In this document: positions 1 to 64,000 of the stretch, in pieces
How the letters are laid out: every line of letters starts with the position of its first letter
Position numbering within the stretch: the stretch's first letter is position 1
Assembly: GCF_024637875.1 (NCBI RefSeq)
Contig: NZ_CP102451.1
Coordinates: forward strand, 1,491,001-1,555,000
Origin: Vagococcus luciliae
GTDB taxonomy: Bacteria > Bacillota > Bacilli > Lactobacillales > Vagococcaceae
DNA length: 64,000 nucleotides
Reading direction: 5' to 3'
Position numbers and translations under genes: made by a program
The notes under the pieces: model-generated
What the model was told of the DNA's origin: nothing
Seen by the model: only the letters and a program-made list of their open reading frames with translations
Databases searched by the model: none

Positions 1-630
1 GGAAAAACCACATTATTAAAATTATTAATGCGAGAATATGATGATTATGATGGTGAAATTCTATTTGGCGAAAATAAATTACAACATTATACTTTAGATT
101 CCCTACTTCACTCAATTGGATACGTTCCACAAGATCACTTTCTCTTCTCGATGACAGTAAGAGATAATATACGCTTCGGTCGTCCAAAAGCTTCCCAAGA
201 ATTAGTTGAAAAAATTGCCAAACAAGCAGCAGTTCATGAAGATATTTTAGGCTTTAGCAAAGGATATGACACAATGGTTGGAGAACGTGGTGTGTCTTTA
301 TCTGGAGGACAGAAACAACGAATCTCTATAGCAAGGGCTTTGCTAACAGAACCAGAATTGCTTATTTTAGATGATGCATTGTCTGCAGTTGATGCGAAAA
401 CTGAAGAGCTTATTTTATCAAGTCTAAAAGAAACACGGAAAAATAAAACAACGATTATTACCACTCATCGACTAAGTAGTGTGAAACATGCCAAAGAGAT
501 TATTGTTATCGACGAAGGAAGAATTATTGAACGTGGCTCGCATAGTGAATTGATTGCATTAAACGGTTGGTACAAGAGAATGTACGATCATCAACAACTT
601 GAACAAAAAATAGAAGGGGGGATAAATTGA
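1..630 (+). CDS. ABC exporter subunit, ATPase domain (5' truncated by window edge)
   Basis: Only the C-terminal nucleotide-binding domain is inside the window; the frame is open from base 1 and begins in the Walker A motif (GKTTLLKLL). In order come a Q-loop (YVPQD), the signature LSGGQKQ, Walker B followed by Asp (LLILDDALSAVD) and an H-loop (TTHRLS). The residue after Walker B is Asp where the catalytic Glu normally stands, so this subunit carries the degenerate half-site of a heterodimeric exporter such as BmrC/YheI or LmrC. The next gene starts on the last base of its stop codon and should encode the partner. The exported substrate (drug, lipid or peptide) cannot be told from sequence. 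Confidence 0.9.
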   Translation, partial: GKTTLLKLLMREYDDYDGEILFGENKLQHYTLDSLLHSIGYVPQDHFLFSMTVRDNIRFGRPKASQELVEKIAKQAAVHEDILGFSKGYDTMVGERGVSLSGGQKQRISIARALLTEPELLILDDALSAVDAKTEELILSSLKETRKNKTTIITTHRLSSVKHAKEIIVIDEGRIIERGSHSELIALNGWYKRMYDHQQLEQKIEGGIN

Positions 631-2411
631 TGGAAGAACAACAATCAGCATGGTCAAAATCATTTACGATGAAAGAGCAAAAAAATATTGTAAAACGATT
701 GATTACATTTGCTAAACCTTTTAGGAAATATTTTTATGGTTCTTTAGTATTTGCTGTGTTACTTGCTGTAGTCAATATTATTCTACCTAAAATTTTACAG
801 ATTTTTATGGATAATCATTTAACTGATGTGAATGTCCAAACAAAAGTGATTTTATATTTTGCTGGATTATATGGTTTAGGAACATTATTTAAAGCAATTG
901 TTTGGTTTGGACAGTGGATTTTGTATTACAAGGGATCTCTTCAAACCTATCAATCACTTCGAGTGAAGTTATTTTCAAAACTTCAAACGATGGGGATGAG
1001 ATACTTTGACCAAACACCGGCAGGGTCAATTGTTTCAAGAGTAACCAATGATACAGAAACGCTATTTGATTTTTGGTTAGTATTCTTGATGGTGTTATCT
1101 GCGTTATTTGGTATCATCGCATCCTTTATTGCGATGGCAACGATTAATATCCAATTGATGTTTGCATGTTTAATCTTTTTCCCGATATTACTGGTGATTA
1201 TCTGGTATTATCAAAAATTTAGTTCAAAAATTTATCGCAGTATGCGTGAGAGATTAAGTCAATTAAATACTAAGCTAAATGAATCAATTTCAGGTATGCA
1301 AATTGTGCAATATTTTAGACAAGAAGAACGTCTTGAAGAGGAATTTGAAGAAAATAATAATGAATATTTAAAAACAAAGTATGCTATGATACGTACTAAC
1401 TCCTTGTTACTTGCGCCAATTATTAACTTATTATTTGCATTAGCAACAGCGATGATTTTAGGATTCTTTGGATTTAAATCATTTAACTCACTAGTTGAAG
1501 TAGGGATGATTTATGCATTTATTTCATACGTTCAACAATTCTTTAATCCAATGACACAGATGATGGATTTTCTAAGTACATTTCAAGATGGATTGGTTGC
1601 CGGTAGTCGAATTATTGGAATATTAGATCATGAGGAATTAGTGCCACAACAAAATGAAGGAGCGAATGCCACTATAACGAATGCTAAGATTGAGTTTAGA
1701 AATGTTAGCTTTTCATATGATGGTAAACACAATGTACTAAATAATATTAGTTTTGTAGCTAATCCTGGTGAGACTGTAGCGCTAGTTGGTCATACGGGTA
1801 GTGGTAAAAGTTCGATTATTAATGTACTAATGAGGTTCTATGAATTTTATGATGGCGACATATTCATTGACGATGTGAATATCAAAGATTATCCGATGGA
1901 AGAACTTCGTGAGAAAATGGGATTAGTCTTGCAGGATGCCTTTATGTTTTATGGCGATATTTCAAGTAATATCAGGTTGTTAAATAATAATATAACTGAT
2001 GAAAAAATTATTCATGCGGCAAAATTTGTTCAAGCAGATAAATTTATTGAAACACTACCTAAAAAGTATCATGCACCAGTTTTAGAAGGTGGATCTAGTT
2101 TTTCTAGTGGACAAAGACAATTGATTTCTTTTGCTCGCACCATTGTAACAGATCCTAAAATATTGGTACTTGATGAAGCAACAGCTAATATTGATACAGA
2201 AACCGAAACATTGATTCAAGAAGGATTAGAGAAGATGCGTAAAGGTCGTACGACGATTGCCATTGCACATAGATTGTCTACTATTAAAGATGCCAATCTT
2301 ATTTTAGTTCTTGAAAAAGGTCATATTGTTGAAAAAGGAACGCATGATGAATTAATTCAAGAAGAAGGACTTTATTTTGATATGTATCGACTACAAAATA
2401 ATCAAATATAA
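630..2411 (+). CDS. ABC exporter subunit, membrane plus ATPase domains (BmrD/LmrD-like)
   Basis: The protein of 593 residues has an N-terminal six-helix exporter domain (about 30-325) and a C-terminal ATPase: Walker A GHTGSGKSS near 386-394, a Walker B with canonical Glu (ILVLDEATANID) and H-loop AHRLS. Its signature is FSSGQ rather than LSGGQ. Together with the Asp-for-Glu change in the upstream subunit, this makes one degenerate and one active ATP site, the pattern known from TM287/288 and BmrCD. I chose ATG at 630, 8 bases after AAGGGGGG, over the in-frame TTG at 627. It overlaps the upstream stop by one base, so the two are probably translationally coupled. The substrate is unknown. Confidence 0.9.
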   Translation: MEEQQSAWSKSFTMKEQKNIVKRLITFAKPFRKYFYGSLVFAVLLAVVNIILPKILQIFMDNHLTDVNVQTKVILYFAGLYGLGTLFKAIVWFGQWILYYKGSLQTYQSLRVKLFSKLQTMGMRYFDQTPAGSIVSRVTNDTETLFDFWLVFLMVLSALFGIIASFIAMATINIQLMFACLIFFPILLVIIWYYQKFSSKIYRSMRERLSQLNTKLNESISGMQIVQYFRQEERLEEEFEENNNEYLKTKYAMIRTNSLLLAPIINLLFALATAMILGFFGFKSFNSLVEVGMIYAFISYVQQFFNPMTQMMDFLSTFQDGLVAGSRIIGILDHEELVPQQNEGANATITNAKIEFRNVSFSYDGKHNVLNNISFVANPGETVALVGHTGSGKSSIINVLMRFYEFYDGDIFIDDVNIKDYPMEELREKMGLVLQDAFMFYGDISSNIRLLNNNITDEKIIHAAKFVQADKFIETLPKKYHAPVLEGGSSFSSGQRQLISFARTIVTDPKILVLDEATANIDTETETLIQEGLEKMRKGRTTIAIAHRLSTIKDANLILVLEKGHIVEKGTHDELIQEEGLYFDMYRLQNNQI

Positions 2412-2422
2412 TAAGAAGAATA

Positions 2423-2468
2423 AAAAAACAGACTCGGGAAAAAAATGATTTTCTGAGTCTGTTTTTTT
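2423..2468. terminator. Bidirectional intrinsic terminator
   Basis: Inverted repeat with arms AACAGACTC (2427-2435) and GAGTCTGTT (2455-2463), flanked by an A-run on the left and a T-run on the right. It can end the ABC exporter transcript on + and the pyrophosphatase-like gene on -. Confidence 0.85.
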
Positions 2469-2488
2469 ATTCGTTAATATCATAGGGT

Positions 2489-2815
2489 TTAGTCAACAAG
2501 ATACACAGAAGAATCGAAATGTTGTTCGATGAACTTAATTTGGTCATATATTTCTTCTGTTGTATAGATTTCACCTGGAGACGAGATGACCCATTTGGTT
2601 TCAACATCGTCATGTCGTTTGACAATGGCGATGAGGACACCATCAAATGACTCAATAGGGGTTTGAACATTTCGAGAAATAATATAGGCATCTTGTTCTT
2701 TTCCATCTCCTGCTATGATGTTTTTGACATAACCGTAGTTGATTGGATAAACAGTACCATATTCATTTTGATACCCAAGAGGTCTGTCTATCGTGACGTT
2801 TATTAAACGAGTCAT
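2489..2815 (-). CDS. Small inorganic pyrophosphatase-like protein, probably degenerate
   Basis: The protein has 108 residues, against about 170-180 for bacterial family I pyrophosphatases. It keeps recognisable family stretches: YPINYGYV, then GDGKEQDAYII, then a segment around VKRHDDVETKWVI. In the family signature D-(S/G)-D-(P/E)-x-D, the second metal-binding Asp is Lys here (DGKEQD), so normal pyrophosphate hydrolysis is doubtful. I chose ATG at 2815 because AAGGAGG lies just upstream of it; a longer frame starting at 2848 has no such site. The gene stands alone, convergent with the ABC exporter and divergent from pcrA. The family link rests on these short motifs and the true role is unknown. 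Confidence 0.7.
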   Translation of the reverse strand: MTRLINVTIDRPLGYQNEYGTVYPINYGYVKNIIAGDGKEQDAYIISRNVQTPIESFDGVLIAIVKRHDDVETKWVISSPGEIYTTEEIYDQIKFIEQHFDSSVYLVD

Positions 2816-2948
2816 AAATAACCTCCTTTTTCCTAAATTGTAATCCAAATTCTAAGATTAAGCAATGTAAAAAGAAAAATAGAAAGAAATTATTCTAAGA
2901 ATTTGCTATAATAGAAAAGGATTTGATCAGAAAGGGTGTTCGTACCAA

Positions 2949-5192
2949 ATGACGCAAAAACATAATTTATTGGCAGGTCTAAATGACAAACAACAAGCTG
3001 CCGTTCAAACGACACAAGGGCCTTTACTTATCATGGCTGGTGCAGGTAGTGGGAAAACAAGAGTCTTAACTCATCGTGTCGCTTATTTAATCGATGAAAA
3101 AGGGGTTAACCCTTGGAATATTTTAGCTATCACCTTTACCAATAAAGCAGCCAAAGAGATGAAGGAACGTGTGGTGTCGATTCTTGGAACAGTTGGTGAA
3201 GATGTGTGGGTCTCAACTTTCCACTCAATGTGCGTCAGAATGTTACGACGTGACGCTGATTTGATTGGTTACAATCGCCAGTTCACGATACTGGATGCTA
3301 GTGACCAACAAACATTGATTAAACGGATTTTAAAAGAAGAAAATATTGATCCTAAAAAATATGATCCACGCAGTATTTTATCTCAGATTAGTCAGGCAAA
3401 AAACGAATTATTAACGCCTGAATCATATGAAGAACGCTACACAGGTTATTTTGAGCAAATTGTTGCAACGTGCTATAAAAGATACCAAAAAGAACTTCGC
3501 AACAATCAATCAATGGATTTTGATGATTTGATTATGTTGACGATTCGTTTGTTTAAGGAAAGTCCTGAAACATTATCTTATTATCAAAATAAATTTCAAT
3601 ACATTCATGTGGATGAGTACCAAGATACAAACCACGCACAATACACGTTAGTGAATTTATTGGCACAACGTTTTAATAATCTATGCGTGGTTGGGGATGC
3701 TGATCAAAGTATTTACGGATGGCGTGGCGCTGATATGCAGAATATTTTAGATTTTGAAACAGACTATCCTGATGCAAAAACAATTTTACTTGAACAGAAT
3801 TATCGTTCAACGAAACATATTTTACAGGCGGCAAACAGTGTGATTAACCACAACCAAAACCGTAAGAAAAAAGAATTATGGACAGATAATCAATCAGGCG
3901 AAAAAATCGTGTATTATCGTGCAAACTCTGAACGAGAAGAAGTGCAATACATTGTGACAACCATTCAACAGTTGAAGTTACAGGAACAGCGCTCTTATGG
4001 TGATTTCTGTGTGCTATATCGAACAAATGCCATGTCCCGTGTGATTGAGGATACGTTCTTAAAAGCCAATATTCCTTATAAAATGGTGGGTGGACATAAG
4101 TTCTATGATCGTAAAGAAATCAAAGATATTTTAGGGTATCTAAAAGTTATTTCTAATGAAATGGATTCGTTAAGTTTTGAGCGTGTGGTGAATAGCCCTA
4201 AGCGAGGCATTGGGCCTGGAACAATAGAGAAAATCAGAGAATTTGCTGATATGCATGGTTGGTCGTTACTTCAAGCGACAGTGGATATTGATTTAACACC
4301 AGTTACTGGAAAAGCAAAAAAAGAGCTTGGCAATTTTGGTCAGATGATTATGCAATTAAGAAAAATGATACCTTATCTAACCATCACTGAATTGGTCGAG
4401 CAAGTATTAGATAAAAGTGGTTATCAAGAGGATTTAGTGAAACAAAACTCACTTGAATCTCATTCACGTTTAGAAAACTTGGAAGAGTTTTTAACTGTTA
4501 CAAAAGAATTTGATAAGCGTTATGAAGAGGGAGATTATGAGGATGAAAGTGAAAACGATGAAGACAAATTAGCACTCTTTTTAAATGATTTGGCACTTGT
4601 GTCAGATATCGATTCACTAGAAGATGACCAAGGTCAAGTAACCTTTATGACACTTCATGCGGCTAAAGGTCTAGAATTTCCATATGTCTTTTTAGTTGGA
4701 ATGGAAGAAAGTATTTTTCCATTATCACGAGCTGTTTTAGAAAGTGATGAATTAGAAGAAGAACGTCGTTTGGCTTACGTGGGGATTACCCGAGCGGAAA
4801 AACAATTATTCTTAACGAACGCATCGAGCCGTATGTTGTATGGTCGTACACAATACAATCGTCCGTCACGCTTTTTAGAAGAAATTGATGAAGATGTGTT
4901 AGAAAAAGTTGGTGCAGTGCATAAAGTCGCTAGCCAAAAACCGATTGGGGAAAAATACCGTCGAGCAACGTATCAGCAGCCAACAACAACAGCTGTGACA
5001 GCGAAAAAACAAACGGGTGGCGAAAAAGCACCATGGCAACCAGGTGACAAAGTCGAACATAAAGCATGGGGCATTGGAACGGTTGTGAAAGTGAGTGGAG
5101 ATGCTAAAGATATGGAGTTAGACGTGGCATTTCCTTCTCAAGGAATTAAACGGTTATTAGCCGCTTTTGCACCAATTACAAAAGTAGATTAA
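2949..5192 (+). CDS. pcrA: ATP-dependent 3'-5' DNA helicase PcrA
   Basis: UvrD/PcrA superfamily 1 helicase of 747 residues that unwinds DNA in repair, rolling-circle replication and removal of RecA or stalled RNA polymerase. Visible motifs are the Q motif near LNDKQQAAV, Walker A GAGSGKT (about 31-37), DEYQDTN (motif II, near 222), [13 protein letters not shown] (III), QNYRST (IV), [10 protein letters not shown] (V) and VGITRAEK (VI). The C-terminal 50 residues ([15 protein letters not shown] and onward) are the Tudor-like domain that contacts RNA polymerase. It heads a co-directional run with ligA 15 bases downstream, a usual Firmicute order. Length is normal for the family. Confidence 0.97.
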
Positions 5193-7229
<2,037 letters not shown>

Positions 7230-7242
7230 AAGGAGAATATTG

Positions 7243-7548
7243 ATGGCAATTTCAAAAGAAGAAGTACAACACGTTGCAAAATTATCAAAGTTGCGTTTTT
7301 CAGATAGTGAATTAGATGAAATGACAAAACATTTAGGGAAAGTCACAGACATGATGGCTAGTTTGAGTAATGTTGATACAACGGACGTTGCGTTTACATC
7401 AAACGTAACGGAAGAAACCAATGTTTTTAGAGAAGATATTAGTGTGAAAGGCGAAAGCCGTGATGCGTTATTAAGTAATGTTCCTGAAACACAAGATGGC
7501 TACATTAAAGTACCAGCAATCATGGATAACGGGGAGGCAGGAGCATAA
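7243..7548 (+). CDS. gatC: Asp-tRNA(Asn)/Glu-tRNA(Gln) amidotransferase subunit C
   Basis: Small subunit (101 residues) of the GatCAB amidotransferase, which converts mischarged Glu-tRNA(Gln), and Asp-tRNA(Asn) where present, to the correct amide form. The sequence starts [19 protein letters not shown], the typical GatC N-terminus. ATG at 7243 is preceded by AAAGGAGA. A longer frame opening at 7207 overlaps the ligA end and has no ribosome site. The stop overlaps the gatA start by one base (TAATG), implying translational coupling. Confidence 0.96.
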
Positions 7549-9017
7549 TGACTGAGTTACAAACATTAACAGTAAAACAACTAAGTGACGCATTAAATAA
7601 AAAAGAATTAAGCTCACAAGAAATCGTAAAAAGTGGATTTGATTATATCAAACAAACGGAACCAACGATTGACGCATTTATCACGCTAAGCGAAGAAAAA
7701 GCCTTAGCAGAAGCAAGAAAAATTGATGAGTCACCACGTAGTGAATTAACGCCACTAGCTGGTATTCCGATTGGGATTAAAGATAATATCGTGACAAAAG
7801 ACGTGTTAACAACCGCAGCAAGTAAGATGCTATATAACTTTAACCCAATCTATTCAGCAACAGCCGTTGAAAAATTAGAATCAGCTGGACTTGTATCTAT
7901 GGGTAAATTAAACATGGATGAGTTTGCGATGGGGTCTTCGACTGAAACCTCTTATTTTAAACAAACTAAAAATGCGTGGGATCAAACAAAAGTACCAGGA
8001 GGCTCTTCTGGTGGATCAGCAGCAAGTGTGGCAGCTGGGCAAGTTCCTGCATCATTAGGAAGTGATACAGGTGGAAGTATCCGCCAACCTGCTTCATTTA
8101 ACGGAATTGTTGGGATGAAACCAACCTATGGACGTGTTTCTCGTTATGGTTTAATTGCGTTTTCTTCAAGTTTAGATCAAATTGGTCCAATGACTCGTAC
8201 AGTAGAAGATAATGCCATGATTTTAAATGCCATTTCTGGTCATGACGCAAAAGATAGTACAAGTTCTCGTCGTGACACACCAGATTTTACAAACTTAATT
8301 GGTCAAGACATCAAGGGCATGAAAATTGGGGTACCAAAAGAATTTATGGGTGAAGGGGTTCATCCTGATATTCGTGACGCCGTAAAAAATGCCGTTAAAA
8401 CATTTGAAGCACTTGGCGCGACAGTTGACGAAGTGAGTTTACCAAATGCAGTTTACGGTGTGGAAGTTTACTATATTATCGCTTCATCAGAAGCATCATC
8501 AAACTTACAACGTTTTGATGGGATTCGTTATGGATACCGTTCTGAAAATGTGTCAAACTTAGAAGATGTGTATGTTAACTCTCGTTCTGAAGGGTTTGGT
8601 TCAGAAGTGAAACGTCGTATCATGCTTGGAACGTTCTCATTAAGTGCTGGATTCTATGATGCATACTTTAGAAAAGCTGGACAAGTTCGTACGTTGATTG
8701 TCAATGACTTCAAAAAAGTCTTTGAAAACTATGATTTGATTTTAGGACCTGTTTCACCAACTGTGGCGTTTGAGTTTGGAGCAGCTAAAGATGATCCAAT
8801 CACAGCCTATATGCGTGACATTTTAACCATTCCAGTTAACTTAGCAGGGTTACCAGGGATGAGCGTTCCAGGAGGATTCTCTGAAGGATTACCAATCGGA
8901 ATTCAATTAATCGGAAATCATTTTGAAGAAGAAAAAATGTATCAAGCAGCTTATGCGTTTGAACAAGCAACCGATTTCCATAAAAAACAACCTGTTATTT
9001 TAGGAGGTAAAGCATAG
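7548..9017 (+). CDS. gatA: Glu-tRNA(Gln) amidotransferase subunit A (amidase)
   Basis: The subunit releases ammonia from glutamine and channels it to GatB. It is an amidase-signature enzyme of 489 residues with a Ser-cisSer-Lys triad: Lys78 in [10 protein letters not shown], Ser153 in the [10 protein letters not shown] stretch and Ser177 in [10 protein letters not shown]. It overlaps gatC by one base and gatB by one base, consistent with stoichiometric synthesis of the three subunits. The GatCAB system is expected in organisms lacking a glutaminyl-tRNA synthetase. Confidence 0.97.
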
Positions 9018-10447
9018 TGAATTTTGAAACAGTCATTGGGTTAGAAGTCCATGTGGAATTAAAAACCGAATCAAAAATCTTTTCACCATCTGCCGCTCAC
9101 TTTGGAGCAGACCCAAATACTAATACAAACGTGATTGATTTTTCAATGCCAGGTGTTTTACCTGTTTTAAATAGAGGGGCACTTGAATATGGTATGAAAG
9201 CCGCTTTAGCACTTAACTGTAAAATCAACCATCACACAAATTTTGATAGAAAAAATTATTTCTATCCTGATAATCCCAAAGCCTACCAAATCTCTCAAGA
9301 TGACAAACCAATCGGATACGACGGCTGGGTTGAAATCGAAGTAGAAGGCAAAAAGAAAAAAATCCGCATCGAACGTGTTCATTTAGAAGAAGATGCGGGT
9401 AAAAATATCCATGCAACAGATGGTTATTCCTATGTTGATTTAAATCGCCAAGGCACACCACTTATTGAGATTGTCTCTGAAGCAGATATGCGCTCACCTG
9501 AAGAAGCCTATGCTTATTTAGAAGCTATTCGCTCAATCATCCAGTTTACTGGTGTGAGTGATGTGAAAATGGAAGAAGGCTCAATGCGTTGTGATGCCAA
9601 TATTTCGCTAAGACCTTATGGGCAAGAAAAATTCGGAACAAAAGCAGAACTTAAAAACTTGAACTCACTAAACTACGTGAAACAAGGCCTTGCTTTCGAA
9701 GAACAACGTCAAGCAAAAGTTTTAATGTCAGGTGGCATCATCCAACAAGAAACACGTCGTTATGATGAATCAACGAAATCAACGATTCTAATGCGTGTGA
9801 AAGAAGGAGCAAGTGATTACCGTTACTTCCCAGAACCAGATATCCCATCAATTGATATTAGTGAAGAATGGGTAGAAGAAATCAGAGAATCATTACCAGA
9901 GATGCCTGCAGACAGACGTATTCGTTATGTGAGTGAACTTGGATTACCTGAATATGATGCGATGGTATTAACTTTATCTAGTGATATGTCAGATTTCTTT
10001 GATGCAACAGTGAATAACGGAGCAGATGCAAAACAAGCATCTAACTGGTTAATGGGTGAAGTGTCAGCTTACTTAAATAGCGAGCATTTAGACTTACTTG
10101 AAACAAAACTAACACCAGAAAATCTTGCTGGTATGATTAACTTAATCGCTGATGGAACAATTAGTTCTAAAATTGCGAAAAAAGTCTTTAAAGAATTAAT
10201 CGAAAACGGTGGCGACGCTAAAGAGGTCGTTGAAGCAAAAGGATTAGTCCAATTATCTGATCCAGCTCAATTATTGCCAATGATTAATGAAGTATTAGAC
10301 AAAAATGAACAGTCAATCGAAGACTTTAAAAATGGAAAAGATCGTGCTGTTGGGTTCTTAGTGGGCCAAATTATGAAAGCAACAAAAGGAAAAGCAAATC
10401 CAGGAGTCGTGAACAAATTACTAAAAGAGGAATTATTGAAACGTTAA
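9017..10447 (+). CDS. gatB: Asp/Glu-tRNA amidotransferase subunit B
   Basis: The subunit binds and phosphorylates the mischarged tRNA and transfers ammonia from GatA. It begins [15 protein letters not shown] and contains the core segment HLEEDAGK and the YDESTKST stretch typical of GatB, then a C-terminal YqeY/GatB tail domain (about 330-476). The start is GTG at 9017, placed after TAGGAGGTAA inside the gatA end and sharing one base with the gatA stop. Length of 476 is usual. Confidence 0.97.
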
Positions 10448-10480
10448 ATTGACAACGTTCGATATGAAGGAGCAAGTTAA

Positions 10481-11506
10481 ATGAGAGCAAGATTAATTTA
10501 TAATCCAACATCTGGAAAAGAGTTGTTAAAACGAAATTTAGCAGATATTTTAATGGTACTTGAAAAAGCTGGATATGAAGCGAGTGCCTTTGCAACAACA
10601 CCTGATCCTTTCTCAGCTAAAAAAGAAGCTACAAGAGCTGCAAATGCGGGGTTCGATTTAATTGTCGCAGCAGGGGGTGATGGTACGATTAATGAAGTCA
10701 TTAATGGAATCGCCCCTCTTGAGAAACGACCTAAATTAGCGATTATCCCTGGTGGTACAACAAATGACTTTGCTCGTGCGTTGCAAATTCCACGTGATAA
10801 TGTCGTAAAAGCAGCTGAGGTCATTTTAAAAAATCAAACCATTAAATCAGATATTGGAAAAGCAGGAAACACTTATTTTATGAATATTGCAGCAGGTGGT
10901 TACTTGACTGAATTAACCTATGAAGTACCATCTCATCTAAAAAGTGTTTTTGGCTATCTTGCCTATTTAGCAAAAGGAGCAGAGATGTTACCGCGAGTGA
11001 AACCTATTAAAATGCGTCTAAAATATGACGATGGTGAGTTCGACGGGAAAGCATCGATGTTCTTCTTAGGGCTAACCAATTCAGTTGGTGGCTTTGAACA
11101 AATTGTTCCCGATGCTCAATTAGATGATGGAAAATTTTCGCTTATTATTGTTAAAACAGCCAATGTATTAGAAATTATGCATTTGGTGGCTTTAATGCTA
11201 AATGGCGGAAAACACATTGACGACCCTAGAATTGAATACATCAAAACCTCTAAGTTATATGCTGAAGCATTTGATGAGGATTATCGCATGATGATTAACT
11301 TAGATGGTGAATATGGTGGTGATGCACCAATGGAATTTATAAATTACAAACAACACATAGAAATTTATGCTAATTTGGATGCAATACCTGACTCGGCTAT
11401 TTCAATTGAAGAAGAAGAAGCGTCTGATCGATTTATCGAACAAGTCGAACAACTCACTCAAGAAGACATTAATGAAGATGGCAATATTTTTGGCAATAAA
11501 GAGTAG
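10481..11506 (+). CDS. dgkB: Diacylglycerol kinase DgkB
   Basis: Soluble lipid kinase that returns diacylglycerol, left by lipoteichoic acid synthesis, to phosphatidic acid. The catalytic-domain motif GGDGTINEVINGI is near 65-77, with the nucleotide-binding PGGTTNDFARAL near 91-102. At 341 residues it is about 40 residues longer than B. subtilis DgkB; the extra C-terminal tail is acidic (SIEEEEASD and onward). It lies 33 bases after gatB with the ribosome site GAAGGAGCAAG and is probably in the same transcript. A sphingosine-kinase-like lipid kinase is the only alternative; gene context favours dgkB. Confidence 0.92.
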   Translation: MRARLIYNPTSGKELLKRNLADILMVLEKAGYEASAFATTPDPFSAKKEATRAANAGFDLIVAAGGDGTINEVINGIAPLEKRPKLAIIPGGTTNDFARALQIPRDNVVKAAEVILKNQTIKSDIGKAGNTYFMNIAAGGYLTELTYEVPSHLKSVFGYLAYLAKGAEMLPRVKPIKMRLKYDDGEFDGKASMFFLGLTNSVGGFEQIVPDAQLDDGKFSLIIVKTANVLEIMHLVALMLNGGKHIDDPRIEYIKTSKLYAEAFDEDYRMMINLDGEYGGDAPMEFINYKQHIEIYANLDAIPDSAISIEEEEASDRFIEQVEQLTQEDINEDGNIFGNKE

Positions 11507-11539
11507 TACGTGCACTGTTTAAAATAGAAAGAGGATTTT

Positions 11540-12922
11540 ATGAAAAAAGAAAAAATCGAAGCACCAGTGAAAAAGAATGAGCGTTTAGTTGTTGATATTA
11601 TTGATATGACGTATGATGGACGAGGCGTGGCAAAAGTGGATGGTTTCCCCATTTTTGTTGAAGAAGGCATTACAGGCGAGCGAGTAAAAATTCATGTGAT
11701 GAAAGTCATGAAAAAATTTGCATTTGCGAAAATTATGACGTGGGAAACAACAAGTGAAAACCGTGTTGAAGCAGTGGAAAAGGACTTAATTCGTACAGGA
11801 ATTGCCCCACTACACCATATGAGCTACAATGCACAATTAGATTTTAAGAAAAATCAAGTAACTCAAGCGATGAAACGAATTGGTGGTTTTGAAGAGTTAA
11901 ACGTTGCGGATGTTTTAGGAATGGAGCCCCCATTTGCTTACCGAAATAAAGCACAAATCCCAGTACGTATGATTGGTGCTGAAATTGAACTTGGATTCTT
12001 TAGAAAAAATAGTCATGATTTAATTGTGGTTGAAGACTTTTTAATTCAAGATAAAATGATTGATGAGATTTTATTATTCTTGAAAGAAAGATTAAGAAAA
12101 TACTCAATTAAACCATATGATGAAAGTCAACATTCAGGACATCTGAAAAGCATTGTCATTCGCAAAGGACATTACTCAAATGAAGTGATGGTAACTTTTG
12201 TGACACGTAAAAAGAAAATTTTTTACTTGCATGATATTGTGACTGAACTTGTGGCAGCTTATCCAAACGTAGTATCAGTGATGCAAAATATCCAACCAAA
12301 TGTGACAAACAAAGTCTTAGACGAGCGTTTGAATGTTTTATATGGTAAAGATAGCATTAGTGACGAGTTATTAGGTAAGACATATCATATCTCTGCTCAA
12401 TCATTCTACCAAGTAAACACTGAGCAAGCTGAAAATCTTTATAAAAAAGCCATTGAGTTAGCTGATTTGAAAAAAGATGATGTGGTTCTTGATGCGTATT
12501 GTGGTATTGGAACAATTGGGCTGAGCATGGCTAACAAAGTGAAAAAAGTGTACGGTGTTGAAATCGTGCCAGAAGCGATTGAAGATGCGATTCATAACGC
12601 AGAAATTAATGACATTACAAATGTTGAGTTTAAAGCCGGAGCAGCTGATAAAGTTTTGAAAAATTGGACAGCAGATGGCATTAAGTTTGATGTGATTGTC
12701 GTTGACCCACCAAGAAAAGGGTTAACAGAAGATTTCATCAAACAATCAGTTGAATTAGAACCAGAAAAAATTGTTTACATTTCATGTGATCCAAGTACGA
12801 TGGCACGTGATATGAAACTGTTTGCTAGTTTAGGCTATACAAGTGATACTGTTTATCCAGTCGATATGTTCCCGCAAACGACACATATTGAGTGTGTGAC
12901 AGTGTTAAAGAGAAAATCATAA
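11540..12922 (+). CDS. rlmCD: 23S rRNA (uracil-5-)-methyltransferase, RlmCD/RumA family
   Basis: SAM-dependent enzyme that makes 5-methyluridine in 23S rRNA. An N-terminal TRAM RNA-binding domain (about 12-70) is followed by the methyltransferase core with the SAM loop LDAYCGIGTIGLSMA (about 316-330), VVDPPRKG and the catalytic Cys416 in YISCDPSTMARD. Low-GC Gram-positives often use one enzyme for both U747 and U1939, hence RlmCD; I cannot tell the sites from sequence. The CxxC cluster of the enterobacterial RumA iron-sulfur form is not obvious. The gene is last in the pcrA-ligA-gatCAB-dgkB run and is followed by a terminator. Confidence 0.9.
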   Translation: MKKEKIEAPVKKNERLVVDIIDMTYDGRGVAKVDGFPIFVEEGITGERVKIHVMKVMKKFAFAKIMTWETTSENRVEAVEKDLIRTGIAPLHHMSYNAQLDFKKNQVTQAMKRIGGFEELNVADVLGMEPPFAYRNKAQIPVRMIGAEIELGFFRKNSHDLIVVEDFLIQDKMIDEILLFLKERLRKYSIKPYDESQHSGHLKSIVIRKGHYSNEVMVTFVTRKKKIFYLHDIVTELVAAYPNVVSVMQNIQPNVTNKVLDERLNVLYGKDSISDELLGKTYHISAQSFYQVNTEQAENLYKKAIELADLKKDDVVLDAYCGIGTIGLSMANKVKKVYGVEIVPEAIEDAIHNAEINDITNVEFKAGAADKVLKNWTADGIKFDVIVVDPPRKGLTEDFIKQSVELEPEKIVYISCDPSTMARDMKLFASLGYTSDTVYPVDMFPQTTHIECVTVLKRKS

Positions 12923-12925
12923 CGA

Positions 12926-12962
12926 AAAAAGACAAGTAAAAAACTTTACTTGTCTTTTTATA
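12926..12962 (+). terminator. Intrinsic terminator after rlmCD
   Basis: Stem AAAAAGACAAGTAAA / TTTACTTGTCTTTTT with a four-base loop and trailing T residues, immediately after the rlmCD stop. Confidence 0.9.
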
Positions 12963-12998
12963 TTTTATAAAAGATAGAAATCACTATTAAAAAAGGCG

Positions 12999-13011
12999 AA
13001 ACACGAACATT
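12999..13011 (+). promoter_or_regulatory. PurBox-like element (candidate PurR site)
   Basis: AAACACGAACATT matches the lactococcal PurBox consensus AWWWCCGAACWWT at 11 of 13 positions, including the CGAAC core. The core G at 13005 lies about 76 bases before the start site predicted from the -10 at 13069-13074, the position I recall for PurR-activated lactococcal promoters. It precedes a purine permease gene, a usual member of the PurR regulon. Confidence 0.55.
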
Positions 13012-13045
13012 TTAAACTAAAAAATGACAAAATATAAATAAATGT

Positions 13046-13074
13046 TTGCTATTTTTTAATATTCGCTTTATAAT
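13046..13074 (+). promoter_or_regulatory. Promoter of the purine permease gene
   Basis: The -35 is TTGCTA (13046-13051), then a 17-base spacer and a perfect -10 TATAAT (13069-13074). The predicted start is near 13081. A second PurBox-like match (ATTAACGAACAAA, 13091-13103) lies in the 5' leader. Confidence 0.7.
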
Positions 13075-13132
13075 CAATTTTGTTAAAGTTATTAACGAAC
13101 AAAATATATAATGGAAGGTGTAATGTTAGGAA

Positions 13133-14569
13133 ATGGAAAAGTTTTTTAAGTTAAAAGAAAATAATACAACTGTTTCAACAGAAATTATGGCAGGAGTTAC
13201 AACATTTTTCGCAATGAGTTATATCTTATTTGTGAATCCAACAATTTTATCATTATCAGGAATGCCATTTCAAGCAGTTTTTTTAGCAACTATTATCGCA
13301 TCTGCAATAGGAACTCTAATAATGGGATTGTTTGCAAATGTTCCATATGCTCAAGCCCCAGGTATGGGATTAAATGCTTTTTTCACTTTTACAGTTGTGA
13401 TGGGCTTAGGTTATTCATGGGAACAAGGTTTAGCAATGGTTTTCTTATGCGGTATTATTAACATCATCATTACAATTACAAAATTAAGAAAATTAATTAT
13501 TCAATCCATTCCTGAAAGTTTACAACATGCTATTGGTGGAGGAATAGGAATTTTTATTGCATATGTTGGAATTAAAAATGCAGGATTTTTACACTTTACG
13601 TCAGATGAGAGCGCAATTGTTTCATCAGTTGTTGATGGTGATAAAGCAACAAATGTTGTATCAAATGGAGGAATTGTCCCAGCGTTAGCGAATTTTAGTA
13701 ATCCTGCTATTATCTTAGCCTTAATTGGATTAATTATTACAACTATTTTAGTGATAAAAAATGTAAAAGGTGCTATCTTAATAGGTATTGTTATTACAAC
13801 GATTATTTCAATTCCAATGGGTGTAGTTGATTTAGGTACTATTAATTTTCAACAAAATTCATTAGGAAACTCAATTAAAGAATTGGGTACAACATTTGGT
13901 GCAGCGTTTGGTCCGAATGGTATGACATCACTATTTTCTGATGCGTCAAAAATTCCACAAGTATTATTAACAGTCTTAGCTTTTAGTTTGTCTGATATTT
14001 TTGATACTATTGGCACCTTTATAGGAACTGGTCGTCGTACTGGTATTTTTTCTAAGGAAGAAGAAGAGTCTGTTATGACTAGTCGAGGAATTCATTCGAA
14101 AATGGATAAAGCATTGTTTGCAGACGCTATTGCTACAACTGCAGGTGCTGTAGTAGGAACAAGTAACGTGACAACCTATGTTGAAAGTGCAGCAGGTATT
14201 GGTGCAGGTGGTAGAACGGGGTTAACATCTGTTGTTGTTGCAGCAATGTTCTTATTGAGTAGCTTTTTATCCCCAGTTGTAGGAGCTGTTCCAACACAAG
14301 CAACTGCGCCAGCATTAATTTTGGTTGGTGTGATGATGATGGCATCATTTAAAGAAATTGAGTGGACAAATTTAGAAGATGCCATTCCAGCCTTCTTTAC
14401 TTCAATTTTTATGGGACTAGCTTATAGTATTTCTTATGGTATTGCTGCTGGTTTTATATTTTTTGTGTTGATCAAAGTAGTTAAAGGAAAAGTAAAAGAA
14501 ATTTCTCCAGTTTTATGGATCGTTACTGGACTATTCATTATAAACTTTATTGTTTTAGCAACATTGTAA
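13133..14569 (+). CDS. Adenine/guanine/hypoxanthine permease, AzgA/PbuG family
   Basis: Cytoplasmic-membrane purine permease of the NCS2 superfamily, COG2252 branch, with 478 residues and about 12-14 membrane segments. Diagnostic stretches are APGMGLNAFF (about 79-88), DIFDTIGTFIGTGRR, VGTSNVTTYVESAAG and TAPALILVGVMMM, matching PbuG/PbuO rather than the xanthine or uracil branches. The start MEKFFKLKEN fits the family, but its ribosome site is poor: TTAGG ends only two bases before ATG, while the better GGAAGG (13113-13118) serves an out-of-frame short ORF. The gene is monocistronic between terminators. PurR control is suggested by the upstream PurBox; no guanine riboswitch is visible. Confidence 0.92.
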   Translation: MEKFFKLKENNTTVSTEIMAGVTTFFAMSYILFVNPTILSLSGMPFQAVFLATIIASAIGTLIMGLFANVPYAQAPGMGLNAFFTFTVVMGLGYSWEQGLAMVFLCGIINIIITITKLRKLIIQSIPESLQHAIGGGIGIFIAYVGIKNAGFLHFTSDESAIVSSVVDGDKATNVVSNGGIVPALANFSNPAIILALIGLIITTILVIKNVKGAILIGIVITTIISIPMGVVDLGTINFQQNSLGNSIKELGTTFGAAFGPNGMTSLFSDASKIPQVLLTVLAFSLSDIFDTIGTFIGTGRRTGIFSKEEEESVMTSRGIHSKMDKALFADAIATTAGAVVGTSNVTTYVESAAGIGAGGRTGLTSVVVAAMFLLSSFLSPVVGAVPTQATAPALILVGVMMMASFKEIEWTNLEDAIPAFFTSIFMGLAYSISYGIAAGFIFFVLIKVVKGKVKEISPVLWIVTGLFIINFIVLATL

Positions 14570-14590
14570 TAAGTATTAAATAAAAAGAAT

Positions 14591-14631
14591 AAAACGTATC
14601 TGATTAGTAATTATTTCAGGTGCGTTTTTTT
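14591..14631 (+). terminator. Intrinsic terminator after the purine permease
   Basis: Arms AAAACGTATCTGA and TCAGGTGCGTTTT pair with two G-U wobbles across a 12-base loop and are followed by a T-run. Confidence 0.8.
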
Positions 14632-14669
14632 ATGTAAAAAATTTATTAAATTGTTAAAAAAATAATTTC

Positions 14670-14701
14670 TAGGTTTTCAGATTATAAACCTATGTTATAA
14701 T
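14670..14701 (+). promoter_or_regulatory. Promoter of cdaA-cdaR-glmM with overlapping inverted repeat
   Basis: Extended -10 TGTTATAAT (TATAAT at 14696-14701) with a weak -35 TTTTCA (14674-14679). A 7-base inverted repeat TAGGTTT (14670-14676) / AAACCTA (14686-14692) brackets the -35 and spacer and could be an operator. A second inverted repeat, AAGTATTT / AAATACTT (14721-14728, 14749-14756), lies in the 5' leader with GGGGGG in its loop. Confidence 0.55.
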
Positions 14702-14783
14702 AAGAAAAGTATCATAAAGCAAGTATTTGGGGGGATTATTAATAGTATAAATACTTATAAAAAAATGAAGGGGGAGGAGCAAG

Positions 14784-15683
14784 GTGATATTAACTGGAAC
14801 AAGCTTGTTCAGACCTGAGATTTGGCAAAATTTACTCAACAAGTATTTAACTTTGAGTGTTTTGGTTCATGTAGTAGATATATTAGTCGTTTGGTATGTT
14901 GTTTATAAGTTGTTAATGCTATTAAATGACACAAAAGCCATCCAAGTTTTTAAGGGAATCGCAGTGATTATCATTGTAAGAATCGTTAGTGATTTTTTAG
15001 GTTTAAATACCGTTTCATGGCTAATGAATCAGGTGATTACTTATGGTGTTGTTGCAGCAATTGTTATTTTTCAACCAGAAGTTAGACGAGGGCTAGAACA
15101 TCTTGGTAGAGGTGCTGCCTTAACACATTCTAACAGACAAAAAAATATGCAACAGTCTTTTATAACAGCTTTAGATGAAGCTCTACAGTATATGTCTAAA
15201 CGGAAAATTGGTGCGTTGATTACTATTCAACGAAATGATAATTTAATTGATATTATTGAAAGTGGTATTCCACTTGATGCAGATATTTCTAGTCAGTTAT
15301 TAATTAATATTTTTATTCCAAATACTCCATTACATGATGGTGCAGTGATTATTAAAGACAATAAAATAGCATCCGCTTCAAGTTATTTACCTCTGTCTGA
15401 GAGTAATAAAATTCCCAAAGAGTTTGGAACCAGACATCGTGCTGCAATTGGTGTCAGTGAAACATCTGATGCCTTAACACTTGTTGTATCAGAAGAAACA
15501 GGAGAGGTTAGTATTACACACAATAAAACATTTCTACCTGGACTTCAACGAGAAGCGTATCTGGAAGTGTTAAAACAAGAATTATCTGATTCTAATGAAG
15601 AAGAGTCACAATCAGGTATTGCTTTGTTTATTGAAGACGTAAAAAAAAGCTTTAAAAAAGGAGGCAAAAAAGATGAAAAATGA
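14784..15683 (+). CDS. cdaA: Diadenylate cyclase CdaA (c-di-AMP synthase)
   Basis: Membrane-bound enzyme that joins two ATP to make c-di-AMP, the essential messenger for potassium and osmotic balance and cell-wall homeostasis. Three N-terminal membrane segments (about 25-100) precede a DAC domain with the catalytic motifs DGA (185-187, in PLHDGAVII) and RHR (217-219, in GTRHRAAIG). Start is GTG at 14784 behind a strong GGGGGAGGAG. The C-terminal tail is Lys-rich. It overlaps cdaR by 11 bases and lies in the conserved order cdaA-cdaR-glmM. CdaR and GlmM bind CdaA and modulate its activity in related bacteria. Confidence 0.97.
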   Translation: MILTGTSLFRPEIWQNLLNKYLTLSVLVHVVDILVVWYVVYKLLMLLNDTKAIQVFKGIAVIIIVRIVSDFLGLNTVSWLMNQVITYGVVAAIVIFQPEVRRGLEHLGRGAALTHSNRQKNMQQSFITALDEALQYMSKRKIGALITIQRNDNLIDIIESGIPLDADISSQLLINIFIPNTPLHDGAVIIKDNKIASASSYLPLSESNKIPKEFGTRHRAAIGVSETSDALTLVVSEETGEVSITHNKTFLPGLQREAYLEVLKQELSDSNEEESQSGIALFIEDVKKSFKKGGKKDEK

Positions 15684-16656
15684 TAGTAGATCACCTTGGT
15701 TTATTCGAATTTTATCTCTCTTTTTTGCTATTCTATTATATTATAATGCTAATTCGTTTGTTATTTCGAATAAAACTGTTACGGGAACGATGAAAGAATT
15801 GCAAGCAACAGCTGAAAATGTACCTGTCAATGTAACGTATAATCAAGATAAATACTTTATTTCTGGTTATCAAGAAACCGTTTCTGTTGATTTAACAAGT
15901 AATAATAAAATTTTACTTGATAAAGAATCAAATGCTGAGACAAGAGGATTTTCCGTTGTCATGGACTTAACTAAATATAATGTAGGAACACATGAGGTGC
16001 CTTTAGAGGTAGTTGGGTTGCCTAATTCTGTTAAGGGAACTATTAAGCCAAGTAAACTATCAGTAACGATAGAAAATAAAGATAGTAATACATTCAAAGT
16101 GGAACCGGCAATTGATAATAAAATTTATCAAGAGGGTTACTCAACAAATGAAGCAACAATTGACCCGATGACTGTAAAAGTAAGTGGTTCAGAAGCATCT
16201 GTCAAAGAAGTAGACAGAGTTATTGCAGGTGTGAGTGATAAAACAAATGTGACAAGCAATTTTTCTGAAAGAGTCAAACCTTATGCAGTCAATAAATCTG
16301 GCGAGCCCCTTGATGTAAAAATTGAACCTGAAACAGTTAGTGTGAATGTAAAAGTAACAGTTCCAAGCAAACGAGTAAAAGTTACACCTGTTCAGTCAGG
16401 AACGATATCTAAAGGGATAAAAGATTTTACCTTTACTATTAAAGATGACATGGTTGATATTGAAGGTCCTAAAGAAGTACTAGATGAAATAAACGGCATT
16501 GAACTAAAAATTGATACAAGTAATATTAAAGAAACGGTAACTAGCTCATATGCTGTTGTTGTTCCAAATGGAGTGAAAGTTATTCCAGAAACTGTCTCAG
16601 TGACGGTTAAACCAAATGAAGTAAAAACATCAACAAGTGATAGTTCGAGTAAATAA
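15673..16656 (+). CDS. cdaR: CdaA regulatory protein CdaR (YbbR repeats)
   Basis: Single-pass membrane protein of 327 residues with one N-terminal transmembrane helix (about 8-28) and extracytoplasmic YbbR-type repeats covering about 45-315, then a Ser/Thr-rich tail. In Bacillus, Listeria and Staphylococcus it contacts CdaA and tunes c-di-AMP synthesis. The gene overlaps cdaA by 11 bases, with its ribosome site AAAGGAGGC inside the cdaA end, so synthesis is coupled. glmM follows after 41 bases. Confidence 0.94.
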   Translation: MKNDSRSPWFIRILSLFFAILLYYNANSFVISNKTVTGTMKELQATAENVPVNVTYNQDKYFISGYQETVSVDLTSNNKILLDKESNAETRGFSVVMDLTKYNVGTHEVPLEVVGLPNSVKGTIKPSKLSVTIENKDSNTFKVEPAIDNKIYQEGYSTNEATIDPMTVKVSGSEASVKEVDRVIAGVSDKTNVTSNFSERVKPYAVNKSGEPLDVKIEPETVSVNVKVTVPSKRVKVTPVQSGTISKGIKDFTFTIKDDMVDIEGPKEVLDEINGIELKIDTSNIKETVTSSYAVVVPNGVKVIPETVSVTVKPNEVKTSTSDSSSK

Positions 16657-16697
16657 AATAAAAGAATAAATTGTAAATTGAGTTAGGAGATAAAAAA

Positions 16698-18053
16698 ATG
16701 GGTAAATATTTTGGAACTGATGGTGTTAGAGGGATAGCTAATAAAGAATTGACACCAGAGTTAGCATTTAAAATCGGACGGTGTGGAGGGCATGTTTTAT
16801 GTCAACATAGCCATTTGACAGAAGGAAAACCACAGGTATTAGTAGGAAGAGATACACGAATTTCTGGGCAGTTATTAGAGCAAGCATTAATTTCTGGACT
16901 GTTATCAGTTGGAATCGAAGTATTACAACTTGGCGTTATTTCAACTCCTGGTGTGGCTTATTTAACAAGAACACAAAAAGCAGCTGCTGGTGTTATGATT
17001 TCAGCATCACATAATCCTGCTGAAGATAATGGGATTAAATTCTTTGGTCCTGATGGCTTCAAATTATCTGATGAAGAGGAAGAAGAGATTGAGGTATTAT
17101 TAGATGCGGAAACCGATTTATTACCTCGTCCATCAGCTTTAGGGTTAGGAACATTGAATATCTACCGTGAGGGTTCTCAAAAATATATTGAATTCTTGAA
17201 AAAAACTGTATCTGAATCGTTGAATGGATTAACAGTTTGTCTAGATGGAGCAAATGGAGCAACTAGTCCATTAATTAATCAATTATTTGCTGATTTAGAT
17301 ACTGATTTCTATACAATGGGAGTAAGGCCAGATGGATTAAATATTAATGACGGTGTAGGATCGACTCATCCTGAAGAATTAGCTAAATTTGTCGTTGAAA
17401 AAGAAGCAGACTTAGGATTGGCATTTGATGGTGATGGTGATCGCGTGATAGCAGTTGATGAAAATGGTCAAATTGTTGATGGAGATAAAATTTTATATAT
17501 TTGTGGAAAATACCTTTCAGCAAATGATGAATTGAACAAAAATACGATTGTTGCGACAGTTATGAGTAATTTAGGCTTTCATAAAGCAGTTGAAGAGGCT
17601 GGATTGACAGCTGTAACAACTCAAGTAGGAGATCGTTATGTTGTAGAAGAAATGAGAAAATCTGGTTACAATCTTGGCGGAGAACAATCTGGACATATTG
17701 TTTTCTTACAACATAATACAACTGGTGATGGTCTATTATCTGGTATTCAACTAATGCAAGTGATGAAATCTTCCGGTAAAAAATTATCAGAACTAGTAGC
17801 AGATATTGAAGAATATCCTCAAAAATTAGTGAATATAAAAGTGTCAGATAAATATGGTGCAATGGACGTTCCAGCAATTAAAGCAATTATTGAAGAAGTA
17901 GAAGGTGAAATGGACGGCGATGGTCGTGTCTTAGTAAGACCTTCAGGAACTGAACCACTATTACGTGTGATGGCCGAAGCACCAACAGAAGAAAAAGTAA
18001 ATTATTATGTAGAAAAAATTGCGAATGTTGTGATTCAAGAAATAGGAATTTAA
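16698..18053 (+). CDS. glmM: Phosphoglucosamine mutase GlmM
   Basis: Converts glucosamine-6-phosphate to glucosamine-1-phosphate on the route to UDP-GlcNAc. It is an alpha-D-phosphohexomutase of 451 residues with the phosphoserine loop ISASHNP (Ser104), the metal loop DGDGDR near 244-249, a sugar-binding GGEQSGH motif and the phosphate-binding RPSGTEP near the C-terminus. GlmM also binds and inhibits CdaA in several Firmicutes, so its place after cdaA-cdaR is functionally meaningful. A terminator follows, and glmS is transcribed separately. Confidence 0.97.
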
Positions 18054-18062
18054 GGTTTCCAT

Positions 18063-18101
18063 AAAAATGATGTTATTCAGAGATGATAACATCATTTTTT
18101 C
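18063..18101 (+). terminator. Intrinsic terminator after glmM
   Basis: Stem AAAAATGATGTTAT (18063-18076) / ATAACATCATTTTT (18086-18099) with a T-run. It closes the cdaA-cdaR-glmM transcript. Confidence 0.9.
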
Positions 18102-18150
18102 TTTGTCTATACCAAAATGTTATAAAAAGAAAGATAAATTTATTTTAATA

Positions 18151-18179
18151 TTGACTGAAAGCTTATTAAAGGTTATTAT
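18151..18179 (+). promoter_or_regulatory. Promoter of glmS
   Basis: The -35 TTGACT (18151-18156) is separated by 17 bases from TATTAT (18174-18179); TATAAT at 18177-18182 overlaps it. The transcript would carry the ribozyme in its 5' leader. Confidence 0.7.
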
Positions 18180-18222
18180 AATCTTGTTTCTATTTTTTAT
18201 TACTATTTAAGGTATCTATACC

Positions 18223-18352
18223 AATTTAGCGCCAGACCTTTTTAGGTGACGAGGAATGAGTTTATCGAAAATTCGGCGGGTGGCTCATAGGGTTTGCACT
18301 CTTAGGATAAAGACAAAATAACAAGGGAACTTGTTTGACAAAACTTTATTCA
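18223..18352 (+). ncRNA. glmS ribozyme (glucosamine-6-phosphate-activated)
   Basis: The leader contains the conserved core AGCGCCAGA (18228-18236), GACGAGG, the GTTTATCGA stretch, ATTCGGCGGGTGGCTC, and later the P4 hairpin AACAAGG-GAA-CTTGTT and the P3 pair GATAAAG / CTTTATT. Self-cleavage is expected between A18228 and G18229. In known examples GlcN6P acts as cofactor and cleavage destabilises the mRNA, giving feedback on GlmS. The distance from the ribozyme end to the glmS ATG is about 47 bases. Exact stem boundaries were drawn by eye. Confidence 0.93.
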
Positions 18353-18399
18353 TGCAAAAAAATAGAAACAACTATTTTAAAAGAAAGTTGGAAATATGA

Positions 18400-20208
18400 A
18401 TGTGTGGAATAGTTGGAGTAATCGGAAATAACCGAGCGAAAGATATCCTGTTAACAGGATTAGAAAAATTAGAATATAGAGGCTATGACTCAGCGGGAAT
18501 TATGGTGGCTGATGACACGGAAGCTTATCTTGTTAAAACACCAGGTCGTGTGAGTGAATTAAAAGCTTTAGCTAATAGCGTTCCTGAAGGCCATATTGGA
18601 ATTGGTCATACACGTTGGGCAACACATGGTGTACCAAATACAGAAAATGCACACCCACATCAATCAACAAGTGGGAAATTCTGTTTAGTACATAATGGTG
18701 TGATTGAAAATTATTTGGATTTAAAAACTGATTATTTAAGCGATATTGCGTTAAAAGGTGATACTGATAGTGAGATTGTAGTTGAATTAGTGGATTATTT
18801 TTACCGTCAAGGAAAGACACCATTTGAAGCATTCGAAACTGCTCTAAATAAAGTAGAAGGATCTTATGCCATCGCGTTAATGGACGTAGAAGATAGCAAC
18901 ACGCTATACCTTGCGAAAAATAAAAGCCCGCTACTAATTGGTCTTGGAGAAAACTGTCATTATGTAGGTAGTGATGCTATGGCCATGATTAATGAAACAA
19001 ATGAATTTGTTGAAATTAAAGATGGTGAACGCATTGTTTTAACATCTAATAACATGATAATTTTTGATAAAGATTCAAATAAATTATCACGTGATTCCTT
19101 TGTGGCTGATATTGATGCGACAGATACTGAAAAAGGTTTATATCCTCATTACATGTTAAAAGAAATTGATGAGCAACCAGGTGTTATGAGAAAATTAATT
19201 TCTGAATACTTAACTGAAGATGGTCTATCAACAATTGATGATGAAATAGTATCACATATGGCATCAAGTGATCGTATCTATATCGTTGGATGTGGTACTA
19301 GTTGGCATGCAGGATTAGTGGGTAAAAAAATCATTGAAGAGTTAACTAATATTCCAGTTGAAGTGCATCTAGCTAGTGAGATGGGCTATGATATGCCAAT
19401 TTTATCAGAAAAACCTTTCTTCATTTTCTTAACGCAAAGTGGTGAAACAGCTGATAGTCGTCAAGTATTAGTAAAAGTGAATGAATTAGATTTACCATCA
19501 TTGACTATTACAAATGTTAAAGGGTCTACACTATCACGTGAAGCGACTTATACTTTATTGTTACATGCTGGTCCTGAAATTGCGGTAGCATCAACAAAAG
19601 CTTATACATCTCAAATTGCTGTAATGGCTTATTTAGCACAAACAGTAGGGGTAGAAAAAAATATTGAATTAGCTAAATCTATTGATTTAGCACACGAGAT
19701 GGCTATTGTTGCATCTGTGATGGATTCAATGATTAGTGAAAAAGATTTGATTTCTAATCTTAGTGAGTCATTTTTAGGAACAACACGTAATGCCTTCTTT
19801 ATTGGTCGTGGCTTAGATTATGCCGTATCAATGGAAGCAGCCCTTAAATTAAAAGAAATCTCTTATATTCAAGCAGAAGGATTTGCTGCTGGGGAATTAA
19901 AACATGGAACCATTGCCTTGATTGAAGAGGGAACACCAGTCATTTCGATTATTACAGATGAAAAAACAGCTAGTCATACACGTGGAAATGCTAAGGAAGT
20001 AGAGAGTCGTGGAGCGAATGTGTTAACCATCTCACTTGAAAATGTCTCACATGACGGCGATGAACTCGTGTTGTTGCCAGTACATGAATTATTGACACCA
20101 TTAGTTAGTGTGGTACCTTTACAGCTATTAGCTTATTATGCAAGTTTACAAAGAGGCTTAGATGTTGATAAACCTCGTAATTTAGCAAAAAGTGTCACAG
20201 TAGAATAA
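18400..20208 (+). CDS. glmS: Glutamine--fructose-6-phosphate aminotransferase GlmS
   Basis: First enzyme of hexosamine synthesis: fructose-6-phosphate plus glutamine gives glucosamine-6-phosphate. The start MCGIVGVIG exposes the N-terminal catalytic Cys after Met removal. An N-terminal class II glutaminase domain (about 1-220) is followed by two SIS domains with CGTSWHAG, the TQSGETADS loop and a C-terminal KSVTVE ending. Length 602 is normal. Control is through the upstream ribozyme, and the product feeds GlmM encoded just before. Confidence 0.98.
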   Translation: MCGIVGVIGNNRAKDILLTGLEKLEYRGYDSAGIMVADDTEAYLVKTPGRVSELKALANSVPEGHIGIGHTRWATHGVPNTENAHPHQSTSGKFCLVHNGVIENYLDLKTDYLSDIALKGDTDSEIVVELVDYFYRQGKTPFEAFETALNKVEGSYAIALMDVEDSNTLYLAKNKSPLLIGLGENCHYVGSDAMAMINETNEFVEIKDGERIVLTSNNMIIFDKDSNKLSRDSFVADIDATDTEKGLYPHYMLKEIDEQPGVMRKLISEYLTEDGLSTIDDEIVSHMASSDRIYIVGCGTSWHAGLVGKKIIEELTNIPVEVHLASEMGYDMPILSEKPFFIFLTQSGETADSRQVLVKVNELDLPSLTITNVKGSTLSREATYTLLLHAGPEIAVASTKAYTSQIAVMAYLAQTVGVEKNIELAKSIDLAHEMAIVASVMDSMISEKDLISNLSESFLGTTRNAFFIGRGLDYAVSMEAALKLKEISYIQAEGFAAGELKHGTIALIEEGTPVISIITDEKTASHTRGNAKEVESRGANVLTISLENVSHDGDELVLLPVHELLTPLVSVVPLQLLAYYASLQRGLDVDKPRNLAKSVTVE

Positions 20209-20217
20209 AAGATTAAA

Positions 20218-20250
20218 AGCCAACTTTCTTAAGTGAAGGTTGGTTTTTTT
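20218..20250 (+). terminator. Intrinsic terminator after glmS
   Basis: Stem AGCCAACTTTC / GAAGGTTGG with a short loop and a T-run, beginning about ten bases after the glmS stop. Confidence 0.85.
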
Positions 20251-20332
20251 AAAAAAATATTTTACTATATGGTATGTTTTTTTTATTTTGATAAAGATGA
20301 TATAATAACAGAAAAGAAGGGGATATTTGCTT

Positions 20333-20685
20333 ATGTACAAAAAACTTGGAGTTATTTAGATAATAGTGATGTGCTTAACTGCTTTTATTTTAGGTGCGTG
20401 TTCAAAAAATGAGCACGATGTTAAATCTACTCAAATTACCTTGGTGGTCAATAATAAAGAATTTTTACAAGAAAATGCGTTGTATCAATTTGAAAATGGT
20501 CAATTGGATGTTTATCTGACTTTTTCACTATTTGAAAATCCAAACACTAATCCATCAGATTCAGAATACGATAAGAAGTTAGAGGAAATTGTAAATGCTT
20601 TAAATAAAGAATATCCCAATGAGAAAATGACAAACGATTGGTTGACGATTTAGGCAATGAATATGAACTAGCTTATACTAAATAA
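20333..20685 (+). pseudogene. Lipoprotein gene broken by a stop codon and a frameshift
   Basis: From ATG at 20333 (GAAGGGG upstream) the frame reads MYKKLGVI, then a TAG at 20357-20359, then resumes through a signal peptide ending in the lipobox LGAC and about 85 residues of mature protein. A second lesion lies near 20631: the frame ends at TAG 20651-20653, but one extra A in the ACAAACG run would give MTKRLVDDLGNEYELAYTK and end at TAA 20683-20685. A restart at 20366 would lack the basic n-region and any ribosome site. The intact protein would be a surface lipoprotein of about 115 residues. I do not recognise its family. Confidence 0.7.
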
Positions 20686-20710
20686 CATAATAATCAAAAG
20701 ATATTTTTAG

Positions 20711-20755
20711 ATAACAAAAAGTCGAAAATTAAACTAATTTTCGACTTTTTGTTAT
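20711..20755. terminator. Bidirectional intrinsic terminator
   Basis: Long perfect stem AACAAAAAGTCGAAAATTA / TAATTTTCGACTTTTTGTT with a three-base loop, between the lipoprotein pseudogene (+) and the antiporter gene (-). Confidence 0.9.
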
Positions 20756-20763
20756 GTTTTAAT

Positions 20764-22863
20764 TTAATCTTCAATATTTGTTTGTAGAAAGGATGTTTCA
20801 CTGTAATTAATTCCTTGGCGTAGTTGATTTGCCATAGTATTAGAAATTCGCCCTTGTTCAAGAAGCTTTTGAATCATACCTCTTTCTTCATCAAGAGCCC
20901 TTAAAAAATAATCTCTGTATATCTTTTGATAAGATGCTTCTTGAATAAGATGATAATGCTGAATACGATGTATCTTACTTGTATATTCCATCATAAGTTG
21001 GTTTAAAATATTATACTTTACTGTAAAATATTTATCTACTCTATCTAAGTTATTTTGACAATCATTTAACATATCCAAAGTTGCTTCAGAACTTTTAACT
21101 TCTAATAAGGTAATTTTTTTAATATTATCTAATTGAGATTTTTCAGGTTGTCGTTTTAAAAAAGTTTGATATACAAGTCTTTTGATTTTTTTCTGAGCTT
21201 TATATAAAGAGCGTTGTACGATGATTTTAACATTACTTGAATGGGCATGTCGTTTGTATTCAAGCATTTTTAAATAGTTTTGTTCAATTTTTTTAGGTAA
21301 TGCTAATTGAGGTAATATCTCCATTACTTTATTTGTTTCAAAATCTGCTGCTTGGCATCTATAATCTGATTCTAATTCATAATAAACAGTGTTAGATGTG
21401 TGATTATCATCTAAGTATAAGAAACGTAATTGCTTATCAAAATCTTGTAAAATATCGTTAATAATTAATTGATTTTCATTATTTAGCTCTTGTTGTAAGG
21501 ATTGAATGGCTCGCTTAGTCATCAATTTTCTAGCTTCTATTTCAGGTAGTTGAGATGAATTATTTGAGTCATCAATAGGTTCTTGTGTTCCTTCATCCCC
21601 GGATAAGATCAATCGCTTTTTCTGTTTTGTGAAAATAGGCAATGTAATCACAGCAACTAGTAAACTTGCTAAAATAACGCCACTAGCTAAAAAGATAATC
21701 AGATATCGTTCTTGGAATACAGCACCATCTGGCAAAAAGAATGGAATAGATAAAACCATCGCCATAGTGACAGCTCCTCTCACACCAGTTAATCCCGTTA
21801 AAATAGCAACAGAGAATTTGGGTTTAAGTTGGATATCATCTTTTACTTTAAAGTAATTATACCACATGTAAGCATACGTCCATAATGTTCTTATTATCAT
21901 CAGTATGAGCCACACGATTATAACATATAGGATTAATAAAGCATTATTAATAGTAGGATTAATAATGGCTCCACGCATAGCATAGGGAAGAGTTGTGCCT
22001 AATACAACAAAAACAATACCATTTAGCAAGTAAATAATAATGTCCCATAATTTATTGGTTACAATTTTTATTTCAGAAAATTGTCCTCTAAATAATGGCT
22101 CTTGCTGAATTGCCATAACACCTGAAACGACTACTGCAATAACTCCTGATGCCTGAACAATTTCTGCCATAATAAAAATAACAAAAGGCGTCATTACTTG
22201 AAGAGACGAATGTAAAATAACATCTTGAATGCCCTGTCTTAACAAACTTCTTTGAATCAAATAAATTAATCGACTGATGATATAGCCAATCAGTATACCA
22301 ATTAAAGTCATATAAATAAAGTCACCAGTGGCTTGTCTTAATGAGAAAGAGCCAGTTAGAAAAGCCGCCAGTGCATATTTAAATGCAATTAATCCGCTTG
22401 CATCATTAATCAAACTCTCCCCACTGATTAAAGTTAAAATTCGTTTAGGAAGTTTTACTTGTTCAGCAATACCTTGAACTGCTACTGGATCGGTTGGGGA
22501 TAAGACTGCTGCCAAAGCAAAGGCTAATGACAAGCTTACTTGTGGGATAAATAAATTAATTAATAATCCTCCCGCAATTGTAGTAAGGAAGACGAGTAAA
22601 ATAGCATTAGCAAAAATCGGAGTTCGTAGTTCCCATAATTCTTTCTTGGGAAAATGCTTGGCATCGTTGTATAAAAGTGGTGCAACAAATAATAACATAA
22701 ACCAATCAGTTTGTAATTCTATATCTAAATGTAAAAATAACGCGGCAATAACACCAACAGCTATTTCGATTAATGCAGTAGGAATTGCCACAAGATAGTG
22801 ACTGATAATATTAGATAGAATAACGAGTATAATAAGTAAAATAGTGGCTTCTAATACTGCCAT
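20764..22863 (-). CDS. Na+/H+ antiporter, CPA1 (NhaP/NHE) family
   Basis: Membrane antiporter that expels Na+ (or K+) in exchange for protons, for pH and salt homeostasis. The 699-residue protein has about 12 membrane helices in its first 420 residues and a long cytoplasmic C-terminal tail of about 270, rich in charged helices. Family motifs are LSPTDPVAVQGI and SGESLINDASGLIAF, with the ion-binding Asp of the ND pair. ATG at 22863 follows GGAGGTGAACCT; an upstream Met at 22965 has no such site and lies beyond the likely promoter. Ion specificity cannot be read from sequence. Confidence 0.9.
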   Translation of the reverse strand: MAVLEATILLIILVILSNIISHYLVAIPTALIEIAVGVIAALFLHLDIELQTDWFMLLFVAPLLYNDAKHFPKKELWELRTPIFANAILLVFLTTIAGGLLINLFIPQVSLSLAFALAAVLSPTDPVAVQGIAEQVKLPKRILTLISGESLINDASGLIAFKYALAAFLTGSFSLRQATGDFIYMTLIGILIGYIISRLIYLIQRSLLRQGIQDVILHSSLQVMTPFVIFIMAEIVQASGVIAVVVSGVMAIQQEPLFRGQFSEIKIVTNKLWDIIIYLLNGIVFVVLGTTLPYAMRGAIINPTINNALLILYVIIVWLILMIIRTLWTYAYMWYNYFKVKDDIQLKPKFSVAILTGLTGVRGAVTMAMVLSIPFFLPDGAVFQERYLIIFLASGVILASLLVAVITLPIFTKQKKRLILSGDEGTQEPIDDSNNSSQLPEIEARKLMTKRAIQSLQQELNNENQLIINDILQDFDKQLRFLYLDDNHTSNTVYYELESDYRCQAADFETNKVMEILPQLALPKKIEQNYLKMLEYKRHAHSSNVKIIVQRSLYKAQKKIKRLVYQTFLKRQPEKSQLDNIKKITLLEVKSSEATLDMLNDCQNNLDRVDKYFTVKYNILNQLMMEYTSKIHRIQHYHLIQEASYQKIYRDYFLRALDEERGMIQKLLEQGRISNTMANQLRQGINYSETSFLQTNIED

Positions 22864-22980
22864 AGGTTCACCTCCGTTTTTTTGTATATAATAAGTATAG
22901 CAAAAAACTGTATGAATAATAGCCTTTTCTAATAAAACAGTGTTAAAATTATTATGTGTTAACAATCTTGAGATATTGTT

Positions 22981-23016
22981 CGTTTAAATATAAACGTTAA
23001 CATGTTATTCTATAAT
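22981..23016 (+). promoter_or_regulatory. Promoter with palindrome upstream of the BceAB-like genes
   Basis: A perfect -10 TATAAT (23011-23016) has no good -35. Where it should be lies the palindrome CGTTTA-AATA-TAAACG (22981-22996), suggesting an activator-dependent promoter. No response-regulator gene is present nearby. Confidence 0.5.
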
Positions 23017-23049
23017 TAGGGGATTATGAGAACGAAAGTAGGTAAAAAG

Positions 23050-23802
23050 ATGTTAGAAATAAATAACGTAACAAAAACGTTTGGTACAGGAGATTCATTA
23101 TTTCAAGCACTAAAGGGAGTGAGCCTCAGTGTAAAAGAGGGTGAATTTGTTGGTATTATGGGCCCTTCTGGAAGTGGTAAATCAACTCTTCTAAATCTAA
23201 TTGGTACAATAGATCATCCTTCATCAGGAACCGTAACAATTGATGGTGAACGAGCATCAAATTTAAATCAAGAGGATTTAGCAAAATTTAGACGAAATCA
23301 ATTAGGATTTGTATTTCAAGGATTTAACTTGATGCCTACCTTAACTGTAGCAGAAAATATTGTATTACCATTAACACTAGATGGTGAAAAAGTTAGTGTC
23401 ATGACAAAAAAATTAAACGATATTTCTGAAGTATTAGGTATTGAATCATTGTTAAATAAACGAATTAGTAATATTTCTGGTGGGCAAGCACAACGTGTTG
23501 CTATTGCACGTTCAATGATTCATGAACCAAAGTTATTATTGGCAGATGAACCAACTGGAAATTTAGACACGAAATCATCAAAAGACGTTATGAGATTATT
23601 ATCAGAGTTAAATACTAGCCTTAATTCCACCATTTTAATGGTGACACATGATGCTTTTGCTGCAAGTTATTGTCAGCGTATTGTTTTTATTAAAGATGGT
23701 GAATTAAGTGATGAAATTATTCGACATAGTTCTCAAAGTGAGTTTTATGATGATATTCTATTTAGTTTGAAGCAGTTGGAAGGTGAAGCAGATGACTTTT
23801 AA
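23050..23802 (+). CDS. ABC transporter ATPase, BceA-like (peptide antibiotic resistance)
   Basis: ATPase of 250 residues in the MacB/LolD/BceA class: Walker A GPSGSGKST, Q-loop VFQGFNL, signature ISGGQAQ, Walker B LLLADEPTGNLD and H-loop VTHD. ATG at 23050 starts MLEINNVTKTFG as in BceA proteins. The ATG at 23026 is unlikely because the -10 (23011-23016) places the transcript start at about 23023. The gene overlaps the permease gene by 11 bases. BceAB modules detoxify bacitracin-like or lantibiotic peptides and signal to a BceRS two-component system, which is absent here. Confidence 0.87.
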   Translation: MLEINNVTKTFGTGDSLFQALKGVSLSVKEGEFVGIMGPSGSGKSTLLNLIGTIDHPSSGTVTIDGERASNLNQEDLAKFRRNQLGFVFQGFNLMPTLTVAENIVLPLTLDGEKVSVMTKKLNDISEVLGIESLLNKRISNISGGQAQRVAIARSMIHEPKLLLADEPTGNLDTKSSKDVMRLLSELNTSLNSTILMVTHDAFAASYCQRIVFIKDGELSDEIIRHSSQSEFYDDILFSLKQLEGEADDF

Positions 23803-25666
23803 GGAATTTATTTATAAAAATACTATTCGAAATAAACCATCATATCTGGCCTATTTTTTAAGCACGTTAACAACTGTCATGACGTTTTTTACTTTTTTAA
23901 CTTTCTCCAATCATCCATCTCTTAGTGAATCGTCTATGAATCAGTTTGTTATAGTTGGCATGAATCTATCATCAAGTATTATTTATATTTTTTCATTTTT
24001 TTATGTATTATATTCTATGGATATCTTTCTCCAATCACGTAAGAAAGAATTTGGTTTGTTGTTGATTCAAGGTATGTCTCCAAAACAGTTAAGAAAGATG
24101 ATTTTTCAAGAAAATACTATAGTGGGATTTTTTGCCACAGTTATTGGTATTCTAGCTGGCTTAGTATTTTCACAAGCACTATTATTTTTGAGTAAAAAGA
24201 TATTAACGATTCAATTAGCTTTTTATTTTCCATTAAATTCAATTGTGATTACATTTGTCGCGTTTACTATTTTATTCTTTTTGATTTCTTTATTTATTCA
24301 ATTTAAGATTCCTAAAATGGACGTTCAAGAATTGATTAAAAGTGAAGATTTAGGAAAAGGGGAAGTCAAATCATCTAAAGTAAAATCGATTTTTGCCTTA
24401 TTATTTATTGGAGTTGGGTATGCGATTGCTTTGTACGCTCAGGGTATGCAGGTTTTTGTGGCTATGATACCCGTTGTATTGATGGTAATTATTGGTACTT
24501 ACTTTTTATTTAATCAGTTAAGTATTCTCGCTGTCACACAATTGCAAAAAAATAAACAACGGTTTTGGAAAAAAACGAATATGCTAGTCTATTCAGATTT
24601 GGGCTTTCGGATGAAAGATAATGCACGGTCCTTTTTTTTGGTAGCAATCATCACAACTGTTGTGTTCGCTGCTATTGGCTCTTTAGCAGGGTTAAAAGAA
24701 ATGACAGTTGCTTCTGTCAATGCGATGACTTATGACTTTTATTTATCAGACTTTGATGGTAATCAAGAAAGATTGGTTAATAATTTAGAGGCAGTTCAAA
24801 GTGAAATGGATAATCAAGACTTAAATATGACAGAACTTCGTATGAAAGTGGTCTATGTTCCAGAATCTAAATATCAAAATGGGTATAGAGTCATTAGTAC
24901 AAATGGGTATAATAACATTGCAAAATATACTAAAAATAAAAAAATATTGGATACTAATCAGTCTTATCGATTAAATATTGATAGTAACCTATTATCAGGG
25001 CAACCTCAAACAAGCTACTTAAAAGAGTTGCCATTACCTGATGGGACAAGCGTACCTGTGAATAATTTTGAGGTGGAAAAAGTGGTTCTGCCTGGTTTTC
25101 AAAATGTATATGTAGTACCTAAAACAGTTTATAGTCAATTTGCTAAAAAATATGGGATTCAACAAGAAATTGGATGGATGGGTAATCCGAAAGATCACGC
25201 TCAACAGTTAAAGGTTGCGACACACTTAAAAGAAGTTGAAGGTCTTCAAAGTAAGCCATTAATTATTGAATCCATTACAGAAACTTATACACCTGTATTA
25301 TTTGTTGGTTTTTTTATTGGTGCTATTTTCTTTGTGTCTGCTGGTAGTTTTTTATATTTTAGGTTATATAGTGATATGGCAGTAGATATTCAAAAATTTA
25401 AAATAGTTTATAAATTAGGACTTAGTCGCAAAGAAATCAAGAAGACTGTTTATAGACAAGTTGGTATTTTATTTTTTACTCCAATTATAGTATCTTCTGT
25501 TCATGGATTAGTAGCGTTAAAAGCAATGTATGCTTTATTTAATCAAAGATTACAAATGATGGCATTTATGATTATAGGTTTATTTTTAGTTATACAAATT
25601 ATTTATTATTTAATCGCAAGTCATTTTTATTTTAGAAAATTATATCAAGAGGTCACTGCAGAATAG
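23792..25666 (+). CDS. ABC transporter permease, BceB/VraG-like (FtsX domains)
   Basis: Permease of 624 residues with the Bce architecture of about ten membrane helices and a large extracytoplasmic domain (about 310-510) between helices 7 and 8, which in BceB binds the antibiotic-lipid complex. The N-terminus MTFKEFIYKNTIRNK is typical for the family. The ATG at 23792 follows GGAAGGTGA within the ATPase gene end. The antibiotic recognised is unknown. A bidirectional terminator overlaps its stop codon. Confidence 0.87.
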   Translation: MTFKEFIYKNTIRNKPSYLAYFLSTLTTVMTFFTFLTFSNHPSLSESSMNQFVIVGMNLSSSIIYIFSFFYVLYSMDIFLQSRKKEFGLLLIQGMSPKQLRKMIFQENTIVGFFATVIGILAGLVFSQALLFLSKKILTIQLAFYFPLNSIVITFVAFTILFFLISLFIQFKIPKMDVQELIKSEDLGKGEVKSSKVKSIFALLFIGVGYAIALYAQGMQVFVAMIPVVLMVIIGTYFLFNQLSILAVTQLQKNKQRFWKKTNMLVYSDLGFRMKDNARSFFLVAIITTVVFAAIGSLAGLKEMTVASVNAMTYDFYLSDFDGNQERLVNNLEAVQSEMDNQDLNMTELRMKVVYVPESKYQNGYRVISTNGYNNIAKYTKNKKILDTNQSYRLNIDSNLLSGQPQTSYLKELPLPDGTSVPVNNFEVEKVVLPGFQNVYVVPKTVYSQFAKKYGIQQEIGWMGNPKDHAQQLKVATHLKEVEGLQSKPLIIESITETYTPVLFVGFFIGAIFFVSAGSFLYFRLYSDMAVDIQKFKIVYKLGLSRKEIKKTVYRQVGILFFTPIIVSSVHGLVALKAMYALFNQRLQMMAFMIIGLFLVIQIIYYLIASHFYFRKLYQEVTAE

Positions 25667-25700
25667 AAAAAAGCAACCACTTATCATGGTTGCTTTTTTC
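25666..25700. terminator. Bidirectional intrinsic terminator
   Basis: Stem GAAAAAAGCAACCA / TGGTTGCTTTTTTC between the converging permease and proC genes. It touches both stop codons. Confidence 0.9.
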
Positions 25701-26485
25701 TATTTGTAACTTTGCATGATTGTATCAATACCAGAGATGGTAGCATACCTGAATCCTTCTTTTTCTAAAGCAGCGATACCTTTAATAGTTGTACCACCAG
25801 GAGAGGTTACACCATCTTTTAATTCACCAGGGTGTTTGTTAGAGTCTAGTAATAAATTAGCTGATCCACTTACCATCTTGGCAGCAACAGTATAAGCTAA
25901 TTTTCTGTCCATACCATGTAATACTGCCGCATCTCCTAGAGCTTCCATAAAGACGTCAACAAATGCTGGTCCGCATCCTGCCAATGTACCAAAAATATCA
26001 ATCTTATCTTCAGAAATTTCTTCTACGATTCCTAAAAGGCTTAAACAATCATGGATTGCGATTTTATCAAGATTACTTATTGACTGTGAGTAAACAATAC
26101 CAGTAATACCTTGATTGATTTGTACAGGTGTATTGGGGATAGCTTGAGCGATAGGGTAAGATCCACCTAAAGCTTCCTGCATTAAGGAAATAGGGACACC
26201 AGCTGATACTGAAATAATAGGAAGGTCTTTGTTTAAATGATTTTTTAAATCGTTTATGACTGGAAGAATAATAGGTGTTTTAACGGCTAAAAAAATCATA
26301 TCCACTTGGTTGAAATCTTCTAAATTATCAGTTATGTTAAAAGGAATATTTTGTTTTAGTTTTTTTGCTGTGTCACCTTTTCCTCCTTTTACAAGAATGT
26401 CTGTTGGAGAAATACTATTTGAGCGAACCCACCCTTTAATCATTGCTCCTCCCATATGGCCAGCGCCAAATATACCAATCTTCAT
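25700..26485 (-). CDS. proC: Pyrroline-5-carboxylate reductase
   Basis: Last step of proline synthesis: NAD(P)H reduction of pyrroline-5-carboxylate. The N-terminal Rossmann motif is KIGIFGAGHMGGAM (2-15), followed by FLAVKT, the ISVSAGV stretch, the IPNTP motif and the C-terminal SPGGTT signature with a helical dimerisation domain. Length 261 is normal. No proA or proB gene is nearby, so ornithine-derived or unlinked proline synthesis must supply the substrate. It is monocistronic on the minus strand. Confidence 0.94.
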   Translation of the reverse strand: MKIGIFGAGHMGGAMIKGWVRSNSISPTDILVKGGKGDTAKKLKQNIPFNITDNLEDFNQVDMIFLAVKTPIILPVINDLKNHLNKDLPIISVSAGVPISLMQEALGGSYPIAQAIPNTPVQINQGITGIVYSQSISNLDKIAIHDCLSLLGIVEEISEDKIDIFGTLAGCGPAFVDVFMEALGDAAVLHGMDRKLAYTVAAKMVSGSANLLLDSNKHPGELKDGVTSPGGTTIKGIAALEKEGFRYATISGIDTIMQSYK

Positions 26486-26618
26486 ATATTATCCCATCTT
26501 TCTTTTAAATAGTTAACGAATTTAGTATAGAACGTCAAATTATTTATGGCAACTAATTTTATACTATATCACTTTATGATATACTAGTAAAATAAGCAAA
26601 AGCAAAGGAGTAGGTTGA

Positions 26619-27371
26619 ATGGAGTTAGTCATACAAGATGTTGTGAAAACATTTGATGATAAAGTGATTTTAGATGAAGCGAGTTTTCAATTTGAAAAAG
26701 GTAAAATATACGGTTTATTAGGTCGAAATGGCGCGGGAAAAACCACGCTTTTTAATTGTATTTCAAAAGATTTATCAATTGACTCAGGGACAATTCAGTT
26801 GGAAGAGGACATGGAAACACATGATTTTTCTGATCTTGATGTCGGACTAGTTCATGCTACCCCAACCCTACCAGATTTTATGACAGGTTATGAATTCATC
26901 AAGTTTTTTATTGATATGAATAAAGAAAAAATGCCCAACGTCCGCACACCAGATGAGTATTTAGCAAAAGTTGGGATAAAAAAAGAGGATCGCCATCGGT
27001 TATTGAAAGACTACTCGCATGGGATGAAAAATAAAGTTCAAATGATTGCGACGATGATGGTGCAACCACCTGTCTTATTACTGGATGAACCATTAACGAG
27101 TTTTGATGTGGTCGCAGCACATGAAATGAAAGAATTGATTTTATCAATAAAAAAAGATTCCGTTGTGATATTTTCCACTCATATTTTACAGTTAGCACAA
27201 GATTTATGTGATGAGATTGTAGTGCTTCATAAAGGCAAATTAACAGGGTTTGATCCAACTAAAATTCATACTAATAGTTTTGAAGCAGATATTGTTGCCA
27301 TGTTATCTGATGAAGAGGGTAAATCTCAAGATGCAGTGGTTGAAGTGATAGGTGAGTCAGATGATGAGTGA
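26619..27371 (+). CDS. ABC transporter ATPase of unknown substrate
   Basis: ATPase of 250 residues with Walker A GRNGAGKTT (35-43), Walker B LLLDEPLTSFD and an H-loop (FSTH). The signature is YSHGMKNK, close to the YSxGM form used by ABC-2 type exporters. An acidic C-terminal tail follows. The stop overlaps the start of the following membrane protein by 11 bases, so the two form one transporter. It resembles exporter ATPases in the EcsA/YxlF style; I cannot name the substrate. Confidence 0.85.
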   Translation: MELVIQDVVKTFDDKVILDEASFQFEKGKIYGLLGRNGAGKTTLFNCISKDLSIDSGTIQLEEDMETHDFSDLDVGLVHATPTLPDFMTGYEFIKFFIDMNKEKMPNVRTPDEYLAKVGIKKEDRHRLLKDYSHGMKNKVQMIATMMVQPPVLLLDEPLTSFDVVAAHEMKELILSIKKDSVVIFSTHILQLAQDLCDEIVVLHKGKLTGFDPTKIHTNSFEADIVAMLSDEEGKSQDAVVEVIGESDDE

Positions 27372-28992
27372 TGTTAGATTAACCCTCACAGAATATGTGT
27401 CATTACAGTTATTTAAAGGGACTATCTTTATTAATGGTTTGGTTTATTTTATTGGTAGAATTCCTTTCATTGGTAAAATCGTCCCAGTTGGAATGGTCTA
27501 CGCAGATTATCCATTGAAAAAAGTATTCACCTATATTAAATTTGCTATATCACTAGCAATCAAAGTTGTGATAGGGATCATTCCGTTTGTCGTTAGTTCT
27601 TTTTTAGCGACTATTGTGTTTGACAAGCAATCATTAACAAGTTTTGATATTTGGCTAGTTGTCTTTGCTTTTTATTTGCCAATATTTGGCTCATTATTTA
27701 GTGTTCCTGATAAAAAAGATGTGTTGTTTATCACTAATTTTCGGATTAATAAATCCTCTCATTTGAAGCGAATGACTCTGTTGGAACTATGCTTTGATTT
27801 AATCGTCGTCACCATTGCGTTGATTGTTATGAGTCTGTTTAATAGCTTACCGGTTATTTTAACCACATTATTAGGGAATAGTGCTTATGTGTTTTTTAGT
27901 ATGATTTGGCTAAGAATAGATTTACCACTGACACTGCAAAAACATCCATGGATAAAAAAAGTTGCGATATTAATAGTGATGCTGGCGTTAGTTATTGGAT
28001 TTTGTTTCACCATGTTATCTTCTTTTATGAGTTTTTTATTTTCTAATCCATTGGTAATAATAGGACTTATTATTTTTAACTGTCTAGCTAGTTGGTTAGT
28101 AGTCAAGAATTATTTGTCTTATCCCCGTTATTCATTAGTAGCTGATAAAAAAGTTAAATCATCAATGTATGTATTTGAAGCAGATGATAAAGAGTTAAAA
28201 AACAAAACCACAAACTTTACCGAAGGCGTTGGCTTAACGAAAAAAATGAGTATAGAGGAGAACGTTACCTTTGACCATTTATCTGGTAATGCCTACTTAA
28301 ATACGTTATTTTTTAGTCGTTTTAAAAAAGGGCTCAGTCGAGGAATGTGGATTAAGGTTATTAGCATCAGCGTGCTAGGGCTCGCTTTAATGATAGCCAG
28401 TCTATTTTTTCCATTAATGTCTGGTGTGAGAGAATTAGAATCATTTATGTACCGACTTGTTCCTTCGCTTTTCTTCATTTTATATTTAACGTCAGTTGGT
28501 AAAAGTGTGGTACAAAGTTTATTTATGAATTGTGATATCTCCATGTTGACGTTTCCTTTTTATCGAACCAAAGAAGCCATTATAAGTGGATTTTTTGCTA
28601 GATTTAAGAAAATCCTCTTGTATAACAGTATGGTCAATGGTGTGTTATTATTTTGGTTAATCGTTTTTAATTTAGTCGTTGTCGGGCTTAACTCACTCTA
28701 TCTGATTGGACTTGTGTTATTTGTGATGATTAGTCTGACGTTACTTTTTTCGTTTCACGAATTATTTGTTTATTATATCCTTCAACCCTTTACAAGTGAT
28801 TTTCAAGTAATCAATCCCATTTATAAAGTAGTGAACGGTGTCTTTTACTTATTTGCCTACATGAATTTACAATTAAAAACAACAGGACTTTACTATGCAT
28901 TAGGCTTGTCTGTTGTGTCGTTATTGTATGTTGCTATTGGGCTAATTGTGATAAAAAAAGTCGCACCCAAAACGTTTAAACTAAAAAATTAA
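27361..28992 (+). CDS. ABC transporter membrane subunit of unknown substrate
   Basis: Highly hydrophobic protein of 543 residues with about 12 membrane helices in two clusters (about 15-265 and 335-540), separated by a soluble stretch of roughly 65 residues. ATG at 27361 or 27364 is spaced correctly from AGGTGAG; a GTG at 27352 lies within that site. No named permease family is obvious to me beyond the ABC-2 style. Its partner ATPase is directly upstream and overlapping. Confidence 0.8.
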   Translation: MMSDVRLTLTEYVSLQLFKGTIFINGLVYFIGRIPFIGKIVPVGMVYADYPLKKVFTYIKFAISLAIKVVIGIIPFVVSSFLATIVFDKQSLTSFDIWLVVFAFYLPIFGSLFSVPDKKDVLFITNFRINKSSHLKRMTLLELCFDLIVVTIALIVMSLFNSLPVILTTLLGNSAYVFFSMIWLRIDLPLTLQKHPWIKKVAILIVMLALVIGFCFTMLSSFMSFLFSNPLVIIGLIIFNCLASWLVVKNYLSYPRYSLVADKKVKSSMYVFEADDKELKNKTTNFTEGVGLTKKMSIEENVTFDHLSGNAYLNTLFFSRFKKGLSRGMWIKVISISVLGLALMIASLFFPLMSGVRELESFMYRLVPSLFFILYLTSVGKSVVQSLFMNCDISMLTFPFYRTKEAIISGFFARFKKILLYNSMVNGVLLFWLIVFNLVVVGLNSLYLIGLVLFVMISLTLLFSFHELFVYYILQPFTSDFQVINPIYKVVNGVFYLFAYMNLQLKTTGLYYALGLSVVSLLYVAIGLIVIKKVAPKTFKLKN

Positions 28993-29002
28993 TTGTTTGT
29001 AC

Positions 29003-29031
29003 TTGTTTTATATTTATAAAGGTGTTATAAA
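29003..29031 (+). promoter_or_regulatory. Promoter of the thrS transcript
   Basis: TTGTTT (29003-29008), a 17-base spacer and extended -10 TGTTATAAA (TATAAA at 29026-29031). Start is expected near 29038, just before the T-box leader. Confidence 0.65.
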
Positions 29032-29040
29032 TATAACTGT

Positions 29041-29283
29041 AGATAAATAAAAGATAATTGTTGAGAAAGACACCGATATGTGAGGGCTATCTGACAGGGA
29101 GGAAAACATAATTGAGAGTTTTCCAGATAAGTGCATGTGTTGACCACTTTCGAAAGTCAGGTTGAAACTTGACCGGTCGTACCGTTAACACGCTCGAGGA
29201 GACATAGGTTTATGTCTTAAATATTAGGTGGAACCACGATGATTCGTCCTAGTAGGTCAAATATGACTTACTAGGGCTTTTTT
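29041..29283 (+). ncRNA. T-box leader upstream of thrS
   Basis: The leader contains the conserved T-box TAGGTGGAACCACG (29225-29238) that pairs with the 3' end of uncharged tRNA. It is followed by a terminator hairpin CCTAGTAGGTCA (29248-29259) / TGACTTACTAGG (29264-29275) and a T-run. The T-box side can pair with the 5' terminator region to form the antiterminator. Upstream is a long structured stem I region. Uncharged tRNA(Thr) should relieve termination. I could not fix the specifier codon by eye, though an ACC triplet occurs in the expected region. Confidence 0.93.
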
Positions 29284-29312
29284 TATTTAAAAAATTAAAA
29301 GGAGACGATAGT

Positions 29313-31247
29313 ATGATTAAGATTACTTTTCCAGATGGCGCTGTCAAAGAATTTGAGAGTGGCTCATCAACATTAGATATTGCAAAAAGCATAAGCAATT
29401 CTTTAGCAAAAAAAGCCTTAGCAGGTAAATTAAATGGCGAGTTGATTGATTTAGACCGACCAATCGAAGTGGATGGGTCAATTGAAATCGTGACACCAGA
29501 CCATGAAGATGCGTTAGGAATTTTACGTCACTCAACAGCTCACTTAATGGCAAACGCGATGAAACGCTTGTATCCAAACATCCACTTTGGTGTAGGTCCA
29601 GCGATTGAAAATGGGTTTTACTATGACACTGATAATGGTGAAAATGTTATCTCTGAAGAAAACTTAGAAGCGATTGAAAAAGAGATGATGGCGATTGTAA
29701 AAGAAAATAACCCAATCGTTCGCAAAGAAATTTCTCGTGCCGATGCTTTAGAGTTGTTTAAAGAAGATCCATATAAAGTGGAATTAATTACTGACTTACC
29801 AGAAGACGAAGTGATTACTGTTTATGAGCAAGGTGACTTTGTTGACTTATGTCGTGGGGTGCATGTGCCATCTACAGGACGTATTCAAGTCTTCAAATTA
29901 TTATCTGTTGCTGGAGCGTACTGGAGAGGAAACTCTGATAACCATATGATGCAACGTGTTTACGGAACTGCATTTTTCGATAAAAAAGCATTAAAAGAAT
30001 ACATCAAAATGCGTGAAGAAGCGAAAGAACGTGACCATAGAAAACTTGGTAAAGAATTAGACTTATTTATGTTAAGTCCTGAAGTTGGTTCTGGTTTACC
30101 ATTCTGGTTACCAAAAGGTGCGACAATTCGTCGTACAATCGAACGCTATATCACTGATAAAGAAATTAGCTTAGGGTACCAACATGTTTACACACCAATT
30201 ATGGCAAATGTTGAATTTTACAAAACTTCTGGTCACTGGGATCATTACCATGAAGACATGTTCCCACCAATGGACATGGGAGATGGCGAAATGTTAGTAT
30301 TACGTCCAATGAACTGCCCACATCATATGATGGTTTATAAAAATGATGTTCATAGTTACCGTGAATTACCAATTCGTATTGCTGAACTTGGTATGATGCA
30401 CCGTTATGAAAAATCAGGTGCGTTATCAGGATTACAACGTGTGCGTGAAATGACATTAAATGATGGGCATACATTTGTTCGTCCAGATCAAATCAAAGAT
30501 GAATTCAAACGTACATTAGAATTAATGGTTGCCGTTTATGAAGATTTCAATATTACAGATTATCGTTTCCGTTTAAGTTACAGAGACCCAGAAAATACCG
30601 AAAAATACTTTGATGATGATGACATGTGGGAAAAAGCTCAAACAATGCTGAAAGAAGCCATTGATGAATTAGGCTTAGAATACTTTGAAGCAGAAGGTGA
30701 AGCAGCATTCTACGGACCTAAACTTGACGTGCAAGTAAAAACTGCCTTAGGTATGGAAGAAACATTGTCAACTATCCAGTTAGACTTCTTATTACCAGAA
30801 CGTTTTGACTTAACTTATGTTGGGCAAGATGGCGAAAATACTCACCGTCCAGTTGTCATCCATCGTGGTATCGTATCGACAATGGAACGTTTTGTGGCTT
30901 ACTTAACTGAAGTGTATAAAGGAGCCTTCCCAACTTGGTTAGCACCAGTTCAAGGAACAATCATTCCAGTTAACTTAGACTTACATAGTGATTATGCTTT
31001 TGAGATCAAAGAGCAATTAAATAGTTTAGGATTACGTTTTGAAGTGGACGATCGTAACGAAAAAATGGGTTACAAGATTCGTGAATCACAAACTCAAAAA
31101 ATTCCATATCAAATCGTTGTGGGAGATAAAGAGTTAGATAACGGTGAAGTCAATGTCCGTAAATACGGAAGCAAAGAAACTGAAACAGTGAAATTACCAT
31201 TATTTGTTGAATCAGTGGTTGCTGAAGTGAAAAACTACAGTAAATAA
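29313..31247 (+). CDS. thrS: Threonyl-tRNA synthetase
   Basis: Class II synthetase of 644 residues that charges tRNA(Thr). Domains in order: TGS (about 1-62), the editing N2 domain with [10 protein letters not shown] (near 72-81) and the catalytic domain with motif 2 and the zinc-binding Cys335 (RPMNCPHHM) plus downstream His residues. The anticodon-binding domain (about 540-644) begins near [10 protein letters not shown]. The ribosome site AAGGAGACGATAGT precedes ATG at 29313. It is controlled by the upstream T-box. Confidence 0.98.
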
Positions 31248-31250
31248 TAC

Positions 31251-31285
31251 AAAAAAGACCAAGTCAATTGTGGCTTGGTCTTTTG
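31251..31285. terminator. Bidirectional intrinsic terminator
   Basis: Stem AAAAGACCAAG / CTTGGTCTTTT between thrS and the convergent cystathionine lyase gene, with A- and T-runs on its two sides. Confidence 0.88.
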
Positions 31286-31286
31286 C

Positions 31287-32420
31287 TTATTTCAGTGCAT
31301 TTTCTAAATCACTAATTAAATCATTACAGTCTTCAATACCACATGACAGACGAATTAAGGTAGAAGTCACTCCCATTTTGATGCGTTCTTCTTCAGGCAT
31401 ACAGGCATGTGACATGGTCCAAGGATAAGATAAAATCGACTCAACACCGCCAAGACTGACAGCCACAATAGGGATTTGACATTTATTGAAGAAGTCTGCC
31501 ACTTTGTCCTCACAACTTAACTCAAAACTTAAAACAGCGCCACCAGATTGTGTTTGTGCTTGATGAATGTCTGCTTGAGGATGAGATGTTAGTCCAGGGT
31601 AATAAACAGATTTTATTTCATCGTGATTTGATAAAAAGTCTGCGATTTTAGCAGCATTTTTAACAGATTGTTTCATGCGAAGTCCCATTGTTTTGACCCC
31701 TCTAAGTAGTAACCATGCGTCCTCTACCCCTAAAATACTCCCTAATGCTTTTTGGTGTTTTTTTAGAGTTAAATACAGATCTTCATCATTTGTCGCAATG
31801 AGTCCGGCTAAAATATCACTGTGACCATTAATAAATTTTGTGGCACTGTGAATGACAATATCTACCCCAAAATCGAGTGGTTGTTGATGAATAGGTGTCA
31901 TAAATGTGTTGTCACAAGCAGTTAAAATACCATGTTTTTTTGCCAAATGACAAACAGCTTTTAAGTCTGTAATCGTTAATAAAGGATTTGATGGCGTTTC
32001 TAAATAAAATAACTTAGTATTTGGTCGGATGGCATTTTCCCATGCCGAAACATCGGATTCATCAACGAAAGTATGTTCAACTCCAAAACGTGTGAGAAAT
32101 TCCGTCACAATATGATAAGTACCTCCATAAATGTTTTTTCCAAGAATAAGATGATCTCCTTGAGATAACATAAATAAAACAGAATTGATGGCTGCCATAC
32201 CAGAAGAAAAAGCTAAACCATATGACGCATTTTCAAGTGAGGCGATGCATTCTTCAACAGCGGTGATGGTTGGATTACCGAACCGAGTGTAGTTATATCC
32301 AGTATGATGGAAGACATCATCTTGATGGAACGTGGATGTTTGATATTTTGGAATGGATGCAGCCCCAGTTTCTTTGTCGATAACGGAATAACCGTGTAGT
32401 AATTTTGTATTGATGTTCAT
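31287..32420 (-). CDS. Cystathionine gamma-lyase/beta-lyase family PLP enzyme
   Basis: Cys/Met-metabolism PLP enzyme of 377 residues. The PLP Lys is Lys195 in HSATKFINGHSD. Other family signatures are YTRFGNPT, the AFSSGMAAI loop and LETPSNP. Members include cystathionine beta-lyase (MetC), gamma-lyase (MccB/YrhB) and gamma-synthase; they are hard to separate by sequence. The neighbouring divergent cystine transporter favours a role in cysteine/methionine interconversion. ATG at 32420 follows TGGAGGGG. A candidate -35 TTGACA lies upstream at 32495-32500 (minus strand) next to a GCAT-AC-ATGC palindrome. Confidence 0.88.
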   Translation of the reverse strand: MNINTKLLHGYSVIDKETGAASIPKYQTSTFHQDDVFHHTGYNYTRFGNPTITAVEECIASLENASYGLAFSSGMAAINSVLFMLSQGDHLILGKNIYGGTYHIVTEFLTRFGVEHTFVDESDVSAWENAIRPNTKLFYLETPSNPLLTITDLKAVCHLAKKHGILTACDNTFMTPIHQQPLDFGVDIVIHSATKFINGHSDILAGLIATNDEDLYLTLKKHQKALGSILGVEDAWLLLRGVKTMGLRMKQSVKNAAKIADFLSNHDEIKSVYYPGLTSHPQADIHQAQTQSGGAVLSFELSCEDKVADFFNKCQIPIVAVSLGGVESILSYPWTMSHACMPEEERIKMGVTSTLIRLSCGIEDCNDLISDLENALK

Positions 32421-33075
32421 AAAATCCCCTCCAATTTTATATAAGTTAATTTTATTCTGTTAATACCTTGAACGTAACACTTGCATGTATGCGCTGTCAA
32501 TTAAATTTTAAGTAAAATTTCGTATTAAAAAACGTTCATATGAATAACATTTCAAATAAATCATTATTTTTGAGAGTAAATTTTTTTAAATGATAGATAT
32601 TTTGTGTATAATGACAACTATAAATTAGGAATGGAGGTTAAATGATGTGCATATTACTTGAACCTATTGCTCTTTATTATATATCGTGAAATTAAAAGTT
32701 GAGTTTTTACATCAGATTAAATTCTGATAAATGCTTAAGCTGAATAAATGAGTTCAGATATGATTGAAGGATAAATAGCGTAAGTAATGTAAGTAATGGC
32801 AAATAGTTAGTGAGTTTAGAAGATATAGGAAGTAGGGTTTTATGTAATCGTACAAATGACATGTTTTTTGTAAAATTTAGAGTATTTTAATGGTTTTATT
32901 GATATCATAACAAACATGTGTAAAATCTGCTTTTTAAAGTAGTATATTCTCAAAAACGGTTTTGTTAGAAGTTGAAATTATTCTTATTAAATAATTTTTC
33001 TGAAAATGTTTTGAAACAAATTAGTTTAAAAAATGATTCTATCAGTGTAGACTGGTAAAAAAGGAGATGATATTC
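32421..33075. other. AT-rich intergenic region between the lyase and the cystine transporter
   Basis: This gap holds the lyase promoter on the minus strand, a perfect palindrome TTCATATGAA (32535-32544), a -10 TATAAT on + (32607-32612), a 15-codon ORF (32642-32689) and a tandem 9-base repeat GTAAGTAAT (32780-32797). It also holds an 8-base inverted repeat ACATGTTT / AAACATGT (32859-32866, 32912-32919). I see no T-box, SAM riboswitch or convincing terminator in it. Confidence 0.6.
32642..32689 (+). CDS. Short peptide ORF (15 codons), possible leader peptide
   Basis: ATGATG at 32642-32647 follows a strong ATGGAGGTTAA site and a -10 at 32607-32612. The ORF reads MMCILLEPIALYYIS and ends at TGA 32687-32689. 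The cystine transporter gene starts 387 bases later. One Cys codon occurs early. The ribosome site and promoter argue that it is translated. Whether it is a leader peptide, a small membrane-active peptide or a chance ORF is open. Confidence 0.45.
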   Translation: MMCILLEPIALYYIS

Positions 33076-34494
33076 ATGATAGATGTTCCATTTTTCTCAC
33101 AATTTCTTAAAGTGAGTAATTTTTACACGTTGATTGCTATTGTATTGTTAGGTGCGGCAATGGTGTGCTTAAAAATGCTTAAAGACAAAAAAGTAAGTTT
33201 TTCTAAACGCATGATTATCGCTTTGATCATTGGTCTAGTACTAGGGATTGGTATTGATATTATCAGTAACAAAAGTGGTATTTACATTGATCATGCTAGA
33301 GGAGAAATATCTGCATGGTTTGGACTTATTGGGACAGGATTTTTAAAACTAGTTCAGTTACTTGCTATTCCAGTCGTCTTTTTATCTATTATTAAAGTTG
33401 TTGTGGATGTACAAGGTGATCGTATTCGAAGTTTAACAGGTCGTACATTCATTACATTATTAAGCACAACAGCTATTTCTGCGATTGTTGGTATTTTAGT
33501 TGTTAAGCTATTTAATTTAAATGCGACTAGTTTTGCAGGAGACTTAACGGAACAAAAGACAGAATTTATAAATAATATTGCCTCACAAAGTTTCCCTGAA
33601 TTCTTTTTAAATTTAATTCCTAATAATATTATTAGCGTAATGGGAGACAATGGGAGTATCGTATCGGTTGTTATTATTGCAGCGATGTTTGCCAGTGCAA
33701 TTCGTTTCTTAAAGGTTAAAAAACCAACTGAAGTAGCTCCTTTTGTGACATTTCTAGACTCATTACGTACTACAGTTAATTCTGTTTTGACAAACGTTAT
33801 TAAATTAATGCCATATGGTGTGGTTGCTCTTGTAAGTAACACTATTATTTCAAATGGTATCCAATCTGTTGTTAGTATGCTAGGATTTATAGCAGCACTT
33901 TATACAGGGGTTATCATTATGTTATTGGTATATGTTGTTATTTTAAGTTTTATGGGTGTCAATCCAGTTATGTTCTACAAGAAAGCTTTTAATACATTGT
34001 TATTTGCTTTTTCTTCTCGTTCAAGTGTAGGAACATTACCTTATACTCTGCAAACACTTGAAAAAGACATGGGTGTATCAGGTGAAACATCAAACTTTGT
34101 TGCAACACTTGGTACAACAATTGGTATGAATGGATGTGCCGGTGTATTTCCGGCAATGCTTGGAACATTAGTTGCCGCAGCAGCGGGAGCTACTATGGAC
34201 TTTTCATTCTTTGTATTGGTAGTTGTTGTAGTAACAGTTGGTTCAATCGGTATTGCCGGTGTACCAGGAACAGCAACCGTTGCAGCGACCGTTACATTAA
34301 ATGGATTAGGATATGGCTCAGCTATATCAAGTATTGGAGCAGTTTTTGGAATTGATCCAATTGTTGATATGGGACGTACTATGTTAAATGTTTGTGGCAG
34401 TATGGTATCTTCTATTGTGGTAGACAAATGGGAAGGAACGTTTGATAAAGATCAGTTCAATACACCATCAAATCATACGCAAATTAATGAATAA
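33076..34494 (+). CDS. L-cystine transporter, TcyP-like (DAACS family)
   Basis: Sodium- or proton-coupled symporter of 472 residues. Segments shared with B. subtilis TcyP include WFGLIGTGFLKLVQ, FAFSSRSSVGTLP, GMNGCAGVFPAML and VDMGRTMLNVCGSM, and they separate it from glutamate and C4-dicarboxylate relatives. About eight membrane helices with two hairpin loops are expected. AAGGAG at 33061-33066 fits ATG 33076; the ATG at 33067 would abut it. The divergent neighbour is a cystathionine lyase, consistent with sulfur amino-acid supply. A terminator follows. Confidence 0.85.
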   Translation: MIDVPFFSQFLKVSNFYTLIAIVLLGAAMVCLKMLKDKKVSFSKRMIIALIIGLVLGIGIDIISNKSGIYIDHARGEISAWFGLIGTGFLKLVQLLAIPVVFLSIIKVVVDVQGDRIRSLTGRTFITLLSTTAISAIVGILVVKLFNLNATSFAGDLTEQKTEFINNIASQSFPEFFLNLIPNNIISVMGDNGSIVSVVIIAAMFASAIRFLKVKKPTEVAPFVTFLDSLRTTVNSVLTNVIKLMPYGVVALVSNTIISNGIQSVVSMLGFIAALYTGVIIMLLVYVVILSFMGVNPVMFYKKAFNTLLFAFSSRSSVGTLPYTLQTLEKDMGVSGETSNFVATLGTTIGMNGCAGVFPAMLGTLVAAAAGATMDFSFFVLVVVVVTVGSIGIAGVPGTATVAATVTLNGLGYGSAISSIGAVFGIDPIVDMGRTMLNVCGSMVSSIVVDKWEGTFDKDQFNTPSNHTQINE

Positions 34495-34495
34495 T

Positions 34496-34523
34496 AAAAA
34501 GAGACGTTTATCGTCTCTTTTTT
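34496..34523 (+). terminator. Intrinsic terminator after the cystine transporter
   Basis: Stem AAAAAGAGACG / CGTCTCTTTTT with a five-base loop and T-run. Confidence 0.9.
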
Positions 34524-34609
34524 GTTTATCTAAAAACATCATTGTATTAGTGAATAGCAACCAGTTTTATGATAAACTAAGTGAGCAAGTTAAATGAAGG
34601 AGATAATCA

Positions 34610-35515
34610 ATGACACAATTACATTATGTAGTAGAAGATAAAAAAGGAAGAATTGATAAAGTGCTAGCAGAGGTTTTTTCAGATTATTCACGCTCTCAAA
34701 TTCAGAGTTGGTTAAAAGAAGAAGCAGTGAATGTTAATGGAGAGATTGTTAAAGCAAATTATAAAGTGAAACAAAATGATTGTATCGATATTGAAATACC
34801 AGAAGCAAAAGAATTAACCTTAGAACCACAAGATATCCCATTAGAAATTGTTTATGAAGATGATGATGTGATTGTTGTAAACAAACCTCAAGGAATGGTA
34901 GTCCATCCATCTATGGGACATCCTGATGGGACGCTTGTTAATGCATTGTTATTTCACGCAGGATCACTTTCAAGTATTAATGACGTGATCCGTCCAGGGA
35001 TTGTTCACCGAATTGACAAGGATACATCTGGACTATTGATGGTGGCAAAAAATGATGTGGCACATATTGCGCTTCAGGATGAGTTAAAAGAACGTAAAAC
35101 ACTAAGAAAATATGTGGCATTAGTTCATGAGGTAATTCCACATGAAAAAGGAAAAATTGAAGCACCAATAGGTAGAAGTAAAGACAACCGTCAAAAACAA
35201 GCGATCGTAGCAGATGGTAAAGAAGCAGTGACTCATTTTACCGTATTAGAACGATTTTTGGATTATACGTTAATTGAATGTGTCCTTGAAACTGGAAGAA
35301 CACATCAAATTCGTGTGCATATGGATTATATCGGTTATCCAATTGTTGGCGATCCATTATATGGTCCTAAGAAAACAATTAAGGGAAATGGGCAATTTTT
35401 ACATGCCAAAACCCTTGCTTTCACTCATCCGACAACAGGTGAATTGATGACCTTTGATTCTGAGTTACCAGAAATATTTAAAAAAACATTGAAGGAAATC
35501 GAAAATAATGATTGA
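34610..35515 (+). CDS. rluD: 23S rRNA pseudouridine synthase, RluD family
   Basis: Isomerises uridines, likely 1911/1915/1917 in helix 69 of 23S rRNA. An N-terminal S4 RNA-binding domain (about 12-65) precedes the catalytic domain with Asp136 in HRIDKDTSGLL and the C-terminal RTHQIRVHM motif. 301 residues is normal. In many Lactobacillales it sits between lspA and pyrR; here lspA is not adjacent and the upstream neighbour is the cystine transporter. The pyr promoter overlaps its end. Confidence 0.92.
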   Translation: MTQLHYVVEDKKGRIDKVLAEVFSDYSRSQIQSWLKEEAVNVNGEIVKANYKVKQNDCIDIEIPEAKELTLEPQDIPLEIVYEDDDVIVVNKPQGMVVHPSMGHPDGTLVNALLFHAGSLSSINDVIRPGIVHRIDKDTSGLLMVAKNDVAHIALQDELKERKTLRKYVALVHEVIPHEKGKIEAPIGRSKDNRQKQAIVADGKEAVTHFTVLERFLDYTLIECVLETGRTHQIRVHMDYIGYPIVGDPLYGPKKTIKGNGQFLHAKTLAFTHPTTGELMTFDSELPEIFKKTLKEIENND

Positions 35516-35540
35516 TATTTACTGATTCGTGGGTTATACT
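35512..35540 (+). promoter_or_regulatory. Promoter of the pyr operon
   Basis: TTGATA (35512-35517), exactly 17 bases, then TATACT (35535-35540). The -35 overlaps the rluD stop codon. Start is expected near 35547. Confidence 0.8.
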
Positions 35541-35559
35541 CAGTACAACAAAACAGAAC

Positions 35560-35688
35560 AGTCCTTTAAGAGTAGTCCAGAGAGGCTAAGAAGGCTCGTG
35601 AATATTTGTAGAATTGGGATACGTGTATCCTTATATCACTATGACTAAACACAAACCTCTTAACTCTCATGGTTAAGAGGTTTTTTTG
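35560..35688 (+). ncRNA. PyrR-dependent attenuator 1, upstream of pyrR
   Basis: The leader carries the PyrR-binding hairpin signature AGTCCAGAGAGGCT (35574-35587), whose UCCAGAGAGGCU-like loop is the known PyrR target. The terminator AACCTCTTAAC / GTTAAGAGGTT with a T7 run follows (about 35654-35687). In the established model UMP-bound PyrR stabilises the anti-antiterminator and promotes termination when pyrimidines are plentiful. Confidence 0.92.
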
Positions 35689-35701
35689 TGGGAAAATTTA
35701 G

Positions 35702-36253
<552 letters not shown>

Positions 36254-36261
36254 ATAAGCTT

Positions 36262-36370
36262 TTTAATCGAGTACAGAGAGACTAGGAAAAGCAGAGACGG
36301 TTGGTGAAAAAAGTCAAGCACCAATACGTTTTCGTGCGCCTCGTTTCAAAAGTGAAACGAGGATTTTTTA
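36262..36370 (+). ncRNA. PyrR-dependent attenuator 2, between pyrR and pyrP
   Basis: A second PyrR hairpin signature GTACAGAGAGACTAG (36270-36284) is followed by a stem pair GGTTGGTG / CACCAATA and the terminator CCTCGTTTC (36339-36347) / GAAACGAGG (36354-36362) with a T-run. It should adjust expression of pyrP and downstream genes separately from pyrR. Confidence 0.9.
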
Positions 36371-36389
36371 TTATAAAGGAGACTGTCAA

Positions 36390-37682
36390 ATGAAAGAAAA
36401 CTATAGAAACCCAGATGTTGTATTGGATATTCACGATAAACCAAAAGGAATTAAGTGGTTAGGATTAAGTTTACAACATTTGTTTACGATGTTTGGTGCT
36501 ACAGTGTTAGTTCCGATTTTAGTCGGCATTAATCCAGGAATTGCTTTATTTAGTTCAGGACTTGGAACGATTGTGTATCTCATCATAACAAAAGGAAAAA
36601 TACCAGCTTACTTAGGAAGTAGTTTTGCGTTTATTGCTGCGATGCAAATGTTAATGAAAGATGATGGGTATCCGGCAGTTGCCTTGGGAGCTATCACAAC
36701 GGGGATTGTCTACTTAATTGTTTCAGCGATTGTGAAACGAGCAGGATCAGCTTGGTTAGATAAGTTACTTCCATCGATTGTGGTTGGACCAGTTGTCATG
36801 GTAATCGGACTTGGGTTAGCTGGAAATGCAGCAAGTCAAGCGATGTATGCAGTTGGAGCAAATGGCGAACAAGTGTACAGTGTGAAATACATTGCAGTTG
36901 CCTTGATTACGATGTCACTAACGATTTTCTTTAATATGTATCTTAAAGGGTTTATGGGACTTATCCCAATATTACTAGGAATTGTGTGTGGTTACTTTAT
37001 CGCATTAGCAGTTGGAATTGTCGATGTTGAGCCAATTAGACAAGCAGCATGGTTTGCTTTACCTGACTTTCAAGCACCATTTGTGACTTACACACCAAAA
37101 TTTTATTTAACCGCGATTGTGACCATGGCACCTATCGCGTTTGTGACGATGACAGAACACATTGGTCATTTAATGGTGTTAAATAAATTAACAAAACGAG
37201 ATTTCTTTAAAGAACCAGGATTAGATAAGACATTAAAAGGTGATGGATTAGCACAAATTGTTGCTGGTTTAGTTGGTGGTCCTCCTGTCACAAGTTATGG
37301 TGAAAATATTGGGGTTCTTGCGATTACTCGCGTACATAGCGTGTTTGTTATCGGTGGAGCAGCGGCTTTGGCTATGGGATTAAGTTTTGTCGGAAAATTA
37401 ACCGCGATTATTCAAAGTATTCCTAACCCAGTTATTGCGGGAATTAGTTTTATCCTATTCGGAGTGATTGCATCAAGTGGATTGAAAATTTTAATCGATA
37501 ACAAAATTGATTTTAACTTAAAACGAAACCTACTAATTGCCTCAGTTATCTTAGTAGTAGGAATCGGCGGATTAACATTCCAAGTTGGAGCGGTTGCTGT
37601 ATCTGGTATGGCTCTTGCCACATTATTTGGAATCATTTTGAACTTGATTTTACCTGAAAAAGCAAAAAGCGAATTAGAATAA
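36390..37682 (+). CDS. pyrP: Uracil permease
   Basis: Proton-coupled uracil uptake protein of the NCS2 family with about 12-14 helices and 430 residues. Typical segments are WLGLSLQHLFTMFGATVLVP, GSSFAFIAAM, TEHIGHLMVL and GGPPVTSYGENIGVLAITRV. It follows the second PyrR attenuator and lies 15 bases before pyrB. It lets the cell use external uracil in place of de novo synthesis. Confidence 0.96.
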   Translation: MKENYRNPDVVLDIHDKPKGIKWLGLSLQHLFTMFGATVLVPILVGINPGIALFSSGLGTIVYLIITKGKIPAYLGSSFAFIAAMQMLMKDDGYPAVALGAITTGIVYLIVSAIVKRAGSAWLDKLLPSIVVGPVVMVIGLGLAGNAASQAMYAVGANGEQVYSVKYIAVALITMSLTIFFNMYLKGFMGLIPILLGIVCGYFIALAVGIVDVEPIRQAAWFALPDFQAPFVTYTPKFYLTAIVTMAPIAFVTMTEHIGHLMVLNKLTKRDFFKEPGLDKTLKGDGLAQIVAGLVGGPPVTSYGENIGVLAITRVHSVFVIGGAAALAMGLSFVGKLTAIIQSIPNPVIAGISFILFGVIASSGLKILIDNKIDFNLKRNLLIASVILVVGIGGLTFQVGAVAVSGMALATLFGIILNLILPEKAKSELE

Positions 37683-37697
37683 AAAGGAGAGGCTCAA

Positions 37698-38624
37698 ATG
37701 ATTATTACATCAGAACGAATTAGTTTAAAACATTTATTAACTGCTGAGTCATTAAGTGATCAAGAAGTGATGGGGTTAATTAAGCGAGCGCAGCAGTTCA
37801 AACGAGGAGATAAACCTCAATTGACAAATGACCAATATTTTGTTGCAAATCTTTTCTTTGAAAATAGCACAAGAACACATAAAAGTTTTGAAGTAGCAGA
37901 GAAAAAGATGGGAATTGATGTAATTGAGTTTGATGCTAAAACAAGTTCTGTTTCAAAAGGGGAGTCATTATATGACACTGTCTTGACCATGTCAGCGATT
38001 GGGGTACATGCCTGTGTGATTCGTCACTGGGAAGAAGATTATTATAATGAATTGATTCAAAGTAAAACCATTACAGCATCCATCATTAATGGAGGAGACG
38101 GTAGTGGTAATCATCCAACACAGTGTTTACTTGACTTATTGACTATATATGAAGAGTTCGGACATTTTGACAATTTAAATATTGCGATATGTGGCGATTT
38201 AACGCATTCACGTGTGGCAAATTCAAATATGAAAATGTTAAAACGACTTGGAGCAAATCTGTTTTTCTGTGGACCAGAAGAATGGTACAACAAAAAATAT
38301 GAAGCATATGGAACTTACATGCCGATAGATGATGTTTTAGATAAAGTAGATGTAATGATGATGTTACGCGTTCAACACGAACGTCATGAAAGTGGTGAAA
38401 GTTTCTCAAAAGAAGACTACCATCAACAACATGGGTTAACTAATGAACGGGCAAAACAAATGAAAGAAAAAGCCATCATCATGCATCCAGCACCAGTTAA
38501 TCGTGATGTTGAGTTAGCCGATGAGTTAGTTGAAAGTTATCAATCACGCATCACGCAACAGATGACCAATGGTGTATTTATTAGAATGGCAATATTAGAA
38601 GCCATTTTACAAGGAAAATCTTAG
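37698..38624 (+). CDS. pyrB: Aspartate carbamoyltransferase catalytic subunit
   Basis: Condenses carbamoyl phosphate with aspartate, the first committed step of UMP synthesis. The carbamoyl-phosphate motif is [12 protein letters not shown] (near 54-65); [11 protein letters not shown] and [11 protein letters not shown] are also present. Length of 308 fits the class of trimeric enzymes without a PyrI regulatory chain, and no pyrI gene is seen. Control therefore lies in PyrR attenuation. Confidence 0.97.
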
Positions 38625-38634
38625 GAGGATGAAC

Positions 38635-39918
38635 ATGAAAACATTAATTAAAAATGGACAAATGGTTACAAGAAGAAATCAGTTAATCCCAGTAGATATT
38701 TGGATTGAAGAAGGGAAAATCAAAGGGATTGGTCAGTTTACTGAAACAGCAGAAAGTTTTGAACAAGTTGTTGATGCGAAAAACGGATTGATAACACCAG
38801 GATTAGTTGATGTTCATGTGCATTTTAGAGAACCAGGATTTGAATACAAAGAAACGATTGAAACAGGAAGTCGTTCAGCTGCAAAAGGTGGTTTCACCAC
38901 TGTATGTGCTATGCCAAACGTTAATCCTGTACCTGATACACCAGAAAAATTAACAGATATGTATCAACGTATTGAAAAAGATAGTGTAGTAAATATCTTA
39001 CAATATGCGCCGATTACGAAGAAATTAAACAGTGAAGAATTAGTTGATTTTGTCGGTCTAAAAGAAGCTGGCGCATTTGCCTTTACAAATGATGGCGTCG
39101 GAGTTCAAACAGCCGGTGTGATGTATGAAGCAATGAAAGAAGCAGCAGCACTTGATATGGCGATTGTGGCCCACACTGAAGACGAGAGTTTATTATTTGG
39201 TGGCGTGATGCACTTAGGTGAAAAATCAAAAGAGTTAGGGTTACCAGGAATTATGAGTGCAACAGAATCATCACAGATTGCAAGAGATGTGTTATTAGCA
39301 AAAGAAACGGGTGTTCACTATCATGTCTGTCATGTGTCAACAAAAGAAAGTGTTGAAGTCATCAGACAAGCAAAAAAACATGGTGTTCATGTGACGTGTG
39401 AAGTGTGTCCCCATCATTTAATTATGACAGATGAGGATATCACGCATGATCATGGTTACTTCAAAATGAATCCGCCACTAAGAGCAACTGATGATCAACA
39501 AGCATTAATTGACGGATTACTGGATGGAACGATTGATTGTATTGCAACAGACCATGCCCCACATAGCCACGAAGAAAAAAATCAAAGTATGATTGATTCG
39601 CCGTTTGGTATTGTGGGAAGTGAAACAGCTTTTTCTTTAATGTACACACACTTTGTTAAAACAAATCGTTTTACATTAGAGCAAGTGGTGTACTGGATGA
39701 CAGAAGCACCATCAAAAATATTTGGGTTAGAGACTGGTTCTTTAAATATTGGATTTGATGCAGACATTGCCATTTTTGATTTAGAGAATGAAGTCACAAT
39801 ACCTGAAGAATTTTTATCAAAATCAAATAATACGCCATTTAGCGGAGAAAAAGTTATAGGGGATACTTTATACACCTTTGTAAAAGGAAAAATGGTTTGG
39901 AACAAAGAGGAGGCGTAA
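38635..39918 (+). CDS. pyrC: Dihydroorotase
   Basis: Zinc amidohydrolase that closes carbamoyl-aspartate to dihydroorotate. Metal ligands include His61 and His63 in [10 protein letters not shown], with later DHAPH and HVSTKES motifs typical of class I dihydroorotase. TTAGGAGG (38621-38628) abuts an ATG at 38629 but is properly spaced for ATG 38635, so I start there (427 residues). The upstream gene is pyrB and carA follows after five bases. Confidence 0.96.
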
Positions 39919-39923
39919 TTAAA

Positions 39924-41006
39924 ATGAAGCGATTGTTAATCTTAGAAGATGGAACATGTTATGAAGGAGAAGGATTTGGCGCACCAAGTTCGGCTACAGG
40001 CGAATTAGTATTTACCACAGGAATGAGTGGTTATCAAGAGATGATGACAGACCCTAGTTTTAAAGGGCAAATTTTATTATTTACTTACCCAACAATAGGA
40101 AATTACGGAATTAACCGAGATGACTTTGAGTCAATGTCGCCAGCTTGTTCTGCCGTTGTGGTGAGAGATGTTGCCAGAGTAGCATCAAATTGGCGTTCTC
40201 AAGCGACATTAGATGAATTTTTAAAACGTAAAGGTGTTCCTGGTATTAGTGGGATTGACACACGCGCTTTAACGAAAAAAATTCGAGAAAAAGGTGCGAT
40301 GAAAGCGAGTATCATCGATGTTGTGTCAGACTTGAATCATGCTTATGATCAGTTAAGAGCAACGGTTTTACCATCTACTCAAGTTCAATCCGTTTCAACA
40401 ACTAAGCCGTATAGTATCCCTGGTACAGGAGCAAATGTTGTCATGATTGATTTTGGAATGAAACAAAGTATCCTACGTGAATTAATTAAACGTGATTGTC
40501 ATATTACGGTCGTTCCTTATGATACAACAGCTGATGAGATTTTATCCTATCAACCAGATGGTGTCATGTTATCAAATGGTCCTGGTAATCCGAAAGATTT
40601 ACCATTAGCATTAAAAACGATTTTAAAACTTCAAGGTATTGTCCCAATCTTTGGTATCTGTTTAGGTCACCAACTACTAAGTTTAGCCAATGGTGCTGAT
40701 ACGTATAAAATGCGGTTTGGTCACCGAGGAGGCAATCATGCAGTTCGCGAAATTGCGTCTGACTCTGTTTACTTTACCTCACAAAATCATGGTTATGCTG
40801 TCTCACTTGATAGTTTAGATACAACAGAATTAATGCTAACACATGTTGATATTAATGATGGATCAGTAGAGGGAGTGAAACACAAAAATCATCCGGCTTT
40901 TTCAGTGCAATTTCATCCGGATGCCGCACCTGGACCACATGACGCGGTCTCAATTTTTGATGAGTTTATTGAATTAATGGAAAACTGGGGGAATCAACAT
41001 GCCTAA
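39924..41006 (+). CDS. carA: Carbamoyl-phosphate synthase small (glutaminase) subunit
   Basis: Hydrolyses glutamine and passes ammonia to CarB. An N-terminal CPSase domain is followed by a class I glutaminase with the nucleophile Cys246 in GICLGHQLL and the later His/Glu pair around [12 protein letters not shown] at 39924 follows AGAGGAGGCG. A longer frame from 39897 overlaps the pyrC end without support. The last bases overlap carB by eight. Placement inside the pyr operon suggests pyrimidine-directed carbamoyl phosphate. Confidence 0.96.
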
Positions 41007-44000
41007 AAGAGATGATATTAAAAAAATACTAGTGATTGGATCTGGACCAATCGTGATTGGACAAGCTGCTGAATTTGACTATGCCGGAACACAAGCGTGT
41101 CTTGCATTAAAAGAAGAAGGCTATGAAGTTGTTTTAATCAACTCTAACCCAGCTACCATTATGACAGACAAAGACATTGCTGATAAAGTTTATATCGAGC
41201 CTATCACGTTAGAATTTGTCACAAAAATTTTACGTAAAGAACGTCCAGATGCCATCCTTCCAACACTTGGTGGGCAAACTGGATTAAATATGGCCATTTT
41301 GTTAAATGATAAAGGAATCTTAGAAGAATTAGGAATTGAATTATTAGGAACAAAAATCAGTGCTATCGATCAAGCAGAAGATAGAGATTTATTTAAACAA
41401 TTAATGGAAGAACTAAATGAACCAATTCCTGAAAGTGTCATTGTTCATACAGTAGAAGAAGCAGTTGAATTTGGTAAAAAAATCGGTTATCCCTTAATTG
41501 TACGCCCAGCTTTCACACTTGGTGGAACAGGTGGTGGTATGTGTGACGATGAAGAAGAATTAATAGCTATCACAAAAAATGGTATTAGCTTGTCCCCTGT
41601 TAACCAATGTTTAATTGAAAAAAGTATCGCCGGTTATAAAGAAATCGAATTCGAAGTAATGAGAGATAAAAAGAATCAAGCGATTGTTGTGTGTCACATG
41701 GAAAACTTCGACCCAGTGGGAATCCATACTGGGGACTCCATCGTGTTTGCCCCTTGCCAAACACTCTCAGACGTTGAAATTCAGTTATTAAGAGATGCCT
41801 CACTCAAAATCATTAAAGCTTTAGAAATTGAGGGTGGCTGTAATGTCCAGTTAGCTCTAAATACTGATAGCTATGAATACTATGTCATTGAGGTAAATCC
41901 TCGAGTAAGTCGCTCGTCAGCATTAGCAAGTAAAGCAACAGGATTCCCGATTGCAAAAATTGCAGCAAAAATAGCGGTTGGTTTAACACTTGATGAAATG
42001 AAAAATCCAGTGACACAAACAACTTATGCAATGTTTGAACCAGCTCTTGACTATGTGGTATCCAAAATTCCTCGTTGGGCATTTGATAAATTTGAACATG
42101 GTGATAGAATTTTAAGCACTCAAATGAAAGCTACTGGTGAAGTCATGGCATTAGGTCGTACGATTGAAGAGTCATTACTTAAAGCGGTGAGATCATTAGA
42201 GATTGGGTTACATCATATTGACTCAGAAGAATCAAAAGATTTATCAGATGATGAGTTAATCAAACAAATGGTTGAAGCAAAAGATGATCGACTATTCAGA
42301 GTGGCAGAAGGTATTAGACGAGGCATGACAATACAAGATATTGCTCAATTTACTAAAATTGATATCTTCTTCCTAGATAAAATCAAACGAATTATTGAAC
42401 TTGAAGAAGCGTTGGCTACAAATCCACAAGACATTAGTGTGTTAACAGAAGCAAAACGATATGGTATTACAGATAAAGTGATTGCTAAATTATGGCACAT
42501 GACAGATGATGACGTTCTACAATTAAGAAAAACACATAACATTATCCCAGTTTACAAAATGGTTGATACGTGCGCTGGAGAATTTGCTTCAGAAACACCA
42601 TATTTCTATAGTACATATGAAGAAGAAAACGAGAGTGTCAAAACCGATAAAGAATCTGTGATTGTCTTGGGTTCAGGGCCAATCCGTATCGGTCAAGGGG
42701 TAGAGTTTGACTACGCAACAGTTCATTCTGTCAAAGCAATACAAGAAGAAGGGTATGAAGCGATTATTATTAATAGTAATCCAGAGACTGTTTCAACAGA
42801 CTTCTCGATTTCAGATAAATTATACTTTGAACCTTTGACGTTAGAAGATGTTTTAAATGTTGTGGAGCTAGAACAGCCTAAAGGAGTAATCGTTCAATTT
42901 GGTGGTCAAACAGCGATTAACCTTGCTGAAGGATTGACTAAACATGGTATTCCAATTATTGGAACAACTTTAGAAGACTTAGATAGAGCAGAAAATCGTG
43001 ATAAGTTTGAACAGGCTTTACAAGAACTGGGTATTCCTCAACCAGAAGGATCAACTGCCACTAATGAAGCAGATGCGATAAAAATTGCTGAAAGAATTGG
43101 TTACCCGGTTTTAGTAAGACCAAGTTATGTTTTAGGTGGACGTGCAATGGAGATTGTGTGGAGTACGAAAGATTTGAAACGTTACATGGTTGAAGCTGTA
43201 AAAGCATCCCCAGAACATCCGATTTTAATTGATCGATATGTTGTTGGAACAGAATGTGAAGTTGATGCAATCTGTGACGGAGAAGATGTCTTAATACCTG
43301 GTATTATGGAACATATTGAGCGTGCTGGAGTCCATTCAGGAGATTCGATGGCAGTGTATCCTCCACAAACGATTAGTCAAACAGTGATTGATAAAATTGT
43401 CGACTACACACAAAAATTAGCAAAAGGGTTAAACTGTAAAGGGATTATGAATATCCAGTTTATCGCTCAAGGAGAAGACGTGTTTGTTATTGAAGTAAAC
43501 CCTCGTGCCAGTCGAACTGTGCCATTCTTAAGTAAAGTGACTGATATTCCAATGGCAAAACTCGCAACTCAATTAATTCTAGGACATACATTAAAAGAAT
43601 TTGGTTATGAACCAGGATTATATAAAGAGAGTCCGATGGTTCACATTAAAGCCCCAGTGTTCTCATTTGCAAAATTACATGAAGTTGACACCCAATTAGG
43701 ACCAGAAATGAAATCTACTGGTGAAGTCATGGGGACAGATCATACGATGGAAAAAGCTCTTTATAAAGCATTTGAAGCAAGTGGCATGCACTTACCAGAT
43801 TATGGAAATGTTCTATTTACTATATCAGACGATTTTAAAGAAGAAGCATTAAGTCTGGCTAAACGTTTTTCAGACATTGGATATGGTATTATCGCAACAG
43901 AAGGTACAAGTAAGTATTTAACAGATCAAGGACTAATTGTTGAAACCGTAGCAAAAATTGCCGATACAAGTCAATTTAATGTGATTGATAGCATTCGCTC

Positions 44001-44178
44001 AAATAAAGTGAGTTTAGTTATAAATACAACAGGAAACAACGTAAAAGAAACATCAGATGGTTTTAGAATTAGACGTTCAGCGGTAGAAAATGGTGTGCCT
44101 CTTATGACATCACTCGACACAGCAGAAGCCATTCTTAAAGTATTGGAAGCAAGAAGTTTTACTGCACTATCACTATAA
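40999..44178 (+). CDS. carB: Carbamoyl-phosphate synthase large subunit
   Basis: Makes carbamoyl phosphate from bicarbonate, ammonia and two ATP. The two homologous halves each carry an ATP-grasp domain (first near 130-400 and second near 670-930), followed by an MGS-like allosteric domain at the C-terminus (about 935-1059). The paired N-terminal motifs [15 protein letters not shown] and [15 protein letters not shown] mark the duplication. Length 1059 is normal. It overlaps carA by eight bases; pyrK follows after 15. Confidence 0.97.
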
Positions 44179-44193
44179 TAAAGGAGACTGGAT

Positions 44194-46608
<2,415 letters not shown>

Positions 46609-46609
<1 letters not shown>

Positions 46610-47229
46610 TGAAACAAATTGCAAAAGAGTTATTATCTATTAAAGCAGTATCTTTAAGTCCAAATGAGCCATTTACATGGGCAAGTGGAATTAAAAGTCC
46701 AATTTATTGTGATAATCGTTTAACGATGAGTTATCCAGATGTTCGAAAACAAGTAGCAAAAGGATTAGCTAATTTAATTAAAGAAAACTTTCCTACGGTA
46801 GAAGTGATTGCAGGAACAGCTACTGCTGGTATTCCACATGCTGCATGGGTAGCAGAGGAACTTGGTTTACCAATGGTTTATATTCGTGGAAAATCAAAAG
46901 ATCATGGAAAGAAAAATCAAATCGAAGGACGAATTGATCAAAGTTCTAAAATGGTTATTATTGAAGATCTGATTTCAACAGGTGGCAGTGTGATTGATGC
47001 AGCCCAAGCTGCTAAACGTGAAGGGGCAGACGTTTTAGGTGTTGCTGCCATTTTTACGTATCAATTACCAAGTGGTTTTGAAAACTTTAAAGAGGCAGAT
47101 ATTCCTTTTGATACATTAACTAATTACGATGAATTGATTGAAGTGGCGATCGAAAATGACTATATTTCACAAGATGATCGTTTATTATTACAAGAGTGGA
47201 AAAAAGATCCTTCTGCTTGGTTAAATTAA
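46609..47229 (+). CDS. pyrE: Orotate phosphoribosyltransferase
   Basis: Joins orotate to PRPP to make OMP. It begins [16 protein letters not shown] and contains [14 protein letters not shown], the [12 protein letters not shown] stretch and the PRPP loop [15 protein letters not shown] at 46609 is spaced from GGAGAG; a longer frame from 46588 lies in the pyrF end. It is the last gene of the operon; a terminator-like hairpin follows at 47293. Confidence 0.96.
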
Positions 47230-47603
47230 TAAATCATGAGAGATTTAATTGTTATTAAAAATCGAAGATGAAAAATAGAATATAGAATTAATGAGATACT
47301 TACTAAGTTACCTTTTTATAGGTAGATAAAGTGGTATCTTATTTTTTGTTTAAATTGTGTATTGAAATCTACTAGCTTCTTTTAATATTGATGGTCTATG
47401 GATAGTTTTTAGTATATTGATAATATTTATATTTGCGAAGAGTTACTATATTGTGTATGATGAAATAATTAATAAAGTGATATTATAAGGGTTTTATGAC
47501 ATTATGACAAGGAAATGGTAAAATATAAATTAACAAGTGTTAGTCAGAATTTGTAATTTTTTTAAATATGTTTCATAAATCATATATTTAGGAGATGGTA
47601 GAG
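47230..47603. other. Intergenic region after the pyr operon
   Basis: Apart from the terminator at 47293-47347 I see only AT-rich sequence, including the near-repeat TTATGACATTATGACA (47494-47509) upstream of the next gene. No RNA family is recognisable. Confidence 0.6.
47293..47347 (+). terminator. Terminator of the pyr operon
   Basis: Outer arms GAGATAC (47293-47299) / GTATCTT (47334-47340) and an inner TTACCT / AGGTAG pair are followed by a T-run. The structure has internal mismatches. Confidence 0.65.
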
Positions 47604-47984
47604 ATGAATAGTAAAGAAGTAATTTTAGAGTCTGAGCAGAAGATAGATAGCTTTAAAAAAAGTAATGAATTAGCAATAAAAAAGAATATTAATCAAGAAA
47701 TTAAAAAGGTTCAAGATTCAATTTCGGAAGAAATGTGGGATAACGAGTTAGCTAATCAAATAGAAGCAGAGGTCAATGTTAAATTAACGGAGTTAAACCA
47801 AAGTATAGATGTGAATCCAACAGCTTTATATTATTCTCTTAAAGCTGAAACAGCACTTAATCCAGAAGTAAGCGAAAAAGAACTTACTTTAGAAGCTTTT
47901 AAATTTTTGGAGAATAAAACTCATAATAAATTTTTAAAAAAATTATTAAAAGAAAAAATCAATAAATTAGAAAAGGATAAGTAA
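47604..47984 (+). CDS. Hypothetical protein, charged and helical
   Basis: A 126-residue soluble protein rich in Lys, Glu and Asn, predicted largely alpha-helical, without Cys, signal peptide or membrane segment. AGGAG at 47590-47594 fits ATG 47604; the ATG at 47595 directly abuts that site. I do not recognise a family. It is followed after one base by a second small gene, so the two are probably co-expressed. Confidence 0.65.
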   Translation: MNSKEVILESEQKIDSFKKSNELAIKKNINQEIKKVQDSISEEMWDNELANQIEAEVNVKLTELNQSIDVNPTALYYSLKAETALNPEVSEKELTLEAFKFLENKTHNKFLKKLLKEKINKLEKDK

Positions 47985-47985
47985 A

Positions 47986-48162
47986 ATGGAGATAATAAAA
48001 AGGACTGGCGTTAAAATTGGTAAAATGATTATAAGTATTATTTCTTCTCAAATAGTAAAATATACATCAAGTGAAGAGTTTAAAAAAAGAGTGAGTGAAA
48101 TGTTGGATGAAACAGTAGGTATGATCGTAAAAGCGGTAATGAAAGAATTAAAGACAAAATAA
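47986..48162 (+). CDS. Hypothetical small protein (58 residues)
   Basis: It starts one base after the preceding stop (TAAAATG). The N-terminal half is amphipathic or hydrophobic (GKMIISIISSQIV), the C-terminal half is Lys/Glu-rich and helical. There is no good ribosome site of its own, only GGATAAG inside the upstream gene end, so coupling is likely. Function unknown. A terminator follows at 48215. Confidence 0.55.
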   Translation: MEIIKRTGVKIGKMIISIISSQIVKYTSSEEFKKRVSEMLDETVGMIVKAVMKELKTK

Positions 48163-48214
48163 ATAGGTCAAAAAGAATGAATTATACAATTTTTGATAGT
48201 ATAATCCAGAGATT

Positions 48215-48241
48215 AACCTGCGAACATATCGTAGGTTTTTT
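48215..48241 (+). terminator. Intrinsic terminator after the small gene pair
   Basis: Arms AACCTGCGA (48215-48223) / TCGTAGGTT (48229-48237) with one wobble and a T-run. Confidence 0.8.
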
Positions 48242-48255
48242 GTAACGTTTTATGG

Positions 48256-48288
48256 TTGCATTATTAAACACTTTATTATTTAATAAAG
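48256..48288 (+). promoter_or_regulatory. psiE promoter with palindromic operator candidate
   Basis: TTGCAT (48256-48261), 17 bases and TTTAAT (48279-48284). An inverted repeat CTTTATTA-TT-TAATAAAG (48271-48288) covers the -10. A repressor bound there would block the promoter. Confidence 0.5.
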
Positions 48289-48313
48289 GTATTAATTCAA
48301 TTTAGGAGGAGTT

Positions 48314-48721
48314 ATGGAAGAAAAATTAATGCGTTTATTAAGCTTGACAATGAATGTCTTTCTATCCATTTTAGCCATGTTAATTGTTATTTATATGGGA
48401 TTTGATTTGGTAAATATTTTTAAACTAATCTTTATTCATGGTGATGTAGGAGCGATTGATTCGATTGCTGATTATATTTTAGGTTTCTTTATGTTATTTG
48501 AATTTATTATCATGACACTGCAATATGTTGATGATGCCCATAATATTCCTATTAAATACTTAGTATTAATTAGTATCACGGCTATTTTACGCCAATTATT
48601 AGTTGTACACAATAATGGTGGTCAAACATTACTTTTAACAATTGCTATACTAATATTGACATTAACATTGTATTTATTAGAGTTAATTAAAGCAAAAGAA
48701 AAAATTAGAAAAAATAAATAA
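48314..48721 (+). CDS. psiE: PsiE-family membrane protein
   Basis: Small membrane protein of 135 residues with four hydrophobic segments (about 13-35, 53-74, 79-100 and 104-125). It resembles the phosphate-starvation-inducible PsiE family, whose biochemical role is unknown. The ribosome site TTAGGAGGAG precedes ATG 48314. An HD hydrolase gene follows 24 bases downstream and may be co-transcribed. Confidence 0.8.
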   Translation: MEEKLMRLLSLTMNVFLSILAMLIVIYMGFDLVNIFKLIFIHGDVGAIDSIADYILGFFMLFEFIIMTLQYVDDAHNIPIKYLVLISITAILRQLLVVHNNGGQTLLLTIAILILTLTLYLLELIKAKEKIRKNK

Positions 48722-48745
48722 GTTTAAAGAGGATGGTGTTTTTTT

Positions 48746-49372
48746 ATGGGATTAAATGATTTTATTTTGGGATTAAATAACTTAGAAACGATTGTTCGTG
48801 CACCAGGGTCGTTTAAATTCACACCACATACAGTTGCAGCACATTCCTATCGTGTTTCATCTATTGCCCAAGTATTAGGTGATATTGAAGAGCATCATGG
48901 TGTAAAAATTAATTGGAAAAGTCTTTATGAGAAGGCATTAAATCATGATTATACAGAGCGATTTATTGGAGATATCAAAACGCCGGTTAAATATGCTAAC
49001 AAAGAATTACGAGGAATGCTGCAAACAGTAGAAGAAAAAATGACAGAAGAATTTATTTCCCAAGAAATACCAAAAGAATTTCAAGAAATTTATCGAAGAC
49101 GTTTATTTGAAGGAAAAGATGATACGGTAGAAGGTGAAATTTTATCCATTGCAGATAAAGTCGATTTATTGTATGAATCTTTTGAAGAAATTGTTAAAAA
49201 TAATCCTGAAACAGTGTATAGAGAAATGTTTTTAGAAGCAATTCAAACAATTCAGAAGTATAAACATCGTCCATCAGTTATTTATTTCTTTGAGGAAATT
49301 TTTCCTGAATTATTAGATAAGTCATTTTATGGAAAAGATGATTTTATTGAACAAGTTAATCAATACTTATAG
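48746..49372 (+). CDS. HD-domain hydrolase, YfbR-like
   Basis: Protein of 208 residues with the HD metal site His33, His67-Asp68 (NHDYTERFIGD) and Asp137 (SIADKVD). The first 40 residues (HTVAAHSYRVS) match the YfbR deoxyribonucleotide 5'-nucleotidase group, which dephosphorylates dNMPs. Substrate is not proven. GAGGATGG precedes the ATG by a somewhat long gap of T residues. A terminator follows. Confidence 0.8.
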   Translation: MGLNDFILGLNNLETIVRAPGSFKFTPHTVAAHSYRVSSIAQVLGDIEEHHGVKINWKSLYEKALNHDYTERFIGDIKTPVKYANKELRGMLQTVEEKMTEEFISQEIPKEFQEIYRRRLFEGKDDTVEGEILSIADKVDLLYESFEEIVKNNPETVYREMFLEAIQTIQKYKHRPSVIYFFEEIFPELLDKSFYGKDDFIEQVNQYL

Positions 49373-49381
49373 AAAATAGGG

Positions 49382-49420
49382 AAAAACGCTAATTATCATT
49401 AGGATAATTGGCGTTTTTTT
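49382..49420 (+). terminator. Intrinsic terminator after the HD hydrolase gene
   Basis: Stem AAAAACGCTAATTATC / GATAATTGGCGTTTTTT with a short loop and T-run. Confidence 0.9.
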
Positions 49421-49490
49421 ATTATAATAAAATTAAGTTTAAACTATTATCGCAAATAAGATATAAACAAAAAAAGGAGGATTTCCCACC

Positions 49491-49778
49491 ATGACAACCA
49501 ATACCTTTGTATATCCACACCCTATCAATACATTCATAATTAAGCATTTAAATTATACCGTACAGGAATTTTGTGAACAGTTTCAATACCCACAATCAAC
49601 TGTCGCGACTTGGGTGAGTAGAGAGCGCCGCATTGAATCTTTACCAGTATCTTTTATCTATTCATTATCTTTAGCAACTAGCAAATCGATGGATTGGGTA
49701 TATGGAGAGTTACTAAAATTACAAGATGAGTATGATGATCATAAAGAACGATTTAAACGAACAAAAAAACATATATAA
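49491..49778 (+). CDS. Small helix-turn-helix-like protein
   Basis: Protein of 95 residues whose middle part (TVQEFCEQFQYPQSTVATWV, about 24-43) looks like a lambda-repressor-type or XRE helix-turn-helix without a clear ligand domain. AAAGGAGGA precedes ATG 49491. It is monocistronic, ended by a bidirectional terminator. Whether it binds DNA, and where, is unknown. Confidence 0.6.
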   Translation: MTTNTFVYPHPINTFIIKHLNYTVQEFCEQFQYPQSTVATWVSRERRIESLPVSFIYSLSLATSKSMDWVYGELLKLQDEYDDHKERFKRTKKHI

Positions 49779-49805
49779 AAACGAGTAGTTTTCTACTCGT
49801 TTTTA
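49777..49805. terminator. Bidirectional intrinsic terminator
   Basis: Stem AAAACGAGTAG / CTACTCGTTTT, loop of five bases, between two convergent genes. Confidence 0.9.
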
Positions 49806-49809
49806 TAAT

Positions 49810-51012
49810 CTATTTTATTTTTCCTTCATAATCAGAAAGGTTTAATCCTTTTAAATGATTAATATCTGTTCCGGTTGAAATACCAACACCTCGTGTTTCG
49901 TCATATCCGATTCCACTATAGAAAATATGATATTGGCTTCCTTCTTTTAGCATTGTACTTCTATATAAGCCTTTGCCATCGAATCCTACACGTTTTCCTG
50001 AAGGGAATATAATAGGTTTTAAGGTATCCCATTTTTTATTATCTGATGATTTAGAGTAGTATAGGTTCATAACATGACGATCGGATAATTTATAGTCACC
50101 ATTTGATTTAAATCCAACCACAATCATTTCATAACCTAAATCAGTTTTTTGTACATCTAAATGCCAATGATGCATATTATCTTCTTCATAAGGAACAATT
50201 ACTTCAACAGGTTTACTCCACTTTTTACCATCTACACTATTTCTAGTCCAAATCTTATATCCGTGAGCGACATACCACACTTTATATCCATTTTCATCTT
50301 TAATAAATACAGGTGATATCCAGTCTTCACCAGGTTTTGTTCCATTGAATACAATTTCTTTTGGTGTCCATGTTTTTCCATCTGTTGAGGTTCGTTTATA
50401 AATAATTGATTTTTTATTAATGTCATCAACATAGCGCCAAAAAACTTCTAGACGATTATCTTCCTTGTTATAAATGATATGAGTATCAGAATCATATTGC
50501 ATGGGTGTATTATTCTCATTGAATTTTTCACTTTTGGGTTCGTCCAAAGGATTGGCTTCATTTGGAATCCAAGAAACTAAATCATTTGATTTAAATACAT
50601 GCGGGTTTTCATAAATTGCTTTCCCTTTTGGATAGGGAGTGACAGCCATCCAGTATTTATAGCCGCCCAAAGGTTCGTCAAGAGCGACAACAGAAGGGTG
50701 CGTAGCATCTATACTTCCATAAACAGAAGGCAAAGTTAATCGTTCTGTCGCATTTGCTTCAGTTTTAATTTTTTGTCCATTGTATGTAACGACATTACTG
50801 TGATTGATCGTTCCTTTTTTTAATTGAACATATTGTTTTGCTGGACTATAAACCAATACACCTCCACCTATGACTAAAATAATCATTAAAATATTTAATT
50901 TTTTATTTTTTAATTCTTTTTTGAAGAGATAGCGGTAAATGAAATAAGATATAGCAAATACAGCTAAACCTATTCCAACAACACCTAATAGAACCGTTCT
51001 AAAGCGTAACAT
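49810..51012 (-). CDS. Membrane-anchored beta-propeller (glycosyl hydrolase 43/sialidase-like) protein
   Basis: Protein of 400 residues with two N-terminal membrane helices (about 7-29 and 39-56) and an extracytoplasmic domain of about 330 residues. That domain holds repeated propeller-style blades: KSNDLVSWIPN, TSTDGKTWTP, NSVDGKKWSK and SKSSDNKKWD mark successive Asp-box-like turns. The pattern resembles five-bladed furanosidase/sialidase folds that act on glycans. I do not see an assured catalytic triad. ATG 51012 lies 13 bases from AAGGAG. Its role in cell-surface polysaccharide metabolism is a guess. Confidence 0.7.
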   Translation of the reverse strand: MLRFRTVLLGVVGIGLAVFAISYFIYRYLFKKELKNKKLNILMIILVIGGGVLVYSPAKQYVQLKKGTINHSNVVTYNGQKIKTEANATERLTLPSVYGSIDATHPSVVALDEPLGGYKYWMAVTPYPKGKAIYENPHVFKSNDLVSWIPNEANPLDEPKSEKFNENNTPMQYDSDTHIIYNKEDNRLEVFWRYVDDINKKSIIYKRTSTDGKTWTPKEIVFNGTKPGEDWISPVFIKDENGYKVWYVAHGYKIWTRNSVDGKKWSKPVEVIVPYEEDNMHHWHLDVQKTDLGYEMIVVGFKSNGDYKLSDRHVMNLYYSKSSDNKKWDTLKPIIFPSGKRVGFDGKGLYRSTMLKEGSQYHIFYSGIGYDETRGVGISTGTDINHLKGLNLSDYEGKIK

Positions 51013-51019
51013 AAATTAA

Positions 51020-52720
51020 TTAACACTCCTTTATTTTTTTAATTTCATTAATTTCTGGGGTAACGAATAATGTTTTTTGATTTTCATAAATGACAAATCC
51101 AGGTTTAGCACCATTTGGTTTTCTCACATGTTTCACGGCAACATAATCTACAGGAACGGAAGCCGAAAGACGATATTTAGAATAGTAAGCTGCAAGCAAT
51201 GCAGCTTCTAGTAACGTCTGATCACTTGGATTATTATTTTTTATAATGACATGAGAGCCAGGAATATCCTTAGTGTGTAGCCAAATATCATTTTTATTGG
51301 CAGTTTTCAGTGTTAACTGATCATTTTGAATATTATTTTTCCCAACATAAATTATATCGCCATCACTTGATATAAATTGCAATGGTTTAGAAGGGTTATT
51401 TTTTTGTTTTTTCTTATCTTTTGTTTTATTTTTAATGTATTTTTCAGCAATCAATTCATCTCTGATTAGTTGTACATCACTAGGTGACGCAATATCTAAT
51501 TGTGCTAAAACTGACTCTAAGTAGAGTAATTCATATTTTGTAATATTTAGCTGTTCTTTTACCACAGCCACACCATTTTTAAGTTTTTGATAACGTTGGA
51601 AGTACTTTTGTGCATTTTGGTTTGGTGTAAGAGCCTCATTTAAACTAATCGTGATTGGTTCATCATTATCATAATAATTTGGCAATTTAACACTTGTTGC
51701 ACCACGTTTTACTTCATGTAAAAATGTTGTGAGAAGTTCTCCTTTGATACGGTAAATCTCCGCATTATCAGCATCAACAAGTTGTTTCTCTAAAAGTTTC
51801 GTTTTCTTTTTCAATTTGTTAATATCATTTGTCACTTTTTTAATCAGCTCACCAGCTTGTTGTTTTACACGATCTTTTTCAGCCTTACCTTCATAAAAAG
51901 CATCCAGCATGTCACTAAGTGTGTCAAAATGTGAAAGTTCTTCATCAAAAGTTTGATAGGGGATAGGGGCAAAACGTTCTTTTTGATTCACTAAACCAAT
52001 TGTTGGATTTAAATGATTAGTCATTTCATGAAAAAAGTTTGTCCAAGTTGTCACTTTATCAGTATCACTTTTTATTAAGCGATAAACTAGCTCATTTGCA
52101 GTATCTTTAGAGAATCCTTCAAACTGTTGTTGAATGGCTTGTGGTGTAATATCTGTCATACTATTTAACTCTTTGAACAACTCTTCTTTATTTACTGTCC
52201 AAGGATTTTGTGTGTTTTTTAGTGGGGGAGTAATGTAGTCAGCTCCTGGTAAAAGTAAACGATAACTATTTTGACTCATTCCGACATGTTTGATTGTATC
52301 AATAATTTTTTGTGTGTCTTTATTTAATAAGATAATGTTACTATGTCTACCCATTAATTCTACAATTAAAACAATACTCTCCAAATCACCTAAATCATTA
52401 CGGCTTTCAAAAGAAAAGGAGATAATTCGATCATTATTTGTTTGTTTAATTTCTTGTAAAATACTGCCTTCTAAATACTTTCGTAGTGTCATACAAAAGT
52501 TAGGTGGGGTAGAAGGGTTCTTATATTTAATATTTGTTAGTTGAATACGCGCATAATTTGGATTCGCTGATAATAAAAGTGTGTGATTTTTTGAGTTATT
52601 TCTAAAAACCAACATCAATTCATTATCATAGGGTTGATGAACTTTTGATAGTCTTCCATTGGTTAATGTATCTGATAATTCGTTTACCATTAAATGAGTA
52701 AATATACCGTCAAATGACAT
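51020..52720 (-). CDS. rqcH: Ribosome quality control protein RqcH (NFACT / FbpA family)
   Basis: Adds C-terminal Ala tails to nascent chains on stalled 50S subunits, marking them for degradation. Older names are fibronectin-binding protein A. The 566-residue protein has an NFACT-N domain (start MSFDGIFTHLMVNEL, with the conserved DR pair near NNDRIISF), a central coiled coil (about 260-430) and NFACT-R with DIWLHTKDIPGSHV near the C-terminus. ATG at 52720 follows AAAAGGAGG; a longer frame from 52834 overlaps the neighbouring gene. Rather conserved across low-GC Gram-positives. Confidence 0.93.
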   Translation of the reverse strand: MSFDGIFTHLMVNELSDTLTNGRLSKVHQPYDNELMLVFRNNSKNHTLLLSANPNYARIQLTNIKYKNPSTPPNFCMTLRKYLEGSILQEIKQTNNDRIISFSFESRNDLGDLESIVLIVELMGRHSNIILLNKDTQKIIDTIKHVGMSQNSYRLLLPGADYITPPLKNTQNPWTVNKEELFKELNSMTDITPQAIQQQFEGFSKDTANELVYRLIKSDTDKVTTWTNFFHEMTNHLNPTIGLVNQKERFAPIPYQTFDEELSHFDTLSDMLDAFYEGKAEKDRVKQQAGELIKKVTNDINKLKKKTKLLEKQLVDADNAEIYRIKGELLTTFLHEVKRGATSVKLPNYYDNDEPITISLNEALTPNQNAQKYFQRYQKLKNGVAVVKEQLNITKYELLYLESVLAQLDIASPSDVQLIRDELIAEKYIKNKTKDKKKQKNNPSKPLQFISSDGDIIYVGKNNIQNDQLTLKTANKNDIWLHTKDIPGSHVIIKNNNPSDQTLLEAALLAAYYSKYRLSASVPVDYVAVKHVRKPNGAKPGFVIYENQKTLFVTPEINEIKKIKEC

Positions 52721-52742
52721 GGTAAAACCTCCTTTTAAAAAA

Positions 52743-52788
52743 TAAATAAAAGAAGGAGAAACAACAATTAATATGTTATTTCTCCTTT
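52743..52788 (-). terminator. Intrinsic terminator after the zinc-ribbon protein gene
   Basis: On the minus strand AAGGAGAAA pairs with TTTCTCCTT, followed by T-rich sequence. It separates the zinc-ribbon gene from rqcH. Confidence 0.75.
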
Positions 52789-52793
52789 CACGT

Positions 52794-54344
52794 TTAATTT
52801 GGTCCGTTTCCTTTAAACCAACCAGTTTTATCATTAATTGTCACAACATATATAGGGAATTCTTCTGGCTTACTATTTGGAAATAGTTTTGAGTTCTTTG
52901 TAGCATATAAATCATAGAATCCAACACCATTTTCAATAAATTTAGGGACAAGTGTGTAACCACCATCAACAACATACCCTCGACTGATTACTTCAGAAAT
53001 GACTTTTTCTTGTACACCAGCATTCCATGACCAAGCTGGATTTGATAAATCAATGGTGGAATCTTGTCTTGTTCCCCAACGGCCGCCATTGGTTGATGGG
53101 GTAAATGAATGTCCATTTTGAGTGTTATTATTGTCGTTTGTTTGTGCTTGTTGATTATTTTTTTCAGCTTCAGCTTTAGCGGCTTCAGCCTGTTTTGCTT
53201 CTTTTTCTTGACGTTTTTCTTCAGCTTGTTTTTCTTGCTCGTCGATTACTTTACTGACTTTATCTAACGTAGTTTGATAGTCAGATTTTAAGCTAGGATC
53301 TTTGATATCAGCTAATTGTTTCACAGCATCATTATAAACTTGTTTACTTGGTTCATTGACTACTTTATCATCTCTATATAGTTTTTCAAGTGTTGACTCG
53401 AATGTTTTAATAGCAGATTTTTGATTTGTCGCATCCTTAATGGCTTCATTATATAATTTGTCAAAACCATTTTCTTCAGGATCAATTGCTTCAAGAGTTA
53501 GTTTTGTATCATCTTTTACATAGGCATCAGTCAATAATTGATTGCCTTCAATAATAGGTGATTTAAAGGTATCATTAATGGCAGTTAGACGAGTAAATGT
53601 CTTAACAGCTTGCTGTAAGCGTTCATTTAATTTGTCATATTGTTCATTACCTTTTATCTCGTTTACTTTATCTTCGGCATTTTTTATATCTGATTGGGTA
53701 ATACCTTTTTTCAAAAAGATATCTCCTTGATTTTTCATAAATAAATTATCGACAGCCTCTTCAGCGCTAGTTGTCAACTTTAATGTTGTTTCTAATTCAT
53801 GCTGTTTTTTTTGTGAGTTATAGACATACCCCCCACCAAAGACAATGAGTAAAATGATAATCCCTACTAAAATTTTTGTTCTATTATTCTTAGTAGGAGG
53901 AGTATTATTAGATTGTCTCATATCAGATATAGGCGATGTAGACTTAGTTGATTCTTTTTCTTCTTTAATAGAATCTGCTACTTTATCTTCTTCCTCTTGG
54001 GGACGGGGTATAGCAGCCTTATTGACAGGTGTATCCATTTTTTCATCCGAGACAGTCTGTTTATCTTCTGTAATAGGGCTTTGCTTTGTCTCTTCTTCAT
54101 CCATTACTTTCTCATCATTAGTTTGATTAGATAGTGTTCGATGTTTAAACGTTGGGACTGATTGGTTAGATGAGTCATCAGTTGTCTTTTTGTTTAAGCC
54201 TGATTGACTCTCATTTTTTATTGTATCATTAGATATATTATTTTGCTTATCAATCGGAATAAACAAATCACAGTTAGGACAATAGGTTTCTCCTGCTTTA
54301 AATATATGACCACAATTTGGACATTTTTTTACTTCATTGGTCAA
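52794..54344 (-). CDS. Zinc-ribbon single-pass membrane protein
   Basis: Protein of 516 residues. A zinc ribbon (CPNC at 8-11, CPNC at 22-25) opens a long acidic, low-complexity cytoplasmic linker (about 35-150); a single helix follows (about 157-175), then an extracytoplasmic part. That part has helical repeats (about 180-375), a Gln/Glu/Lys-rich hinge (about 380-420) and a C-terminal globular domain with AWSWNAGVQEK. The layout is like TcaA or YvbJ proteins, which sense envelope stress, but I cannot assign function. AAGGAG lies before ATG 54344. It is divergent from the next membrane protein gene. Confidence 0.75.
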   Translation of the reverse strand: MTNEVKKCPNCGHIFKAGETYCPNCDLFIPIDKQNNISNDTIKNESQSGLNKKTTDDSSNQSVPTFKHRTLSNQTNDEKVMDEEETKQSPITEDKQTVSDEKMDTPVNKAAIPRPQEEEDKVADSIKEEKESTKSTSPISDMRQSNNTPPTKNNRTKILVGIIILLIVFGGGYVYNSQKKQHELETTLKLTTSAEEAVDNLFMKNQGDIFLKKGITQSDIKNAEDKVNEIKGNEQYDKLNERLQQAVKTFTRLTAINDTFKSPIIEGNQLLTDAYVKDDTKLTLEAIDPEENGFDKLYNEAIKDATNQKSAIKTFESTLEKLYRDDKVVNEPSKQVYNDAVKQLADIKDPSLKSDYQTTLDKVSKVIDEQEKQAEEKRQEKEAKQAEAAKAEAEKNNQQAQTNDNNNTQNGHSFTPSTNGGRWGTRQDSTIDLSNPAWSWNAGVQEKVISEVISRGYVVDGGYTLVPKFIENGVGFYDLYATKNSKLFPNSKPEEFPIYVVTINDKTGWFKGNGPN

Positions 54345-54519
54345 AAGAAATCGCTCCTTATTATTTTGAATAATTATATTAACCTATATATTATAAACCA
54401 TTCAGTATAAAATTAGTAGTCAAAAAGAAGAATCAATTGCTTAATCTTTCAATATCGACTATTCTCAAAGAAACTTTTTTACGTTATAATGTTCCTAGAA
54501 TAAATAAGGTGGGGAGTAA

Positions 54520-55185
54520 ATGACGGAATTTAAACGGCAAGTAAAAAAACTTTTTCATTCCCTAAAAAAAGTCAATTGGCTAGATATGATTAAGTCAAAT
54601 AAACGCTTTGTTATCATTATTAGTTTAATAACACTTCTTTTTGTGGTTATGTCAGCATTCGTTTCGGCTGTTAGACCAACTATAAGAGAAAAACAACTTC
54701 ATGCTATTTCGGAGTTACAATCTGATAACAAACAAGTTATTCCAACTAAAGAGACAGATATTCAGACTGTTTTATCAGACAAAGAGTCCCATATTGTTGC
54801 TGTAATTGATGCAAAAGGGAATCCAAGTTTATCAACAGTGGAAAAATTATTGACACAGAAAACACCATTGGAAACAATCGATTGGAAAATAAATTATATC
54901 CAACCAATTTATAATTTTACAGATGTTGCAAAAGAATATAAATTAACAGCGAAAAATAATTTTATCGTAATAGAAGATGGCAAAGAAAAAGGAAGATATT
55001 CTTTTGATAAACTAACTGGAGGCCTTGAGGTCTTAGATGAAAAATTAATCGATATTATTGAGCCAAAAATTGCTCGAAAAGAACCTAAACGCATAAAAGT
55101 AGCTAAAAAAGTTGACGATAGTTTAACTAATTCTACAACGGATAGTAGTACTCGAAAAAAAACGAACGAAGTTATTTTTGAATAA
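54520..55185 (+). CDS. Single-pass membrane protein of unknown function
   Basis: Protein of 221 residues: basic cytoplasmic N-terminus (about 1-29), one transmembrane helix (about 30-50) and an external domain (about 51-190) followed by a Lys/Ser/Thr-rich tail. The external part has an alternating beta pattern around HIVAVIDAKGNPSL, thioredoxin-like at a glance but with no CxxC. The ribosome site AAGGTGGGGAG precedes ATG 54520. The divergent zinc-ribbon protein may share its promoter region. I do not recognise a family. Confidence 0.65.
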   Translation: MTEFKRQVKKLFHSLKKVNWLDMIKSNKRFVIIISLITLLFVVMSAFVSAVRPTIREKQLHAISELQSDNKQVIPTKETDIQTVLSDKESHIVAVIDAKGNPSLSTVEKLLTQKTPLETIDWKINYIQPIYNFTDVAKEYKLTAKNNFIVIEDGKEKGRYSFDKLTGGLEVLDEKLIDIIEPKIARKEPKRIKVAKKVDDSLTNSTTDSSTRKKTNEVIFE

Positions 55186-55189
55186 ATGG

Positions 55190-55218
55190 TTGACAGGTGT
55201 TCATTTTAGCGGTATTAT
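55190..55218 (+). promoter_or_regulatory. Promoter of the trp leader and trpXYZ
   Basis: A consensus -35 TTGACA (55190-55195), 17 bases, then TATTAT (55213-55218), with TATAAT overlapping at 55216-55221. It overlaps the preceding gene end by a few bases. Confidence 0.8.
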
Positions 55219-55252
55219 AATAGCAAATTTAAAACGAAATGAGGAAATTGCC

Positions 55253-55321
55253 ATGAAAAAACAAGAAAACAATCAAACCATTCTTTTAAATAATGTATCA
55301 TGGCAAACTTGGCGTAGATAG
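55253..55321 (+). CDS. Tryptophan leader peptide (22 residues)
   Basis: ATG 55253 follows GAGGAAA. The peptide ends SWQTWRR and stops at TAG 55319-55321. Its Trp codons are at 55301-55303 and 55310-55312, near the end, as expected for ribosome-mediated attenuation. The following genes encode an ABC transporter of the TrpXYZ type, supporting tryptophan as the signal. It was found by reading the leader, since it is far too short to score as a gene. Confidence 0.85.
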   Translation: MKKQENNQTILLNNVSWQTWRR

Positions 55322-55322
55322 T

Positions 55323-55437
55323 TGTATTTGTACGAGTGTATGGATACAGCTTTTAGAGACTTTCTAAAGATGTATCTATGCTAAGGAATAATCAGACATA
55401 TCCTACCGCATAGAAATCATATCTATGCGGTTTTTTT
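55323..55437 (+). ncRNA. Trp attenuator with mutually exclusive hairpins and terminator 1
   Basis: Five segments can pair in turn: 0 (55323-55332, TGTATTTGTA), 1 (55339-55348, TATGGATACA), 2 (55371-55381, TGTATCTATGC), 3 (55406-55414, CCGCATAGA) and 4 (55422-55430, TCTATGCGG). Segments 3:4 plus a T7 run form the terminator. 2:3 form the antiterminator, strengthened by AGGA / TCCT. 1:2 and 0:1 are the competing upstream pairs; 0:1 uses three wobble pairs. Confidence 0.75.
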
Positions 55438-55447
55438 GTGGAAAAGC

Positions 55448-55488
55448 AAAGACAATAAACCGTTGCATTCGGGTTTATTGTCTTTTTT
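55448..55488 (+). terminator. Second tandem terminator ahead of trpX
   Basis: Perfect stem AAAGACAATAAACC (55448-55461) / GGTTTATTGTCTTT (55472-55485) with a ten-base loop and T-rich 3' side. It lies after the attenuator terminator and before the trpX ribosome site. I found no alternative pairing partner that would relieve it. Confidence 0.85.
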
Positions 55489-55507
55489 ATTTTGAGGAGG
55501 AAAAAAT

Positions 55508-56497
55508 ATGAAAAATCAACGATTAAAATATTCAGTCTATCTTTTAGTATTCGTTTTATTAGGATCATTTGTAATGGGAATGAAAAAACAAGAGACAAAA
55601 ATAGTGAAACCAATCCCTAAAGTTGGCGTCTTGCAATTTGTTAGTCATCCATCTCTTGATTTAATTTATAAAGGATTTGTTGAAGAACTTGAAAGACAAG
55701 GCTATAAAGACAAAGAAACGATTAATATAGATTTTCAAAATGGTCAAGCTGATCAAAGTAAATTATCAAGTATGAGTCAGCAGCTAATTGGTAAAAAACC
55801 CGATGTATTAGTAGGAATTGCTACACCAGCTGCCCAAGCATTAGCTAATCAGACAAAAGATATCCCGATTATTTTAGGGGCAATTAGTGATCCAAAAGCA
55901 GCTGGATTAGTCGAAAGTAATAATAAGCCTGGTGGCAATATTACAGGAGTCAGTGATCAATCACCTGTTGAGGCACAATTGAAATTAATGACACAACTAA
56001 TGCCTGATATCAAGACAGTTGGCGTTATTTATTCATCAGCTGAAGATAATTCTTTATCACAGGTTAATCGTTTTAAAGATATAGCAGAAAAAGAAGGAAT
56101 AGAAGTTAAAACTTATGCAGTTCCTTCTACTAACGAAATCTCTCAAATGACTCACGTTATGACAGGTGAGGTAGATGCTATTTATACTCCAACAGATAAT
56201 ACTATTGCAAATGGGTTTCAAACGATTGTTTCTATTGCAGATGAAGCCAATATCCCTATATTTCCATCTGTCGATACAATGGTTGATGAGGGTGGTGTTG
56301 CAACCATTGGTATTAATCAATATGACTTAGGTGTTCAAACTGCCAAAATGGTAGTTGATAATTTAACAGGAAAAATGACACCAAGTGATACACCTATTTA
56401 TACCTTTAATACAGGCGACTTAGTCATTAACGAAGAAAAAGCACAAAAATTGGGGATTACCATTCCACAGGAGTTAAAAGAGGAGGCTAAAAAATGA
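55508..56497 (+). CDS. trpX: Tryptophan ABC transporter substrate-binding protein
   Basis: Protein of 329 residues of the ABC_sub_bind (TrpX) type with a periplasmic-binding fold: VGVLQFVSHPSLD (about 37-49), PDVLVGIATPAAQALA and an open-close hinge. The N-terminus is a signal-anchor helix (about 9-24) with no lipobox Cys, so it is tethered by that helix rather than a lipid. The leader with Trp codons directs its annotation as a tryptophan transporter; streptococcal TrpX proteins are similar by memory. TGAGGAGG precedes ATG 55508. Confidence 0.85.
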   Translation: MKNQRLKYSVYLLVFVLLGSFVMGMKKQETKIVKPIPKVGVLQFVSHPSLDLIYKGFVEELERQGYKDKETINIDFQNGQADQSKLSSMSQQLIGKKPDVLVGIATPAAQALANQTKDIPIILGAISDPKAAGLVESNNKPGGNITGVSDQSPVEAQLKLMTQLMPDIKTVGVIYSSAEDNSLSQVNRFKDIAEKEGIEVKTYAVPSTNEISQMTHVMTGEVDAIYTPTDNTIANGFQTIVSIADEANIPIFPSVDTMVDEGGVATIGINQYDLGVQTAKMVVDNLTGKMTPSDTPIYTFNTGDLVINEEKAQKLGITIPQELKEEAKK

Positions 56498-57375
56498 TTG
56501 CATCAACAATAGGACAAGGAATATTATGGTCAGTACTAGGCCTAGGCATTTATTTGACATATAGAATATTGGATTTTCCAGATTTAACAACAGAAGGGAG
56601 TTTTCCTTTAGGAGGTGCTGTGTGTGTCACGGCTATTACAAATGGTGTGTCACCTGTTATAGCCACATTGTTAGGAGTTATTGCAGGTATGTTAGCAGGC
56701 TTAACGACAGGATTACTCTACACTAAGGGAAAGATACCAGTCATTCTTTCAGGAATACTAGTGATGAGTGCACTCAATTCAGTGATGTTATTTGTCATGA
56801 AATCACCTAACTTGTCACTGCTTAATAAACCAAAAATCTTTTCATTACTAAACTTTGCTCATTTACCGGCTAATTTTGATGTTATATTGATTGGATTATT
56901 AGTTGTAATCATAGTGATATTTTGTTTATTGTCATTTTTAAATACCGATTTAGGACAAGCTTACATTGCAACTGGTGATAATGAAGTCATGGCAAAATCA
57001 CTAGGTATTCATACAGATAAAATGAAGATTTTAGGACTTGTTGTGTCAAATGGCCTAATTGGGTTATCAGGGGCTTTAATAGCACAAAGTGATGGGTATG
57101 CTGATATCAATAAAGGGATTGGTGTTATTGTCATTGGATTAGCGTCTATCATCTTAGGAGAGCTATTATTTGGAGAACTGACCATGCTAGAGCGATTCAT
57201 TGCAATTGTAGTGGGAAGTATTATTTATCAATTATTGATACTGGCTGTGATTAAATTAAGTTTTGACACAACTTATTTGAAATTCTATTCTTCTGTTATT
57301 CTAGGTATTTGTTTAATTATTCCAGAATTAAGCAAGAAGTTTAGTGAGAAAAAAGGAGGAAGTATCAATGAGTAA
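56494..57375 (+). CDS. trpY: Tryptophan ABC transporter permease
   Basis: Branched-chain-type permease of 293 residues with about eight hydrophobic helices and the TrpY features LDFPDLTTEGSFPLGG and YIATGDNEVMAKSLG (an EAA-like loop). It overlaps trpX by four bases and trpZ by eight bases, so the three form one operon under the leader. Confidence 0.85.
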   Translation: MIASTIGQGILWSVLGLGIYLTYRILDFPDLTTEGSFPLGGAVCVTAITNGVSPVIATLLGVIAGMLAGLTTGLLYTKGKIPVILSGILVMSALNSVMLFVMKSPNLSLLNKPKIFSLLNFAHLPANFDVILIGLLVVIIVIFCLLSFLNTDLGQAYIATGDNEVMAKSLGIHTDKMKILGLVVSNGLIGLSGALIAQSDGYADINKGIGVIVIGLASIILGELLFGELTMLERFIAIVVGSIIYQLLILAVIKLSFDTTYLKFYSSVILGICLIIPELSKKFSEKKGGSINE

Positions 57376-58117
57376 CGCATTAGATATTATCAATGGTGTT
57401 AAAACTATTTCAAGCGGACGTCAGATTATTAATCGTTTAAACCTCTCAATACCTCATGGTGAATTTATGACTATTTTGGGAGGAAATGGAGCAGGTAAGT
57501 CAACTCTATTTAATGTCATCTCTGGTCAATTATTTTTAACCAGTGGTAAAGTAGAACTAAATGGTGAAGATGTGACGAATCAAAGTGAAGAAAATAGAGC
57601 AAAGTATATTGCACGCGTTTTTCAAGATCCTAAATTAGGCACTGCTCCAAGAATGACTGTTTCAGAGAACTTATTATTGGCTCAACTCAGAGGAAAAAAA
57701 AGAGGACTCAAAAAACGTCAATTAGCTCAACAAAAAGAATTTTTCTTTGAACAATGTCAAAAAATAGGAAATGGATTAGAAAATCATTTAGACACACCAA
57801 CTGGTAATCTCTCAGGTGGTCAAAGGCAAGCACTTAGTTTATTGATGGCAACGATTCAAAAACCTGATTTATTATTATTGGATGAACATACAGCCGCTCT
57901 TGATCCTAAAACAAGTCGTCAATTAATGGACTTAACGGAAAAGACAATCTCAGAAAATAATCTAACGTGTCTAATGATTACACACCGTATGGAAGATGCA
58001 TTGAAATACGGCAATCGATTAATCGTGTTAGATTCAGGACAAGTTCAAAAAGACATGGATGAAACACAAAAAAATCAACTAGAACTAGCTGATTTACTAA
58101 TGTTTTTCAATTTATAA
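57368..58117 (+). CDS. trpZ: Tryptophan ABC transporter ATPase
   Basis: ATPase of 249 residues with Walker A GGNGAGKST, Q-loop VFQDPKLG, signature LSGGQRQ, Walker B LLLLDEHTAALDP and H-loop ITHRM. The start is ATG 57368, AAAGGAGGA upstream; a GTG frame from 57344 overlaps that site. Walker B ends in Glu-His-Thr (DEHTAAL), usual for this TrpZ-like group. A terminator follows. Confidence 0.87.
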   Translation: MSNALDIINGVKTISSGRQIINRLNLSIPHGEFMTILGGNGAGKSTLFNVISGQLFLTSGKVELNGEDVTNQSEENRAKYIARVFQDPKLGTAPRMTVSENLLLAQLRGKKRGLKKRQLAQQKEFFFEQCQKIGNGLENHLDTPTGNLSGGQRQALSLLMATIQKPDLLLLDEHTAALDPKTSRQLMDLTEKTISENNLTCLMITHRMEDALKYGNRLIVLDSGQVQKDMDETQKNQLELADLLMFFNL

Positions 58118-58124
58118 CCGAACT

Positions 58125-58160
58125 AAACCTCCCGGAAACACGAATTGGGAGGTTTTATTT
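58125..58160 (+). terminator. Intrinsic terminator after trpXYZ
   Basis: Stem AAACCTCCC / GGGAGGTTT with a 13-base loop and T-rich tail. Confidence 0.85.
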
Positions 58161-58229
58161 AATCTAACTTTTTTTATTTTAAAAAGGATGGTGTATAATA
58201 AAACAAACGAATGGTTAAAAGGAGTTTTG

Positions 58230-58766
58230 ATGATGAATTTTATTGCGTTTGACTTTGAAACAGCCAACTATCAAAAATACAGTGCTTGCTCCATTGCCTT
58301 AGTTATGGTAAAAAATGATGAAATTGTGGGGAGTTATTACTCTCTTATCCAGCCTGAGACAGATTTTCATTGGAAGAATATACAAATACATGGGATAAGG
58401 CCGGAAGATGTGGTTAGTGCCCCCAAGTTTCCAGAAGTTTGGCAAGTGATTAAACCCTATTTCAAAGAAAATCGATTATTCGTAGCACATAATGCTAGTT
58501 TTGATTGCAATATATTAAAAGGATGTTTAGAGTATTATGGTTTAGAGCAACCACATTATTTGTCATTATGTACAGTTCGAACAAGTAAACAATTATTTCC
58601 AGAATTTGAAAACCATAAATTAAATACTGTTAGTGAAAAGCTAGGCATCTCTTTAGACAATCACCATAACGCGTTAGACGATAGTCTGGCTTGTGCCAAT
58701 ATCCTTTTATACCAAGCCAATCATTTTGGTGTGAACCCATTAAAAAAGCTAGTTAAGGTCATTTAA
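58230..58766 (+). CDS. DEDDh 3'-5' exonuclease family protein
   Basis: Exonuclease-fold protein of 178 residues with all catalytic positions: Asp8 and Glu10 (FDFETANY), Asp92 (HNASFDCN), His146 and Asp151 (HHNALDDS). It resembles DNA polymerase III epsilon/DnaQ-type exonucleases of unknown partner. The -10 TATAAT (58194-58199) excludes a start at 58188; ATG 58230 follows AAAAGGAG. The gene end carries its own terminator, whose stem starts inside the last codons. Confidence 0.87.
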   Translation: MMNFIAFDFETANYQKYSACSIALVMVKNDEIVGSYYSLIQPETDFHWKNIQIHGIRPEDVVSAPKFPEVWQVIKPYFKENRLFVAHNASFDCNILKGCLEYYGLEQPHYLSLCTVRTSKQLFPEFENHKLNTVSEKLGISLDNHHNALDDSLACANILLYQANHFGVNPLKKLVKVI

Positions 58767-58790
58767 GAGACTAACTAGCTTTTCTTTTTA
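58742..58790 (+). terminator. Terminator overlapping the exonuclease gene end
   Basis: Arms AAAAGCTAGTTA (58743-58755) and TAACTAGCTTTT (58772-58783), followed by T residues. The 5' arm encodes the final residues KKLVKVI of the exonuclease. Confidence 0.8.
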
Positions 58791-59228
58791 TTTATTTTTA
58801 GGGACTAACTTAATGATCATATCCGTATTATCAATGCTATCAGTTGGGGTTAAGATAATATCTTTTCCTTCATGAGACATTGTATAAATTCCTTTTATGT
58901 CTAGCTGAGTATTTTTAAACGTGATTTTGTCTCCATCAATTGTGTATCGTGATTCGGTTTCTGTATTGTTTGATAGTTCTTTGGCAAATTTTTTTGCAAG
59001 GTCATCTCCAACGTAATCTTTATCTTTTTTATTAAAAGATTTGCTATCAAGTTTAGATAATAACTTATCATGATCAAATCTTACCAATAAAGGTGGGAAT
59101 TGCTCTTCTGATTCTCTAATTAGTGTCCAATCATGCTTAGTAAGTTCTTGTTGGTAATTAGAATTTGTACAGGCAGTTAATGAAAATGTTGCGATAATAA
59201 AGAGTAGTAATGATTTGACATATTTCAT
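58788..59228 (-). CDS. Small lipoprotein of unknown function
   Basis: Protein of 146 residues with a type II signal peptide (MKYVKSLLLFIIATFSLTAC, lipobox LTAC, Cys20). The mature part is charged and beta-rich, ending in DMIIKLVPKNK, without a family I recognise. ATG 59228 follows TTTTGGAGGAAT. It is convergent with the exonuclease gene. Confidence 0.75.
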   Translation of the reverse strand: MKYVKSLLLFIIATFSLTACTNSNYQQELTKHDWTLIRESEEQFPPLLVRFDHDKLLSKLDSKSFNKKDKDYVGDDLAKKFAKELSNNTETESRYTIDGDKITFKNTQLDIKGIYTMSHEGKDIILTPTDSIDNTDMIIKLVPKNK

Positions 59229-59449
59229 AATAATTCCTCCAAAATGTAATAAAAAAACAAATTTTATATTAATACTATAGCATAAAATTTCGTTAAACTG
59301 GTAATAGTTCTTTCTTTTGTTAGATAAAATCTTATTTGTAACAAGAAAAATATTATTTTAATCTTTTTGTGTATAAAATCTAATAAGGACGATTGTTAAA
59401 AGAGTATGATATAATATCAATAAATTATAATTAGTAAGGCGTGGTTTTT

Positions 59450-60964
59450 TTGACGATTTCATTGCACCAAGTAGAAGGATTATTAAAAGAAAATAATTTA
59501 TTAAAAGAATTTATATATAACAATGAGTGGCACTATAATCTTCCCGTTGAGGATAAAACTCTCACTCATTTATCATATGATTCAAGAGATGTATCAAGTG
59601 AGACGCTATTTTTTTGTAAAGGAGCTAGTTTTAAAGTAGAGTATTTAATGGCTGCTATGTCACAAGGGTTATCTGTTTATGTATCAGAGATGCCTTTTGA
59701 GGTGAATGATGGCTTAGGAATCATTGTGACAGACATTAGAAAAGCAATGGCTTTGATTAGTATGGCTTTTTATGATTACCCACAAACGAAATTAAAAGTG
59801 GTTGCTTTTACAGGAACAAAAGGAAAAACAACTTCAGCATATTTTTTAAAATATATATTGGATGAATTTAACCAAAATAAGACAGCAATGTTTTCTACGA
59901 TGAATTCCACACTAGATGGAAAGACTTATTTTAAGTCCCATTTAACAACACCCGAGTCAATGGATTTATATCGCATGATGGCACAAGCAGTTGATAATCA
60001 GATGACACATTTAGTAATGGAAGTATCCTCACAGGCGTATAAGTTAAATCGTGTTTATAAACTAATGTTTGATGTTGGAATTTTCCTTAATATTTCGCCA
60101 GATCATATTAGCCCAATAGAACACCCAACGTTTGATGATTATTATTATTGTAAGAGACAATTAATTCAACATTCGAAACATTTTATTGTAAACAAAGAAA
60201 CAAAAGATGTGGCATTAATTCTAGAAGAAGCACAAGCTAGAAACATCCCAACCCTTACTTATAGTTCGCATGATAAATCTACAACTTATTACTGGGAAAA
60301 GGGAGGAAATGCCTCAAGTTTTAGTGTTGAAGCACAGGAAGATGTACTTGATTTGTGTGATACTTATAAGTTAAGTTTAATGGGTGACTTTAATAAGGAT
60401 AATGCTTTAGCTAGTTTGATGGCTGCTAGACTATTAGGAGTTGATATTAATAGTTGTCAAAAAGGGTTAGAAAAAGCAATTGTTCCTGGTCGAATGGAAA
60501 AACTCATTCAAAAAAATGGCTCTACTGTGTATATTGATTATGCCCATAATAAAGTAAGTTTAACGAGTTTATTAGGATTTGCTAAAAATGAACATCAAGA
60601 TGGAAGAATTATTACTGTGATTGGTAGTACGGGAGATAAGGCAACATCTCGAAGAAAAGACTTTGGTGATGTATTAAATGATTATACTGATATTGTGTTT
60701 CTCACATCTGATGATCCTGGATACGAGGATCCTGTAATGATTATTAATGAAATTAGTCAATACATTACAAATAAAGATGTTATTCAACATATTGTAATAG
60801 ATAGAGAAGAAGCGATTAAACAAGCATTAGATTTAGCTACGAGCCATGATACTGTTATATTAGCAGGAAAAGGTCGAGATTTATATCAAAAAATACAAGG
60901 AAGAGATGTCCCGTATTTGGGAGATTATACCATTGCTGAAAACCACATCTCAAATAAACTATAA
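59450..60964 (+). CDS. murE: UDP-MurNAc-L-Ala-D-Glu:L-lysine ligase MurE
   Basis: Adds the third residue to the peptidoglycan stem peptide. The protein of 504 residues has an N-terminal UDP-binding domain, an ATP P-loop GTKGKTT (Lys126) with HLTTPES, and a C-terminal domain with VIGSTGDKATSRRKDF. The substrate motif is TSDDPGYEDP in place of DNPR, the pattern of Lys-adding enzymes in streptococci and enterococci. Start TTG 59450 gives MTISLHQ; GTG 59441 lies directly after AAGG and is too close. A -10 TATAAT is at 59410-59415. Confidence 0.93.
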   Translation: MTISLHQVEGLLKENNLLKEFIYNNEWHYNLPVEDKTLTHLSYDSRDVSSETLFFCKGASFKVEYLMAAMSQGLSVYVSEMPFEVNDGLGIIVTDIRKAMALISMAFYDYPQTKLKVVAFTGTKGKTTSAYFLKYILDEFNQNKTAMFSTMNSTLDGKTYFKSHLTTPESMDLYRMMAQAVDNQMTHLVMEVSSQAYKLNRVYKLMFDVGIFLNISPDHISPIEHPTFDDYYYCKRQLIQHSKHFIVNKETKDVALILEEAQARNIPTLTYSSHDKSTTYYWEKGGNASSFSVEAQEDVLDLCDTYKLSLMGDFNKDNALASLMAARLLGVDINSCQKGLEKAIVPGRMEKLIQKNGSTVYIDYAHNKVSLTSLLGFAKNEHQDGRIITVIGSTGDKATSRRKDFGDVLNDYTDIVFLTSDDPGYEDPVMIINEISQYITNKDVIQHIVIDREEAIKQALDLATSHDTVILAGKGRDLYQKIQGRDVPYLGDYTIAENHISNKL

Positions 60965-60980
60965 TAATATTATGTGAACC

Positions 60981-61014
60981 AAAAGACTTAGGGATTTATC
61001 TAAGTCTTTTTTTA
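60981..61014 (+). terminator. Intrinsic terminator after murE
   Basis: Stem AAAAGACTTAG (60981-60991) / CTAAGTCTTTT (61000-61010) with a T-run. Confidence 0.9.
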
Positions 61015-61167
61015 TATTAAAAATCGATATGATAATTTTGTGAACCCTATGATATTTTATTGAATATTATACTTTATAAATGAAATTAACTCATTGAAAT
61101 GTTATACTATAACACATTATTGAATAATAAAAACATTTATTTTTAATTAGCGGAGGTTGATAACAAT

Positions 61168-62757
61168 ATGAATATTTCTGATGAAGAAAAAATAGAGACA
61201 CTTGGTGCCTTTGAAATTAGTGAAAAGATGGTTGAATTAGCAAAGATTAACGCAAAAGGGAATCCTTATTTAAATGCTGGACGTGGCAATCCTAATTGGA
61301 TTAATAAGAAAGCACGTTTAGCATTCTCTAGATTAGTAGAATTTGGTATTGAAGAATCTGAACGGACGATTTCCGATGGAGATTTAGTTGGTTACACAGA
61401 GTTAGAGGGAATATCTAAACGTTTAGTACAATTTTTAGCACCTCAAACTAATGAAACAGATCAATTCTTAGTCCTTTGTTTAGACTATTTGAAGAATAAA
61501 TTAGGATTGGATTTGGATGATGTAGTGAAAGAATTTATTGATGGTGTCTTAGGAAATTTATACCCGTCACCAAATCGTGTGTTAAAACATACTGAAATCA
61601 TATTAAATCAATATTTACAAAGTGTTTTATATAATGGAGTAGACTTAGCAAATGATACCACTCTTTTTCCTACAGAAGGAGGGAGTGCTGCCATTGTTTA
61701 TACGTTTAATTCTTTAAAAGAAAACAAGTTAATCAAACCTGGTGATAAAATTGCAATTAATACCCCGATTTTTACTCCCTATTTACAAATCCCTGTGTTA
61801 AACGATTATGAACTCGTTGAGTTAGATTTAAGTTCTAAAGAAGAACATAATTGGGAAATAGATCCAACGACTATTGATAAATTAAATGATCCAGAGCTAA
61901 AAGCTTTTTTTCTAGTTAATCCAAGTAATCCAGGATCAAAAGCACTAGATGATACAGCATTAAAAGAAATAAAAAAAGCGGTGATGAATAACCCTGATTT
62001 AATGATTATTACGGATGATGTCTATGGCACGTTTGTTAATGATTTTCAGACAGTCTATTCTGTTGTTCCTTTTAATACATTATTAGTGTACTCTTACTCA
62101 AAATTATTTGGTGCAACAGGATGGCGACTAGGCATCATTGGATTACATAAAGAAAATGTCTTCGATAAGTTAATTAAAGAGTTACCTAGTGAAGAACAAG
62201 CTAAATTAAATAAACGTTATAATCTTGTCGTATTAGATACTGAAGAAATGAGCTTCATTGATCGAATGGTAGCAGATAGCCGGTCGATTGGCTTGTATCA
62301 TATTGCAGGATTATCAACACCGTCGCAAATTATGGAAGCTTTATTTAGTTTGACTCATTTAGTTGTATCAGACATAAGTGATGATTATATCGAGGCTTCA
62401 AAAAAATTAGTGAATGAGCGTTACGAAAAATTACATGCTGCTTTAGATTATGCTAAAGATGAAAGTGCCAAAAATGCTAAGTATTATTCAATGATTAATA
62501 TTTATCATTTAGCAGAAGAAAAATATGGGGCTGAGTTTAGTCACTATTTAGAAACTCATTATGAACAAATCGATTTTTTAATTAATCTTGCGCAAAAGAA
62601 TGGAATTGTTTTAATGGATGGCGTTGGATTTGGGGCTAATCCTGGTGACTTACGTGTATCTGAGGCAAATTTACCAACCAAAGACTATCAAAAAATTGGA
62701 CAACAGATGCTAGAATTATTAAATGAGTACTATCAAGCATTTAAAAAACAATCATAA
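61168..62757 (+). CDS. asdA: Aspartate 4-decarboxylase (with aspartate aminotransferase activity)
   Basis: PLP enzyme of 529 residues, fold type I, converting aspartate to alanine plus CO2. Typical stretches are NAGRGNPNW, LFPTEGGSAA, FLVNPSNPGS and the PLP Lys312 in YSYSKLFGATGWRLG. Length and the N-terminal extension fit AsdA rather than a simple aminotransferase. In Tetragenococcus and Comamonas it acts with the AspT antiporter to make proton motive force; no aspT lies beside it here. GGAGGT precedes ATG 61168. Confidence 0.9.
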   Translation: MNISDEEKIETLGAFEISEKMVELAKINAKGNPYLNAGRGNPNWINKKARLAFSRLVEFGIEESERTISDGDLVGYTELEGISKRLVQFLAPQTNETDQFLVLCLDYLKNKLGLDLDDVVKEFIDGVLGNLYPSPNRVLKHTEIILNQYLQSVLYNGVDLANDTTLFPTEGGSAAIVYTFNSLKENKLIKPGDKIAINTPIFTPYLQIPVLNDYELVELDLSSKEEHNWEIDPTTIDKLNDPELKAFFLVNPSNPGSKALDDTALKEIKKAVMNNPDLMIITDDVYGTFVNDFQTVYSVVPFNTLLVYSYSKLFGATGWRLGIIGLHKENVFDKLIKELPSEEQAKLNKRYNLVVLDTEEMSFIDRMVADSRSIGLYHIAGLSTPSQIMEALFSLTHLVVSDISDDYIEASKKLVNERYEKLHAALDYAKDESAKNAKYYSMINIYHLAEEKYGAEFSHYLETHYEQIDFLINLAQKNGIVLMDGVGFGANPGDLRVSEANLPTKDYQKIGQQMLELLNEYYQAFKKQS

Positions 62758-62791
62758 AAAGATGTGAAGGGTTTTACCTTCACATCTTTTT
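62756..62791. terminator. Bidirectional intrinsic terminator
   Basis: Stem AAAAAGATGTGAAGG / CCTTCACATCTTTTT between asdA and the convergent membrane protein gene, overlapping both ends. Confidence 0.92.
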
Positions 62792-63965
62792 ATTTAGTAA
62801 TCTCTTCTATTTTAACTAAAATCACATCATCTTCATAAGCACATAATCGATTAATTTGTTGTAATAATAATAAAATCCAACTAAAAGCTAATCCAAACGC
62901 AATAATTTCAAAAACAGTAAGTGATAAATAACCAATCGTTTCAAATAGAAAATTTGCTACTAATAAAATGATAGCTATGCCATAGGAGACAATCAAAAAT
63001 TCTTTTGTGACTTTGGGTAAAAGCCATTTTATCCCTATAATAAGAAGGATGATAATAAATACTAAAAGATTAGCAGCGTGATTGTGTAATTCATGCCAGA
63101 CGCCTTCATTATTAGGAAAGAAACCAACACCGCCTAATGAAAGAGAAAGTAATATCATCAAAATACGTAAAATAGTAATACCTTTTCCATTATAGCCATG
63201 ATTTTTTAAGTTAACGAACAAATAATCAACTAAAGCAATCATTAGTAAAGAAGCTAAAATAAGCGTTAAATTAAACGGCCAACTTCTTATCGCTTCATTT
63301 GTGCCAAGATAACTAAAGTTATGTTGCCACCACTTGCTTTGACTATTTGTTAACATAGCAAAAAAAATGCCCCCAATAATCACAGCTACTAATAAAGACA
63401 CAATCATTGATGAAGTAAATATGTTGGCAGAATAAATCATAAAATAATTAATAATACAGGCAAACATAAAAAAGATAGTTATTGCAGTAAATTCATCAAA
63501 GCTAGCTCCAACAAATAGTTTGCTAATCATCCAAAAGAATGAAGACAGCAAGAGGGCTAATGTAACAGTAAATGAAAAAATAATAGTAGGGACATTTCGC
63601 CAATAGATATCCAATGTTGATTTGTTTTTAGGATTTCGTTTTCCTTTAATAAAAAAGTAAGAAAAAGAACACATACCACTAATTAATCCTAAATAAATCA
63701 AATGGCTAGCAATAGAAAAATTACCAGTTAAAGGAATTTGTCCAAGGGATTTTTGGTAAATAGAATAACAAAATATTAGTGTCATCACAATAGATGGATA
63801 AATGAAATACTTAAGTGAAATTGCTTCATTATTCTTAACAATCGTTGGTTTTTCAAGAATTAGACGATTGTCTTCCTTTCTAACTTGTAAAACTTTATCG
63901 CTTTCTAACTTATTTTCGTCAATAAACGAGGCTGGTATGTCAATTCGATATCTTTTTTGAGACAT
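62790..63965 (-). CDS. AbrB-like domain fused to a DUF998-type membrane protein
   Basis: Protein of 391 residues. The first about 42 residues (RYRIDIPASFIDENKL, then KVLQVRKEDNRLILEK) look like the swapped-hairpin AbrB/MazE-type DNA-binding domain. The rest is a membrane domain of about ten to eleven helices with the segment GGVGFFPNNEGVWHELHNHA, typical of DUF998 proteins. ATG 63965 follows AAAGGAG. Function is unknown. The combination suggests a membrane-tethered DNA- or partner-binding protein. Confidence 0.65.
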   Translation of the reverse strand: MSQKRYRIDIPASFIDENKLESDKVLQVRKEDNRLILEKPTIVKNNEAISLKYFIYPSIVMTLIFCYSIYQKSLGQIPLTGNFSIASHLIYLGLISGMCSFSYFFIKGKRNPKNKSTLDIYWRNVPTIIFSFTVTLALLLSSFFWMISKLFVGASFDEFTAITIFFMFACIINYFMIYSANIFTSSMIVSLLVAVIIGGIFFAMLTNSQSKWWQHNFSYLGTNEAIRSWPFNLTLILASLLMIALVDYLFVNLKNHGYNGKGITILRILMILLSLSLGGVGFFPNNEGVWHELHNHAANLLVFIIILLIIGIKWLLPKVTKEFLIVSYGIAIILLVANFLFETIGYLSLTVFEIIAFGLAFSWILLLLQQINRLCAYEDDVILVKIEEITK

Positions 63966-64000
63966 AATGCAACTCCTTTGTCATATTTCGATTTATAAAA

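Follow-up and report, generated by a model that had tools for sequence, protein, structure and literature searches.

A probable ribosome-sensing leader-peptide attenuator upstream of the trpX transporter genes of Vagococcus luciliae, with sensor codons that vary among its relatives

What does the RNA in front of the trpX transporter genes of Vagococcus luciliae sense, and in which states does it let transcription pass? The window analysed here is a single stretch of 64,000 nucleotides from this genome (contig NZ_CP102451.1, positions 1,491,001 to 1,555,000), and coordinates given without a locus name refer to it. From its letters alone, an original prediction had described a Trp leader-peptide attenuator with an unusual order of five pairing segments, numbered 0 to 4. 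The attenuator of the E. coli trp operon has Trp codons, a terminator formed by segments 3 and 4, and an antiterminator formed by segments 2 and 3, and these are found in the window too. In E. coli the stalled ribosome masks segment 1, whereas in the window segment 1 lies past the stop codon and an extra segment 0 would act instead. The features of the locus are as follows.

55190..55218, + strand: promoter-like TTGACA-17-TATTAT, 11 of 12 positions matching; a lead only, since the region holds 7 such sites in total against 5.7 expected
55254..55321, + strand: leader-peptide ORF MKKQENNQTILLNNVSWQTWRR, with sensor Trp codons at 55301 and 55310 and a TAG stop at 55319
55508..56497, + strand: trpX, tryptophan ABC transporter substrate-binding protein (NF041285, 464.5 bits; cut-off 390), taken to be the controlled gene
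56494..57375, + strand: ABC transporter permease (PF02653), the gene after trpX
57368..58117, + strand: ABC transporter ATPase (PF00005), the third gene

The leader ORF has 22 codons and ends in SWQTWRR before its stop; it is preceded by a ribosome-binding site, GAGGAAAT, and by the promoter-like site, from which transcription would start at about 55226. On re-reading, the Trp codons, the stop and the segments were found to lie where the original prediction had put them. Many relatives have leaders that end in WQxWRR or WQSR. When the untranslated window RNA is folded, a 9-bp helix joins 55248-55256, at the start codon, to 55298-55306, which surrounds the first Trp codon; such a pairing could hold back leader initiation. 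The locus thus has a translatable ORF with fitting sensor codons, and an intrinsic terminator with a mutually exclusive antiterminator, and we consider it very probable that it is a ribosome-sensing leader-peptide transcription attenuator before the trpX ABC-transporter genes. The segments of the RNA are these.

55308..55320, + strand: segment A, the sensor-codon region, predicted by folds to pair with 55373-55385 in untranslated RNA (own-versus-cross p=1.2e-7 and 7.5e-9)
55321..55333, + strand: segment 0, pairs with segment 1; a ribosome at the stop codon would cover most of it
55338..55350, + strand: segment 1, pairs with segment 0 or 2
55351..55369, + strand: apical hairpin separating segments 1 and 2, preserved in alternative folds
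55371..55387, + strand: segment 2 with its 3' flank B, partner of 1, A or 3
55405..55414, + strand: segment 3, 5' arm of terminator 1 and antiterminator partner; 55401-55404 is also used with the 2-B stretch
55422..55437, + strand: segment 4 (55422-55431) and U-tract (55431-55437), the 3' part of terminator 1
55337..55442, + strand: match to RF04312 (the trpB motif), 60.6 bits, gathering threshold 59

Minimum-energy folds bear out the five-segment order with its pairings 0:1, 1:2, 2:3 and 3:4, giving 0:1 as 55321-55333:55338-55350, 1:2 as 55338-55348:55371-55381 and 2:3 as 55375-55381:55408-55414; the terminator helix 3:4 is 55405-55414:55422-55431. The 0:1 helix does keep G-U pairs, which had been named as its weak point. 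One further helix, between the codon region at 55308-55320 and 55373-55385, lies beyond the segments described at the outset. At five related loci (L001, L003, L012, L022 and L027) a TAGAA(A)GTACT-like stretch after terminator 1 complements the apical hairpin between segments 1 and 2.

In the mechanism that we propose, low levels of charged tRNA-Trp would stall the leader ribosome at 55301 or 55310, where it would cover A and leave segment 0 free to pair with 1; segment 2 and its flank would then pair with 3, 3:4 would not form, and trpX would be transcribed. With enough Trp the ribosome would arrive at the stop codon and cover segment 0, so that 1:2 and then 3:4 would form and transcription would terminate. 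Were the leader left untranslated, A would pair with segment 2 and its flank, 2:3 would be blocked, and 3:4 would again terminate. A ribosome held within the sensor codons would be the ON state, and a finished or an untranslated leader the OFF state, with the sensor codons exchangeable – Trp, Tyr/Phe, His or Leu – in family members. Leader peptides, co-varying pairings and an association of codons with genes can be read in the sequences of the relatives, as described below; the ribosome's footprint, the kinetics and the response to starvation we infer.

Ribosome positions were represented in folds by hiding the RNA up to a point 12 bases downstream of where the A-site codon begins, a general value for the ribosome footprint. 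With its 3' end at 55420, the window RNA has 5.8-5.9 bp of 2:3 when the ribosome is stalled at either Trp codon versus 0.1 bp when it is at the stop. These values agree with the original prediction in two respects, namely that a ribosome at the stop covers segment 0, and that one stalled at Trp leaves 0:1 intact and hence allows 2:3. Segment 1 starts at 55338, which is 28 bases downstream of the first base of the last Trp codon, and is, as had been argued, too far away for the stalled ribosome to cover. Across 86 related loci (L020 and L055, in which no terminator was found, were left out), the mean of 2:3 before segment 4 is made was 6.3 bp with the ribosome stalled at the last Trp codon versus 1.6 bp at the stop; in 71 of the 86 the stalled value exceeded that at the stop by >1 bp, and in one it was lower.

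A second run over the same number of loci gave means of 2.5 bp for untranslated RNA, 8.0 bp for stalled ribosomes and 3.1 bp at the stop. When a locus was called ON at 4 bp of 2:3, this held for 71/86 when stalled, 34/86 at the stop and 23/86 untranslated, the other 63 untranslated RNAs having less than 4 bp. In a second set, from which 8 of 50 loci were dropped (seven with no terminator found and one with no ORF), the same rule gave ON in 29/42 at the best stalling codon, 24/42 at the last, 16/42 at the stop and 12/42 untranslated. The fold forecast fails in places, with many loci predicted to be ON at the stop or untranslated and some OFF when stalled; ribosome position is predicted to select the fold in the window and in most, not all, relatives. 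With segment 4 added, the ensembles of every state contain 3:4, so that control must be kinetic, with timing deciding as in other attenuators.

Covariation among relatives, a check proposed along with the original prediction, bears directly on segment 0. In a MAFFT alignment of 86 sequences of Trp, Tyr and Phe types, built without reference to pairing, both sides had changed in 13 of 14 pairs of 0:1, and none of 500 shuffles scored as high; segment 0 does co-vary with segment 1. Cells of 0:1 were paired in 87.9% of cases, versus 33-51% when the alignment was slid by 1-3 columns, and matched changes include AGTTGTAT/ATACAACT, ACTCAGGTTG/CAACCTGAGT and GCTCAGTGTGC/GCATACTGGGG. The best duplex between segment 1 and the stretch after the last sensor codon beat shuffles (p<=0.05) in 84 of 88 loci (83 of 88 in a repeat), and was no better than shuffles at that level in L031, L064, L065 and L080. 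The shuffle test was also passed by 1:2 (88/88 loci), 2:3 (74/86) and 3:4 (86/86), while 0:3 (0/86), 1:3 (2/86) and 2:4 (7/86) were mostly no better than shuffles. Some other pairings beat shuffles as well (p<=0.05) – 0:2 in 26/88, 1:4 in 27/86 and 0:4 in 24/86 – of which 1:4 is to be expected because segment 1 resembles segment 3.

A second order, that of genome G751 and clostridial by inference, gives a similar picture, as segment 0 pairs with segment 1 of its own locus at -19.8 kcal/mol versus -14.3 kcal/mol for cross pairings (n=29, p=5e-6). Conservation and covariation in both the Lactobacillales and this second order make it scarcely credible that the leader is a chance ORF beside an ordinary terminator, with no regulation. 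At 14 of 88 loci the ORF extends into or across segment 0, its stop codon being 8-18 bases downstream of the first base of the 0:1 helix; a model in which the ribosome covers this segment allows such an arrangement. In L002, L004 and L006 the start codon is closely followed by ACAACT (codons QL), which is complementary to AGTTGT of segment 0 and may mask that segment when the RNA is untranslated.

The state without translation is where our reading departs from the original prediction, according to which untranslated RNA reads through. When folding begins at the predicted transcription start or at the ribosome-binding site, the untranslated window RNA has 9.8-9.9 bp of helix between A and segment 2 with flank B (A:2/B), which stacks on 0:1; 2:3 falls to 0.0 and the terminator forms. 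The 2:3 value is 2.4 bp if only the first 45 bases are hidden, as by an initiating ribosome, and 5.2 bp if the fold begins at the start codon, and the forecast of read-through therefore depends on where the fold starts. We also considered a short helix joining the codon region to segment 0 and rejected it, A:0 being 0.0-0.2 in the untranslated window and 0.0 for 3' ends 55390-55420.

The codon-region helix is also visible in comparisons among loci. A codon region pairs with the segment-2 end and flank of its own locus at -9.7 kcal/mol versus -7.3 kcal/mol for cross pairings (n=79, p=1.2e-7); the flank alone gave p=0.29, and two control pairings p=0.06 and 0.88. For the second order the figures are -11.6 versus -6.8 kcal/mol (n=28, p=7.5e-9; control p=0.85), and matched changes of A and the flank there include those at His codons, ATCATCACCA/TGGTGATGAT and ATCATTACTA/TGGTAATGAT, together with AACCA/TGGTT and AGCTAC/GTGGCT. 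A result against the helix comes from the WxxW group (three loci dropped), where a column shuffle that swapped B among loci revealed no covariation and did not lower the pairing (0.936 versus 0.933).

These results bear on the five segments taken by themselves, the model first put forward, in which untranslated RNA also reads through. That model can draw on the 5.2 bp of 2:3 in the window fold begun at the start codon and on the 23 of 86 untranslated loci that reach 4 bp, but the longer folds form A:2/B and leave the window's 2:3 at 0.0, and the own-versus-cross signal of A:2/B appears in both sets of loci, so that we consider it unlikely. We hold instead that untranslated RNA is probably OFF through the codon-region helix. 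In the Salmonella his leader, as described in the accessible part of PMC4046918, untranslated RNA terminates since A pairs with B, and the three states match those of the window: ON when stalled, OFF when finished and, in the window by fold, OFF when untranslated through a sensor-codon helix. In Salmonella A pairs with the next segment, B, whereas in the window A reaches past 0 and 1, which it thereby encloses, to segment 2 with its flank; codons are moreover exchanged among members here, and a second terminator often follows. The word 'unusual' in the original prediction thus suits the pairing topology but not, by the same part of that source, the three-state logic, which is that of Salmonella his.

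Conservation of the peptide ending in many Trp-type loci invites another explanation, a TnaC-like arrest peptide in which WQxWRR would stall at the stop in the presence of free Trp and so prolong the cover of segment 0. Among relatives, however, both the would-be arrest residues and the position of the stop vary: residue x is S, N, T, I, P, A, F or K, versions with a single Trp or with His, Tyr, Phe or Leu exist, and the stop lies further downstream in, for example, L009, L022, L027 and L039. Base pairing of these codons in the codon-region helix could account for the conserved residues beside the sensor codons, and we regard arrest of this kind as very improbable next to stalling at the sensor codons themselves.

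Downstream of terminator 1 the window has one more hairpin.

55448..55490, + strand: second terminator-like hairpin, with segment 5 (55448-55461), segment 6 (55472-55485) and a U-rich tail

A second terminator is found in 61 of the 82 testable loci. Segment 5 can pair with the 3' arm plus the U-tract of terminator 1, a relay pairing that is stronger between sequences of one locus than between those of different loci (p=2.8e-7, n=58; controls 0.64 and 0.94) and beats shuffles (p<=0.05) in 34 of the 58; in the window itself the relay pairing, at -6.4 kcal/mol, is not significant (p=0.50). Two hairpins are present in 24 of 47 loci of a set made up of the second order and Tyr types, where the relay gave p=1.2e-7 over 23 distinct loci in a run without a control pairing. 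Segment 5 resembles segment 3 in the second order, and given this likeness it is conceivable that terminator 2 descends from a duplicated terminator. We treat the relay as a lead, the chances that it is a working part being evenly poised.

The RF04312 model, the 'trpB motif', begins at segment 1 and is without the leader peptide, segment 0 and the codon-region helix. According to the accessible part of its description (Narunsky 2024, PMC11109978), the motif has >900 representatives in Firmicutes and Fusobacteria. It is the same RNA as that of the window, with hairpins 1:2 and 3:4 and a position before amino-acid-type ABC transporters and sometimes trpB. The authors, in the same part of their description, call it a strong riboswitch candidate and do not exclude a protein factor or a classic attenuator. 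Conserved hairpins, a 5'-UTR position and the authors' own assessment would fit an RNA that binds a metabolite, with the leader ORF incidental; the leader codons, however, change with the gene family, and segment 0 co-varies with segment 1 from outside the Rfam model, which leaves a riboswitch very unlikely. A search that reached mostly literature outside subscription found no publication linking the trpB motif to a leader peptide. With leader peptide and segment 0 joined to this motif, two orphan RNA families would find a new explanation as attenuators of the leader-peptide kind.

RF04312 matches (E<=0.001) occur in 27 of 29 genomes of the window's family and in 211 of 395 of its order, and a Trp leader peptide lies just upstream at all 40 above-threshold loci examined, out of 62 in the order sample. 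The 92 RF04312 loci (L001-L092) comprise 84 of Trp type, three of Tyr type (L020, L026 and L088), one of Phe type (L090) and four non-members (L016, L089, L091 and L092), which were rejected as below threshold and without a sensor-codon ORF in the ORF scan. The Trp-type L075 has no recognised start codon, nor has L121, and L015 has no ATG or GTG start. The highest-scoring locus, L031, is without trpX directly downstream; after its terminator the sequence starts GTGCGCCCGGCATG, which we take to be like the end of a group II intron. When the phylum was searched with RF04312, 5 of 398 genomes matched, of which two belong to the window's family and two contribute non-members; this RNA is therefore not a general feature of the phylum. 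The second order has RF04312 matches in 29 of 147 genomes, none above threshold, and matches in 53 of 147 to R1, a model built from 47 sequences of our own loci. In the class, R1 matched 11 of 291 genomes (13 matches), including L132, which has no leader ORF, and L128 and L130, which lie on short contigs and are not readable there.

How widely trpX itself is preceded by the device was seen in a protein scan, in which the nearest trpX to that of the window, among the best 80 of 562 named loci, is from Vagococcus bubulae (95% identical). Among these best 80 of 562, R1 matches lie upstream of trpX in 46, in Vagococcus, Enterococcus, Tetragenococcus and others; R1 matched upstream of trpX in 0 of 33 Streptococcus loci, and the other locus without a match is from Lentilactobacillus kefiri. 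Only L135, of 12 non-Streptococcus loci scanned with Rfam, reaches the RF04312 threshold. A T-box, which reads tRNA directly and without translation, lies upstream of trpX in 7 of 8 Streptococcus loci scanned; positions 50000-60000 of the window have no match to the T-box (RF00230) at E<=5. Both devices stand before trpX, but that of the window would use translation, and one gene is thus served by two different sensors.

For the association of codons with genes, loci sharing a 45-base stretch were counted once, which left 132 (L003, with trpB, was dropped, for example, and L001 kept), and each was assigned the first of the three next ORFs (>=100 codons) that matched a reference. Trp codons stand before trpX (69), trpB (3), trpP (2) and an oligopeptide-binding protein (1), with no gene found for two; Tyr/Phe codons before SNF transporters (21), aroE (9), ABC permeases (4), trpX-like paralogues (4), BrnQ-type transporters (2) and aroF (1); His codons before hisZ (5) and hisS (4); and Leu codons before SNF transporters (5). 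Codon type and gene family share 1.29 bits of mutual information, whereas none of 2000 shuffles exceeded 0.31 (n=130), a result that is no p-value because loci of one lineage are not independent. The codons fit the amino acid of the gene wherever the gene's substrate is known, a set outside which the SNF, BrnQ-type and paralogue transporters fall. Leaders of the second order end in HHHQ, FFFSFFR, YYFSYFS or LLLLANLR.

The accessible parts of two reports (PMC2965389, PMC9413887) describe Firmicutes His leader peptides as short His-codon ORFs before hisS/hisZ or the his operon; by description only, the likeness is to the His type of this family, with its His-codon ORFs before hisS and hisZ. Those parts do not tie the His leaders to the trpB motif or to Trp, Tyr, Phe or Leu versions, and our search, which reached mainly non-subscription literature, found no publication linking the trpB motif or the small RNA sRNA_2410 to His leader peptides.

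The genome of the window has four copies that match R1: the trpX locus at 55254, a Tyr version before aroE, a Tyr/Phe version before a trpX paralogue, and one Trp copy. The paralogue scores 347 bits, under the TrpX cut-off of 390. Such trpX-like paralogues behind Tyr/Phe leaders are found at L234, L230, L231 and L233 (333-347 bits for the three scanned, L230, L233 and L234; cut-off 390) and are possibly tyrosine transporters. The Trp-type attenuator L001/L224 of the window's genome (G000:C1:617212-617361) is followed by no gene in the stretch examined; the related L003 has trpB in the corresponding place, and L001/L224 looks like a remnant after gene loss. At L060 the gene behind a Trp-type attenuator encodes an oligopeptide-binding protein similar to Opp4A (533 bits, below the cut-off of 650).

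A second Rfam family, RF02863 (sRNA_2410), overlaps the Tyr/Phe versions, with many Tyr-type copies from enterococci among its matches. It scores above threshold at 12 of 17 Tyr/Phe-codon loci scanned, which are 11 distinct places, one of them in the window's genome, because L174 and L222 coincide; in a separate scan it was above threshold at L178 as well, and L185 of that scan is the place of L232. RF02863 had no match at the Tyr/Phe loci L234, L020, L026, L088 and L097, or at the Trp, His and Leu loci scanned (L223, L110 and L098). In the accessible part of PMC5593968, sRNA_2410 of Enterococcus faecium is a 195-nt RNA with two transcripts on Northern blots, 2.3-fold (RNA-seq) or 4.1-fold (qPCR) higher with daptomycin; 'leader' and 'attenuat' are absent from the main text. 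Two transcripts would suit two terminators. The 5' ends of the RF02863 matches (e.g. L227:1500-1688) coincide with the sensor codons, the expected beginning of the codon-region helix, and are perhaps a decay stop. Our results suggest that the RF04312 riboswitch candidate and the RF02863 small RNA are versions of one device.

The several lines can be joined in one reading, whose chance of being right as a whole we put no higher than of being wrong: a codon-programmable family in the Lactobacillales and a clostridial-looking order, in which codons are swapped with a compensating flank; a band-pass response, ON only with a ribosome on the codons; a terminator 1 whose 3' arm and U-tract act as the antiterminator of terminator 2; RF04312 and RF02863 as two versions; and codons that forecast transporter substrates. 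A published riboswitch candidate and an Enterococcus small RNA would then become one understandable device, and for trpX there would be a translation-based alternative to the T-box within one bacterial order. Since the sensor codons name an amino acid, the leader may be used to forecast the substrate of an uncharacterised transporter, such as the trpX paralogue behind Tyr/Phe codons, and the exchange of codons would be a natural example of a re-programmable amino-acid sensor.
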